Source: Thalassocella blandensis (GTDB lineage: Bacteria > Pseudomonadota > Gammaproteobacteria > Pseudomonadales > Cellvibrionaceae). Taken from it: DNA of 43,972 bases. The translations under genes and the position numbers were made by a program. The notes under the pieces were generated by a model, which worked only from the letters and a program-made list of their open reading frames with translations, ran no database searches and was not told the DNA's origin. This document shows, piece by piece, positions 1 through 43,972 of this stretch; positions within the stretch are counted from its first letter, which is position 1, and every line of letters begins with the position of its first letter. The DNA lies in contig CAMCXE010000005.1 of the NCBI GenBank assembly GCA_945882995.1, positions 1 to 43,972 on the forward strand. The letters run 5' to 3'.

Positions 1-105
1 TATTTGAACACTATATCGCCTTGCTGCTTGATACGGTGTGCGCCGTAAGGCCCGGCCGATCCTTCGTTAGATCCAATGCCAAAATTCGAAAAATACGCTT
101 CTATA

Positions 106-986
106 TCAGTGCAAAACGAGCGCGGTAGGGCTTAACTTAATGACATTGATATGGGGGTGGCGCATTTTCATTTTCCCGGCGGGAGTTTCCCATTGGGCTG
201 CTTCCCAATTAATTTCAGCCCACTCTATGTGGCGGATTTCGCCGGGGCGCTGGAATAACATGGGGGTGAGCAATAAAGCCGCTTTTACTTCTGGGGTGCC
301 GTTGTAGCCATCCAGCGCCACCAGCAACCGGCCAAGCTCTGCAGGATCAATAATGGCGGCCCGGTGTTTTACCTTGGCAGTGACCAGCGCGCCCTTTAAA
401 TCTTGCGAGGTATCCCGTTCCGCCCGGCCCGTGGCGACGGCATAACGCAACACCTGCCCAGCCACTCGTTTAGCGCGGTTTGCGGTTTCATGAAGGCCTT
501 CATCTTCGATTTTTCGCAGAGCATTTAGCAATTGCGCTGGGGGCATTTCTGCCACCGATATGCCCCCGATGAAGGGGCATAATTTGGTTTTGAGTATCCA
601 TTCCATTTTGGCAATGGTGACGGGCGCCGCCCCTTCGCGCTTGCGTTTTTCCACCCACTCACTGGCAACGGAGGCAAAGTCATTGGCGGCGGCAATTTGC
701 TTGGCGAGTTTGGCTTGTTTTTTGGTTTCGCCGGGGTCTACGCCTGAATCCAGTAGGGCTTTGGCCTCGCGTAACTTGTCGCGAGCGGCAGCTAAAGTCA
801 CCACGGGGTACACCCCAAAGCTAGGCGCTTTTCTTTGGCCCCATAGCGGTACTTAACGCGCCAGTACTTGGAGCCATTGGGCATCACTTCTAAATACATG
901 CCCCCGCCATCCGGTGGCTTGTAAGGCTTTTCCTTCTGTTTTGCCTGCTTCACCGCCATGTCAGATAGCTTGTGATTGGTCGCCAT
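106..986 (-). pseudogene. Decayed P4-type tyrosine integrase (frameshift and truncation)
   Basis: Two minus-strand reading frames join into one integrase relic. The first (986 down to 798) is the N-terminal arm-binding DUF4102 domain: it starts MATNHKLSDMAVKQAK, includes DGGGMYLEV, and ends at RLALG. The frame is then lost around 810 and the protein resumes in another frame at YPVVTLAAARDKL, running through the core-binding domain. The catalytic domain breaks off just after PAGKMKMRHPHI, so the HxxR box and the nucleophilic tyrosine are missing. The intact integrase at 3057-4319 has the same domain order and matching motifs (DGGGLHLLV, LLAIGTYPAVGL). Its start codon lies 94 bp from an att-like repeat, the same distance as for the intact copy, so this looks like the integrase of an older element inserted at the same site. 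It cannot make a working recombinase as read. Confidence 0.85.
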
Positions 987-990
987 GCTT

Positions 991-1033
991 TATGCCCCCA
1001 ACACTTTTCAGGTGTGCCCCCAGTTATGCCCCC
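991..1033. promoter_or_regulatory. Short direct repeats between integrase relic and att repeat
   Basis: Three copies of a tatgccccc / tgtgccccc motif lie at 991-999, 1013-1021 and 1025-1033, between the start of the integrase relic and the att-like repeat. Their number and position suit arm-type integrase binding sites or an integrase autoregulatory site. That role is inferred. Confidence 0.4.
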
Positions 1034-1080
1034 TTTTTGAGGTGGATGCTATGGTAACTTATAGGACATGGCTGGACAAA

Positions 1081-1164
1081 CAGGCATAAAAAAACCCGCA
1101 TTTCTGCCGGTTCTAGGTCGATACTGGAGGGTATCGGATTTTAAAATGGTGCCAAAGCCGGACT
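1081..1164. repeat. Outer att-like repeat (partial copy of tRNA-Leu 3' end and terminator)
   Basis: These 84 bases align with 4414-4498 over their whole length, with about eight substitutions and one gap. The copy includes a degraded version of the tRNA-Leu terminator hairpin, and its last 19 bases (tggtgccaaagccggact region) correspond to the 3' end of tRNA-Leu including CCA. A partial duplicate of a tRNA 3' end at the far side of an integrase-bearing segment is the classical mark of site-specific integration. The accumulated differences suggest the insertion is not recent. Confidence 0.8.
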
Positions 1165-1328
1165 GGCATTATGTGGTTAAGTTGTTGATATATAGATGTT
1201 TTGTTCGGTTATGTTTTTGCGATACCAACGCCAGTACCAACAAATTGCAGCGGTACCCCTAAATTTTGCCGCGAAAGGCACGTTTCGCAGGTGGCACTTT
1301 TGCGGTCAATTGGAATTGCCCGTTCCTG

Positions 1329-1498
1329 CTTATCTGGCGCGCGCGTACTGGTCGGCTGTGGGTCTTGTGCACACCACGATGTTAGTCCCTTATCTGGCGC
1401 GCGCGTACTGTTCAGCAATTTAGCGTGGGAGTGTTTTCGCGTTAGCTGCTTTTTTATAGTGGTCCGTAAAACCCATCTCTATATACGCGCGCGTACTG
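1329..1498. repeat. Iteron array, candidate replication origin
   Basis: The 22-base sequence at 1329-1350 (core ggcgcgcgcgtactg) recurs identically at 1389-1410, exactly 60 bp later. A third shorter copy sharing cgcgcgcgtactg lies at 1486-1498. The array is just downstream of the HUH-type gene (1527-2096) and inside the element. Iterons or nicking-site repeats next to a rolling-circle initiator would suit an origin. The function is inferred; the repeats are directly visible. Confidence 0.55.
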
Positions 1499-1526
1499 TA
1501 CCGCTAACCATTTATGCGGGGTGTGT

Positions 1527-2096
1527 CTAGTCATTCTGAGGCTTGATGCGGCTTGTTGAATAGTTTTTGGTTTGCTCCGGCTTGTAGCCCTTACCACGGC
1601 CTTTTGCGAAATAGCTTATGCGCCAAATAGCGGCCTGTAGTTCGGTGTGGTCGCCGCGCAGCACGTTGTAATAGCAGTGTTTGGGTATCCAGAGGCTCCC
1701 GTCCATAAACCGCCACAACTCGGCGGCTAATTCCAACACTTGTTGTGGGTGGTTGATTTTGTGCCCGTCCAGTATCAGTGCGAAGTGGTAGTGTTGTTGC
1801 TTGGCGCGTTCTAGTTCCCTAACCCACGCAAATCCAATGCGGTCGAGTTTATATCTGGCCTTCAGTCGGCTATGCAGCAGGTTATTAAATTCGGTAATGC
1901 GGCGATTGTCGGGCGTGAAATCTGGCTGGTGCAAATCAAAGCGCACTATGTGGATTTTGCTGTGGTAGCTCAGCATGGCGTCAACTTGCCCAATCATGCG
2001 TTTTGCCATTGCAGTATAAATTCCGCTTTCACTCGCATTAACCCACCACGTATTGCGGCCCACTGTAGTTGCGCCTGCAAAGCTTATGTGTGGCAT
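1527..2096 (-). CDS. YfjJ/YagK-type (inovirus Gp2-like) putative HUH replication initiator
   Basis: This 189-aa protein looks like the YagK/YfjJ C-terminal family, often annotated as inovirus-type Gp2. Two motifs of rolling-circle HUH endonucleases can be read: a His-x-His pair at H102 and H104 in a strand-like context (QQHYHFALIL), and a YxxK motif at Y162-K165 (ISYFAKGRGKGY), where the tyrosine would be the nicking residue and the lysine would help place the metal. The first His motif is preceded by HIVRFDLH (residues 49-56), which could be the usual motif 1 strand. The gene ends the element's leftward gene series and faces the iteron array at 1329-1498. No clear Shine-Dalgarno precedes the ATG. 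The family match is from memory; the nuclease role is inferred from the motifs. Confidence 0.7.
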   Translation of the reverse strand: MPHISFAGATTVGRNTWWVNASESGIYTAMAKRMIGQVDAMLSYHSKIHIVRFDLHQPDFTPDNRRITEFNNLLHSRLKARYKLDRIGFAWVRELERAKQQHYHFALILDGHKINHPQQVLELAAELWRFMDGSLWIPKHCYYNVLRGDHTELQAAIWRISYFAKGRGKGYKPEQTKNYSTSRIKPQND

Positions 2097-2127
2097 GGGT
2101 GGGTAAGTGCAGAGGCTATAGATATTA

Positions 2128-2289
2128 TTAAGTGCCTAGTGAGCAAATTGCCCCCAGCCTTGCGCTGGCAAGGGATAGCGCCGATTTATTTACTTGGAAA
2201 ACCCCTAAATGTTGTCCATCTGCGTCCATTGTTTTTAAGTATTTGATTTTAAACTGAAATTTATTAGCCTTGAGATGCTGCTTGCTCAT
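2128..2289 (-). CDS. Small element protein, weakly like the IF-3 N-terminal domain
   Basis: This 53-codon ORF starts at an internal ATG (MSKQHLKANKF); a GTG at 2334 would add 15 residues. Residues about 16-46 (IKYLKTMDADGQHLGVFQV and what follows) resemble the N-terminal domain of translation initiation factor IF-3, which has a comparable EGEQLGIVSLREAL stretch. The likeness is short and could be chance. It lies just upstream of the HUH gene in the same direction, with about 30 bp between them, so co-transcription is likely. It may be a small regulator of the element. Confidence 0.4.
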   Translation of the reverse strand: MSKQHLKANKFQFKIKYLKTMDADGQHLGVFQVNKSALSLASARLGAICSLGT

Positions 2290-2367
2290 GGTGTAACCTG
2301 CAAATGGCCGGCAGTTCGGTCGCCAAACTTTCACTGCCAGCCGTTGTTAACTTAAGGCAGCTAAGGG

Positions 2368-2433
2368 TTATTCCTTCGCGGCTTTTTTATTTCCGCTAAA
2401 TATTCCGCAAAGCTCCAATTGGCTAATCATCAT
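2368..2433 (-). CDS. Tiny ORF overlapping the end of the 56-codon ORF
   Basis: An ATG overlapping the last codons of the upstream ORF opens a 21-aa frame (MMISQLELCGIFSGNKKAAKE). It could be a coupled leader peptide, but at this length it could equally be chance. No function is proposed. Confidence 0.15.
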   Translation of the reverse strand: MMISQLELCGIFSGNKKAAKE

Positions 2434-2593
2434 TAAGGCGCTCAGGAGCCCCAAATAGCCATTTTGGCGCCGAGGCTTGCATTACCTGGCCCTCGTGCCT
2501 TTGTGCGGCTTGTATGGCTTCCTGTGCGGTTTCTGCGTCAACGGTTAGGCAGTAGGTCACTTGCTCTGTCACTTCGACGTGGTAGCGATTCAT
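2423..2593 (-). CDS. Small protein translationally coupled to the AlpA-like gene
   Basis: This 56-aa ORF begins MNRYHVEVTEQVTYCLTVDA and ends PERLNDD. Its ATG overlaps the TGA stop of the AlpA-like gene as ATGA, the usual sign of translational coupling. The sequence is well formed: an alternating beta-like start, then a helix-like stretch rich in Ala and Gln (ETAQEAIQAAQRHEG), with no low-complexity bias. I do not recognise a family. Its place between AlpA and the HUH gene suggests a job in the element's control or replication. Confidence 0.5.
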   Translation of the reverse strand: MNRYHVEVTEQVTYCLTVDAETAQEAIQAAQRHEGQVMQASAPKWLFGAPERLNDD

Positions 2594-2817
2594 TTACACC
2601 CCAAACTGTCGATATAGGCATGAATTTCCGCTACCTTCCAAGCCGTACAACGGGCACCAATTTTCACTGGCTGGGGGTATCTTCCTTCCGCCACACCTTT
2701 CCACCAACTGGATTTAGATACAGGTATTAGCGGTGGTGTTGGTGGGTTGGTATTTTTGTCGCCAATGATGATTGGTTTTAGCCGATAAAATCCGGTTTGT
2801 TGCGTGTGTTGTTGCAT
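2590..2817 (-). CDS. AlpA-like transcriptional regulator
   Basis: This 75-aa protein (from MQQHTQQTGFYRLK; an upstream ATG at 2850 would give 86 aa) has the AlpA/MerR-like winged-helix DNA-binding pattern: LIPVSKSSWWKGVAEGRYP, then PVKIGARCTAWKVAEIHAYI, with the helix-turn-helix near residues 32-50. In CP4-57 and P4-like elements AlpA-type proteins activate integrase or excision genes. Here it sits between the integrase and the HUH gene, overlaps the next ORF by 4 bp, and has a palindrome upstream at 2922-2934. It probably acts as the switch between quiescence and excision of this small element. The start codon is uncertain. Confidence 0.75.
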   Translation of the reverse strand: MQQHTQQTGFYRLKPIIIGDKNTNPPTPPLIPVSKSSWWKGVAEGRYPQPVKIGARCTAWKVAEIHAYIDSLGCK

Positions 2818-2921
2818 AGCGAATCGCCTGAGCTGTTTAAGGTAGCTCATTCTATGCGGTGTTTTTGTGAGTGTCTACGACCAGCAAAATCAAAATATGC
2901 TAGCCCGCAAGTATATTTTTG

Positions 2922-2934
2922 ATACCTGAGGTAT
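2922..2934. promoter_or_regulatory. Palindrome upstream of the AlpA-like gene
   Basis: The sequence atacctgaggtat is a perfect 5-bp-arm palindrome around tga. It lies about 70-105 bp upstream of the AlpA-like starts and downstream of the integrase stop. A regulator binding site is plausible by position only. Confidence 0.3.
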
Positions 2935-3056
2935 TAACGGACAAACCCCCCGCCCGCTGGGCGTCGCCTGCAGGGGAGGTGTAGAAAACCTGCGGTAACA
3001 TAAAATATTCGCGATCATTGAGAGATTTTTTAAACGGCAGAGCAATTCGATAATAT

Positions 3057-4319
3057 TTAAACCGCTATCTTGCCAAAATTCCCCGCAATCACATTGCCGT
3101 TAAGCCCCTGTGCACGCTGGGCGTCTAGGTAGTCGGCCCACCATTGCATCATTTGCCGCCGGTCATCCAAGTAGCGGGCGTGGTGGGTGTAGGCGGCCCT
3201 TACTCCGTTGCGCTCGGTGTGGGCTAGCTGGCGCTCGATGGCGTCGGGGTTAAAACCTTGCTCGTTTAATATGGAGCTGGCCGTGGCGCGAAAGCCGTGG
3301 GGGACGCATTTACTTTTGTTGGGGGTGTTGCCGTCATAGCCCAGTTTGAAAATGGCGCGGCGCATGGTGTTGTCGCTCATAAAATTTTTGCGTTCGCGCT
3401 CCGAAGGGAACACCAAGGGATATTCGCCGCTGATGGCTTGAATTTGCGCCAAGATTGCCATGGCTTGGTTAGACAGGGGCACCAAGTGCTCGGCCTTCAT
3501 CTTCATGCGGCTGGCTGGTAAGCGCCATAGCTTTTCCTCGAAGTTAAACTCCTCCCAGTTAGCGCCGCGTAGTTCTTTGGAGCGGACGAAGGTTAGGAGT
3601 AACAAGTCTATGGCCAGCTTGGTCAGCAGGCGGCCGCGTTCGTGGTAGCTGTGTAGCTCGCGCAGGAAGGTGGGCAGCTCCTCGCGAGGCAGTGAGGGGC
3701 GGTGTTCCTGTTTGCGAGTTTTGAGAATGTCGGCCAGTTCGTTGGCGGGGTTGTGGGCTAGGCGGCCGGTTTGCACGGCATAGCGGCACACGCGGCGGAC
3801 GTCTTGCAATATGCGCTGGGCAACATCAAGGGCGTCGCGTTTTTCGATGGTGCGCACAAGGGCGATCACATCTTGCGGGCTTATGTCGCCAATGGGGCGT
3901 TGGCCTAACACTGGCAGCACATCGGCCTCGAAGCGTCGCCAAATGCGGTTGGCGTGGTCTTCCGTCCAAGTGCCTTTTTGATGCGTCCACCATTCCTTGG
4001 CCAAGTTCGCAAAGGCGTTGGTATCGTCTAGCTTGGTTTGCTGCTTGGCTTGGCGTTTGTCTTGGCTGGGGTCGACGTTGGTGGCTAGTTTGGCTTTGGC
4101 GGTGGCCATGGCTTCCCTTGCGGCTTTAAGCCCTACGGCAGGGTAGGTGCCAATGGCGAGTAACTTCTGTTTGCCGGCGTAGCGGTAGGCGTAGCGCCAG
4201 CACTTGGTGCCGTTGGCCTTAACCAGCAGGTGCAAGCCGCCGCCGTCGCTTAGCTTGTAGTCCTTAGTCTTTGGGGGTGCCTGCTTGGCGGTAGCGTCGG
4301 TAAGCTTTTGAGATGCCAT
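3057..4319 (-). CDS. P4-type tyrosine integrase, apparently intact
   Basis: This 420-aa site-specific recombinase starts at MASQKLTDATAKQ; an upstream in-frame extension to 4385 lacks similarity to the family and runs through the repeat motifs, so it was not used. The N-terminal DUF4102 domain (about 1-85) includes SDGGGLHLLV; the core-binding domain spans about 95-200; the catalytic domain follows. Catalytic residues can be read: R246 (TFVRSKEL), H341 and R344 (HGFRATASS), H367 (AHTERNG) and the nucleophile Y377 (VRAAYTHHARYL). The end carries the family's MMQWWADYLD signature. The start faces the tRNA-Leu 3' end, as in many genomic islands. It would insert and, with a helper, excise the element. 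Repeats at 4320-4367 may autoregulate it. Confidence 0.93.
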   Translation of the reverse strand: MASQKLTDATAKQAPPKTKDYKLSDGGGLHLLVKANGTKCWRYAYRYAGKQKLLAIGTYPAVGLKAAREAMATAKAKLATNVDPSQDKRQAKQQTKLDDTNAFANLAKEWWTHQKGTWTEDHANRIWRRFEADVLPVLGQRPIGDISPQDVIALVRTIEKRDALDVAQRILQDVRRVCRYAVQTGRLAHNPANELADILKTRKQEHRPSLPREELPTFLRELHSYHERGRLLTKLAIDLLLLTFVRSKELRGANWEEFNFEEKLWRLPASRMKMKAEHLVPLSNQAMAILAQIQAISGEYPLVFPSERERKNFMSDNTMRRAIFKLGYDGNTPNKSKCVPHGFRATASSILNEQGFNPDAIERQLAHTERNGVRAAYTHHARYLDDRRQMMQWWADYLDAQRAQGLNGNVIAGNFGKIAV

Positions 4320-4367
4320 GTTGGTATCAGCCTTTGTTGAACCAGAGATACCAACAAAAATACCAAC
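4320..4367. promoter_or_regulatory. Repeats upstream of the intact integrase
   Basis: The motif ataccaac occurs at 4348-4355 and 4360-4367, and inverted (gttggtat) at 4320-4327, right against the integrase start. The spacing and position suggest integrase arm sites overlapping its own promoter. The older integrase has unrelated repeats at the same place. Confidence 0.4.
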
Positions 4368-4413
4368 ACTTTGTGCGGATGGCAATGGATTAGGCTGGAC
4401 GTCCTAAACCCTT

Positions 4414-4498
4414 CAGGCATAAAAAAACCCGCATTTCTGCGGGTTCTAGGGCGATACGGGAGGGTATCGGACTTCAGGATGGTGCCCAAGGCCGGACT
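4414..4498. repeat. Inner att-like repeat overlapping tRNA-Leu
   Basis: This is the tRNA-side copy of the 84/85-bp repeat (partner 1081-1164, about 89% identical by eye). It spans the tRNA terminator and the last 19 bases of the tRNA gene. The tRNA stays whole, as expected when the integrated end restores the 3' sequence. Confidence 0.8.
4421..4445 (-). terminator. Intrinsic terminator after tRNA-Leu
   Basis: On the minus strand aacccgcagaaatgcgggtt forms an 8-bp stem with a 4-base loop, followed by a run of seven T. It would end the secG-tRNA-Leu transcript before it enters the element. Confidence 0.85.
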
Positions 4499-4564
4499 CG
4501 AACCGGCACAGCATTCGCCACTACCACCTCAAGGTAGCGTGTCTACCAATTCCACCACTTGGGC
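4480..4564 (-). tRNA. leuU: tRNA-Leu (anticodon GAG)
   Basis: On the minus strand this 85-base gene begins gcccaagtggtggaattggt, has the anticodon loop with GAG within ctaccttgaggtggtag, a long variable arm typical of leucine tRNAs, the T-loop ttcgagt, and an encoded CCA end. It closely follows E. coli leuU. It sits 6 bp after secG and is probably cotranscribed with it. Its 3' end serves as the integration site for the element on the left. Confidence 0.95.
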
Positions 4565-4570
4565 TTTAAC

Positions 4571-5008
4571 TTATTTAACCTCCAAAGCGCCTGCGGCGTC
4601 TTCGCTGGGTTTTGTTGGTGCTGCAGGTGCATCGTTAGCTGCGGCGGGTTGTGCGTTCTCGGTTTTTACTTGGTTTTCAGGTGTGGCGGCAGTGGGCGCG
4701 CTATTCTCTGCTTTCGGCGCCTCTGTCGGTTGCGTCACTTCCGTGGCGGGGGTTAAAAAATGGTCATCAATTTTGGCTTTTTGCTTGGCCATTACGGCAA
4801 GTGTAAAGCTGGTAACGAAAAATACAAAGACCAAAATAGCGGTAAGTCTAGAGAAAAAATTACCTGTGCCTACGGCGCCAAACACCGTTTGTGATGAACC
4901 AGACCCGAATGACGCGCCCATTTCTGCGCCTTTGCCTTGTTGCAGCATGATAAGCCCGATGATAACTAGGGCAATCAAAACGTGCGCAACTAATATAAAA
5001 GTTTCCAT
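4571..5008 (-). CDS. secG: Protein translocase subunit SecG
   Basis: This 145-aa inner-membrane protein is the small stimulatory subunit of the SecYEG channel, which moves unfolded proteins across or into the membrane. It has the family's two hydrophobic segments (about residues 3-21 and 55-74) and the conserved loop between them, LQQGKGAEMGASFGSGSSQTVFG. The C-terminal tail is long and rich in Ala, Pro, Thr and Glu, as in related gammaproteobacteria. The ATG at 5008 was chosen over a TTG one codon upstream because a GAGAG ribosome site precedes it. It follows tpiA with about 20 bp between them and precedes tRNA-Leu, the usual order. Confidence 0.95.
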   Translation of the reverse strand: METFILVAHVLIALVIIGLIMLQQGKGAEMGASFGSGSSQTVFGAVGTGNFFSRLTAILVFVFFVTSFTLAVMAKQKAKIDDHFLTPATEVTQPTEAPKAENSAPTAATPENQVKTENAQPAAANDAPAAPTKPSEDAAGALEVK

Positions 5009-5030
5009 CAATTTCTCTCGTGATTAGGTG

Positions 5031-5789
5031 CTATTCAGCAGACTGGCAAATATCCAAAAATTCTTGGGCACTTAATGAGGCGCCGCCAACTAGAGCGCCG
5101 TCTATATCGGGTTGTGCGAACAGCTGTCTGGCGTTATTCGCCTTAACACTGCCGCCATACACAATCCGGGTTAAATTCCCCGCCGAACCCAGCAAGCTGC
5201 GAATGAACGCATGGGCTTCCTGTGCTTGGTAAGGTGCTGCAGTAACCCCCGTTCCTACCGCCCAAAGCGGTTCGTAGGCTACTACAGCTCTAGCTAGCAT
5301 ATCTCCACCGCATTGATTAATTACGGCTTGTATCTGTTTTCCAACCGTCTGCAAGGCTAGCCCTTGCTGGCGTTCTTGTAGGGATTCTCCCACGCAAAAA
5401 ATGGGCACCACTCTCGCTTGCTGCGCTTGCTCAAATTTGCGTGCTATCTGAGCGTTGGTTTCGTGGTGATACTTTCTGCGCTCAGAATGACCAACCAAGG
5501 TGTACTGGCAGCCCAAGTCATGGAGCATCTCGGCTGACACGTCGCCAGTATAGGCGCCACCAGCAAATTCGCTAACATCTTGGGCGCCCAGCGCGATATT
5601 CGAATGCGCTAACTCACCATACGCCAACATTAGGTGGGCTTGCGCAGGGCAAACAACCACTTCGGCTCTATGTACTCCAACCCAGCCGTGGGCCAGATCT
5701 TGTAGCAGCTCGGTCACGGAGGCGAGGTTGCCGTTGAGCTTCCAATTCCCGATAACTATCTGTCGTCGAATACTATTCACTCTGGCCAC
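5031..5789 (-). CDS. tpiA: Triosephosphate isomerase
   Basis: This 252-aa cytoplasmic enzyme interconverts dihydroxyacetone phosphate and glyceraldehyde 3-phosphate in glycolysis and gluconeogenesis. The family's active-site residues are visible: K17 in GNWKLNG, H101 in VGHSERR, and the general base E173 in AYEPLWAVGTG; the phosphate-binding loop GGSVKANN is near the end. The length is that of the family. The start is a GTG; a second GTG three codons later is also possible. It lies between glmM and secG on the minus strand, in the order common in Pseudomonas-like genomes. Confidence 0.96.
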   Translation of the reverse strand: MARVNSIRRQIVIGNWKLNGNLASVTELLQDLAHGWVGVHRAEVVVCPAQAHLMLAYGELAHSNIALGAQDVSEFAGGAYTGDVSAEMLHDLGCQYTLVGHSERRKYHHETNAQIARKFEQAQQARVVPIFCVGESLQERQQGLALQTVGKQIQAVINQCGGDMLARAVVAYEPLWAVGTGVTAAPYQAQEAHAFIRSLLGSAGNLTRIVYGGSVKANNARQLFAQPDIDGALVGGASLSAQEFLDICQSAE

Positions 5790-5909
5790 TTACGTAAGCT
5801 GTTGAACCTGCCAATGTCGTCTCGAGAGACCCCCAGCGAAGCGGGCGGCAATGGTAGCTAAGAAACGTAACCCTGACAATCCTCTAAGGGCTTGCCGGGG
5901 GTTTTATTT

Positions 5910-7253
5910 TCATGTCAGGGCTTCGGCTACTTTTTGCGCGAGTAGTTTTGCTAGTTCCTCCACGAGTCGGTGGTGTTGCCCTTCGACCATTACGCGCACC
6001 ACTGGCTCGGTGCCGGAAGGGCGCAGCAGGACACGTCCCTTGCCGTCGAGTTTTGCTTCTGCAGCGGCTACAGCGGCGAGCACTATGGGGTTTTCGTCTA
6101 GGTTTTGACGTTTGCCCATAGGCACGTTAATCATCACCTGAGGCATTTTAGGCATGCCTTGTTTGGCGTGGCGCAATGATTTTTGTTCGGTTTGAATCGC
6201 GCGCAATACCTGGAGCGCGGCGATGATGCCGTCTCCAGTGGTGGTGACATCACTGCAGACGATATGGCCGGAATTTTCGCCGCCGAGTTTCCAATCACGG
6301 TCTTTCATAGCTTCAATTACGTATCGGTCGCCGACTTTAGCTCGTACCAGCGGAATGCCCAGATCCTTCAGGGCCAGCTCAAATCCGAAATTGCTCATGA
6401 GGGTGCCGACAACGCCGGTGCAGCCGCCAACGTGTTTGTGCTGATAGGCCGCAATAATGTAAAGCAGCTCGTCGCCATCCACCACTTCACCGCTATGATC
6501 CACAAACACCACGCGATCGCCGTCACCGTCGAAGGCTATACCGAGATCGGCGCCGGTTTCGAGTACACGTTGCTGGAGGAATTTTGGTTTAGTGGATCCG
6601 CAGTTCAAATTGATGTTTTGGCCATCGGGTTCGTTGGCGATGACAGTAATCTTGGCGCCAAGCTCCTCAAAAACGAGCGGGGCGACTTTATAAGTGGCTC
6701 CGTTCGCGCAGTCGAGTACTAGGTGCAGCCCCTCTAGGCTGAAGCCCCAGGGGAGTGTGCCTTTGCAGAATTCGATGTAACGCCCAGCCGCATCGGCAAC
6801 GCGGGTGGCCTTGCCGAGTTGACTGGCAATGGTCATGGGGGCATCCAGTTGGGCCTCAATGGCAAGCTCCAATTCATCAGAGAGTTTGGTGCCGTCGGCG
6901 CCAAATAATTTAATGCCGTTGTCCATGTAAGGGTTGTGCGAGGCACTGATGACAATGCCGGCGCGCGCTTGAAAGGTGCGGGTTAAATAAGCAATGGCTG
7001 GAGTTGGCATTGGACCCAACAGGCCCACATCTACGCCGGCGCTAATTAAGCCGGCTTCGAGCGCTGATTCGAACATATAGCCTGAAATTCGGGTGTCTTT
7101 GCCAATGAGCACGCGGCCCGGTCTGCCATTGGCGTCGGCGCTAGCGAGAACTCTGCCTACTGCCCAGCCGAGATGCATAAAAAAGTCGGGAGTAATGGGG
7201 GCTTGTCCCACATAGCCACGAATGCCGTCGGTTCCGAAATATTTTCGCGTCAC
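5910..7253 (-). CDS. glmM: Phosphoglucosamine mutase
   Basis: This 447-aa enzyme converts glucosamine 6-phosphate to glucosamine 1-phosphate, the step before UDP-GlcNAc and so before peptidoglycan and LPS. It starts [13 protein letters not shown]. The phosphoserine loop [12 protein letters not shown] carries the catalytic Ser at about residue 105; the metal loop AFDGDGDRV and the sugar-binding GGENSGH follow; the C-terminal phosphate-binding site is [15 protein letters not shown]. The start overlaps the folP stop by 4 bp (ATGA), so the two are translationally coupled, as in E. coli. Confidence 0.97.
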
Positions 7254-8113
7254 AATTGGTTCTCCGCTGAAGCCAGCTCAGTTGTTAGTTGGTGGATTTT
7301 TACTATGTCGGCGGTGGCCGCCACATCGTGTACTCGCAGTATGTTGGCGCCGCGTTGGAGCGCGATTAGGCCAAATCCTAGGCTGCCGGCTAGGCGATCG
7401 GGCAGTTCTCGTTGCAGCAGGCGTCCAAGCATTGATTTGCGTGACAAGCCCACCAGCAAGGGGCAGCCTAACGCGTTAAATTCACGTAAATGATTCAAGA
7501 GCGCGAGATTATGCGCATCGGTTTTACCAAAGCCAATGCCCGGATCGAGAATGACGCGACCCGTGTCGATACCAGCTGCGCGGCAGGCGTGAAGGCGTTG
7601 GTGAAAAAATGCGGAGACTTCAGCAATCACGTCTGAATAGTCAGGTTGGTGTTGCATGGTGGTTGGCTCGCCTTGCATGTGCATCAGGCATACGGGCAGC
7701 CTATTATGGGCGGCGGCTTCTAGGGCGTTAGGCCTTTGGAGAGCACGCACGTCATTGATCACACCAGCGCCGAGTTTGGCGGCCTCGTGAATAACGGCCG
7801 CGCAGCTAGTATCTACGGAAATGATGACATCTAGATGATTGGTAAGATTTTCTATAATCGGCAGTACGCGATCCAATTCTTCCTGTTCCCCAACGGCAAG
7901 GGCTCCTGGGCGCGTGGATTCACCACCGACGTCTACAATGGCGGCGCCTTCCAATACCATTTGCGTGGCGCGCTTAAGCGCTGCGCTGAGACAAACTTTG
8001 CCTTGACTATAGAGCTGGCCTGCATCGGAAAATGAATCGGGCGTTACATTCAGAATGCCCATTATTTTGGGGGTGGAAAGGTCTAGGGTCCGATTGCCAC
8101 ATTGCATCAACAT
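7250..8113 (-). CDS. folP: Dihydropteroate synthase
   Basis: This 287-aa enzyme joins p-aminobenzoate to 6-hydroxymethyl-dihydropterin diphosphate in folate synthesis and is the sulfonamide target. TIM-barrel signatures are clear: [17 protein letters not shown] near the N-terminus, [34 protein letters not shown], and GLSRKSMLG. The start could be the ATG at 8113 or another two codons in. It follows ftsH, with an intrinsic terminator between them, and overlaps glmM by 4 bp. Confidence 0.96.
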
Positions 8114-8126
8114 TAATGAGCGCCAA

Positions 8127-8157
8127 GAAAAAAAGCCGGATGGGTATCCGGCTTTGA
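8127..8157 (-). terminator. Intrinsic terminator between ftsH and folP
   Basis: On the minus strand agccggatacccatccggct forms an 8-bp stem with a 4-base loop, followed by a run of seven T ending about 15 bp before the folP start. It should end most ftsH transcripts; readthrough would supply folP-glmM. Confidence 0.8.
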
Positions 8158-8181
8158 GGTTACCAACAGCTTGAAGCGCCT

Positions 8182-10089
8182 TTAAACTTCTTTGGCGGGA
8201 CCCGGAGCAATGGCGCCATCGCGTGGCTCTGCGTCTGGTCGTGGTGGTTTGCGGCCGCCAAAATCGCCGTCCTGCCAGTCGCGAGGTGGGCGCAGCGTAC
8301 GTCGCAGCATAAGGTCATCTACCTGTTCGGAATCGATAGTTTCATACTCCATGAGGGCGTCTTTCATGGCTTCTAGGATGTCCCTATTGTCTTCAAGAAG
8401 TGCCTTGGCCTTGGCATAACACTGATCAATGATGCGGCGTGTTTCTTCGTCGATGATTTTGGACGTGTCGCCGGAGTATTGTGGGCTGCTAAGGCCGGGA
8501 TAAGCGCCTTCATCGTCACCATAATGTAGTGGGCCAAGTTTTTCCGATAAGCCCCATTTGGTGACCATGCGGCGCGCCAAGTCAGTGGCGCGTTCAATGT
8601 CATTGGAGGCGCCTGTGGTAACGCCATCGAAGCCGAGGGTTAGCTCTTCTGCTATACGGCCGCCAAACAATGAGCACAGGCGTGATTCCAAGCCGCGCTT
8701 ACTCTCACTGTATTTATCCTCCGCGGGGAGGTACATGGTTACACCCAAGGCTCGGCCGCGCGGGATGATGCTGACTTTGTGTACTGGGTCGTGCTCGGGC
8801 ACGAGGCGCCCCACAATGGCATGGCCGGCTTCGTGATAGGCGGTATTGATTTTTTCTTTTTCGCTCATGACCATGGAGCGGCGTTCTGCGCCCATCATGA
8901 TTTTGTCGCGGGCGCGCTCAAACTCTTCAGCCCCCACGGTGCGCTTGTTAAAACGTGCCGCAAACAGCGCCGCTTCGTTCACAAGGTTGGCTAAGTCGGC
9001 GCCCGAAAAGCCCGGCGTGCCGCGTGCGATGATACTGGCTTGAACCTGCTCGTCGAGCGGCACCTTGCGCATGTGGACTTTTAGAATTTGCTCGCGACCG
9101 CGAATGTCTGGCAGGCCAACTACCACTTGACGGTCAAACCGACCGGGACGCAGCAGGGCTCGATCCAGTACATCTGGGCGGTTGGTGGCGGCGATCACGA
9201 TAATGCCTTCGCTACCTTCAAATCCATCCATTTCCACCAGCAACTGGTTGAGTGTCTGTTCGCGTTCGTCATTGCCGCCACCATGCCCGCCGCCTCTGTG
9301 CCGACCTACCGCATCAATTTCGTCGATAAAAATAATGCAAGGGGCCTGTTTTTTGGCTTGGTCAAACATGTCGCGTACCCGCGACGCCCCAACACCCACA
9401 AACATTTCCACGAAATCAGAACCGGAGATGGAGAAGAACGGCACTTTGGCTTCGCCGGCAATGGCTTTGGCGAGTAAGGTTTTACCCGTACCAGGGGGGC
9501 CGGACATTAGCACTCCGCGGGGTATACGACCGCCCAAACGCTGAAATCGGGTAGGGTCGCGAAGGTATTCTACGAGCTCGGACACTTCTTCTTTAGCTTC
9601 GTCCACGCCGGCAACATCGGCAAAGGTCGTTTTGACTTGGTCTTCGCCTAACAGGCGCGCTTTGCTTTTGGCAAAACTCATGGGGCCGCCGCGCCCGCCT
9701 GCGCCACCTTGCATCTGGCGCATGAAAAATACGAACACGCCTATGAATAATAAGATGGGAAAGCTGGCTACCAGCAATTGCTCCCAGAGACTGGCACGGT
9801 GGGGTTCAGTGCCTTTGACCACCACGTTGTGTTTCAACAAGTCGTCCATTAAGGCGATGTCGTAAATTTCGGGGCGCACCACGCTAAAGGTAGTGCTGTC
9901 GCTGCGTATGCCGCGGATCATAAGGCCATCGACGGCAACCTGACTGACCTTATCGGCTTGTACCTCCTGCACAAACTGCGAGTAGCTCAGATCGTCTTTG
10001 GTGTCGTGGCCACCAAAACTTTGGAAGACCGAAAACAGGACGGCGGCGATGACCAGCCAGAGCACTAAATTTTTTGCCATATCGTTCAA
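8182..10089 (-). CDS. ftsH: ATP-dependent membrane zinc protease FtsH
   Basis: This AAA+ protease degrades unneeded membrane and short-lived cytoplasmic proteins such as LpxC and sigma-32 in E. coli. Visible parts: a first membrane segment right at the N-terminus ([16 protein letters not shown]), a periplasmic domain, a second segment ([19 protein letters not shown]), Walker A GPPGTGKT, Walker B IIFIDEID, the second region of homology ending RPGRFDRQ, and the zinc site HEAGH. A TTG start at 10089 was chosen because AGGAG lies 7 bases before it, giving MNDMAKN; the classical ATG nine bases on lies too far from that site. About 635 aa, normal length. It follows rlmE, the conserved neighbour. 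Confidence 0.95.
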
Positions 10090-10224
10090 GAGGCTTCTCC
10101 TCGGGTTACCTGTTGCCAGGGTGGTGCGTGGTCTGGGCAAAGCGGTGTATTGGCTATTGCGGTTCAAAATTTAGGCAGGTGTAAAAAAGCGAGCATTTGA
10201 GACCAGTATAGACGCCCCTGCGGA

Positions 10225-10845
10225 CTAGCCTTTAAACCCTCTGCCCACTAAATAAACTTCTCGCGAACGGGCACGCGAGGCGTCCGGTTTGCGAATGGTA
10301 ATTTTTTCAAAAAACTGGCGACACAATTTCGTCCACTGGTCAGAGCCTTCACCCTGAAATAGCTTGCAGGCAAAACTGCCACCCGGCCGGAGCGTCTTTT
10401 CGGCCATGTCCAATGCCAGCTCCACTAAGTGCATGGCGCGAGGCTGATCTACGCCGCTAATACCACTCATATTGGGGGCCATGTCAGAGATTACAAGATC
10501 GGCTTTTTGTTCGCCTAACATCTCAAGAAGCCGAGCAAAAACCGCATCCTCGGTAAAATCTCCTTGCAAAAATTCAACGCCAGCGATGGAATCCATTAAT
10601 AAAATGTCGGAGGCTAGGACAAAACCCGTGTCACCGACTAACTCGGCGGCCACCTGCGACCAACCGCCCGGTGCGGCCCCGAGGTCAATCACCCGCATGC
10701 CCGGCAGAATTAGCCGGTCTTTGGCTTGGAGCTCGAGCAGTTTATAGCTGGCGCGTGAGCGATAGCCATCCTTCTGCGACTCTTTAACATAGTGGTCATT
10801 GAAGTGTTCCTGCAGCCAGCGACTGCTGCTTTTCGAGCGGGCCAT
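10225..10845 (-). CDS. rlmE: 23S rRNA 2'-O-methyltransferase RlmE (FtsJ/RrmJ)
   Basis: This 206-aa enzyme methylates the ribose of U2552 in 23S rRNA on the assembling 50S subunit, with S-adenosylmethionine as donor. It starts [20 protein letters not shown]. The K-D-K-E tetrad of the family is present: K in SYKLLEL, D in ISDMAPN, K in ACKLFQG, and E in SREVYLV; the SAM loop is [12 protein letters not shown]. An ATG upstream gives a longer frame without family similarity. It is divergent from yhbY and lies upstream of ftsH, the standard gammaproteobacterial arrangement. Confidence 0.96.
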
Positions 10846-10970
10846 AAAAAATCTTGAGCCTTGAATGAGGTGTACCGATACAATAGCGTCCATCTTACGT
10901 AACCAGACACCACAAGAGAAGTTGCGCGGCCATTAGCGCAAGTCTCACCAACAAAAAAACAGGCGATTTT

Positions 10971-11270
10971 ATGACTTTAGCAACGGACACCAAAAAACAT
11001 TTTCGCACCATCGGCCACAATTTGAACCCAATCGTTACTATTGCCGGCAACGGCTTAAGCGAAGGGGTTTTGGCTGAGTTGGACCGTGCGCTGGAGGATC
11101 ATGAGCTAATCAAAATCAAATTGGCGATAGCCGACCGCGAGGAGCGAGCGCAAACCATAGCGGATATTTGCAGTCAGTGCGCAGCAGAAGTGGTGCAGAC
11201 GATCGGTAAAGTGGCGTTAATTTTTCGCGCGGCCAAAAAACCGAATCTGAAAAAATCCAATGCGCGGTAA
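10971..11270 (+). CDS. yhbY: CRM-domain ribosome-associated protein YhbY
   Basis: This 99-aa protein has the CRM RNA-binding fold: an N-terminal helix, HNLNPIVTIAGNGLSEGVL containing the GxxG-type loop, then HELIKIKLA. E. coli YhbY associates with pre-50S particles. The length suits the family, and the C-terminus is basic. It is transcribed divergently from rlmE across about 125 bp, as in E. coli. Confidence 0.92.
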   Translation: MTLATDTKKHFRTIGHNLNPIVTIAGNGLSEGVLAELDRALEDHELIKIKLAIADREERAQTIADICSQCAAEVVQTIGKVALIFRAAKKPNLKKSNAR

Positions 11271-11297
11271 TTTAGTGTTGGCAGAAACTGCAAAGTT

Positions 11298-11822
11298 TTA
11301 AGGTTTGCTCGAGAGCCGCTGGCGCCTCTGGCCCCAGCGTCTAAGCACACCCCAACGCCATAGGCCTTGCACCATCATAAAACCCAGTAACCCTGCCGCC
11401 GCGCCCATAATGAAACTGCCCACAGCAAACGGCCAAATCAGGTTGCCCAGTGATTTTACCCAGTGCCAGGATAGTTCATTGGGCAGCTCAATGGCGGGTG
11501 CGCCCAACACGAAGGCACCTGCACTGTAGGCCGAAAGGACAAAAAACGGCAAGGTGAATGGGTTGCTGATCCAGACCAAGGCTAGGGCAATGGGTAGGTT
11601 CGCGCGGAGGATAACAGCGCCAGCGGCTGCCATAAATGCCTGACCCGGCGCAGGAACATAAGCAAAAAATAACCCCACCAAAAATGCATAGGATACTGAG
11701 TGGCGATTGAGATGAAACAGATGGGGGTGGTCCCGAAGTCTGTTGCCCAATCTGCCGAGGCCGGGCGTTTTACTGAGCTTTTCGGCGTCAGGCACCCAGC
11801 GGCGAATAAAATTTTTTGTCAT
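11298..11822 (-). CDS. DUF2062 inner-membrane protein
   Basis: This 174-aa protein has several hydrophobic segments and the DUF2062 features: a basic N-terminus (FIRRWVPDAEKL), HLFHLNRHSVSYAFLVGLFFAYVPAPGQAFMA, and ISNPFTLPFFVLSAY. The function of the family is not established. In Pseudomonas-like genomes such a gene often lies beside comEC/rec2, as here, where comEC is divergent about 350 bp away. It ends convergently with yhbY. Confidence 0.85.
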   Translation of the reverse strand: MTKNFIRRWVPDAEKLSKTPGLGRLGNRLRDHPHLFHLNRHSVSYAFLVGLFFAYVPAPGQAFMAAAGAVILRANLPIALALVWISNPFTLPFFVLSAYSAGAFVLGAPAIELPNELSWHWVKSLGNLIWPFAVGSFIMGAAAGLLGFMMVQGLWRWGVLRRWGQRRQRLSSKP

Positions 11823-12176
11823 TGAATGTCTGCAACAGTCGGTGAGTAGTACATTATCGTTGAAAGCTCCGCTGAGTGCTAAAAAGCTGTGTTATTCAAT
11901 CGGGTGATTGGTTGAGTTTAAAAATGATCAACAATTTGGTTGGGTTTTCGCCTTTTTAAATTTTGGCTAGGTCCGCTAAACGTGGGGCAGACTTTGCTGA
12001 TTCAACACGGGTTTTTAGGATTATGTTGTCTGCTACCCAATTCTGCCAGCGACAGAGGCGGAAGACGTCCCGGCGTTGAACCGCAAGGCCGATTGGTGGG
12101 ATAGCTTGCCTTGGCTATCAGCCTCTAAGGTAATATGCTGGAAGTGATTTAGCGCTTCAACAAGCAAGGAATGCTT
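11823..12176. other. Divergent intergenic region, DUF2062 / comEC
   Basis: No gene is supported in this gap. It must hold the promoters of both divergent genes. A stretch near 12030-12150 reads open for about 40 codons on the plus strand but has no start codon. A ribosome site AAGGA at 12166-12170 serves comEC. Confidence 0.5.
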
Positions 12177-14483
12177 ATGTCTTACATCCTCATTTTAGCG
12201 CTTGGCATTTTGTGTAGCCAATTAGCACCCACCTTAATTCAACCTATCTGGATATTTCCCAGCCTTAGCCTTGTTGCGGCAACTTGGGTCTGCAGGCGCG
12301 GACGCTGGCTTTATGTGGCCCGCATCCTCGCGTTAGCCTTGTTGGGTTGGCTGTGGGGCAGTTGGCAGCTTATTAAGCTCGGTGACGGCCAACTGCCAGA
12401 GGCGCTGGATAATTCTGAGTGGCAAGGGGAGTTCTTGCTCACGGAGGTTAAGGATCGCGCTGGGCCGAGCACTCAATTGGAGGGGCAGTTGCTGGGCTTG
12501 GAGTGTAGTTCCGCCTGCCCCGCGCTTGAGGGTAAACGATTTAGCTTGTCATGGTATCAAGCGCCAGCTGCCTCGCCAGGGGAGGTGTGGCGGCTGCAGG
12601 TGCGCTTCAAGCGGCTGCATGGGTTTGCCAACCCCGGCGGCTTCGACTTTCAAGCCTATCAATTGGCGAATGGTGTGGCTGGGGCAGCCAGCGTTAAAAG
12701 TGGTCAGCTAGTGGCAAGGCAAACGCCCACATGGACCACGCGCTGGCGCCAGCGGCTGCTCAACATCATGAGCCGTGGAGACGACGGCAGCCCTGTGCGC
12801 TATGGGCGCTTTTATCGCGCCTTAGCCTTTGGTGACACCAGCGCGCTTGATTGGCAGGACTGGCAAATTCTACAGCGCACCGGCACCATCCATTTGGTGG
12901 CTATTTCGGGCTTTCAAGTGGGCCTTATGGCGTGGCTGGGGTTTGGTATTGGGCTGGGTTTGGCGCGGGTGTTGAATCTGCCGTTGCGTGGCTCCGGCGT
13001 TTGGGTATTGCGATTCTGGCCTTGGGCCCTCTCCATTGGCGGCGCTTGGCTGTATACCGCATTGGCAAACTACGCCGTGCCGGCGCAGCGCGCGCTGGTC
13101 GCCGTGGTCTTGCTCAACTCGGCTATAGCCCTTGGCTGGCGGGCCAGCCCCCTGCAGGTGCTGGGTTGGGCACTGTTTTGGGCTGCCCTGAGCGAGCCGT
13201 TAGTGGCCTTGAATACCGGCTTTTGGTTGTCTTACCTGGCCGTGCTGGCTTTATTGTTGGCCTTCGGGTGGCGCAAGGGGCGTAACCCTTGGTGGCGTGA
13301 GGCAGTGAGTGCGCAGTGGGTAATGACTTTCGCTCTGCTGGTTCCCCTGTTTTGCTTGCGGTTGCCTTTTAGCCTCAGTTCCCCGCTGGCAAATATTTTT
13401 GTGGCGCCGCTGATATCACTAGTGATTACCCCAGGTTTGTTTCTGACCCTTGCGGCCAGCGTCATAGGGTTAGCGGAGCCGCTACTCTGGTTGCTGGACC
13501 TATTATTCGGCGCCGCCTGGAGTGGTTTGGGGTGGCTTGCACAATGGTCGTCCAGCCTCTGGTGGCCGGGCAAACCCTTGGGCTGGGCAGAGATTTGCCT
13601 CGGTTTACTTGCCACCCTATTGTTGCTTGTGCCGCGTGGTTTAGGCGTGCGTCCGCTGGGTGCGCTCTTGCTTGCCGCTTGCCTGCTCTTGCCCCGCGCT
13701 AGCATGCCGGCCTTGGAGGTCACGGTGCTGGATGTTGGGCAGGGGCTGGCCGTAGCCATTCAAACCCCCAACCACAATCTACTCTACGACCTAGGCCCAG
13801 TGTATTCACCGTATTTTGATGCGGGTACAGGTGTTGTGCTGCCCTTCTTAATTGGCGGTGGGGTGCGGCGGGCCGAGGTAATCATCAGTCATGATGATCC
13901 TAATCACAGCGGCGGGTGGCGAGGCTTGGCCATGGCGCTGCCGGTGTCGCCCATTGGTGCGGGAGAGGTTGTGTCAAGTTTGCCGCAAGCGCCTCAATGT
14001 TGGCGCGGGCAGCGTTGGAACCTTGACCAAGCACAGGCAGAAATCCTCTGGCCACCCCTAATGAGCCAAGACTACGGGAATAACCGCTCCTGTGTGTTGT
14101 TGTTACGTTTTGGTGAGGCGGGCGTGTTGTTAACGGGGGATATCGACAAAAGCGTTGAGCAGCGCTTGGTGGCATTTGGGGATTTACCCAGGCAATTAAC
14201 CTTGCTAGTGGCTCCAAATCACGGTAGCCCTAGCGCATCCAGCTCAGCATTTTTGAATTACACAGCGCCACAGATGGCCGTGTTTAGCACCGGACGCTAC
14301 AACCCCTATCATCAACCCAACAGCAAGGTGGTGGCGGCTTATGCGGCGGCGGGAATTCCCACGTTTAATACCGCAACCAGTGGCGCCATTCGGCTGCGCT
14401 GGGATGCGCTGGGGCAAGCCCCCAATGTTTATTTGGAGCGCCGCGACAATCCCAAGCCTTGGTATTCACAATTTAAGCGCTAG
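12177..14483 (+). CDS. comEC: DNA internalization protein ComEC/Rec2
   Basis: This 768-aa membrane protein is the channel that takes single-stranded DNA into the cytoplasm during natural transformation. It has N-terminal hydrophobic segments and a soluble OB-like part (about 60-180), the Competence domain with many membrane spans (about 210-500; it includes TIHLVAISGFQVGL and PAQRALVAV), and a C-terminal metallo-beta-lactamase domain (about 515-768; VTVLDVGQGLAVAIQ, GDIDKSVEQ). The metal-binding box reads SHDDPNHSGG, with Asn where Asp is usual (HxDxDH). The ATG at 12177 is preferred over 12171 because AAGGA lies six bases before it. The end, 19 bp before the convergent lipoprotein gene, is normal. 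Confidence 0.92.
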   Translation: MSYILILALGILCSQLAPTLIQPIWIFPSLSLVAATWVCRRGRWLYVARILALALLGWLWGSWQLIKLGDGQLPEALDNSEWQGEFLLTEVKDRAGPSTQLEGQLLGLECSSACPALEGKRFSLSWYQAPAASPGEVWRLQVRFKRLHGFANPGGFDFQAYQLANGVAGAASVKSGQLVARQTPTWTTRWRQRLLNIMSRGDDGSPVRYGRFYRALAFGDTSALDWQDWQILQRTGTIHLVAISGFQVGLMAWLGFGIGLGLARVLNLPLRGSGVWVLRFWPWALSIGGAWLYTALANYAVPAQRALVAVVLLNSAIALGWRASPLQVLGWALFWAALSEPLVALNTGFWLSYLAVLALLLAFGWRKGRNPWWREAVSAQWVMTFALLVPLFCLRLPFSLSSPLANIFVAPLISLVITPGLFLTLAASVIGLAEPLLWLLDLLFGAAWSGLGWLAQWSSSLWWPGKPLGWAEICLGLLATLLLLVPRGLGVRPLGALLLAACLLLPRASMPALEVTVLDVGQGLAVAIQTPNHNLLYDLGPVYSPYFDAGTGVVLPFLIGGGVRRAEVIISHDDPNHSGGWRGLAMALPVSPIGAGEVVSSLPQAPQCWRGQRWNLDQAQAEILWPPLMSQDYGNNRSCVLLLRFGEAGVLLTGDIDKSVEQRLVAFGDLPRQLTLLVAPNHGSPSASSSAFLNYTAPQMAVFSTGRYNPYHQPNSKVVAAYAAAGIPTFNTATSGAIRLRWDALGQAPNVYLERRDNPKPWYSQFKR

Positions 14484-14501
14484 GCGGCTGTTGAGCGTGA
14501 G

Positions 14502-15065
14502 TTAAAGAGTTATTTGGAAATTGATAATTTCAAGCTCGTGGTCCTGATCACAACAGGCACTTACCGCGGTATTGATGTTGGCTGGGAAGCCCAAAATCGC
14601 ATCATAGGTTACGCCGACATGGTGCTCGGCACCGGCTGGGCTTGCCGCATCAAGGTAGGCTTTTTGGATTGTGTCGAATAGACGCTCTACCGTTAACCGC
14701 TGATAAACAGGTTCTTGCGCTGCGGCCGCATCACCGTCCACGGACACCACTTTCCCCGCCGTTACCTGAATAATTTTGTAGGGGTACTGCGCAAATTTGT
14801 AACCACCACCCTCTTTATAAGAAAAGGTGTAATTGGTAACACCCCCCGCCTGCCATTGAGCGCGGGCCACTAGCAGTGCTTGCACGCCAGGGCTAGCGCT
14901 AGGCGGCAGCGCGGACTGGCTGCTTGCGGAGGGGAGGGGGATGGCGGCAATATGGCTGGACGTTGTGGGTGCTGTGCTAGTTAGCGGGGCGCCAGTATCG
15001 GCGCCGCCGCAGGCGGTTAAACTCGCTATCACCATACAGCTGGCTAACATCAACGTCAGATTCAT
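14502..15065 (-). CDS. DUF6174-like lipoprotein
   Basis: This 187-aa protein has a lipoprotein signal with the lipobox LTAC (mature Cys about residue 19) followed by GGADTG, then a Ser/Pro/Ala-rich linker to about 60. The globular part (about 65-187) includes ARAQWQAGGVTNYTFSYKEGG and later YDAILGFPANINTAVS, resembling the DUF6174 family of secreted or periplasmic proteins with no known function. Residue +2 is Gly, which suggests the outer membrane. It is convergent with comEC. The family call is from memory. Confidence 0.75.
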   Translation of the reverse strand: MNLTLMLASCMVIASLTACGGADTGAPLTSTAPTTSSHIAAIPLPSASSQSALPPSASPGVQALLVARAQWQAGGVTNYTFSYKEGGGYKFAQYPYKIIQVTAGKVVSVDGDAAAAQEPVYQRLTVERLFDTIQKAYLDAASPAGAEHHVGVTYDAILGFPANINTAVSACCDQDHELEIINFQITL

Positions 15066-15569
15066 GCATTTACCTTTGTGTTTTGACTGGGTCTTAACCG
15101 GTTGTTGATAGAGCTACCTTGCCAGCCATCGCCGCCAAACAGTCTTCAAGCGCCAGTTAAGTGCTGAGCAAATTTTAACCAACTTCGCGGCGGCAAACCG
15201 GAATCATTTGGCAAATTTGAGCAATACCTAGCCTGCGATGAACCAAAGAGTGTCTGCTTCCGGCTGGTCAGCTCGGCTGTTGCTGCCGCAACCATTCTGG
15301 AGCTGTTGTTTCATTTTGGCTTGGTGCTTTGCGGGGGCTCTATGCACGTGGTTGGATTTTGGCGGCGTGCGCACCCCGATCGGGTCGAGCTAAATTTTCG
15401 TTGTTATTTTATTTGTTTGGGGTTTTTCCGCGGTCTGGCTTGCGCTTGTTTCGAGCGAAACGTTCTTCTATAGTCAGCCACTTAGCGCGCCAGCCTCGTT
15501 GATAATACGCAAGCTGGGGTGAAATAACGCGTCTGTGCATCAAACAACTATTAAACGTCTAGGGAAGCT
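15066..15569. other. Gap of about 500 bp with a gene relic
   Basis: No intact gene is seen. The stretch holds a degenerate copy of the 3' end of the gene at 17331-18041 (see 15277-15373) and the leader of the immunity-like gene, whose ATG at 15570 is preceded by an agggaag ribosome site. Confidence 0.6.
15277..15373 (-). pseudogene. Relic copy of the 3' end of the 17331-18041 gene
   Basis: This stretch aligns base by base with 17341-17435. Read on the minus strand it keeps the frame through a version of the C-terminus: VRTPPKSNHVHRAPAKHQA followed by KMKQQLQ, against VHAPPESDYARKIRDEHQA and KMKQKVQ in the intact gene. The rest of the copy is missing. It shows that a duplication or rearrangement shaped the segment between the two copies. 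Confidence 0.65.
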
Positions 15570-16028
15570 ATGTATTATCAATTAGAGCCGGAAGTAGCTG
15601 GAGGTTGGGGGGAAGGTACAGTTGCAGACACTACTTGCCATCCACCAATAGTCAAAAGTCTAGTATTCGAATTTGACGGTTGGCTCGGCGACTCGATTAT
15701 AACTTCGTTTCCCTGCTACTTAGTCACTGAAGGGCTGGCGCAATCTATAAACCATACAAAACTATCTGGTTATCACCTGGCGGAATGCACAATCACGCAA
15801 TCCGAAGCGTTTAATGAGCTATATCCAAATAAGAATTTACCCGGTTTTTTATGGCTCCAAGTTGTTGGCGAATTTGGTGTTGATGATTTTGGAATTGGCA
15901 ACGACCTAAGGTTGGTTGTTTCGGCTGCAGCGCTATCAACCTTAAAAGAGCATTTTTTAAATAACTGTGAAATTGAAGAAATTAGTCCGGTAGGGCGGGA
16001 CGAGACCCGCGTTGGTGATATTCAATGA
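15570..16028 (+). CDS. Immunity-like protein (resembles Imm11/DUF1629)
   Basis: This 152-aa protein starts MYYQLEPEVAGGWGEGT and contains TTCHPPIVKSLVFEFDGWLGD, SEAFNELYPNKNLPGFLWL, and DFGIGNDLRLVVSAAAL. The pattern matches immunity proteins found beside contact-dependent or polymorphic toxins, of the DUF1629/Imm11 type as I recall. No toxin gene accompanies it, so it may be an orphan immunity gene that protects against neighbours' toxins. The last codons (GRDETRVGDIQ) lie within the 87-bp repeat at 16001-16087, so the repeat supplies the stop codon. An agggaag site precedes the ATG. Confidence 0.7.
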   Translation: MYYQLEPEVAGGWGEGTVADTTCHPPIVKSLVFEFDGWLGDSIITSFPCYLVTEGLAQSINHTKLSGYHLAECTITQSEAFNELYPNKNLPGFLWLQVVGEFGVDDFGIGNDLRLVVSAAALSTLKEHFLNNCEIEEISPVGRDETRVGDIQ

Positions 16029-16087
16029 AGGCAATAAGTTGTTTTTGAATGTCGCAATTTTGTTGTGTTTTGGCGTGCGACTAAAAA
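16001..16087 (+). repeat. 87-bp direct repeat, copy 1
   Basis: It runs from cgagacccgcgttggtgata to cgactaaaaaa and matches 16559-16646 with only about five differences. It overlaps the 3' end of the immunity-like gene. With the bases before it, its left end forms a near-palindrome (gcgggacgagacccgc). Confidence 0.9.
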
Positions 16088-16146
16088 AGAGCGGGGTACG
16101 CCGTTGGCTAGTCCGCCTTGCCAGCTCATATTTGGGTGTTAGCTAT

Positions 16147-16524
16147 ATGATTATTGTATACGGACGAAACAAAGACAGATTTCGTAGATCTCGTACGCAG
16201 CCATCGATTGGTGAAAACGGATACCGTACAGAACCTATGCCTGGCGTGGTGGTGTAGTGTATAGAGCAGCATGGAGTCGAAGTGGTGGGCGAGACGTTAG
16301 GTGAAGTCTTGCAGGGCTTCGGGGCGATAGAGGGGGCAATAATCACCCCGCATGATCCTCCAAAATATTTTCGCTACCATGACGAGAAGTCACCTGTGCC
16401 AGAAGGATATGTTTTGGTAGATATACATGTAACTAGGAGCGGGCAAGAAATTTGTCCAAAGCAAAACCTTCTTTTTAAAATGCAAAGCGGTGACATTGTC
16501 GAAATACTTGCGCTCATCTGCTAG
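16147..16524 (+). pseudogene. Small ORF interrupted by an in-frame TAG
   Basis: From ATG 16147 one frame reads MIIVYGRNKDRFRRSRTQPS and on to PMPGVVV, meets a TAG at 16255-16257, and continues without shifting as CIEQHGVEVVGETLGEVLQG through to VEILALIC at 16524. The part after the stop looks protein-like (ITPHDPPKYFRYHDEKSPVP, then GYVLVDIHV), and no ribosome site is seen before its GTG at 16282. The simplest reading is one gene of about 125 codons broken by a single nonsense mutation. I do not recognise it; lying between the two repeat copies, it may be another immunity or toxin fragment. The 80-aa downstream part could still be made on its own. Confidence 0.4.
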
Positions 16525-16558
16525 GAAGTTGCTTGGAGTGAAGTCGGGAAGCGCGGGT

Positions 16559-16646
16559 CGAGACCCGCGTTGGTGATATTCAATGAAGGCAATAAATTGT
16601 TTTTGAATGTCGCAATTGTGTTGTGCTTGGGTGTGCGACTAAAAAA
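16559..16646 (+). repeat. 87-bp direct repeat, copy 2
   Basis: This is the second copy of the repeat at 16001-16087, offset by 558 bp. Here the left end is a perfect palindrome, gcgggtcgagacccgc (16552-16567). It separates the interrupted ORF from the membrane-protein ORF. Confidence 0.9.
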
Positions 16647-16753
16647 ATTACGGTTTATGCAGTTGGCTAGCTCGCCCTACCTTCTTAGGGAGGATCGTGA
16701 GGGCAGGGCACAAAAAATTTTTGCAGAGTTAATCGCAACATTTTGGAGGGAAA

Positions 16754-17056
16754 ATGTTTCTCGTGGGTATTGTTTTTTTGATATTTGTCATGCTGATTCC
16801 ATGTTTTATTGTTTGGGTAATTGCCTTCAGATTTTTCCCTCAGCAATATAGAACTACCTCCTTGAAAATGACGGGTGTCTGTTTCTTTTTGTCTTTGGCC
16901 GCTGGCTTCGTTTTAGATATTGAATTGGAAGGCGGCGCTTTGTCTGGTGTGGTTGCTGTGTCTGCCTTTTCATTTTTGTGGGCGATGTTTCTTGCTTTAA
17001 TTAATTTTCTTTTAGGAAAACGATTGGGCCGCCCAACCTTTCCTCCCGGCAAGTAG
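16754..17056 (+). CDS. Small integral membrane protein
   Basis: This 100-aa protein has three probable membrane segments: about residues 2-26 (FLVGIVFLIFVMLIPCFIVW), 38-54 and 64-88, and a basic, proline-containing tail (KRLGRPTFPPGK). A strong ribosome site, GGAGGG, stands six bases before the ATG, so translation is likely. I do not recognise a family. In this array of orphan immunity-like genes, a small membrane protein could be an immunity protein against a membrane-active toxin, but nothing in the sequence proves it. Confidence 0.6.
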   Translation: MFLVGIVFLIFVMLIPCFIVWVIAFRFFPQQYRTTSLKMTGVCFFLSLAAGFVLDIELEGGALSGVVAVSAFSFLWAMFLALINFLLGKRLGRPTFPPGK

Positions 17057-17059
17057 TGA

Positions 17060-17201
17060 GTAGGTCGCGTAGAGCACAGCGAAACCCAGCATTTAAACAG
17101 CGAAAAATGAGATTTTTCCACGCTTAGCATTATTTTTCTGGGTATTCGTTCTGGTGTCGGCGTGTGCTGTGCAGGGTTTCGCTGCGCTCTACCCAGCCTA
17201 C
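17060..17201. repeat. Inverted-repeat (MITE/REP-like) element
   Basis: Arms at 17060-17090 (gtaggtcgcgtagagcacag...) and 17171-17201 are inverted copies with about 26 of 31 positions matching. The motif with tagagcgcagcgaaaccc resembles an interspersed element common in environmental bacteria. Between the arms lies about 80 bp without a gene. Confidence 0.6.
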
Positions 17202-17330
17202 GAAAAACCAAAAAGTCATTCACCCGTTCAGCCCAGCAAAGCCGAAACACCCAAAAATGCGGCACTAATTTTCAGAGAAAATTCAACTCGCCCCACCTGC
17301 TCAGCCACTCTGAATTACCTAAAGCCGCAA

Positions 17331-18041
17331 TCAACCCTCCTGTCGCTGCCGCAACAATTCCTGAACTTTTTGTTTCATTTTTGCTTGGTGCTCATCACGG
17401 ATTTTACGCGCATAGTCGGATTCTGGCGGGGCGTGTACTTGTGGCAGCAAATGCTCCACTAAGCCTTGTGCTTGCTGTAGTGCATTGGGTGATAGGTCCG
17501 CAGACTCCATGGAAAATTTTACGTATTTATCTTCCTGAACCAGTAGAAAAATTATTTTGTAAATCGCGGTAGTGCCGGTTTGCAGTTTGAAGTGCAGGCG
17601 CAGCGCCGGTTGTTCCTGCAGAACCACTGGCTCGCGCAAAGTTTCTAGGCGTTGTTGCCAGCGGCCGTGCTGAATTAAATAATCCATGTCGGCCAGTATC
17701 ACATCGGCTTCGTCGTCCAGCAGGTTGGGGTTGTTTACCCAGCTCAGGGCGCCAACGGGGTACATATTCAGGTCGAGGCTCAGGCCGGGATAATTGTTTA
17801 CGTTATAACGCAAACCTATGCCGTTCATGGGGTCGCTGAATAATTCCCGTTGTTGCAGGGTAAGGTTCGCGGTGCTGGCGGGATAGGCCGCAGGGTGTTC
17901 GAAATCGTTATTGCCCGGTACGACGGGGGCTGATGGGGTTTGGTTGAATGGGTAGCCGTAGCGGTAATAAGCTCCGCCAGCGGCTAAGGTCAGCACTGCA
18001 ATACCGGCGATCAGTTTTTGTTGGGCTCGTCTTAAAGCCAT
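17331..18041 (-). CDS. Membrane-anchored protein of unknown function
   Basis: This 236-aa protein starts MALRRAQQKLIAGIAVLTLA, an N-terminal anchor or signal segment, followed by a periplasm-type domain: a proline-rich linker, FSDPMNGIGLRYNVNNYPGL, and alternating strands. The end is a charged helix (KIRDEHQAKMKQKVQELLRQ). I do not recognise a family. It starts 14 bp after the cysQ stop with a GGAG site, so it is probably in the nudE-cysQ operon. A relic copy of its last 32 or so codons lies at 15277-15373. Confidence 0.75.
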   Translation of the reverse strand: MALRRAQQKLIAGIAVLTLAAGGAYYRYGYPFNQTPSAPVVPGNNDFEHPAAYPASTANLTLQQRELFSDPMNGIGLRYNVNNYPGLSLDLNMYPVGALSWVNNPNLLDDEADVILADMDYLIQHGRWQQRLETLREPVVLQEQPALRLHFKLQTGTTAIYKIIFLLVQEDKYVKFSMESADLSPNALQQAQGLVEHLLPQVHAPPESDYARKIRDEHQAKMKQKVQELLRQRQEG

Positions 18042-18055
18042 GCTTGCTCCAAGGG

Positions 18056-18901
18056 TTAGGCTTTGGCTAAAAGGTGCTGCCAAGCAAAATTGCTGTCCGC
18101 TAACGCATAAAAATCCGGATTGAGCACGCTGGCTTTCTGGTTGTAGCGCAGGGGTTGAAATTGGGTGTCCACTACAGCGCCGCCAGCCGCTTCCAAAATG
18201 GCTTGGGCTGCAGCGGTATCCCATTCGCTGGTGGGCCCCAAGCGGGGATAAAAATCGGCTTGGCCTTCGGCCAGCAGGCAGAGTTTTAAGGAGCTGCCCA
18301 TGGAGCGGCGTATCAGTGGGCCAAGGTTTTGGCCCAGCTTGGCAAGCAGTGCTTCCAGGGCCACATTGCCCACACGCCGGCTGGCTATAACTTCTACCGG
18401 CTGGCGCTGGGCCAAGCGCGGGGCCAGCGCCCGAGGGTGGATCGGCGTAAAAGCCGCGCTGTCCGGCTGATTTTTAAAAGCCCCCAAGCCGCGAATGCCG
18501 GTGTAACACTGGCCGGTTACCGGCACATAAATAACACCCAATACGGGTTGCCCCGCCTCGATCAGGGCGATATTTACGGTGAATTCACCGTTGCCGGCAA
18601 TAAATTCTCGTGTGCCATCGAGGGGGTCCACCAACCAATAGGTTGGCCACTGGCGGCGCTGCGCAAAATCAGGCAGCTCGCCTTCCTCAGAAATAATGGG
18701 GATCTGTGGCCAAGCTTGGGCCAAGCCCGTCACGATTATCCGGTGCGCGGCTAGATCGGCCTGGGTAACGGGGGAGGCATCCGCTTTGTGCTCTACCCTA
18801 AGGTTGTGCGCCTGGTACACCGCTAAAATTGCCGCCCCAGCGGCTTGGCTCAAGGCCACAAGCTTGGGCACCATGGCCTGCAGGGCGGCGGGCTCAGTCA
18901 C
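18056..18901 (-). CDS. cysQ: 3'(2'),5'-bisphosphate nucleotidase CysQ
   Basis: This enzyme of about 281 aa removes the 3' phosphate from PAP, a by-product of sulfate assimilation, and so recycles AMP. It belongs to the inositol-monophosphatase fold: metal ligands lie in ISEEGE and VDPLDGTREFI, and further ones in EWDTAAAQAILEAAGG. The GTG at 18901 was chosen; the ATG at 18874 (MVPKLVALSQ) lines up with the E. coli start and is nearly as likely. The longest frame to 18943 would overlap nudE by 50 bp. With the chosen start the overlap with nudE is 8 bp, so the two are coupled. Confidence 0.93.
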   Translation of the reverse strand: MTEPAALQAMVPKLVALSQAAGAAILAVYQAHNLRVEHKADASPVTQADLAAHRIIVTGLAQAWPQIPIISEEGELPDFAQRRQWPTYWLVDPLDGTREFIAGNGEFTVNIALIEAGQPVLGVIYVPVTGQCYTGIRGLGAFKNQPDSAAFTPIHPRALAPRLAQRQPVEVIASRRVGNVALEALLAKLGQNLGPLIRRSMGSSLKLCLLAEGQADFYPRLGPTSEWDTAAAQAILEAAGGAVVDTQFQPLRYNQKASVLNPDFYALADSNFAWQHLLAKA

Positions 18902-19442
18902 GCGACCCGGCCAAATAAGCTTGGGCGAGGTAAAGGGCGGCAATGCTGCGCGCTTCGGTGAAGTCGGCGCGGCTACAGAGTTCTGGCAATTGGCTTAAGC
19001 GGAAGATTTCAACTTCCAGAGGTTCGGGCTCGTCACCCTCGGCGGTTTGTGGATAAAGGCCTTGCGCCAGCACAATTTGGGTGGCGTGCTGCATGTAGTT
19101 GGGGGATTGCGTCATGCTTTTGAGCAGGGTTAAACGCTCCGCGGCAAAACCCACTTCCTCTTGCAGTTCACGGTTCGCCGCCGCTTCAAAGGTTTCGCCG
19201 GCATCTAAGCGCCCTTTGGGTAGGCCTAGCTGATAATCCTCCATGCCTGCGCCGTATTCGCGCACCAACAGCACCTGATCATCATCGAGCATGGGCACAA
19301 TAATCACCGCTTGGTGATCGCTCAGCAGTCGCTCAAACGTGCGTGTGGCGCCGTTGGCGAACAGCAGCTCCATTTCCTCCACGCGAAAGAGCCGAGTGCG
19401 CGTCAGTAGCTGGCGCTTTAACACTTGCGGTTTTCTAGGCAT
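18894..19442 (-). CDS. nudE: ADP compounds hydrolase NudE
   Basis: This 182-aa Nudix hydrolase cleaves ADP-ribose, NADH and related ADP compounds. The Nudix box is complete: GRLDAGETFEAAANRELQEE followed by VGF. It starts MPRKPQVLKRQLLTRTRLF, as in E. coli, with a GAGGGG ribosome site. It is divergent from yrfG and overlaps cysQ, the arrangement seen in many gammaproteobacteria. Confidence 0.94.
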   Translation of the reverse strand: MPRKPQVLKRQLLTRTRLFRVEEMELLFANGATRTFERLLSDHQAVIIVPMLDDDQVLLVREYGAGMEDYQLGLPKGRLDAGETFEAAANRELQEEVGFAAERLTLLKSMTQSPNYMQHATQIVLAQGLYPQTAEGDEPEPLEVEIFRLSQLPELCSRADFTEARSIAALYLAQAYLAGSRD

Positions 19443-19487
19443 ACTGACCCCTCAAAATTCGCTCATTATTTCGGCATTATACCCACA

Positions 19488-20153
19488 ATGATTCCTTGGC
19501 ACGCCATAGATACAGTTCTCTTGGATATGGACGGCACTTTGCTGGATCTGCATTTCGATAACTATTTTTGGGCCGAGCATCTGCCTACGCGTTTTGCCGA
19601 GCACCACAACCTGAGTTTATCTACTGCGCGTGAGCATATTCATCGGCTGGTTGCGGAAAGTGAAGGCACGTTGCAATGGTACTGCTTAGATCATTGGACG
19701 CAATTAACTGGGCTGCCCATTGCCGCATTAAAAGCTGAGGTTGCTCATAAAATTCAAACTCGCCCACACACGTTAAAATTTTTGCAATTTTTGCGCGCGC
19801 AACAGAAACGAGTTCTACTCATTACCAATGCGCATCGCGACAGCTTAAATTTAAAATTAGCCTGCACCGACATAGCCCCCTATTTTTCAGCCATTATTTC
19901 CGCGCACGATTATCAAGCCCCCAAGGAGCTGCCGCAATTTTGGCAAGCCTTGGCAGCGGCAGAACACTTCGACCCAGCTCGCACACTATTTGTAGACGAC
20001 ACGCCGCGTATTTTGGCCAGCGCCAAACGCTTTGGTATCGCCCAGTTATTGTGTATTACCCAGCCGGATTCGCAACGTTCAGCCAATAGTTGCGCAGACT
20101 ATTTGGGCGTGGCGGATTTTGACGAGGTGATTCCAGGAGTAAGCCATGAGTGA
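19488..20153 (+). CDS. yrfG: GMP/IMP 5'-nucleotidase YrfG (HAD family)
   Basis: This 221-aa phosphatase starts MIPWHAIDTVLLDMDGTLLD, with the HAD nucleophile aspartate in DMDGT. Motif II is LLITNAHRDS, the conserved lysine is in APKELPQFW, and motif IV is LFVDDTPRIL. E. coli YrfG acts on GMP and IMP. The upstream frame to 19425 is unlikely because it overlaps the nudE start. The stop overlaps hslR by 8 bp. Confidence 0.93.
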   Translation: MIPWHAIDTVLLDMDGTLLDLHFDNYFWAEHLPTRFAEHHNLSLSTAREHIHRLVAESEGTLQWYCLDHWTQLTGLPIAALKAEVAHKIQTRPHTLKFLQFLRAQQKRVLLITNAHRDSLNLKLACTDIAPYFSAIISAHDYQAPKELPQFWQALAAAEHFDPARTLFVDDTPRILASAKRFGIAQLLCITQPDSQRSANSCADYLGVADFDEVIPGVSHE

Positions 20154-20547
20154 TGCCGTTAAACTGGTGCGTATCGACAAATGGTTGTGGGCTGCCCGTT
20201 TTTTTAAAACCCGCAGCTTAGCCAAAGCGGCGGTGGAAGGCGGTAAAGTGCAAGTGGCGGGGCAGCGGGTAAAACCCAGTAAAGATTTAACCCTAGGTTT
20301 GCTGCTACAGGTGCGTCAGGGTGTTGATTCAAAAGAAATCATTATTACCGGCTTGTCCGAGCAGCGGCGCGGCGCACCGGAAGCCGCGCTTATGTATCAG
20401 GAGACGCCCAGCAGTATCGTCCAGCGGGAGCAGGCGGCGGCACAGCGCAAAATACTCCAAGCCGCCGAGCCGGCTAGCGATGGCCGGCCCAGTAAAAAAC
20501 AGCGCCGACAAATCCATCGTTTCCACGATATTGTCCTCGATTTATAA
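20146..20547 (+). CDS. hslR: Heat shock protein 15, ribosome-associated S4-domain protein
   Basis: This 133-aa protein binds free 50S subunits that still carry a nascent chain and helps recycle them after stress. The S4 RNA-binding domain is at the N-terminus: VRIDKWLWAARFFKTRSLAK and then VEGGKVQVAGQRVKPSK. The C-terminal tail is basic and ends FHDIVLDL. An AGGAG site lies 6 bases before the ATG. It stands between yrfG and hslO, as in E. coli. Confidence 0.95.
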   Translation: MSDAVKLVRIDKWLWAARFFKTRSLAKAAVEGGKVQVAGQRVKPSKDLTLGLLLQVRQGVDSKEIIITGLSEQRRGAPEAALMYQETPSSIVQREQAAAQRKILQAAEPASDGRPSKKQRRQIHRFHDIVLDL

Positions 20548-20575
20548 TTTGGTTTTTTTCTCATAGAAGATTTTT

Positions 20576-21478
20576 ATGCCTTTATCCAAGTCCCCCAGCG
20601 ACGATTTTATCCATCGCTTTTTTTTCGACCACACCGATTTGCGCGGTGAAATTGTCACTCTGCAAACCAGTTTTCAAACCGCCACGGCGCATCATCCCCA
20701 GCACCCAGTTACGCAGCGTATTTTGGGTGAGTTTTTTGCGGCGGTGAGCCTGCTAGCGGGTGTTTTAAAATTCGAAGGCATGCTGACGTTGCAAATTCGC
20801 GGCAACGGCATAATTCCGGTAATTATGGCCGAGGCCACCCACGAACGTAAAATTCGCGGCATAGTGCAAGGTGACCCAAATGTTAATTTTGATGAATACG
20901 CTGATGCCGAATTGCGCGAGTTAGTTGGCGATGGCGTGTTAACCATCACTATCGACCCCACTGACGGGCAGCGTTATCAGGGCATTATTGCTATCGACGG
21001 CACTAATTTGGCTGAGTGTTTAAGCCATTATTTTGCACAGTCCGAGCAGCTACCCACCCGCTTATGGTTAAGTGCCGACGGGCGCACCGCGGGCGGTCTG
21101 CTGTTGCAAGCCTTGCCGCCAACCGGCGATCGCAAGTTTGACAATAACCTGCGTGAAGAAGAATGGAATCATGCGGTACAACTTGCCAATACCGTCAAGT
21201 CAGAAGAATTATTCAACTTGCCTCACGCTGAATTGTTATATCGCCTATTTAACGAATTTGAATTGCGCCTTATGCCTCCTGAGCAGGCCGAATTTTATTG
21301 CAATTGTTCACGGCAGCGCAGCGGGCACGCACTCTTATCGCTGGGGGAAGAAGACGCTTACGAATTGTTAACCGAGCAGCCAGTCATCAGCATTAATTGC
21401 CAGTTTTGCGGGCAGGAATATGTCTTTCAAAAATCCGATCTGGCGGACATTTTTCATCCGCAGCAATCGGTGCATTGA
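20576..21478 (+). CDS. hslO: Redox-regulated chaperone Hsp33
   Basis: This 300-aa holdase is switched on by oxidative unfolding. The zinc-binding redox switch at the C-terminus is intact: CNC within FYCNCSRQRSG, and CQFC within INCQFCGQEYVF. The N-terminal domain has FFDHTDLRGEIVTL and FAAVSLLAGVLKFEG. It follows hslR by 28 bp, and the two are usually a heat-shock operon. Confidence 0.96.
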   Translation: MPLSKSPSDDFIHRFFFDHTDLRGEIVTLQTSFQTATAHHPQHPVTQRILGEFFAAVSLLAGVLKFEGMLTLQIRGNGIIPVIMAEATHERKIRGIVQGDPNVNFDEYADAELRELVGDGVLTITIDPTDGQRYQGIIAIDGTNLAECLSHYFAQSEQLPTRLWLSADGRTAGGLLLQALPPTGDRKFDNNLREEEWNHAVQLANTVKSEELFNLPHAELLYRLFNEFELRLMPPEQAEFYCNCSRQRSGHALLSLGEEDAYELLTEQPVISINCQFCGQEYVFQKSDLADIFHPQQSVH

Positions 21479-21525
21479 GTAAGCACGTTGTTAGATGAGC
21501 GTTTTGGTGGCGGGTTTTGTTGGGT

Positions 21526-21780
21526 TTAACTGTGTATTTGCGCCCAGATGGAATGACCCCAGTGGTGTTCTTTAATTGTTGATAGAGCACGATTCATGTC
21601 GTGGATGTTGGCGGTGTTCACCGCGCAGTCTAGAACTGAGAGGTTGATACCTTTAGCCCAGAGCACGTCGATTTGCTGCTGAGTGAGCACGCCTGCTGAC
21701 AGCCAGGCTGGAGATTGCCCCGTCAGAATCAATGCCCGCATGTCGGCGTAAGCCGATTGGTTGGTTACAAAAATAACCAT
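21526..21780 (-). CDS. Conserved small protein of unknown function
   Basis: This 84-aa ORF begins MVIFVTNQSAYADMRALILT and includes SAGVLTQQQIDVLWAKGINL and a His-rich end, EHHWGHSIW. It looks like a real small protein and not the shadow of a gene, since no other frame here is coding. I do not know a function. It lies downstream of the 147-aa gene in the same direction, with about 40 bp between them, and is convergent with hslO. Confidence 0.55.
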   Translation of the reverse strand: MVIFVTNQSAYADMRALILTGQSPAWLSAGVLTQQQIDVLWAKGINLSVLDCAVNTANIHDMNRALSTIKEHHWGHSIWAQIHS

Positions 21781-21823
21781 GCTAGAGTCTTATTTCTACA
21801 AAAAAATATCGAAAATGACAAAG

Positions 21824-22267
21824 TTAAAGCTGCCTGGAGGCTGACATCACGCGCTTAACTAAATGAGCCAAAGAGTAGGAAGAACCAGTTTTTAATTCGC
21901 GTCGCAGCCGGTTAACAATTAATAATTCCTGCATCGCCACTGGCGCGGGGGTGTCCAGGGGTGGGCAAACGGCATCATCATCTAAAACACTATTGAGTAG
22001 CATAAAACCCCGATGGCTGAGCACCACTTGGTCTATGGCCTCTTGGCGAATCGTAGTTTCGAAGTGTAAATAATCCGCACCTGCCAGCCACAGCAGGGCG
22101 TGAAAACACGCCAAATGCCGTGGGCTGTGCAGGCCGAATTCGTCAGGCTTATCTTGTCCTGCAATATCCTCCACATAGAGCGTAAATTTACGTGGAAACT
22201 GGCTGTAAAGCTGCACCAGAATTTTTGCGGTATCGCGGTAAAAATCGTCGATGTGAATATCACTCAT
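21824..22267 (-). CDS. Uncharacterised conserved protein
   Basis: This 147-aa protein starts MSDIHIDDFYRDTAKILVQL. It contains FTLYVEDIAGQDKPDEFGLH and SPRHLACFHALLWLAGADYL. No membrane segment or known catalytic motif is seen. I recall similar proteins only as hypotheticals in related marine gammaproteobacteria. It follows alaA by about 20 bp in the same direction, so it may be cotranscribed with it. Confidence 0.65.
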   Translation of the reverse strand: MSDIHIDDFYRDTAKILVQLYSQFPRKFTLYVEDIAGQDKPDEFGLHSPRHLACFHALLWLAGADYLHFETTIRQEAIDQVVLSHRGFMLLNSVLDDDAVCPPLDTPAPVAMQELLIVNRLRRELKTGSSYSLAHLVKRVMSASRQL

Positions 22268-22288
22268 ACATTAAGCAGCCGGCTCTGT

Positions 22289-23512
22289 TTAATCAATGAG
22301 TGGTTTGTAGTTTTGTAAAAACTCACCAAACTTGCCAATGGCTTTATTAATTTCGTCTTTGGTTGGCAAAAATACAATGCGCATGTGGTCTGGGGCTGGC
22401 CAGTTAAATGCCGTGCCTTGTACCAGCAGTACTTTTTGCTGGATTAAAAAATCGAGAATTAACTGTTGGTCGTCGTTGTAGCGGTACATGGAGCGGTCTA
22501 TTTTTGGGAATAAATAAATAGCGCCTTTGGGCTTAACGCAGGTAATGCCTGGAATCGCCGTCAAAGCGGAGTGCGCGGCATCGCGCTGCTCTAACAGGCG
22601 GCCGCCGGGTAAAATGAGTTCGTTAATGCTTTGATAGCCGCCCAGCGCGGTTTGTACGGCAAACATGGCGGGTACATTGGCGCAGAGCCGCATAGAGGCG
22701 AGCATTTCAATGCCCTTAATATATTCAGTGGCAAGGTGTTTAGCGCCGCTAATCACCACCCAGCCAGAGCGAAAGCCCGCCAGTCGGTAGGTTTTTGATA
22801 AGCCGTTAAAGCTCAGTACTACCACATCTTGGGCCAAGCGCCCCATGGGTATAAACTCAGCATCGTCGTACAAAATTTTGCTGTAAATTTCGTCCGAAAA
22901 AATAACTAATTTAAATTCGCGCGCCACCTGCACAATTTGTTCAAGTAAATCTTTGCTGTAAACGGCGCCGGTGGGATTGTTGGGATTGATGACCACAATA
23001 GCGCGGGTTTTGTCGGTGATTTTGCGACGAATATCGGCGATATCCGGAAACCACTCGGACTCTTCATCACACATATAGTGCACGGCTTTGCCACCGGCCA
23101 AGTTTACCGCCGCCGTCCATAAGGGGTAGTCGGGTGAGGGCACCAGCACTTCATCGCCACTGTTGAGCAGCGCCTGATTGGCCATAACAATCAGCTCACT
23201 AACCCCATTGCCCAAGTAGATATCGTCGATATCAACATTGGGGATTTCTAGGCGCTGACATTCCTGCATAATGGCTTTACGCGCGGGAAACAGGCCGCGC
23301 GAGGCGGTATAGCCTTGGGCGGCGCGAATGTTATAAATAACGTCAGCAATAATTTCGTCGGGCGCATCAAAGCCAAAGGCGGCAGGATTGCCGATATTTA
23401 ACTTCAGCACTTTGTGACCGTCTTCTTCGAGGCGTGTGGCATGTTCTAATACTGGGCCGCGAATGTCGTAACATACGCCGTCGAGTCTTTTTGATTTATG
23501 GATGCGATGCAT
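22289..23512 (-). CDS. alaA: Glutamate-pyruvate aminotransferase AlaA
   Basis: This 407-aa PLP enzyme makes alanine from pyruvate and glutamate. It follows E. coli AlaA (YfbQ) throughout: it starts [20 protein letters not shown] and has [14 protein letters not shown], the cofactor-binding [22 protein letters not shown], the PLP lysine in [18 protein letters not shown], and the substrate-binding Arg near the end in HMRIVFLP. The length is that of the family. It is divergent from msrB across about 100 bp. Confidence 0.96.
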
Positions 23513-23608
23513 GATTGGCCTGCTAACGAATTGATCTTAAAAATTGCGGCTAAAAAGCTGTGTAGTAGTGAACCTGAACCCAAATCCCCTACTGAGAGAG
23601 GCCGAATT

Positions 23609-24022
23609 ATGTCAGATAGCCACCTAAAAGACGACGCATACTGGCGGGAAAAACTGAGCCAAGAAGAGTTTCGTGTATGCCGTAGCAAGGGTACAGAGCG
23701 CCCGTTTACCGGAGAGTATTGGAATGTGAAGGTGGATGGCCAGTACTTGTGCCGCTGTTGCGGGGAGGTTTTATTCAGCTCCGCCGCTAAATTTGATTCG
23801 GGATCGGGCTGGCCAAGCTTCTATGCACCAGTGGTCGCCGAGCGAGTTCTTGAGGAAGTGGATGGCAGTTTAGGTATGCGCCGCACCGAAATCTTGTGTC
23901 AGCGCTGCGGCTCCCATTTGGGGCATGTGTTTCCAGACGGCCCAGAGCCCACCGGCATGCGCTACTGTGTCAACTCGTTGTCGTTGCGTTTGCGGGAAGC
24001 AGGCGAGGACTCGCCCAGTTAG
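23609..24022 (+). CDS. msrB: Peptide-methionine (R)-S-oxide reductase
   Basis: This 137-aa enzyme repairs the R-diastereomer of methionine sulfoxide in proteins. The catalytic cysteine is C120 in [10 protein letters not shown]; the structural zinc site uses C48, C51, C97 and C100; the central motif is [20 protein letters not shown] ribosome site precedes the ATG; the upstream extension to 23498 overlaps the alaA start and was not used. It ends convergently with the next gene by 4 bp. Confidence 0.96.
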
Positions 24023-24810
24023 TCGTAGATCTGTTTTTTCTTCCATGCGATGTCTTCAGGCTTGAACTTATTCCACTCGGCGTCGGTTTCGGCGTTGGCG
24101 GACGAGGCGCTGTGGCCAAGGGCTGCACCCGGCTCAGCTAACTGTAGGCCGGCTTCTAGCTCTTGGATAGTTATCGCTAATTGAATAAAAATTTTCTCCT
24201 GCTGGTTATTGCGCCCTTCTTTGCCCAATAACTTATGGGCCAGCGAAAAATAATGAAGCGCCAGCCGCGTTTTGCCTGCGCCTTTGGCGTGTCGGCCTTG
24301 AGCTAAATAGGAATCCACGGTGATTTGCAGCACCAGTTGTTTAATCATGGCGCGGTAGGTTTCTGCATTGCTGCGATTCAATACGCCCTTTGATTCGAGC
24401 GAGTAAACAAATTTGTGCAGCTCATCAAGGCAGGCCTTGGCATCCTTGATTTGTTGTGGGTTCTCCATGGTGACCGGCTGATGGTGCCGCGCCTGCCGCT
24501 GAGTTTCATTGAGCTGATGCGAGATTGCTTGGAGTTCTTGGCTGTGATGGGTGTTGCCCGAGTCTATGTCCACCAGCTGCTCATAAATATCGATGAGGCT
24601 GCGCTGTACCAGCATCAGCAAATCTTTCGGCAGGAACCCTACGGGAAAGCCGTTCAGCATAAATTTGAAATTGCGCACCTTGGCAGTCAGCGCGGTCATC
24701 AGCCGTTCACGTTGCTGTTCTTTGAGGGCAAGCGTCTGCGTGACAAAGGTGTAGCACACGAGTACCGACAGGATCACGATTATGGAAGTAATAACGACTA
24801 CCGATGACAT
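24019..24810 (-). CDS. Membrane-anchored helical protein of unknown function
   Basis: This 263-aa protein has one N-terminal membrane segment (about residues 3-27) and a cytoplasmic part that looks almost wholly helical. It includes [20 protein letters not shown], a long helical region up to about 200 with [13 protein letters not shown], and an acidic tail ending [13 protein letters not shown] recall such proteins as conserved hypotheticals in Cellvibrionales-type genomes. No catalytic motif is visible. Confidence 0.75.
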
Positions 24811-24916
24811 ACATTGAGTTCACATGGCTTTACTTAAGCCTAGTCGCCACATACCCCTGCTGCAAATCAATATCAGACACAGCCTGTGGAAATAGTGAAT
24901 AATCTGGAATCGGGTG

Positions 24917-24945
24917 TTGACAGGTGGGTAGCTCGACAATAGAAT
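24917..24945 (+). promoter_or_regulatory. Sigma-70 promoter of the tRNA-Glu/tRNA-Gly operon
   Basis: A perfect -35 TTGACA (24917-24922) and a -10 TAGAAT (24940-24945) are separated by exactly 17 bp. The bases after the -10 (gcgcccgac) are GC-rich, the type of discriminator linked to stringent control of stable RNA. The tRNA begins at 24987. Confidence 0.85.
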
Positions 24946-24986
24946 GCGCCCGACTTCTGACGGCAACCAACGTTGTCAGAATAGAC

Positions 24987-25062
24987 GTCCCCATCGTCTA
25001 GAGGCCTAGGACACCGCCCTTTCACGGCGGTGACAGGGGTTCGAATCCCCTTGGGGACGCCA
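24987..25062 (+). tRNA. gltT: tRNA-Glu (anticodon TTC)
   Basis: The 76-base gene has acceptor ends gtcccca and tggggac, anticodon TTC in ccgccctttcacggcgg, the T-loop ttcgaat and an encoded CCA. It is the first gene of a two-tRNA operon, with tRNA-Gly six bases downstream. Confidence 0.96.
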
Positions 25063-25068
25063 CTTTTT

Positions 25069-25143
25069 GCGGGAATAGCTCAGTGGTAGAGCACAACCTT
25101 GCCAAGGTTGGGGTCGCGAGTTCGAGCCTCGTTTCCCGCTCCA
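25069..25143 (+). tRNA. glyV: tRNA-Gly (anticodon GCC)
   Basis: The 75-base gene has acceptor ends gcgggaa and ttcccgc, anticodon GCC in caaccttgccaaggttg, the T-loop ttcgagc and an encoded CCA. It is followed at once by a strong terminator. Confidence 0.96.
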
Positions 25144-25148
25144 ATTAA

Positions 25149-25179
25149 AAAAGCGCAGATTTATCTGCGCTTTTTTTTT
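25149..25179 (+). terminator. Terminator of the tRNA-Glu/tRNA-Gly operon
   Basis: The stem aagcgcagat / atctgcgctt with a short loop is followed by nine T. It lies six bases after tRNA-Gly. Confidence 0.92.
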
Positions 25180-25256
25180 GCGTGCGTCGTCTTGGCGAAT
25201 CGGTGTGGTGTTTGCCGCAACCACGTGGGTCTTATGGCATTAACGCAGGGTGAATT

Positions 25257-26198
25257 ATGAGTTCCAGTGAGCAGGCATTAAAAATTCGAGGCTTGAAAAA
25301 GCGCTATGGCGCCTCTCTAGAGGCTCTCAAGGGTATTGATCTAGATGTTGCGCTAGGTGATTTTTTTGCTTTGCTTGGCCCTAATGGCGCAGGTAAATCC
25401 ACCACCATTAGTATTATTTCCTCGCTGGTGAAAAAGACCGCCGGTGAAGTTAGCATTTTCGGCTGCGACATTGATGCGGATTTTTCTCGCGCGAAACAAT
25501 TTTTAGGTGTTGTGCCCCAAGAGTTTAATTTCAGTATTTTTGAAAAAGTGAAGGATATAGTGGCGAATCAGGGCGGCTACTATGGTTTGCCGCGGAAATT
25601 AGCCGAGGAGCGCACCGATAAATACCTAAAGCGCCTTGGCTTATGGGATAAGCGAGATGCTCAAGCACGAAGCCTGTCTGGTGGCATGAAGCGCCGATTA
25701 ATGATTGCGCGTGCCTTGGTGCATGAGCCGAAACTATTAATTCTGGATGAGCCAACGGCTGGGGTGGATATCGAGCTGCGCCGTTCCATGTGGGAATTTC
25801 TGAAGGAAATTAACGAGGCAGGCACTACGATTATTTTAACTACTCACTATCTCGAAGAGGCGGAGATGCTGTGCCGCAATATTGCCATTATTAATCAGGG
25901 CGAAATTGTGGAAAATACCAGTGTGAAGAGCCTGCTAAAGCAATTAAATCGTGAGGTTTTTATTTTTGATGTGCGTGAACCCTTTTTGCATTTGCCGGCA
26001 CTGCCTAGTTATGCGGTGGGGAAGCTTGATGATGTTTCGTTTGAGGTGAGCGTTGTGAAAGGGCAAGCCTTAAACCCGCTATTTTCTGCCTGTACCGAGC
26101 AAGGTATTGAAATTATCAGCATGCGCAACAAGGTTAATCGCCTCGAGGAGTTATTCGTGTCCCTCGTGCAGGGGCACAACGCGGAGACTGTAAAATGA
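25257..26198 (+). CDS. ABC transporter ATP-binding protein (YadG-like)
   Basis: This 313-aa protein powers an ABC-2-type exporter. Walker A is GPNGAGKST, the Q-loop is VPQEFNFS, the signature is LSGGMKRRL, Walker B is LLILDEPTAGVD, and the switch His is in TTHYLEEAEML. Beyond residue 220 a C-terminal part (REVFIFDVREPF and on) extends the protein, as in the YadG/CcmA class. The next gene, the permease, overlaps by 4 bp (ATGA). The substrate is unknown; in the related E. coli pair YadG-YadH it is also unknown. Confidence 0.92.
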   Translation: MSSSEQALKIRGLKKRYGASLEALKGIDLDVALGDFFALLGPNGAGKSTTISIISSLVKKTAGEVSIFGCDIDADFSRAKQFLGVVPQEFNFSIFEKVKDIVANQGGYYGLPRKLAEERTDKYLKRLGLWDKRDAQARSLSGGMKRRLMIARALVHEPKLLILDEPTAGVDIELRRSMWEFLKEINEAGTTIILTTHYLEEAEMLCRNIAIINQGEIVENTSVKSLLKQLNREVFIFDVREPFLHLPALPSYAVGKLDDVSFEVSVVKGQALNPLFSACTEQGIEIISMRNKVNRLEELFVSLVQGHNAETVK

Positions 26199-26968
26199 CG
26201 CTTGAACAATTAGCTATTGCGTTTGCCACCATAGTACGCAAAGAAGTCCGCAGGTTCATGCGCATTTGGGTGCAAACCCTTGTGCCGCCGGCCATTACCA
26301 TGGTTTTATATTTTGTAATTTTCGGCCACTTGATTGGTTCGCGTATCGGGGAAATGCAGGGTTTTGCCTACATCACGTTTGTGGTGCCGGGTTTGGTGAT
26401 GATGGCGGTGATTAACAATTCCTACGCCAATGTTGTCTCCTCTTTTTACAGTGCAAAATTCACTAAAAGTATTGAAGAGTTACAGGTGAGCCCCACGCCA
26501 AATTACGTGATTTTGTGGGGCTATGTGATGGGTGGGGTGCTGCGCGGGTTGGCGGTAGGCGCCATAGTCACGGCGCTGTCCTTTTTGTTTACACGATTAA
26601 GCTTGGCTCATGTGGGTGTTACGGTGTTAGTAGTAGCACTTACCTCGGTATTGTTTTCCATTGCCGGTTTAATTAACGCAATCTACGCCAATTCATTTGA
26701 CGATATTTCCATTATTCCTACTTTTATTCTCACCCCATTAACCTATTTTGGGGGTGTGTTTTATTCTATTGATCAATTGCCTGCCATTTGGCAGACCATT
26801 TCTCAGCTGAATCCCATTTTGTATATGGTCAACGTTTTCCGTTACGGTATATTGGGTGTTTCAGATGTGAGTGTGGTGGGTTCGTTGCTGGGGATAGGTG
26901 CTTTGACTTTGGCTTTGTATGGCTTCTGTTGGTACCTGTTGGAGAAAAGTTCTAGGTTACGGCAATAA
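26195..26968 (+). CDS. ABC-2 type transporter permease (YadH-like)
   Basis: This 257-aa inner-membrane protein has about six hydrophobic segments and the ABC-2 pattern: VPGLVMMAVINNSYANVVSS, then FTKSIEELQVSPTPNYVILW, and later TFILTPLTYFGGVFYSIDQL before LPAIWQ. It forms the channel partner of the ATPase encoded just upstream, with a 4-bp overlap. queF follows by 26 bp in the same direction and may be cotranscribed, though the functions are unrelated. Confidence 0.93.
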   Translation: MTLEQLAIAFATIVRKEVRRFMRIWVQTLVPPAITMVLYFVIFGHLIGSRIGEMQGFAYITFVVPGLVMMAVINNSYANVVSSFYSAKFTKSIEELQVSPTPNYVILWGYVMGGVLRGLAVGAIVTALSFLFTRLSLAHVGVTVLVVALTSVLFSIAGLINAIYANSFDDISIIPTFILTPLTYFGGVFYSIDQLPAIWQTISQLNPILYMVNVFRYGILGVSDVSVVGSLLGIGALTLALYGFCWYLLEKSSRLRQ

Positions 26969-26994
26969 CCACTATTGGCGTGTTGGAGCCTGCT

Positions 26995-27816
26995 ATGAAT
27001 CCGGAAAACCCATTTGGTGTGGCCTTGCAGTTGGGCCGCCAACAAGCCTATGTGGACAGCTATGATGCCAGCTTGCTGCAACCTATCGCTCGCGACCTGT
27101 GTCGCCAAAGCTTGGCGCAGCAGGATTTTGTGGGTTGCGATATTTGGACGGCCTATGAGCTCTCGTGGTTAGATGCCACAGGGAAGCCTCAGGTGGCGGT
27201 GGCCGAATTTGTGGTGCCAGCCAGCAGCTCACACCTCATCGAATCAAAATCCTTTAAGTATTATCTCAACTCCCTCAATCAAACCCGTTTTGCTGACCGC
27301 GCTGCACTGCAAGCACTTTTGCTGCACGACTTGTCGGTCGCTGCAGGAGCGCCAGTGACACTCAGTTTTCTACCTAACGATTTTTATCGCCAAGCGGACG
27401 ACATAGGCGCGCAGCTAGTGGATGACTTGCCACTGGATACCAACATTTATGCGCCGGATGCGAGTTTGTTGTTGACGGGGGACGCTGCCGTAATGGACGA
27501 GCAGGTGTTGTGTAGCCATCTGCTGAAAAGTAACTGTCCGGTCACTGGGCAGCCGGATTGGGCCAGTGTTTGGGTAGGCTACACGGGGGCCCAAATTTTA
27601 CCGGCAAGCCTCTTGGCCTATATCGTTTCCTTTCGTCAGCACCAAGATTTCCATGAGAATTGCGTGGAGCAAATGTACGTCGATATTTGGCAGCGCTGTG
27701 CACCCCAAACCCTTTGGGTTTACGCACGTTACACGCGGCGCGGTGGTTTGGATATCAACCCATTTCGCAGTAGTTATGAGCGCGCAGCGCCGGTGGTGCG
27801 AGGGTTCCGTCAGTAG
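26995..27816 (+). CDS. queF: NADPH-dependent 7-cyano-7-deazaguanine reductase
   Basis: This 273-aa enzyme reduces preQ0 to preQ1 on the way to queuosine in tRNA. It is the long, bimodular type: N-terminal half with MNPENPFG and FVVPASSSHLIESKSFKYYL (the substrate motif E(S/L)K(S/A)hK(L/Y)(Y/F/W)), C-terminal half with the catalytic C181 and D188 in SNCPVTGQPDW and the binding residues in FHENCVEQM. The ATG at 26995 was chosen for the GGAG site eight bases before it. Another queuosine-type gene (31117-31956) lies about 3.3 kb away. Confidence 0.96.
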   Translation: MNPENPFGVALQLGRQQAYVDSYDASLLQPIARDLCRQSLAQQDFVGCDIWTAYELSWLDATGKPQVAVAEFVVPASSSHLIESKSFKYYLNSLNQTRFADRAALQALLLHDLSVAAGAPVTLSFLPNDFYRQADDIGAQLVDDLPLDTNIYAPDASLLLTGDAAVMDEQVLCSHLLKSNCPVTGQPDWASVWVGYTGAQILPASLLAYIVSFRQHQDFHENCVEQMYVDIWQRCAPQTLWVYARYTRRGGLDINPFRSSYERAAPVVRGFRQ

Positions 27817-27910
27817 GAGAAAAACTTCATTGAGCGGGATGCGCTGAGCTCGCGCGTATAAAGTCTTGGGGGTTGTAAGGACTGGGTTGGGCCACTGATT
27901 GCGGTGCCGG

Positions 27911-29302
27911 CTAAGTGATCGACTTATCTTTCAATTGCTCCGTCGCTCGCTTCAGAATATCTAGCACCTTATCTTTTTCGTAATTGCGCACTTTGTCCAA
28001 GTCGATATGCATGGAAAAACCTTCAGTGTTCAGTTCTAGCCAGCTCTTGTCGGTGCCTAAATCCTTGCGGAAGTCCACCACCTGATAAACGCGTACCGCA
28101 TGGCTGAAGCCCTTCACCATAATTTCGCCTTTATCGCGACACATGACCACGTCTTTTACTAGCGACCAGGTATCGTGGGAAATCAGTATCTCGCCGGGTT
28201 CGGCGGCGGACTCTAGGCGTGAGGCCAGATTAACGTGGGTGCCAAGCACGGTGTAATCCATGTAATGGCTGGTGCCAAAGGAACCTACGGTGCAGAAGCC
28301 CGTGTTGATGCCCATGCGAATCAGCATGGGGTTCTTAATGCCTAGGGATACCCAGCGGGCTTGCAGCTCCTTCATTTTCTTTTTCATTTCGATGGCCATG
28401 GACACGCAGCGCAAGCAGTCCATTTTCAGGCCTTCGCTCTGCGCATCCCCAAAAATCACCATGACGGCATCACCCATGAATTTGTCGATGGTGCCTTTGT
28501 GTTTGGTGGCGATGCGGGCCATTTCGGTGAGATAGGAATTGAGCAGTTCGGTAAGCGTTTCGGCTTCCAGCTCTTCCGACAGTGCGCTGAAGCCCTGAAT
28601 GTCGGAGAAAAACACGGTAACGCGTTTGCGCTCGGTGGTTAGGGTTTTTTCTTTGCCTTCGTTAATGGCTTTCCAAACCGTGGGGGTTAGGTAGCGGGCC
28701 AATTTGTAGGAGCGCAATTTGTAGAGGGTATGTTCGCTGCTGAGTTTTTTGATATGGGCATCAAGCTTTTTCATGCGTTTATGAGCATAAAGCCCGTAGG
28801 CGCAAAAATAGGCAAAAATACCCACGAGGCTAACACTGCTAATTTCCAGCCTGTCGGTATACACCCATTGCGGTTGCTGAATAAAAAATCCGATGGCCAT
28901 GCCGCCCAGCAGGGCAGCGTCATCCGCCGCGCACTTACGCAACCCCCCATTAATGAGGCTGTTGAATTGCACCATCGTAATAAAAAGAATGCTGGGCAGC
29001 AGACTGAAATGGGTGAAATGCAGCACAAGGCCGATGAGCGCGGCGTCGGTGGTAATGAAACGGTCGAAGGAGCGCTTTGGATTGGCGGAGTAACGTTTAA
29101 GATAGATGTAACTTGCTACGGAATAGAGTACCAAGACTACCGTTATGGAAATCAGACTCCATTCGGGCGAGCCCCAGGTAATTTGGCTGAGGCTGGTGCC
29201 GGCGGCAGCAAAACATACCAGTGCACGAATGTGATGCTGACGAAAGGAAAAATCCTCGATGTCAGCATGCAGCATTGCGGTGTTGGATGAGGCGTCGCTC
29301 AT
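27911..29302 (-). CDS. Membrane-bound class III adenylate cyclase
   Basis: This 463-aa protein has an N-terminal membrane domain of about six segments (residues about 25-170) and a C-terminal class III cyclase domain. Catalytic residues can be read: metal ligands D234 (FFSDIQGFS) and D278 (DKFMGDAV), adenine-selecting K274 and D349 (MDYTVLG), and the transition-state residues N358 and R362 (VNLASRLES). The Lys/Asp pair points to ATP, so cAMP, over GTP. The membrane part resembles MASE-type sensor domains. A helical linker (RMKKLDAHIKKLSSE) joins the two. The C-terminal extension after 400 is of unknown use. It follows the coiled-coil gene at 29495 in the same direction. Confidence 0.88.
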   Translation of the reverse strand: MSDASSNTAMLHADIEDFSFRQHHIRALVCFAAAGTSLSQITWGSPEWSLISITVVLVLYSVASYIYLKRYSANPKRSFDRFITTDAALIGLVLHFTHFSLLPSILFITMVQFNSLINGGLRKCAADDAALLGGMAIGFFIQQPQWVYTDRLEISSVSLVGIFAYFCAYGLYAHKRMKKLDAHIKKLSSEHTLYKLRSYKLARYLTPTVWKAINEGKEKTLTTERKRVTVFFSDIQGFSALSEELEAETLTELLNSYLTEMARIATKHKGTIDKFMGDAVMVIFGDAQSEGLKMDCLRCVSMAIEMKKKMKELQARWVSLGIKNPMLIRMGINTGFCTVGSFGTSHYMDYTVLGTHVNLASRLESAAEPGEILISHDTWSLVKDVVMCRDKGEIMVKGFSHAVRVYQVVDFRKDLGTDKSWLELNTEGFSMHIDLDKVRNYEKDKVLDILKRATEQLKDKSIT

Positions 29303-29494
29303 GATTGCGCACTAGTCTCTGAAGAATTTCGACGGTTCGGCTGAGTCAGCGACCAGCTGAGTAGGCGGCTGGCGTGTTGATCACACTTGCTTGCTTGGCC
29401 ATCGCAAACGGGAGCCAAGCTATTGTTATTATCGGAGAACATTAAACGCTTTCTGGCGCCGAATGTCCATGCTACCGCAGGGGGCGTTGGGGGG

Positions 29495-30718
29495 TTAGCC
29501 CTGTAGTTTAAGGTCAAGGAAACGCTCTTCCAGTTCGGCGTATTTACTTTTGAGGCTGGTCAATTCGCGGCGAAGGGTGCGTGCTTCGCCATTATCTTCC
29601 GGCGCCGCTTCGGACAGGGTTTTGACTTTTTGATTTAACCGACGATTGTCAGTTTTCAGGCTTTGAATGATTTGTTCGTTGGCCTGTATCGAGGACTGCA
29701 TATCCTTGACTCGCGAGCGAATTTGCCCGAACTGGGAGGCGCGAGCACGCAGCTGTTCGAGTTCCTTATTGGCGTTTTTAAGTTCGTCTTCCATGAGTTT
29801 GATGCAGGCCTCGGATTCCTGCAGGTAGCGGGATTGCTTAGTCAATGCCCCCTGTAAATCTTTAATAAGCACCGTACGCTGCTCTTCTGTAGTGGCCTTG
29901 GTAAGTTTGTCTTGTAAATCGTTAATAATGCGGTGTTGATCTACCGTAACGTTGCGCAGGCGTGCAATTTCTAAGTGGGCTTGCTCATCGACTGGAGCGT
30001 CAACACCCGCCTCAATTTGTTCGCCAAAATCGGTATAGGCCGCCTGATAATTCTGGAGCGTGATGGAAAAGTCTTCAGCCGGCCGGCCTTCGGAGATCAG
30101 CGTGGTCATTTCCTCGTAATACTGACTAGCCTTGCCGTTGCTTTCGCGCCAATTTTTTTCTAAATCCAAATACAGCGATTTGAACCTTTCCAGATTGCCT
30201 ACGCGTTTGCGTGTACCGGCTAGCTCTTCGCGCAAAGACTCTAGCTCATCATTTTCCGTAGGCTTCTGATCGTAATCCGTATTAAAGTCCAAAAGCTGTT
30301 GATACCGGGCGCCTAGAAGATCCCAATTGACCTTGTCGACGAACTGGGAGTTGGCTTCTTTTTCGGCTATCAGGATGGCGTGGCGCAAGGCCGCGGTGCG
30401 TCGAGGCAGGGGGGCTTCTGGGTCTATATCCAGCGCTATGTCTTGGCCGCCGCGCAACGAAAGGTGGTATTTTTTTGTCAACTCAATCTGTTGGCCGACA
30501 AAGTTAACGTAGGATCCCACTTTGGCTGGCGGTGGCGGGGCTGTTTTGGGTTCGCTACGCGCTTTTTTAAGATCTTCTACGAGCTCATGCATGCGTGCTT
30601 GCAGCTTTTGTTCGAGCCCGCGCATTTTGCGATTTTGAAACACCAGAATCGCCACCGCCAATAAGGAAACCGCAAGGGCTTCCAGCATGACGATGGTCGA
30701 GAGGCTAGGTGCTTCCAT
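29495..30718 (-). CDS. Membrane-anchored coiled-coil protein
   Basis: This 407-aa protein starts MEAPSLSTIVMLEALAVSLL, with a single membrane segment (about residues 9-27), then a Pro-rich linker (TAPPPPAKVG), a helical middle domain, and long coiled coils toward the C-terminus (from about 250), rich in Glu, Gln, Lys and Arg heptads. I do not recognise a family. It could be a structural or scaffolding partner in the envelope. It lies about 190 bp upstream of the cyclase gene in the same direction, so a link to cAMP signalling is possible but unproved. The ATG at 30718 was chosen over an upstream TTG. Confidence 0.7.
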   Translation of the reverse strand: MEAPSLSTIVMLEALAVSLLAVAILVFQNRKMRGLEQKLQARMHELVEDLKKARSEPKTAPPPPAKVGSYVNFVGQQIELTKKYHLSLRGGQDIALDIDPEAPLPRRTAALRHAILIAEKEANSQFVDKVNWDLLGARYQQLLDFNTDYDQKPTENDELESLREELAGTRKRVGNLERFKSLYLDLEKNWRESNGKASQYYEEMTTLISEGRPAEDFSITLQNYQAAYTDFGEQIEAGVDAPVDEQAHLEIARLRNVTVDQHRIINDLQDKLTKATTEEQRTVLIKDLQGALTKQSRYLQESEACIKLMEDELKNANKELEQLRARASQFGQIRSRVKDMQSSIQANEQIIQSLKTDNRRLNQKVKTLSEAAPEDNGEARTLRRELTSLKSKYAELEERFLDLKLQG

Positions 30719-30887
30719 GATGGCTTCAACAGGTTGGTTGACGGAATAATTGCGTGAAATTAGCTTTAGTATGGCCCACAACTTAAAGTTTGGCTAAAAA
30801 CTTGCCTCTGCATATATTGATTGTGTTTGTTGGCTGGGTTGTGTACATTTATGCTCCTTTTCGGGTGGCGCTTTTGCGTTATTCGAT

Positions 30888-30975
30888 GGTGAGGTGTCCG
30901 AGTGGCTGAAGGAGCACGCCTGGAAAGTGTGTATATCGCAAGGTATCGAGGGTTCGAATCCCTCCCTCACCGCCA
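30888..30975 (+). tRNA. serW: tRNA-Ser (anticodon GGA)
   Basis: The 88-base gene has acceptor ends ggtgagg and cctcacc with discriminator G, anticodon GGA in cacgcctggaaagtgtg, the long variable arm of serine tRNAs, T-loop ttcgaat, and an encoded CCA. Confidence 0.96.
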
Positions 30976-31050
30976 TATTTGAGCCGGCTGGCTCAGCTGT
31001 TGAAGACGGGTTATTTTTGCCTCTCCAAAGTGGGCGGCAAAAAAATTATA

Positions 31051-31105
31051 AAAAACCCATAAAAAAAGCCCTTGGTATCCCCAAGGGCTTTTTTTATGGG
31101 TTTTC
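31051..31105. terminator. Long bidirectional terminator
   Basis: A near-perfect inverted repeat of about 24 bp per arm (aaaacccataaaaaaagccc... and its complement) surrounds the loop tatc, with T runs on both strands. It serves tRNA-Ser from the left and the QueD-like gene from the right. Confidence 0.92.
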
Positions 31106-31116
31106 GTTTCATCGGC

Positions 31117-31956
31117 TCAGCTTTTACTGATGGCACCTTTGGCTATGCCTTCAAACGCTTTTACCTCGAAGGTGTCCTGGGGGTGCAGCAGGCTTAGGCG
31201 TTGTAGTAGGTGGGCGCTGATATTTTCCACAGTGCTGTCAGCATTCATGAGATAACACACGCTGGCGGGCAGCTCCAGTCGGTAGTCACCCTGCTGTGCC
31301 GTGTAAGCAAACTTATATTGAGTCTCGTTCACGGAATTGAGCAGGTCGGCCTTTGTGCCTATATAAATGTCGCGCCAGAGCGTCGCTATTTCGTTCATGG
31401 TGTCTAGGCATAAGCTGCCATTGCGCCAGACGAGAATTTTTGAACGATGGCCGTGGGCAATGCGCTGGCAGTTGCCGAGATGTTTTTTAAGGCCGTGACT
31501 GTAATGATAAAAAGGTGTTGCAATGGTTTCGGGGGCAAAGCTAAGGTGCAGTTGGTCCACGCCGGCGTCAAATAGCTTTCTAATCTGCGGCTCACACCAT
31601 TGCGCCACTGACTCAGGAGTGATGGTCTTTTGACTGATAAGCGCCACTGACTCCTTGGGTGACTGGGTGGCTAAATAGTGTTGGTTGCCGAATTGCCAGT
31701 GCGCGTCGATTTGGAGCGAGTCGGTGTTAAGCTGCAGCGCGGAGGAGTGAGTGGGAATTAGCAATTTGTGATCAAGCTCCACATCTAGCCAGTGCCGCAG
31801 GTGTTTCTTCACAAAGCCAAAATCGCAAATCATGCCCTGCTCATCTAAGGCTCCGTCGAGCGCGATACTGGCTAGCCAAGTCTCACCGACTAAGCCCCGC
31901 TCAGGGCAGAGGTAACTGAAGTCTACGTTCGTTAAGTTGTCGACAAATAGACGCAT
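31117..31956 (-). CDS. Two-domain 6-carboxytetrahydropterin synthase-like protein (QueD family)
   Basis: This 279-aa protein is a tandem fusion of two QueD/PTPS folds, about twice the length of E. coli QueD (121 aa), which makes 6-carboxytetrahydropterin for queuosine. Domain 1 (about 1-145) keeps C17, the catalytic LDH triad region at D62-H63 (VELDHKLLIP) and the substrate-binding E143 (FAPET), but the zinc-binding HGH is replaced by VGE. Domain 2 (about 146-279) keeps the zinc ligands H154, H168 and H170 and the catalytic C163 (GNCQRIAHGH), but its LDH is replaced by KADLL. The two together hold one complete site. Queuosine use is suggested by queF nearby. Confidence 0.8.
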   Translation of the reverse strand: MRLFVDNLTNVDFSYLCPERGLVGETWLASIALDGALDEQGMICDFGFVKKHLRHWLDVELDHKLLIPTHSSALQLNTDSLQIDAHWQFGNQHYLATQSPKESVALISQKTITPESVAQWCEPQIRKLFDAGVDQLHLSFAPETIATPFYHYSHGLKKHLGNCQRIAHGHRSKILVWRNGSLCLDTMNEIATLWRDIYIGTKADLLNSVNETQYKFAYTAQQGDYRLELPASVCYLMNADSTVENISAHLLQRLSLLHPQDTFEVKAFEGIAKGAISKS

Positions 31957-31998
31957 AATTGGAATCCAATGTATTCGATGTATTAGAGGGCAGAGTAT

Positions 31999-32316
31999 AT
32001 GGTGAAACTGAGTTATTATGTGCCGCCGAGTTACCTAGAAGCCGTCAAGTCTGCGATTTTTGCGGCGGGAGGCGGACAGCAGGGCAACTACGATTTGTCC
32101 TGTTGGCAAACGCTAGGGGTGGGGCAGTTTCGCCCCAAAAATGGCAGCCAACCCTTTCTAGGGCAAAAGGACAAGCTGGAGAAGGTAGAAGAATATAAAG
32201 TGGAAATTATTTGTGAAGAATCTAAATTACAGGCCGTGATAGCAGCACTGCGCGAGGCTCACCCTTACGAGGAGCCCGCCTTCGATTGCTGCCAGCTGCT
32301 GGATCTCGATACCTAA
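31999..32316 (+). CDS. YqfO/NIF3-associated small protein
   Basis: This 105-aa protein resembles the CutA-like domain found inserted in some NIF3/YqfO proteins and also alone: MVKLSYYVPPSYLEAVKSAI, then FAAGGGQQGNYDLSCWQTLG, VGQFRPKNGSQPFLGQ, and the C-terminal AHPYEEPAFDC. The cellular role is not known to me. It is divergent from the QueD-like gene and ends 4 bp within the convergent DUF3135-like gene. Confidence 0.85.
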   Translation: MVKLSYYVPPSYLEAVKSAIFAAGGGQQGNYDLSCWQTLGVGQFRPKNGSQPFLGQKDKLEKVEEYKVEIICEESKLQAVIAALREAHPYEEPAFDCCQLLDLDT

Positions 32317-32645
32317 ACTGCTCGCGTGATGGGAATGATGGCTGCAGTTCTTTGTTTGTTGATTCCGGCGGTTGAATTTTGATGTAAACCTTGGAGGGCG
32401 TCATTCAGCTCGTGGACTGAGTCAAACATCATTTTACTAAGCTCAATACAGGCGCCCATGGCAGACTTGTGCAAGCGTCTTTTGACGTCAATTTGAAACT
32501 GCAGACCGCGCAGTCGTCGGCGTAGGTCCTCTGGGGCGCGGGCAATGAGCTTTTCAATTTCTTGGTGGCGCAATTGCTCTAGCGCTTCTGGGTTTGTCTT
32601 GGCAAGAGCAATAAGTTGTTCGACGTTGGGCCATTCGGTTTGCAT
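32313..32645 (-). CDS. DUF3135-like protein
   Basis: This 110-aa protein starts MQTEWPNVEQLIALAKTNPE and contains LEQLRHQEIEKLIARAPEDL followed by RRRLRGLQFQIDVKRRLHK, then a helical stretch with Met and Glu and a short tail. It fits the DUF3135 family of small cytoplasmic proteins of unknown function. The ATG at 32645 was chosen for the GAGG site six bases before it; an ATG four codons upstream is possible. Confidence 0.78.
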   Translation of the reverse strand: MQTEWPNVEQLIALAKTNPEALEQLRHQEIEKLIARAPEDLRRRLRGLQFQIDVKRRLHKSAMGACIELSKMMFDSVHELNDALQGLHQNSTAGINKQRTAAIIPITRAV

Positions 32646-32900
32646 GGGATACCTCATTTCAAAGTACAAAATACGGCGGCTGTGCGCCAAGCTCGAGCCG
32701 TTCCGGAGTTGGCCTGCTCTGGCCAAAAAACATACTACCAAACTTCAAATTGCTATGTGAATACATTTTGCTATGCTGAATTTTTATATGCAGGAATTGC
32801 AAGGCCTGTACCCATGGTGATTCTGTTGCCGCTTATCTCAAATGTGAACGCGTCGCCATTTTTGCATTTGTGATCTGCGCCTATAGGTGTGGGGAGAATA

Positions 32901-33461
32901 ATGGAAAATGGTCGTGCGGAAGGTCGTCAGGCGGCGGTATTGATTGTGGTGCGTGCCGTTGGCACCGCAGATCCCCAAATATTGCTAACCAAGCGCGCCG
33001 CTAGCCTTAATAGCCATGCGGGAGAAATCGCATTTCCCGGTGGTATGCAGGACCCAGAGGATCGCGACCTGCTAGCAACGGCGCTGCGTGAAACCTACGA
33101 AGAAGTCGGCTTGGGAGTGGATCGGTTGGTAATTCAGGCTCGGCTAAATCGTGCCTATACCCGTCAGGGCACAGCGGTTTCACCGTTTTTTGCCCATCTG
33201 CTGGGTGATGCGCCGCTGAATATAAATCCGCAAGAAATTGAGCACACTTTTTGGGTGCCCTATTCGTTCTTGATAGCCGACGCGCGGCTTCAAACGGATG
33301 TATTTGTTAGTGGTGGGCGAGAATTTTGGGCTCCAGCCTATGAATTTGAGGGGCACTTAATTTGGGGGTTTACGTCTCGTGTTTTAGTCGAATTTATGAA
33401 TGGCTTTGCGGGGCAGGCTTTGGCTCGAGAACACGCTGCGCCGGAAGTTGTTCGTCAGTAG
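32901..33461 (+). CDS. Nudix hydrolase, CoA pyrophosphatase type (NudL-like)
   Basis: This 186-aa enzyme has the motifs of the CoA-pyrophosphatase group: LLTKRAASLNSHAGEIAFPG matches the UPF0035 motif LLTxRSxxLRxHxGqvaFPGG, and the Nudix box follows as GGMQDPEDRDLLATALRETY then EEVGLG. It is expected to split CoA or acyl-CoA into phosphopantetheine and 3',5'-ADP. The ATG at 32901 was chosen for its GGGGAG site; an in-frame GTG at 32889 is the alternative. It is convergent with the ypjD-like gene. Confidence 0.9.
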   Translation: MENGRAEGRQAAVLIVVRAVGTADPQILLTKRAASLNSHAGEIAFPGGMQDPEDRDLLATALRETYEEVGLGVDRLVIQARLNRAYTRQGTAVSPFFAHLLGDAPLNINPQEIEHTFWVPYSFLIADARLQTDVFVSGGREFWAPAYEFEGHLIWGFTSRVLVEFMNGFAGQALAREHAAPEVVRQ

Positions 33462-33468
33462 CGGCCGG

Positions 33469-34263
33469 TTATACCCGGTTTAGAATCAGCTCAAGAACCA
33501 GCTTGGTGCCAAAATAGGCTAGAACCAAAAACACAAAACCTGTGAGTGTCCAGCGCATGGCGACGGGGCCGCGCCAGCCTTGCGCGTGGCGCCCCCAGAG
33601 TAGCAGGGCGTAGATTACCCAAGCGAGCACCGAAAAAACGGTTTTTTGAGCTAGGTGTTGGGCGAGCATGTTGTCCACAAATAGGGCGCCAGATGCAATC
33701 GCCAGTGTGAGTAAAATTTCCCCGGCCCATAAAAGCTCAAACAGCAAGGACTCCATGGTTTGGAGTGGCGGCAGCAGGCGTACAAATCCGCCCGGATGCT
33801 TGCTGCGGATCTGCTGATTTTGATAATTGAGCAGCAGCGCCTGCAGCAGCGCGATGGTCATCAAACTGTAGGCAACTATCGAGAAGAGAACATGGGTGAA
33901 CAAGCCGGGTGTGAGTTGAATAACACTGCCGGTTTCCGTTTTGGCAGCGAGGCTAACCAGCGTGGCGAGAAAGCTCAGCGGCAAGCTGAACAAAAAAAGA
34001 TTGTGCATGGGGTTGCGCAGGCCGCTGATAAAAATGAGCAAATTGGCCGCCGCAAAAAAGAGAGGAGCCACTTTGAAAAAGCTGAATTCGTAGCCGGTGG
34101 CAATGTTAATTTGTTGATAGATTCCCCAGCCGTTAGCGAGTAGCCCTGCGGCTAAAACGACCATGAACAGTGGGGTGTCTTGGGTTCTGCGCGCGAGCAC
34201 GCGGCGCAGCAGCATAAGCCAAGCGGCGGTAAAGAACAGCAGAGATAAAACACTGGGGATCAT
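33469..34263 (-). CDS. ypjD: YpjD/CcsA-type cytochrome c assembly membrane protein
   Basis: This 264-aa protein has about eight membrane segments and the CcsA/HemX pattern with conserved histidines: LTPGLFTHVLFSIVAYSLMT, and later MLAQHLAQKTVFSVLAWVIY with LLLWGRHAQGW. Its relatives handle heme or assemble c-type cytochromes, but the role of E. coli YpjD is not settled. The gene is divergent from ffh, the usual arrangement. Confidence 0.88.
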   Translation of the reverse strand: MIPSVLSLLFFTAAWLMLLRRVLARRTQDTPLFMVVLAAGLLANGWGIYQQINIATGYEFSFFKVAPLFFAAANLLIFISGLRNPMHNLFLFSLPLSFLATLVSLAAKTETGSVIQLTPGLFTHVLFSIVAYSLMTIALLQALLLNYQNQQIRSKHPGGFVRLLPPLQTMESLLFELLWAGEILLTLAIASGALFVDNMLAQHLAQKTVFSVLAWVIYALLLWGRHAQGWRGPVAMRWTLTGFVFLVLAYFGTKLVLELILNRV

Positions 34264-34350
34264 AGCGAGGCAGCTGTTAGAGGCTTGGAGTTAGTGCCCT
34301 AGGGTAGTGTGCCGCGACTTGGTTTGGCAAGCTGCAACGAAGGTCCTCTG

Positions 34351-34378
34351 TGGTTTTCGAGCGAATTCCCCGTATAAT
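34351..34378 (+). promoter_or_regulatory. Probable promoter of ffh
   Basis: A perfect -10 TATAAT lies at 34373-34378, with a weak -35 (tggttt) at 34351-34356, spacing 16. The ffh ATG is 39 bp downstream. Confidence 0.65.
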
Positions 34379-34416
34379 CGCCGCCTTTCTTTATTTAACA
34401 CAGTGAACGTCACCTT

Positions 34417-35790
34417 ATGTTCGAGAGTTTGTCCGACCGCTTAACGCGCTCCCTGCGTAAAATTACCGGCAAGGCGCGCCTTTCCCATGACAATATTCAA
34501 GAAACTCTGCGCGAAGTGCGCAAGGCGCTTCTTGAGGCCGACGTTGCCTTGCCCGTGGTGAAAGATTTTATTAATGAGGTGCGCAAGCGCGCCATTGGGC
34601 AAGAGGTGGCCCGCGCGCTTAATCCGGGGCAGCAGTTTCTTAAGATTGTTGAGACTGAGCTGACCCTAATGATGGGTCAAGCCAATGAGCGCCTGAATCT
34701 GGCCGTCGCGCCGCCAGCGGTTGTTTTGATGGCAGGTTTGCAGGGGGCCGGCAAAACCACATCGGTGGCAAAATTGGCGCGCTTCCTGAAGGAAAAGGAA
34801 AAGAAAAAAGTGCTGGTAGTGAGTGCCGATATTTACCGACCGGCCGCCATCAAACAGTTGGAAACCTTGGCCGCAGAGGTTCATGCGGAATTTTTCCCAT
34901 CTTCCGTCGACCAAAACCCCATAGATATTGCGCGCAATGCCATCGCCCACGCGCGCAAAATTTTTGCTGACGTGGTTATTGTCGATACCGCCGGCCGGTT
35001 GCATATCGATGATGATCTGATGACGGAGATCAAGCAGCTGCATGCGGCTATTAACCCTATTGAAACGTTGTTTGTAATTGACGCCATGATCGGGCAGGAC
35101 GCCGTGAATACGGCTAAGGCCTTTAATGAGGCATTGCCCCTGACCGGTGTGATTCTCACCAAAGCTGACGGTGATGCGCGTGGCGGCGCGGCACTGTCGG
35201 TGCGGCACGTTACTGGCAAGCCCATTAAATTTTTGGGTGTCGGTGAAAAGGTGGAAGCACTGGAGCCATTTTATCCCGAGCGTCTCGCCTCGCGGATCTT
35301 GGGCATGGGGGACGTGATGTCCCTGATCGAGGAGGTAGAGCAAAAGCTCGACCGAGCTAAAGCCGAAAAACTGATTCAAAAAGTTAAAAAAGGCAAAAGT
35401 TTCGATCTGGAGGATCTGCGCGATCAATTACAGCAGATGCAGAATTTGGGCGGCATGACATCAGTGTTGGAGAAATTGCCGGGCATGGGCAATATTGCGC
35501 AGCTGGCGCAGCAGGCTGATGTGACTAAGCAGTTTAAGCAAATGGATGCCATCATTAACTCCATGACCCCCGCCGAACGCCGTGATCCAGAGTTGCTTAA
35601 CCCTTCCCGTAAACGCCGCATTACTGCCGGTTCCGGCACTAATATCCAAGACTTGAATCGCCTGCTTAAGCAGCACAAGCAGATGGCTAAGATGATGAAA
35701 AAATTCAAGGGCGGCGGCATGTCCAAAATGATGCGTGGCTTGGGCGGCATGATGGGTGGGGGCGGTATGCCGCCGGGTTTGGGGCGGTAG
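34417..35790 (+). CDS. ffh: Signal recognition particle GTPase Ffh
   Basis: This 457-aa protein binds signal sequences of membrane proteins on the ribosome and, with 4.5S RNA and FtsY, brings them to the membrane. The N domain (1-85) is followed by the GTPase domain: P-loop [20 protein letters not shown], and [10 protein letters not shown]. The M domain (about 300-457) is rich in Met and Gly and includes [21 protein letters not shown], and a Met/Gly-rich tail ([15 protein letters not shown]). The length is that of the family. It precedes rpsP, as in many gammaproteobacteria. Confidence 0.97.
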
Positions 35791-35959
35791 CGAGGATTTC
35801 CGCGGCAAGGCTGTACAGGTGGAAAAGTTTCCAGTACACTTCGCCGCCTTTCGCGGGCATCACCAGCAGAACTGGTCTATTTGTCCGTTTTTAGATGTGA
35901 GCCTAGGCTCTACAATTACCGATTTTAATTTTTCGACTTCAGACAGGAAGCAAACCGAG

Positions 35960-36220
35960 ATGGTCAGCATTCGTTTAGCCCGTGGCGGCTCAAAAAAACG
36001 TCCTTTTTATCATGTTACCGTTACCGACAATAAGCGCGCCTTAGGTGGTGTGTTCATTGAGCGTTTAGGTTTTTTCAATCCCGTTGCTCGCGGCCAAGAA
36101 GAGCGCCTGCGTATTGATAGTGAGCGATTGCAGTTCTGGATTCAGCAGGGTGCACAGTGCTCAGGGCGTGTTGCCAAGCTTGCTAAAGATGCTGCCAAAC
36201 AAGCCGTAGTTGCTGCGTAA
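35960..36220 (+). CDS. rpsP: 30S ribosomal protein S16
   Basis: This 86-aa protein starts [20 protein letters not shown]. It contains the family's [17 protein letters not shown]. It binds 16S rRNA and helps early 30S assembly. The longer upstream frame has no family similarity. An AGGAAG site lies 10 bases before the ATG. It is the first gene of the rpsP-rimM-trmD-rplS operon; a palindrome (35899-35910) and a possible -10 lie upstream. Confidence 0.97.
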
Positions 36221-36225
36221 AACTG

Positions 36226-36792
36226 GTGTCCTCACGCATTGTCGTTGGTCATTTGGTTGGAGTATATGGGGTTAAGGGCTGGCTTAAGGTGAAATCATTC
36301 ACCGAGCCAGAAGACAATATCCTGCGCTACAAACCGTGGTATTTGCGGCTAGCTGCCGGCAGTATCATTTTCGATATCGAAGATGTTATGTCTCGGCCCA
36401 AGGGCCTATTGGTTAAGTTGAAGGCTATTGACGACCGCGATCAGGCGGCCGCTTTGGGTAAGGCCCAGATAGAAGTTGATGCGGCACTGCTGCCAAAACT
36501 TGTAGAGGGTGAGTATTACTGGAGCCAGCTGGTCGGGTTGCAAGTGGTCAGCGAATACGAAGGCGCGACTTATATACTGGGGCGCGTTAGAGAAATGTTG
36601 GAAACCGGTGCTAATGATGTATTGGTTGTTGTAGGCACTGGTGCTGATTTGCCTGGCGAATTGGCGTCACCCGGTCGAATGGTTAGTATTGATGCAAAAG
36701 AGCGATTAGTCCCTTATTTGCCTGGTGAATTTGTAAAGCAAGTGGATTTGGCGGCAGGCGTAATTTTAGTGGAGTGGGATCCTGAATTTTAA
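36226..36792 (+). CDS. rimM: Ribosome maturation factor RimM
   Basis: This 188-aa protein helps 16S rRNA processing and 30S head assembly by binding S19. The N-terminal domain holds VVGHLVGVYGVKGWLKVKSF and the PRC-barrel C-terminal domain includes YYWSQLVGLQVVS, ANDVLVVVG, and LVPYLPGEFVKQVDL. The start is a GTG five bases after the rpsP stop. Confidence 0.96.
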   Translation: MSSRIVVGHLVGVYGVKGWLKVKSFTEPEDNILRYKPWYLRLAAGSIIFDIEDVMSRPKGLLVKLKAIDDRDQAAALGKAQIEVDAALLPKLVEGEYYWSQLVGLQVVSEYEGATYILGRVREMLETGANDVLVVVGTGADLPGELASPGRMVSIDAKERLVPYLPGEFVKQVDLAAGVILVEWDPEF

Positions 36793-36813
36793 TTTTGGCC
36801 CGTGGCGTCCCTG

Positions 36814-37566
36814 ATGAATTTGGTGGTAATTACCCTTTTTCCTGAAATGTTCGCCTCTTTTAGCGAGCAGGGCGTTACGGGGCGAGCCATAAAAACGGGC
36901 ATTTTGAGCTTGGAGTGTATATCTCCGCGCCAGTTTACGGTGGATCGTCACCAAACTGTGGATGCTAGACCCTACGGTGGTGGGCCCGGCATGGTTATGA
37001 TGCTAGAGCCGTTACGTTTGGCGCTGGAGGCCGCAAAATCGGCGTTGATGGGTATAAGTGACATCAACCCGCGAGTGATTTATTTGAGCCCACAGGGGCG
37101 CCGTTTTGATCAGGCGGCTGCAAAATCACTGGGGGCGAAAACCAGTTTGATATTCATAGCCGGGCGCTATGAAGGTATAGATGAACGGTTTGTTCGCCGG
37201 TATGTGGACGAAGAGTGGTCCATCGGCGATTACGTACTTAGTGGCGGTGAGCTGCCCGCCATGGTGATGGTTGATGCCATGGCAAGATTTTTACCCGGTG
37301 TGCTCGGGGATGCTGAATCAGCGATTCAGGATTCGTTCGAGGAGGGGTTGTTGGATTGTCCGCATTACACTCGGCCAGAGTGTTATCTGGGCGATTGTGT
37401 GCCAGAGGTACTTTTGTCTGGCGATCACAAGCGAATTGCAAATTGGCGATTGCAGCAGTCACTAGGGCGAACCTGGGAGCGGCGACCTGATTTGTTAGAA
37501 AAATTGGAATTGAGTGCTTCGCAGATGAAACTTCTCGATGAGTATCAAGCGAACCTCGATGATTAA
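36814..37566 (+). CDS. trmD: tRNA (guanine-N1)-methyltransferase TrmD
   Basis: This enzyme of about 250 aa methylates G37 of tRNAs, using SAM bound in a trefoil knot, and so prevents frameshifting. It starts [16 protein letters not shown]; a GTG at 36802 would add four residues. Visible motifs: [36 protein letters not shown], and the knot [20 protein letters not shown]. The linker and C-terminal domain include the catalytic Asp region [16 protein letters not shown]. It is in the standard place between rimM and rplS. Confidence 0.97.
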
Positions 37567-37603
37567 CTGTTAATTTGAATACCTTGTCGGCCAGTGTGTT
37601 TAA

Positions 37604-37634
37604 ACCTTTCGGTTTAAACCTTTAACCGAAAGGT
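37604..37634 (+). promoter_or_regulatory. Hairpin in the rplS leader
   Basis: An 11-bp perfect inverted repeat (acctttcggtt at 37604-37614 and aaccgaaaggt at 37624-37634) with a 9-base loop lies between trmD and rplS. The left arm also takes part in the overlapping palindrome gtttaaacctttcggtttaaac. No T run follows, so a regulatory or processing structure is more likely than a terminator. Confidence 0.55.
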
Positions 37635-37660
37635 GTGGCTAAAACGCTGTGGAGTGTGCC

Positions 37661-38023
37661 ATGAGTTCCAAGAACAAAATCATTCAAGAGCTGGAAAACG
37701 AGCAGCTCAAAACAGACCTCACCCCGTTTTCTCCGGGTGATACCGTGGTTGTACAGGTGCGTGTAATTGAGGGTGATCGCGAGCGTTTACAGGCCTATGA
37801 AGGCGTGGTTATTGCCATCAAAAATCGCGGCTTAAATTCGTCCTTTACTGTGCGAAAAATTTCCCACAATGTTGGTGTTGAGCGTACCTTTCAGACGCAC
37901 AGCCCGCAAATCTCCTCGGTGGAATTGAAGCGTCGTGGCGATGTGCGTCAAGCTAAACTTTACTATCTGCGTGACTTGGCCGGTAAAGCTGCTCGAATCA
38001 AAGAAAAACTCATCAGCAAATAA
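37661..38023 (+). CDS. rplS: 50S ribosomal protein L19
   Basis: This 120-aa protein starts [20 protein letters not shown] and has the family's [20 protein letters not shown], then [20 protein letters not shown], and [14 protein letters not shown]. It lies at the 30S-50S interface. A GGAG site 7 bases before the ATG fixes the start. A hairpin precedes it and a terminator follows. Confidence 0.97.
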
Positions 38024-38048
38024 GCTTGCTTATTTTGGTGTTGAAACA

Positions 38049-38073
38049 AAAATGGCCCTACGGGGCCTTTTTT
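38049..38073 (+). terminator. Terminator of the rpsP-rplS operon
   Basis: The GC-rich stem ggccc / ggggcc around a short loop is followed by a run of six T. It lies about 30 bp after rplS. Confidence 0.8.
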
Positions 38074-38427
38074 GTAGGTATTTTCAGCTGCGCTATGAGC
38101 TGGGTGGAGGCTTTGCGCTATTTCAGGTTGATGGTGTAAGGCTGCGCTGCAGCCTCGGGTAGTTCGGCGCCTTGTCATGTGTTTTGTCTGTAGGGTTAAC
38201 CTCTCGCGCATCATGCCTATGTGTGAGCGGGTTTAGCGCTCAGCATGGCTTCAACCGCTGGAGTTTTCGATGCTTCAGCTGTGACGGCCCAAAACTTAAA
38301 TTCGCACGGCGTCTTCAAAATAGGCGGGTCAGTTGACCGATGGATTTTGCACCGTGGAATTTTTTAAATAAGTCAGCATGTCAGTGTCTTACGATGTCTC
38401 GTTGCGGGCACGCTTGAGGTTTATCCC
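38074..38427. other. Gap between rplS terminator and xerD
   Basis: No gene, tRNA or repeat is supported in this stretch. The ribosome site GAGGT for xerD is at 38415-38419. Confidence 0.5.
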
Positions 38428-39333
38428 TTGAAATCAGCAGCCCAAATGTTGCAAGTTTGGATCGAGCCTTTCTTATCGTCGCTTTGGGTGGAGCGCGGTT
38501 CGAGTCAAAATACCCTCGTGGCCTACCGTGGTGATTTACTGCGTTTTGCTGAATGGCTGGCGGTTGAAAAACCCGATCTTCAGCAAGTGGATAGGGCTTG
38601 TATCGAAGCTCATGTGGCGTGGCGACAGAGCCACGGCTTGTCGGCGCGCTCCACTGCGCGCTTTCTATCCTGCGCCCGTAGTTTTTTTGGCTTCTTACAG
38701 CGCGAGGCCTTTCTCCCGGTTAACCCTGTGGAGTCGTTGCGCGGCCCCAAACTCGCCGCAGGACTTCCCAAGTCCGTTACCGAGTCTGACGTTGAACGTT
38801 TGTTGCTTGCTCCGGATATTGAGACCCCAGCTGGCTTGAGGGACCGCGCCATGCTGGAAATACTTTACGCCGCCGGCTTGCGGGTCAGTGAGCTGGTTGG
38901 CCTAACCTTGCAGTCCATTAACTTGCGACAGGGTGTGGTGCGCGTTCGCGGCAAGGGTGGAAAAGAGCGGTTAGTGCCCCTGGGCGAGGAGGCAATCGTT
39001 TGGTTGGAGCGCTATCTTGCGGGCGGGCGTGCTGAGCTGTTGACCGGGCGGTTATGCGATGAGCTATTTCCCAGTAATCGAGGGCAGTTGATGACGCGGC
39101 AGCTGTTCTGGCATCGGATCAAGCATTGGGCCAAGGTCGCCGATCTTCGCGCGGATTTGTCCCCGCACAGTTTACGTCACGCCTTTGCTACACACTTGTT
39201 GAATCATGGCGCCGATATTCGCGTGCTACAGCTTCTGCTGGGGCACAGCAATTTATCGACCACACAAATCTATACCCAAGTCGCAAAACAGAGATTAAAG
39301 AGCCTGCATCAGGAGCATCACCCCAGAGGCTGA
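38428..39333 (+). CDS. xerD: Site-specific tyrosine recombinase XerD
   Basis: This 301-aa recombinase, with XerC, resolves chromosome dimers at dif under FtsK control. It has the N-terminal SAM-like domain (SSLWVERGSSQNTLVAYRGD) and the catalytic domain with R152 (AAGLRVSELVGL), K176 (RGKGGKERLVPLG), H247 and R250 (PHSLRHAFATHLL), H273 (LLGHSNLSTTQ) and the nucleophile Y282 (IYTQVA). The TTG start is supported by a GAGGT site; an ATG six codons in is the alternative. It precedes dsbC and hom, as in Pseudomonas. It is not the integrase of a mobile element. Confidence 0.95.
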   Translation: MKSAAQMLQVWIEPFLSSLWVERGSSQNTLVAYRGDLLRFAEWLAVEKPDLQQVDRACIEAHVAWRQSHGLSARSTARFLSCARSFFGFLQREAFLPVNPVESLRGPKLAAGLPKSVTESDVERLLLAPDIETPAGLRDRAMLEILYAAGLRVSELVGLTLQSINLRQGVVRVRGKGGKERLVPLGEEAIVWLERYLAGGRAELLTGRLCDELFPSNRGQLMTRQLFWHRIKHWAKVADLRADLSPHSLRHAFATHLLNHGADIRVLQLLLGHSNLSTTQIYTQVAKQRLKSLHQEHHPRG

Positions 39334-39456
39334 TGCCACCCGGTTGAACTGCGAGGTGCAAACTGGGTCTGCTATGCTATTCTGCGAAACCTTTACATTC
39401 TCCAGCCTCGCCTAGCAGATGCGGCGGCCAAATTTCACTTTCCAGTTGGGACCTTT

Positions 39457-40278
39457 ATGAAACTTACACACTCATTTTTAACTAGCGCCTTGGTATTGTC
39501 GTTGGCTGCGGCCGCAACGGTACAGGCTGAGCCGTCCAAGCAGGCCAAGTTGCCGGTGGCCTTGACTGGCAATTCAAGCGCTGCCCAGGCTGCGTCAGAG
39601 CCTAGTCTTGACGAAGTTAAACAACGCATTAATAAGGCGCTACAAGCCGCCAAGCCCGACATTTCTGTGGCTGATGTGCAAAAAGCGCCTATTCCTGGGT
39701 TGTATAAGGTTTCCTTAGGGCAGGGGCCCGCTATTTATTCTTCAGCGGACGGCAGTTATTTTGTGGTTGGCGATCTTTACCGCATTAGTGGTGCGGAGGT
39801 AGTTAATGTCACGGATGAGGAGCGCAACGGGTTGCGAGCAAAGGCTATTGCGGGTCTAAAAAAGGATGACTTGATTATCTTCTCGCCGGAAGGCAAGCCA
39901 AAGGCGTCCATTTATGTTTTTACTGATGTGGATTGCGGCTACTGCCAAGTGATGCATCAGCAGGTGCCCAAGATGAATGAGATGGGTATCGAGGTGCGTT
40001 ATTTGGCTTATCCTCGCGCGGGGTTGAACTCACCTTCATTCAATAAGATCGCCTCTGCATGGTGCGCGGCTGATAAAAAATCGGCGCTTACCAAACTGAA
40101 AAATAAAGAAGAGATCCCGATGAACGTTTGCGCGAACAACCCAGTGGCAGCGCAATTTCGATTGGGGCAACAATTTGGCGTATCAGGTACGCCTTCACTC
40201 ATTTTGGAAAATGGGCAATTGGTAGGCGGTTATGTTGAACCCGAGCGACTTGCTCAAATGTTGAATATTAAAATCTAA
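39457..40278 (+). CDS. dsbC: Thiol:disulfide interchange protein DsbC
   Basis: This 273-aa periplasmic disulfide isomerase corrects wrong disulfides with help from DsbD. The signal peptide ends about VQA-EP (residues 23-26). The N-terminal dimerisation domain (about 50-115) is followed by the thioredoxin fold with active site C160-GY-C163 (DVDCGYCQV), the structural pair C203 and C225, and the cis-Pro loop GTPS. The signal-proximal part is slightly longer than in E. coli, with an Ala/Ser-rich stretch (NSSAAQAASEPS). Confidence 0.95.
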   Translation: MKLTHSFLTSALVLSLAAAATVQAEPSKQAKLPVALTGNSSAAQAASEPSLDEVKQRINKALQAAKPDISVADVQKAPIPGLYKVSLGQGPAIYSSADGSYFVVGDLYRISGAEVVNVTDEERNGLRAKAIAGLKKDDLIIFSPEGKPKASIYVFTDVDCGYCQVMHQQVPKMNEMGIEVRYLAYPRAGLNSPSFNKIASAWCAADKKSALTKLKNKEEIPMNVCANNPVAAQFRLGQQFGVSGTPSLILENGQLVGGYVEPERLAQMLNIKI

Positions 40279-40302
40279 ACTCGGGCTTTAACCCGAGAGC
40301 GA

Positions 40303-40333
40303 AAAGGCCCCTTCATTGGGGCCTTTGTTTTTT
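40303..40333 (+). terminator. Terminator after dsbC
   Basis: The stem aaaggcccc / ggggccttt with the loop ttcatt is followed by gttttttt-like bases. It separates dsbC from hom. Confidence 0.85.
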
Positions 40334-40454
40334 AGGGCAATCCAACCGAAGTTTCTAAGTTCAATTACGTTGACAGTCTCCAGCACCCTCAGTAAGGTTG
40401 CCGCGTTTTTCCCCCAGTGTTTTTTGCCCGCAGCTACGCCAGACGAGGTTCATT

Positions 40455-41759
40455 TTGAAAACGGTTAGAATTGGTATTTGTGGTTTGGGAACCGTGGGTT
40501 CCGGCACCTTCAACGTCATCAAGCGCAATGGGCAGGAAATAAACGCCCGTGCCGGCTGCGCGATTCAAGTTGTGCAAGTGGGCTGCCGTCGCGACAATCC
40601 CGCCTGCGATCTGCGGGATGTTGAGGTCACGCGGGATATATTCGCTGTGGCGCGCAATCCTGACGTGGATATCTTGGTGGAGATGCTGGGCGGTACTACT
40701 ACCGCAAAAGATTTAATTGAAACCGCCATCGCCAACGGCAAACACGTGGTCACCGCTAATAAGGCACTGATTGCCGAACATGGTAATGAGCTGTTTGCTG
40801 CCGCCCGCGCCAAGGGGGTAAGCATCGCGTTTGAAGCCGCCGTTGCGGGCGGCATCCCCATTATTCGCATTTTGAAAGAAGGGCTATCGGCCAATCGTAT
40901 TGAGTGGTTGGCGGGCATTATCAACGGCACGAGTAATTTTATTCTCACTGAGATGCGCGACAAGGGCCGCTCGTTTGAAGATGTGTTGGCGGAAGCTCAG
41001 CGATTAGGCTACGCAGAGGCGGACCCTACCTTTGATGTGGAAGGGATAGATGCCGCCCACAAGCTAGTGATTTTGGGATCCCTCGCCTTTGGCATGCCGT
41101 TGCAGTACGACAAGGTGTACACCGAAGGCATCAGCAAAATAGCGCCCATGGATGTCTCCTATGCCGGCGAGCTGGGTTATCGCATTAAGCATTTGGGTAT
41201 CGCCCGTAAGCACGCGGATAATCGAGTGGAGCTACGTGTTCACCCCACCTTTATTCCGGAGCGGCGTCTGATTGCGAATGTCGATGGTGTGTCCAACGCC
41301 GTGGCGGTAAAAGGCGACGCAGTAGGTTCCACGCTCTATTACGGCCCCGGAGCCGGTGCCGAACCTACGGGGTCGGCCGTGATATCGGACATTATTGAGC
41401 TCAGCCGCACATTACTCGCGCCGCCAGAATACCGAGCCCCCTATTTAGGCGTGCAAGACGATCAACTCACTAATTATGAGATTCTGCCCATTGAGGAGAT
41501 TGAGACCTGCTATTACTTGCGTATGTCCGCCGCCGATCAACCCGGCGTTTTATCCAAAATTACCCAAATTTTGTCGGATGCTGGAATTAGTATTGAGGCA
41601 TTAATTCAAAAACAGCCGCATGAGCATGACATGCAGGTCCCCGTAATATTGCTGACCAACAGTGTGCAGGAGAAAAAAATCAACCAAGCCATCGCCTTGA
41701 TTGAGGCGCTGGATACCATTGTTGGCTCCGTCGTGCGCATTCGCGTCGAAACTCTATAA
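40455..41759 (+). CDS. hom: Homoserine dehydrogenase
   Basis: This 434-aa enzyme reduces aspartate semialdehyde to homoserine, the branch point to threonine and methionine. It starts MKTVRIGICGLGTVGSGTFN, where the TTG start has a GAGG site 7 bases upstream; a longer frame from 40398 lacks similarity. It has the Rossmann NAD(P) domain, the catalytic domain (VTANKALIAEHG, AAVAGGIPIIRIL, INGTSNFILTEM), and a C-terminal ACT domain (ADQPGVLSKITQILSDAGIS), which suggests feedback control by threonine. It is monofunctional, without aspartokinase. Confidence 0.97.
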   Translation: MKTVRIGICGLGTVGSGTFNVIKRNGQEINARAGCAIQVVQVGCRRDNPACDLRDVEVTRDIFAVARNPDVDILVEMLGGTTTAKDLIETAIANGKHVVTANKALIAEHGNELFAAARAKGVSIAFEAAVAGGIPIIRILKEGLSANRIEWLAGIINGTSNFILTEMRDKGRSFEDVLAEAQRLGYAEADPTFDVEGIDAAHKLVILGSLAFGMPLQYDKVYTEGISKIAPMDVSYAGELGYRIKHLGIARKHADNRVELRVHPTFIPERRLIANVDGVSNAVAVKGDAVGSTLYYGPGAGAEPTGSAVISDIIELSRTLLAPPEYRAPYLGVQDDQLTNYEILPIEEIETCYYLRMSAADQPGVLSKITQILSDAGISIEALIQKQPHEHDMQVPVILLTNSVQEKKINQAIALIEALDTIVGSVVRIRVETL

Positions 41760-41781
41760 AACTTTTGTGTGGAATTAATTT

Positions 41782-43179
41782 GTGAAATTTATTAGCACCC
41801 GTGGCCAAGCGCCAGAACTTTGCTTTGAAGACGTAGTACTGACCGGCCTGGCTAGCGATGGTGGCCTTTATGTGCCTGCAACACTCCCCCAATTTTCAGC
41901 GGCCGAAATTGCCAGTTGGCGTGGTCTTAGTTATCAGGAATTGGCGTTTAAAATTATCGCGCCGTTTGTGGATGGTGAGATAGCGGATGAAAATTTGCAG
42001 GCCATTATTGCTAAATCCTATGCGGGTTTTCGTCATCAGGCCATAGCGCCATTGGTACAAATTGGCCACAACGAGTGGATTTTGGAATTATTCCAGGGGC
42101 CTACGTTGGCTTTCAAAGATTTTGCCTTGCAGTTTTTGGGCAATTTATTGGATTTTATTTTGGCAAAACGCCAGCAAAAAGTTGTGATAATGGGGGCAAC
42201 GTCTGGTGATACAGGTTCCGCCGCTATTGAGGGCTGCCGTTATTGCGAAAACGTCGATATTTTCATTTTGCACCCGCACAATCGTGTGTCCGATGTGCAG
42301 CGCCGCCAAATGACGACGGTGTTGGCTCCCAATGTGTTTAACATCGCTTTAGAAGGCAATTTTGATGATTGCCAAAATATGGTCAAAGCAAGTTTTGCCG
42401 ATCAGTCATTTTTGCCTGAGGGGCGTCAATTGGTGGCAGTGAATTCCATTAATTGGGCGCGCATCATGGCGCAGATTGTTTATTATTTTTACGCAGGCTT
42501 GGCGCTAGGCGCGCCAGATCGCAAAACCGCGTTCGCGGTGCCCACCGGCAATTTCGGGGATATTTTTGCTGGATATTTGGCAAGCAAAATGGGCTTGCCC
42601 ATTGACCAGTTGGTAATCGGCACCAATAGCAATGATATTTTACATCGCTGCATTAGCCAAAATGATCATAGTAAACAACCCCTGGTGCACTCACTGTCGC
42701 CGAGCATGGATATTATGGTATCCAGCAATTTCGAACGTATGTTGTTCGATTTGTATGGCCGAGATGGTGCCGCCATTGCGCAGCTTATGGAAGATTTTAA
42801 GCAGGGCAATATGCCGTTATCAGCCGATGCACTCAGCCGTGCCCGTGCGTTATTTTCCAGTTATAAATTGGATGACCAAGAAATGCTGGATGTCATCGCC
42901 GAAGTTTTTGCCAAAACCGAATACTTACTCGACCCCCACACCGCAATCGGCGTACAAGCCGGGCGCAAAACCCGTCGTGACCCATCGATACCTATGGTTT
43001 GCCTCGCCACGGCTCACCCCGCCAAATTTCCAGAAGCCATTGAAAAATCCGGCGTAGGGGTAGAGCCAAAACTACCAATTTATATGCAGGATTTATTTGA
43101 GCGCGAGGAGCGCTGCGCCGTGTTGGAGCAGGATATTGGTGTTGTGCAAGGGTATATGCAGGGGAATATTCGGGTTTAG
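41782..43179 (+). CDS. thrC: Threonine synthase
   Basis: This 465-aa PLP enzyme makes threonine from O-phosphohomoserine. The PLP lysine is in GPTLAFKDFALQFLG, and the phosphate-binding loop is MGATSGDTGSAAIEG. It also shows the family's NSINWARIMAQIVYYFYA and TGNFGDIFAGY. It starts with GTG (KFISTRGQAPELCFEDVVL) about 20 bp after hom. The two form a threonine operon with no thrB seen here; homoserine kinase must be elsewhere. Confidence 0.97.
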   Translation: MKFISTRGQAPELCFEDVVLTGLASDGGLYVPATLPQFSAAEIASWRGLSYQELAFKIIAPFVDGEIADENLQAIIAKSYAGFRHQAIAPLVQIGHNEWILELFQGPTLAFKDFALQFLGNLLDFILAKRQQKVVIMGATSGDTGSAAIEGCRYCENVDIFILHPHNRVSDVQRRQMTTVLAPNVFNIALEGNFDDCQNMVKASFADQSFLPEGRQLVAVNSINWARIMAQIVYYFYAGLALGAPDRKTAFAVPTGNFGDIFAGYLASKMGLPIDQLVIGTNSNDILHRCISQNDHSKQPLVHSLSPSMDIMVSSNFERMLFDLYGRDGAAIAQLMEDFKQGNMPLSADALSRARALFSSYKLDDQEMLDVIAEVFAKTEYLLDPHTAIGVQAGRKTRRDPSIPMVCLATAHPAKFPEAIEKSGVGVEPKLPIYMQDLFEREERCAVLEQDIGVVQGYMQGNIRV

Positions 43180-43204
43180 TGTTCGTTTTGCAAACCGTAT
43201 GCGG

Positions 43205-43226
43205 AAGCGGCCCCGTTACCGGGGCC
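43205..43226 (+). terminator. Possible terminator hairpin after thrC
   Basis: The stem cggccccg / cggggccg around ttac is strong, but the bases after it (tcattatt) hold only a weak T run. It may act as a terminator or mRNA-stabilising end. Confidence 0.5.
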
Positions 43227-43355
43227 GTCATTATTGGTGTTGATGAGTGTTAATGGTGAGTAGTTTGCTTGCTGCAGGAATTTGATTTTACGCAATTTTG
43301 TATTGAAACAAGCGCAACACAAAATTAAGGGGCTCCGCGTCCCTGTCTTGCACCC

Positions 43356-43972
43356 TTAATCAAGTTTAAGGATGTCCTTTTCTGTTGAGATCACTACAGT
43401 TAGCGAATATTGCCTCTCGGCAACCCAATCATTTGGCGGATTTGAATACCCTCTTACTCGATCCAAATTTATTTCTATTTTATCAGCCCCATCTTTCCAT
43501 GAAGCAATTTTTACCCACTTAAAGGCTGCCTCAAATTTTTATCTAAAAATGTATTTCTCACCTCATCTAGCGATGCATAATTTAGTGGGAGCGAATGAAT
43601 ATAAATTACGCGCAGCCTCCGTCCGCCTTGTCCAACCAGCGGCATCAATCTTTTTTGTATATAACTCGCACAGATGAATAGCCTCATCAATGGACAATAT
43701 AAGACCACTAGGCCTATCACTTATATGATCCACTTTTCCGTTAGTTGAAAATATAGCTATCTGCTTCATGTCGGGAATGACAAATCCCAACGTTGGGTGA
43801 ACATAATTCAGCTGATGAGGTATGTCCTTGTGAAACTCGTCAGATGGCGTTTTGCTCACCGAATTATAGAACCGAACATGCGCAGTTGAACCTGTTTCTA
43901 CTTGCTGAATCGGCATCCCCAAGGTCACTGAAACAGTAGGTAAAGTATTTTTACCAGAAGTGCTGCTCGCCG
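43356..43972 (-). pseudogene. Frameshifted gene of unknown function, runs off the window
   Basis: On the minus strand a frame is open from the window edge (ASSTSGKNTLPTVSVTLGMP and on) through HVRFYNSVSKTPSDEFHKD, IPHQLNYVHPTLGFVIPDMK, and ELYTKKIDAAGWTRRTEAAR to a stop at 43563. Protein-like sequence then continues in a second frame (YASLDEVRNTFLDKN), and after a run of five A in a third (KFEAAFKWVKIASWKDGADK, then RQYSLTVVISTEK), ending at 43356-43358. Two frameshifts in about 100 bases suggest a decayed gene. The N-terminal part could be a secreted or lipoprotein domain, since its start is outside the window. I do not recognise a family. Confidence 0.55.

Follow-up and report, generated by a model that had tools for sequence, protein, structure and literature searches.

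Canonical QueD (PTPS-I, TIGR03367; E. coli QueD) is a T-fold enzyme whose site is made of three zinc-binding His residues, a catalytic Cys, an Asp-His pair, a PTSE-type Thr/Glu and an end Glu. In PTPS, the Cys and the zinc sit on one subunit and the Asp-His of the triad comes from the next; Burgisser et al. (1995) reportedly describe, going by their title, PTPS with "an intersubunit catalytic triad". In PTPS-III, the folate enzyme, a Glu replaces the catalytic Cys. In canonical PTPS, two trimers stack head to head into a hexamer, and the zinc sites lie between adjacent monomers (PMC7546909). In canonical QueD, all of the site residues are present on each of six identical chains.

Other enzymes carry two T-folds in one chain. 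Urate oxidase has tandem T-folds with its sites at the domain interfaces. Bimodular QueF (TIGR03138, the V. cholerae / E. coli type), which catalyzes a later step of the same pathway as QueD, is made of two fused, weakly similar T-folds and is not known to have a zinc site. Its catalytic Cys and Glu are both in the C-terminal module, the Cys has been lost from the N-terminal module, and the site is interdomain, according to PMC5372742. QueD paralogues have been described as well: Haas et al. (2009) reported Zur clusters with a QueD paralogue, QueD2, including one on the Klebsiella plasmid pLVPK, and the accessible part of their paper describes zinc ligands that are kept in these paralogues and goes without mention of two domains or a divided site (PMC2770081). 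The literature searched, whose coverage leaves out most subscription journals, contained no bimodular or tandem QueD.

The window studied here, meaning the whole stretch of 43,972 nucleotides from Thalassocella blandensis, is one contig (C5) of a 3.96-Mb assembly that is 97.07% complete. It holds a gene whose product is, we think quite probably, a bimodular QueD (6-carboxytetrahydropterin synthase) with a predicted composite site contributed by both domains. The gene occupies 31117..31956 on the minus strand and encodes 279 amino acids plus a stop; the original prediction had placed the open reading frame correctly and left its strand unstated. Judged by this protein, Saccharophagus, Marinagarivorans, Cellvibrio and Microbulbifer are among the nearest named relatives, which points to a probable source in the Cellvibrionaceae. 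Between the gene and a divergent ORF starting at 31999 there is a short inverted repeat, ATTGGAATCCAAT, immediately upstream of the gene at 31958-31970.

In Pfam the protein scored 54.1 bits against PTPS (PF01242) in two stretches, over the gathering cut-off of 22.4. It missed the cut-off of the QueD equivalog TIGR03367 in NCBIfam (43.5 vs 89.25 bits), which counts against reading it as QueD, and QueF_N and QueF domains were absent from its Pfam and NCBIfam matches. The AlphaFold2 model, built with 35 sequences, had a mean pLDDT of 93.6 and a pTM of 0.90. The gene is predicted to encode a tandem of two PTPS/QueD T-fold domains. Domain 1 (residues 1-145; 31522..31956, minus strand) has lost the zinc ligands and kept the Asp-His dyad, and domain 2 (residues 146-279; 31120..31521, minus strand) has kept the zinc ligands, the Cys and the Glu and lost the dyad. 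The model of domain 1 (1-145) matched Plasmodium PTPS, 3lze (Z 11.4, rmsd 2.8 over 140 residues), and that of domain 2 (147-279) matched 3jyg (Z 8.5, rmsd 3.3 over 118 residues) and the Acinetobacter QueD2 structure 7v0f (Z 7.3, rmsd 3.4 over 115 residues). For a protein of two equal domains, a pTM of 0.90 suggests that their relative placing in the model is predicted with confidence. Urate oxidase was tried as a template for the two-domain arrangement, without success: the alignment had an rmsd of 15.9 over 172 residues, so it shows no rigid agreement of the arrangement.

When profiles were compared with hhalign, domain 1 matched canonical QueD with a probability of 94.2% (E 1.1e-07). Domain 2 matched it more weakly, with a probability of 54.7% (E 1.2e-04), and this too counts against the QueD reading. 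The match between the two domains was itself weak (67% over 51 columns), and it does not distinguish the "subfunctionalisation after duplication" of the original prediction from a fusion of two PTPS genes that were already different.

The conservation set contained 162 homologues, which formed 81 clusters at 70% identity and had pairwise identities of 20-100% (median 45%). It was made of 146 proteins of at least 240 aa from fetched loci (hit E <= 1e-15, with identical sequences removed), 12 further ones found at E <= 1e-3, and 4 from a set of 11 loci that had not already been included. The 12 include the proteins of phages VH7D and phi-ST2, which are identical to each other. Partial copies in two genomes (G033 and G049) were excluded from the residue counts and scored as present in the genome co-occurrence counts. 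The canonical set began as 16 loci from other genomes, which a script screened for HGH and [LIVM]DH; 14 passed, including all 13 that were over the QueD cut-off, and L182 and L183 were dropped as divergent to leave 12 canonical QueDs. Across these 12, H13, C24, H28, H30, D67, H68, T81, E83 and E107 (L173 numbering) are invariant and belong to one domain, although the HGH and the dyad are there partly by selection because the script required both motifs.

The tandem protein has the same inventory of site residues, but it is split over two fused domains. D12, D45, D62, H63, H154, C163, H168, H170, T242, E244, E269 and K273 are invariant in 162/162 homologues. Domain 1 supplies the LDH-type catalytic dyad, D62-H63 (31768..31773; this and all other residues of the protein are on the minus strand), which aligns exactly onto the canonical catalytic dyad in hhalign. 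Domain 2 supplies the first zinc ligand, H154 (31495..31497), the catalytic Cys, C163 (31468..31470), and, in H168-G169-H170 (31447..31455), the second and third zinc ligands. The motif CQx[IM][AVG]HGH is found in all 162 proteins; its C-x4-HGH spacing, equally constant, differs from the C-x3-HGH (CxxxHGH) of canonical QueD, which is another point against the QueD reading. Domain 2 also has the substrate-binding PTSE counterpart, T242-V-E244 (31225..31233), which aligns to the canonical T81/E83 with E244 exactly on the Glu of PTSE in the profile alignment. The probable end Glu, which anchors the pterin, is E269 (31150..31152): extending the domain 2 alignment, which ends at 266, puts it two residues past the canonical E107. 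In the alignment to canonical QueD there is no conserved Asp-His at the LDH place of domain 2, and an Asp-His after L/I/V/M/A occurs somewhere in domain 2 of 7 of the 162 homologues, in varying contexts.

Domain 1 is the complement of this. Its three zinc His places are taken by D12 (31921..31923; placed by motif spacing, as the hhalign alignment of domain 1 begins at residue 20), V23 (V/L23) and E25 (31882..31884), the last of which is E in 143 and D in 5 of 162 homologues. Position 25 is never His, and an HGH is found elsewhere in domain 1 in a single homologue (1/162). The PTSE counterpart of domain 1 has decayed (position 115 is S in 60 proteins, E in 50, D in 14, and others in the rest), and around residues 10-30 there is no Cys in 116/162 and no Cys that is conserved. 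Two of the lost zinc ligands have become near-invariant acidic residues, D12 and E25, as if they had taken on a new structural role.

Most of this pattern had been anticipated. The original prediction held that domain 1 lacks the zinc HGH and keeps LDH while domain 2 keeps the zinc His residues and the Cys and lacks LDH, and both statements agree with the invariant residues above. It also proposed checking that the pattern is conserved, and the complementary residues are indeed invariant in the 162 homologues with one exception, E143 (31528..31530), which it took for an end Glu kept by domain 1. Of the 162 homologues, 135 have E at that position, 21 have D and the remaining 6 have another residue; counted by clusters, it is E in 75/81. 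The profile alignment of domain 1 ends at residue 138, and an ungapped extension puts the canonical E107 on F140. E143 was rejected as an invariant end Glu, since it is common rather than invariant and stands off the canonical place if the alignment is extended; the invariant Glu residues, E244 and E269, are both in domain 2. With E in 75/81 clusters, E143 may still have a role.

In every one of the 162 homologues, both residue sets are divided between the modules and each module is without the other half. Complementary sets that are this invariant argue for a real partition that is kept by strong selection. The idea of two decaying, functionless domains was rejected, because both sets are invariant over the 81 clusters.

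Since the triad of canonical PTPS is itself intersubunit, the partition suits one composite site. We propose that the tandem protein would convert dihydroneopterin triphosphate to 6-carboxytetrahydropterin for queuosine as follows. Domain 2 would bind the substrate, with T242, E244 and E269 holding the pterin and the zinc taking the side chain. D62-H63 would reach over the domain interface from domain 1, either of the same chain or of an adjacent one, and complete the Cys/Asp/His triad, so that this dyad and C163 of domain 2 would form the acid-base set. Each pair of T-folds would have one live site and one dead, mirror-image site, and the protein would hold half the zinc of canonical QueD. 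The meeting of the halves, the chemistry and the number of zincs are what we infer. One consideration counts against this explanation: a PTPS ring is made of three T-folds, which leaves no simple way for N and C domains to take turns around it, so the assembly would have to use N3/C3 rings or another ring size. The central idea of the original prediction, a shared site built from two specialised halves, is well supported by the invariant pattern, the QueD context described below and the precedent of QueF; the Glu had been assigned to the wrong domain.

Could domain 2 be the enzyme by itself, using its own general base (H159, for example), with domain 1 as a scaffold in which D62-H63 is kept for folding? 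Nearly the whole site is in domain 2, H159 is conserved in 158/162 homologues, and the C-x4-HGH spacing is unlike that of QueD, all of which favors this idea. However, D62-H63 falls on the canonical dyad and is unvarying in 162 sequences down to 20% identity, and H159 is Ser in the remaining four, which are phage proteins by their sequences. We consider this explanation unlikely, and the composite site remains our preferred reading.

Genomic context indicates that the tandem protein is very probably this organism's QueD. The source genome has FolE, QueE, QueC, QueF and Tgt, all over their cut-offs, with queE and queC on contig C7. A canonical queD elsewhere in the genome would have told against the original prediction by its own terms, and none was found at E <= 0.001 in the 97.07% complete assembly, where there is likewise no second PF01242 match at that threshold. 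An assembly gap that hides a canonical queD was rejected as the sole explanation, given this completeness and an over-cut-off QueD in 0/37 genomes of the window's family. Six of those 37 genomes do have an extra, separate PTPS-like gene below the cut-off, and in G312 a separate QueD-like gene scores 88.4 bits, slightly short of that cut-off; both observations count against a clean replacement.

Among 58 related genomes, 48 matched the tandem protein, and 47 were counted as having it after G039, which has only a separate single-domain gene, was left uncounted. Thus the tandem was present in 47 genomes (two of them, G033 and G049, with partial copies), an over-cut-off QueD in 8, both in 2 and neither in 5. 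The two genomes with both, G047 and G052, again count against a clean replacement. QueC was over its cut-off in 45 of the 47 tandem genomes, and the remaining two are 68% and 75% complete. Five relatives (G022, G040, G044, G050 and G057) have QueC without the tandem or an over-cut-off QueD; G044 and G050 carry PTPS-like genes of 168-173 aa, and G022, G040 and G057 have no match to the QueD model at E <= 0.001.

In a class-wide set of 274 genomes, 55 matched at E 0.001, and only the 16 with full-length matches (E <= 5.5e-80) were scored as having the tandem. An over-cut-off QueD was found in 126 genomes and both in 0 (Fisher p 3.8e-05, uncorrected for kinship). This is a strict test for QueD, passed by 4 of 9 control genomes that have a QueD hit. 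QueC (E <= 1e-30) was found in 15 of the 16 tandem genomes, the other being 75% complete, in 119 of the 126 QueD genomes and in 82 of the 132 with neither; the class total for QueC was 216 at this threshold and 213 at the cut-off. Across these sets, the tandem and the over-cut-off QueD largely exclude each other.

The tandem gene is also partnered with queC and queE, as canonical QueD is. In another family of the same order (f24), it lies directly after queE in 5/5 loci read, out of 8 such genomes, and queC precedes queE in 4 of the 5 as called; at the fifth locus, L212, a simple gene caller called queE and did not call queC. One of the five genomes, G328, was picked for a nearby queC, and the other four were taken without knowledge of their context. 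At L203 both partners are over their cut-offs (QueC 206.1 bits, QueE 341.5 bits). Six other loci of 4.4-7.1 kb each (L206-L211) had no queC or queE match, which counts against the partnership.

Distant copies of the tandem are found in seven phage records, at 23.7-26.0% identity. Four of these phages, all Straboviridae, were looked at by their neighborhoods. In Vibrio phage VH7D the gene (L192, 4318-5250) is annotated "hypothetical" and is near folE, queC (169.6 bits, over the cut-off of 150.3) and a gene that resembles queF (226.4 bits, short of the 293.45 cut-off). In phi-ST2 it (L193, 5989-6921) is annotated as a nitrile reductase, only folE is annotated beside it, and the other names there are doubtful. 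Phage 1.081.O has it as "hypothetical" (L194, 5989-6903), with folE, a transglycosylase-like gene, queF and a queuosine gene (queC) nearby according to the annotation. The tandem is the only PTPS-family match in these three phages. In Aeromonas phage Ahp1 it is again "hypothetical" (L195, 5992-6870), there is no annotated que gene in the 12.9 kb read, and a second weak PTPS match lies elsewhere in the phage. Phage nt-1 is, we presume, related to VH7D, phi-ST2 and 1.081.O. One paper (PMC6884629) lists FolE, QueD, QueE, QueC and DpdA2 for this phage.

These contexts bear on whether the protein might belong to another pterin branch (tetrahydrobiopterin PTPS or folate PTPS-III) and have a split site there, with the QueD function lost or supplied otherwise. 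PTPS-family names do span several activities, according to PMC5041015, and the tandem protein falls below the QueD cut-off. Yet it follows queE directly in all five loci of one family, it is near folE, queF and queC in two phages, and it is the sole PTPS gene found in a genome that keeps queE, queC, queF and tgt. For the PTPS-III branch, C163 in all 162 homologues stands against the Glu that PTPS-III has at that place. We judge a role outside queuosine to be quite improbable. That domain 1 gained a second, different site of its own is hardly credible: the invariant D12, the mostly acidic E25 and the common E143 would suit such a site, but the PTSE counterpart of domain 1 has decayed, no Cys is kept around residues 10-30, and the acidic residues may do no more than pair with a basic residue on the other side of the interface.

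The bimodular QueD also travels on plasmids. By tblastn it was found on 601 plasmid records, 562 of them from Klebsiella; among the matches listed, 9 of 20 plasmid records had the match split between two annotated genes, a sign that some of the plasmid copies may be broken. On the Klebsiella IncFIB/IncHI1B plasmid NZ_CP142996.1 the gene (L196, 6001-6867) is named "isocitrate dehydrogenase", which is likely a misannotation. Its neighbors there are a "transcriptional repressor", which we read from the annotation as being of the Fur/Zur type, a GTP-binding protein, dksA, folE2, carbonate dehydratase, threonyl-tRNA ligase, dihydroorotase and hemB, and together they look like a zinc-starvation cluster. 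On a Pantoea plasmid the tandem gene follows zigA. No zinc-type neighbors of the tandem were seen on an Amphritea plasmid, and stretches from Aeromonas, Vibrio and Photobacterium that contain it come without annotation. The Amphritea and Pantoea records name the product "6-carboxytetrahydropterin synthase", so the rough identity of the protein is already known. As read from the sequences, the divided, complementary site and its fixation appear to be unreported in the literature searched.

The comparison with Zur-regulated QueD2 is a partial one. Like QueD2 (PMC2770081), the tandem is found in such clusters, on one Klebsiella and one Pantoea plasmid. However, with about 200 aa the chain of the Acinetobacter QueD2 (7v0f) is shorter than the 279 aa of the tandem, and unlike QueD2 the gene in the window is outside any zinc cluster. 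No match to a crude Zur-type pattern, GTTATANNATAAC (2 mismatches), was found within 9.9 kb of the gene, and the window as a whole has 3 matches to this crude pattern vs 6.84 expected by chance.

The closer parallel lies in the same window. A bimodular QueF gene, for a later step of the same pathway, is at 26980..27816 on the plus strand; it has QueF_N and QueF domains in Pfam and scores 350.1 bits vs a cut-off of 293.45 in NCBIfam. It is 3.3 kb from the tandem QueD, so the window holds two enzymes of the same pathway that are both built from tandem T-folds. The two proteins have in common a pair of fused, weakly similar T-folds. They differ in family and in chemistry, and the other module carries the QueF motif in bimodular QueF and the Asp-His in tandem QueD. 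By analogy, a second enzyme of the pathway would have come to the arrangement that bimodular QueF is already known to have. More tentatively, and with rather more doubt than belief, we suggest that this is a second, independently evolved bimodular queuosine enzyme, in which each pair of T-folds has a live site and a dead one, a single zinc is enough for two domains, and the quaternary structure differs from that of canonical PTPS. If that is true, a lower need for zinc could explain why it was recruited to the zinc-starvation clusters on Klebsiella and Pantoea plasmids.

The bimodular QueD fills the place of a "missing queD" in those Gammaproteobacteria where the best candidate for QueD scores below the cut-off and has a loose or wrong name. 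It would link this enzyme to zinc-starvation clusters and also to the 7-deazaguanine gene clusters of vibriophages. It would also offer a natural test case for the way in which an enzyme that is symmetric, with its sites at subunit interfaces, becomes asymmetric after fusion, and two enzymes of one pathway, QueD and QueF, appear to share that same route.
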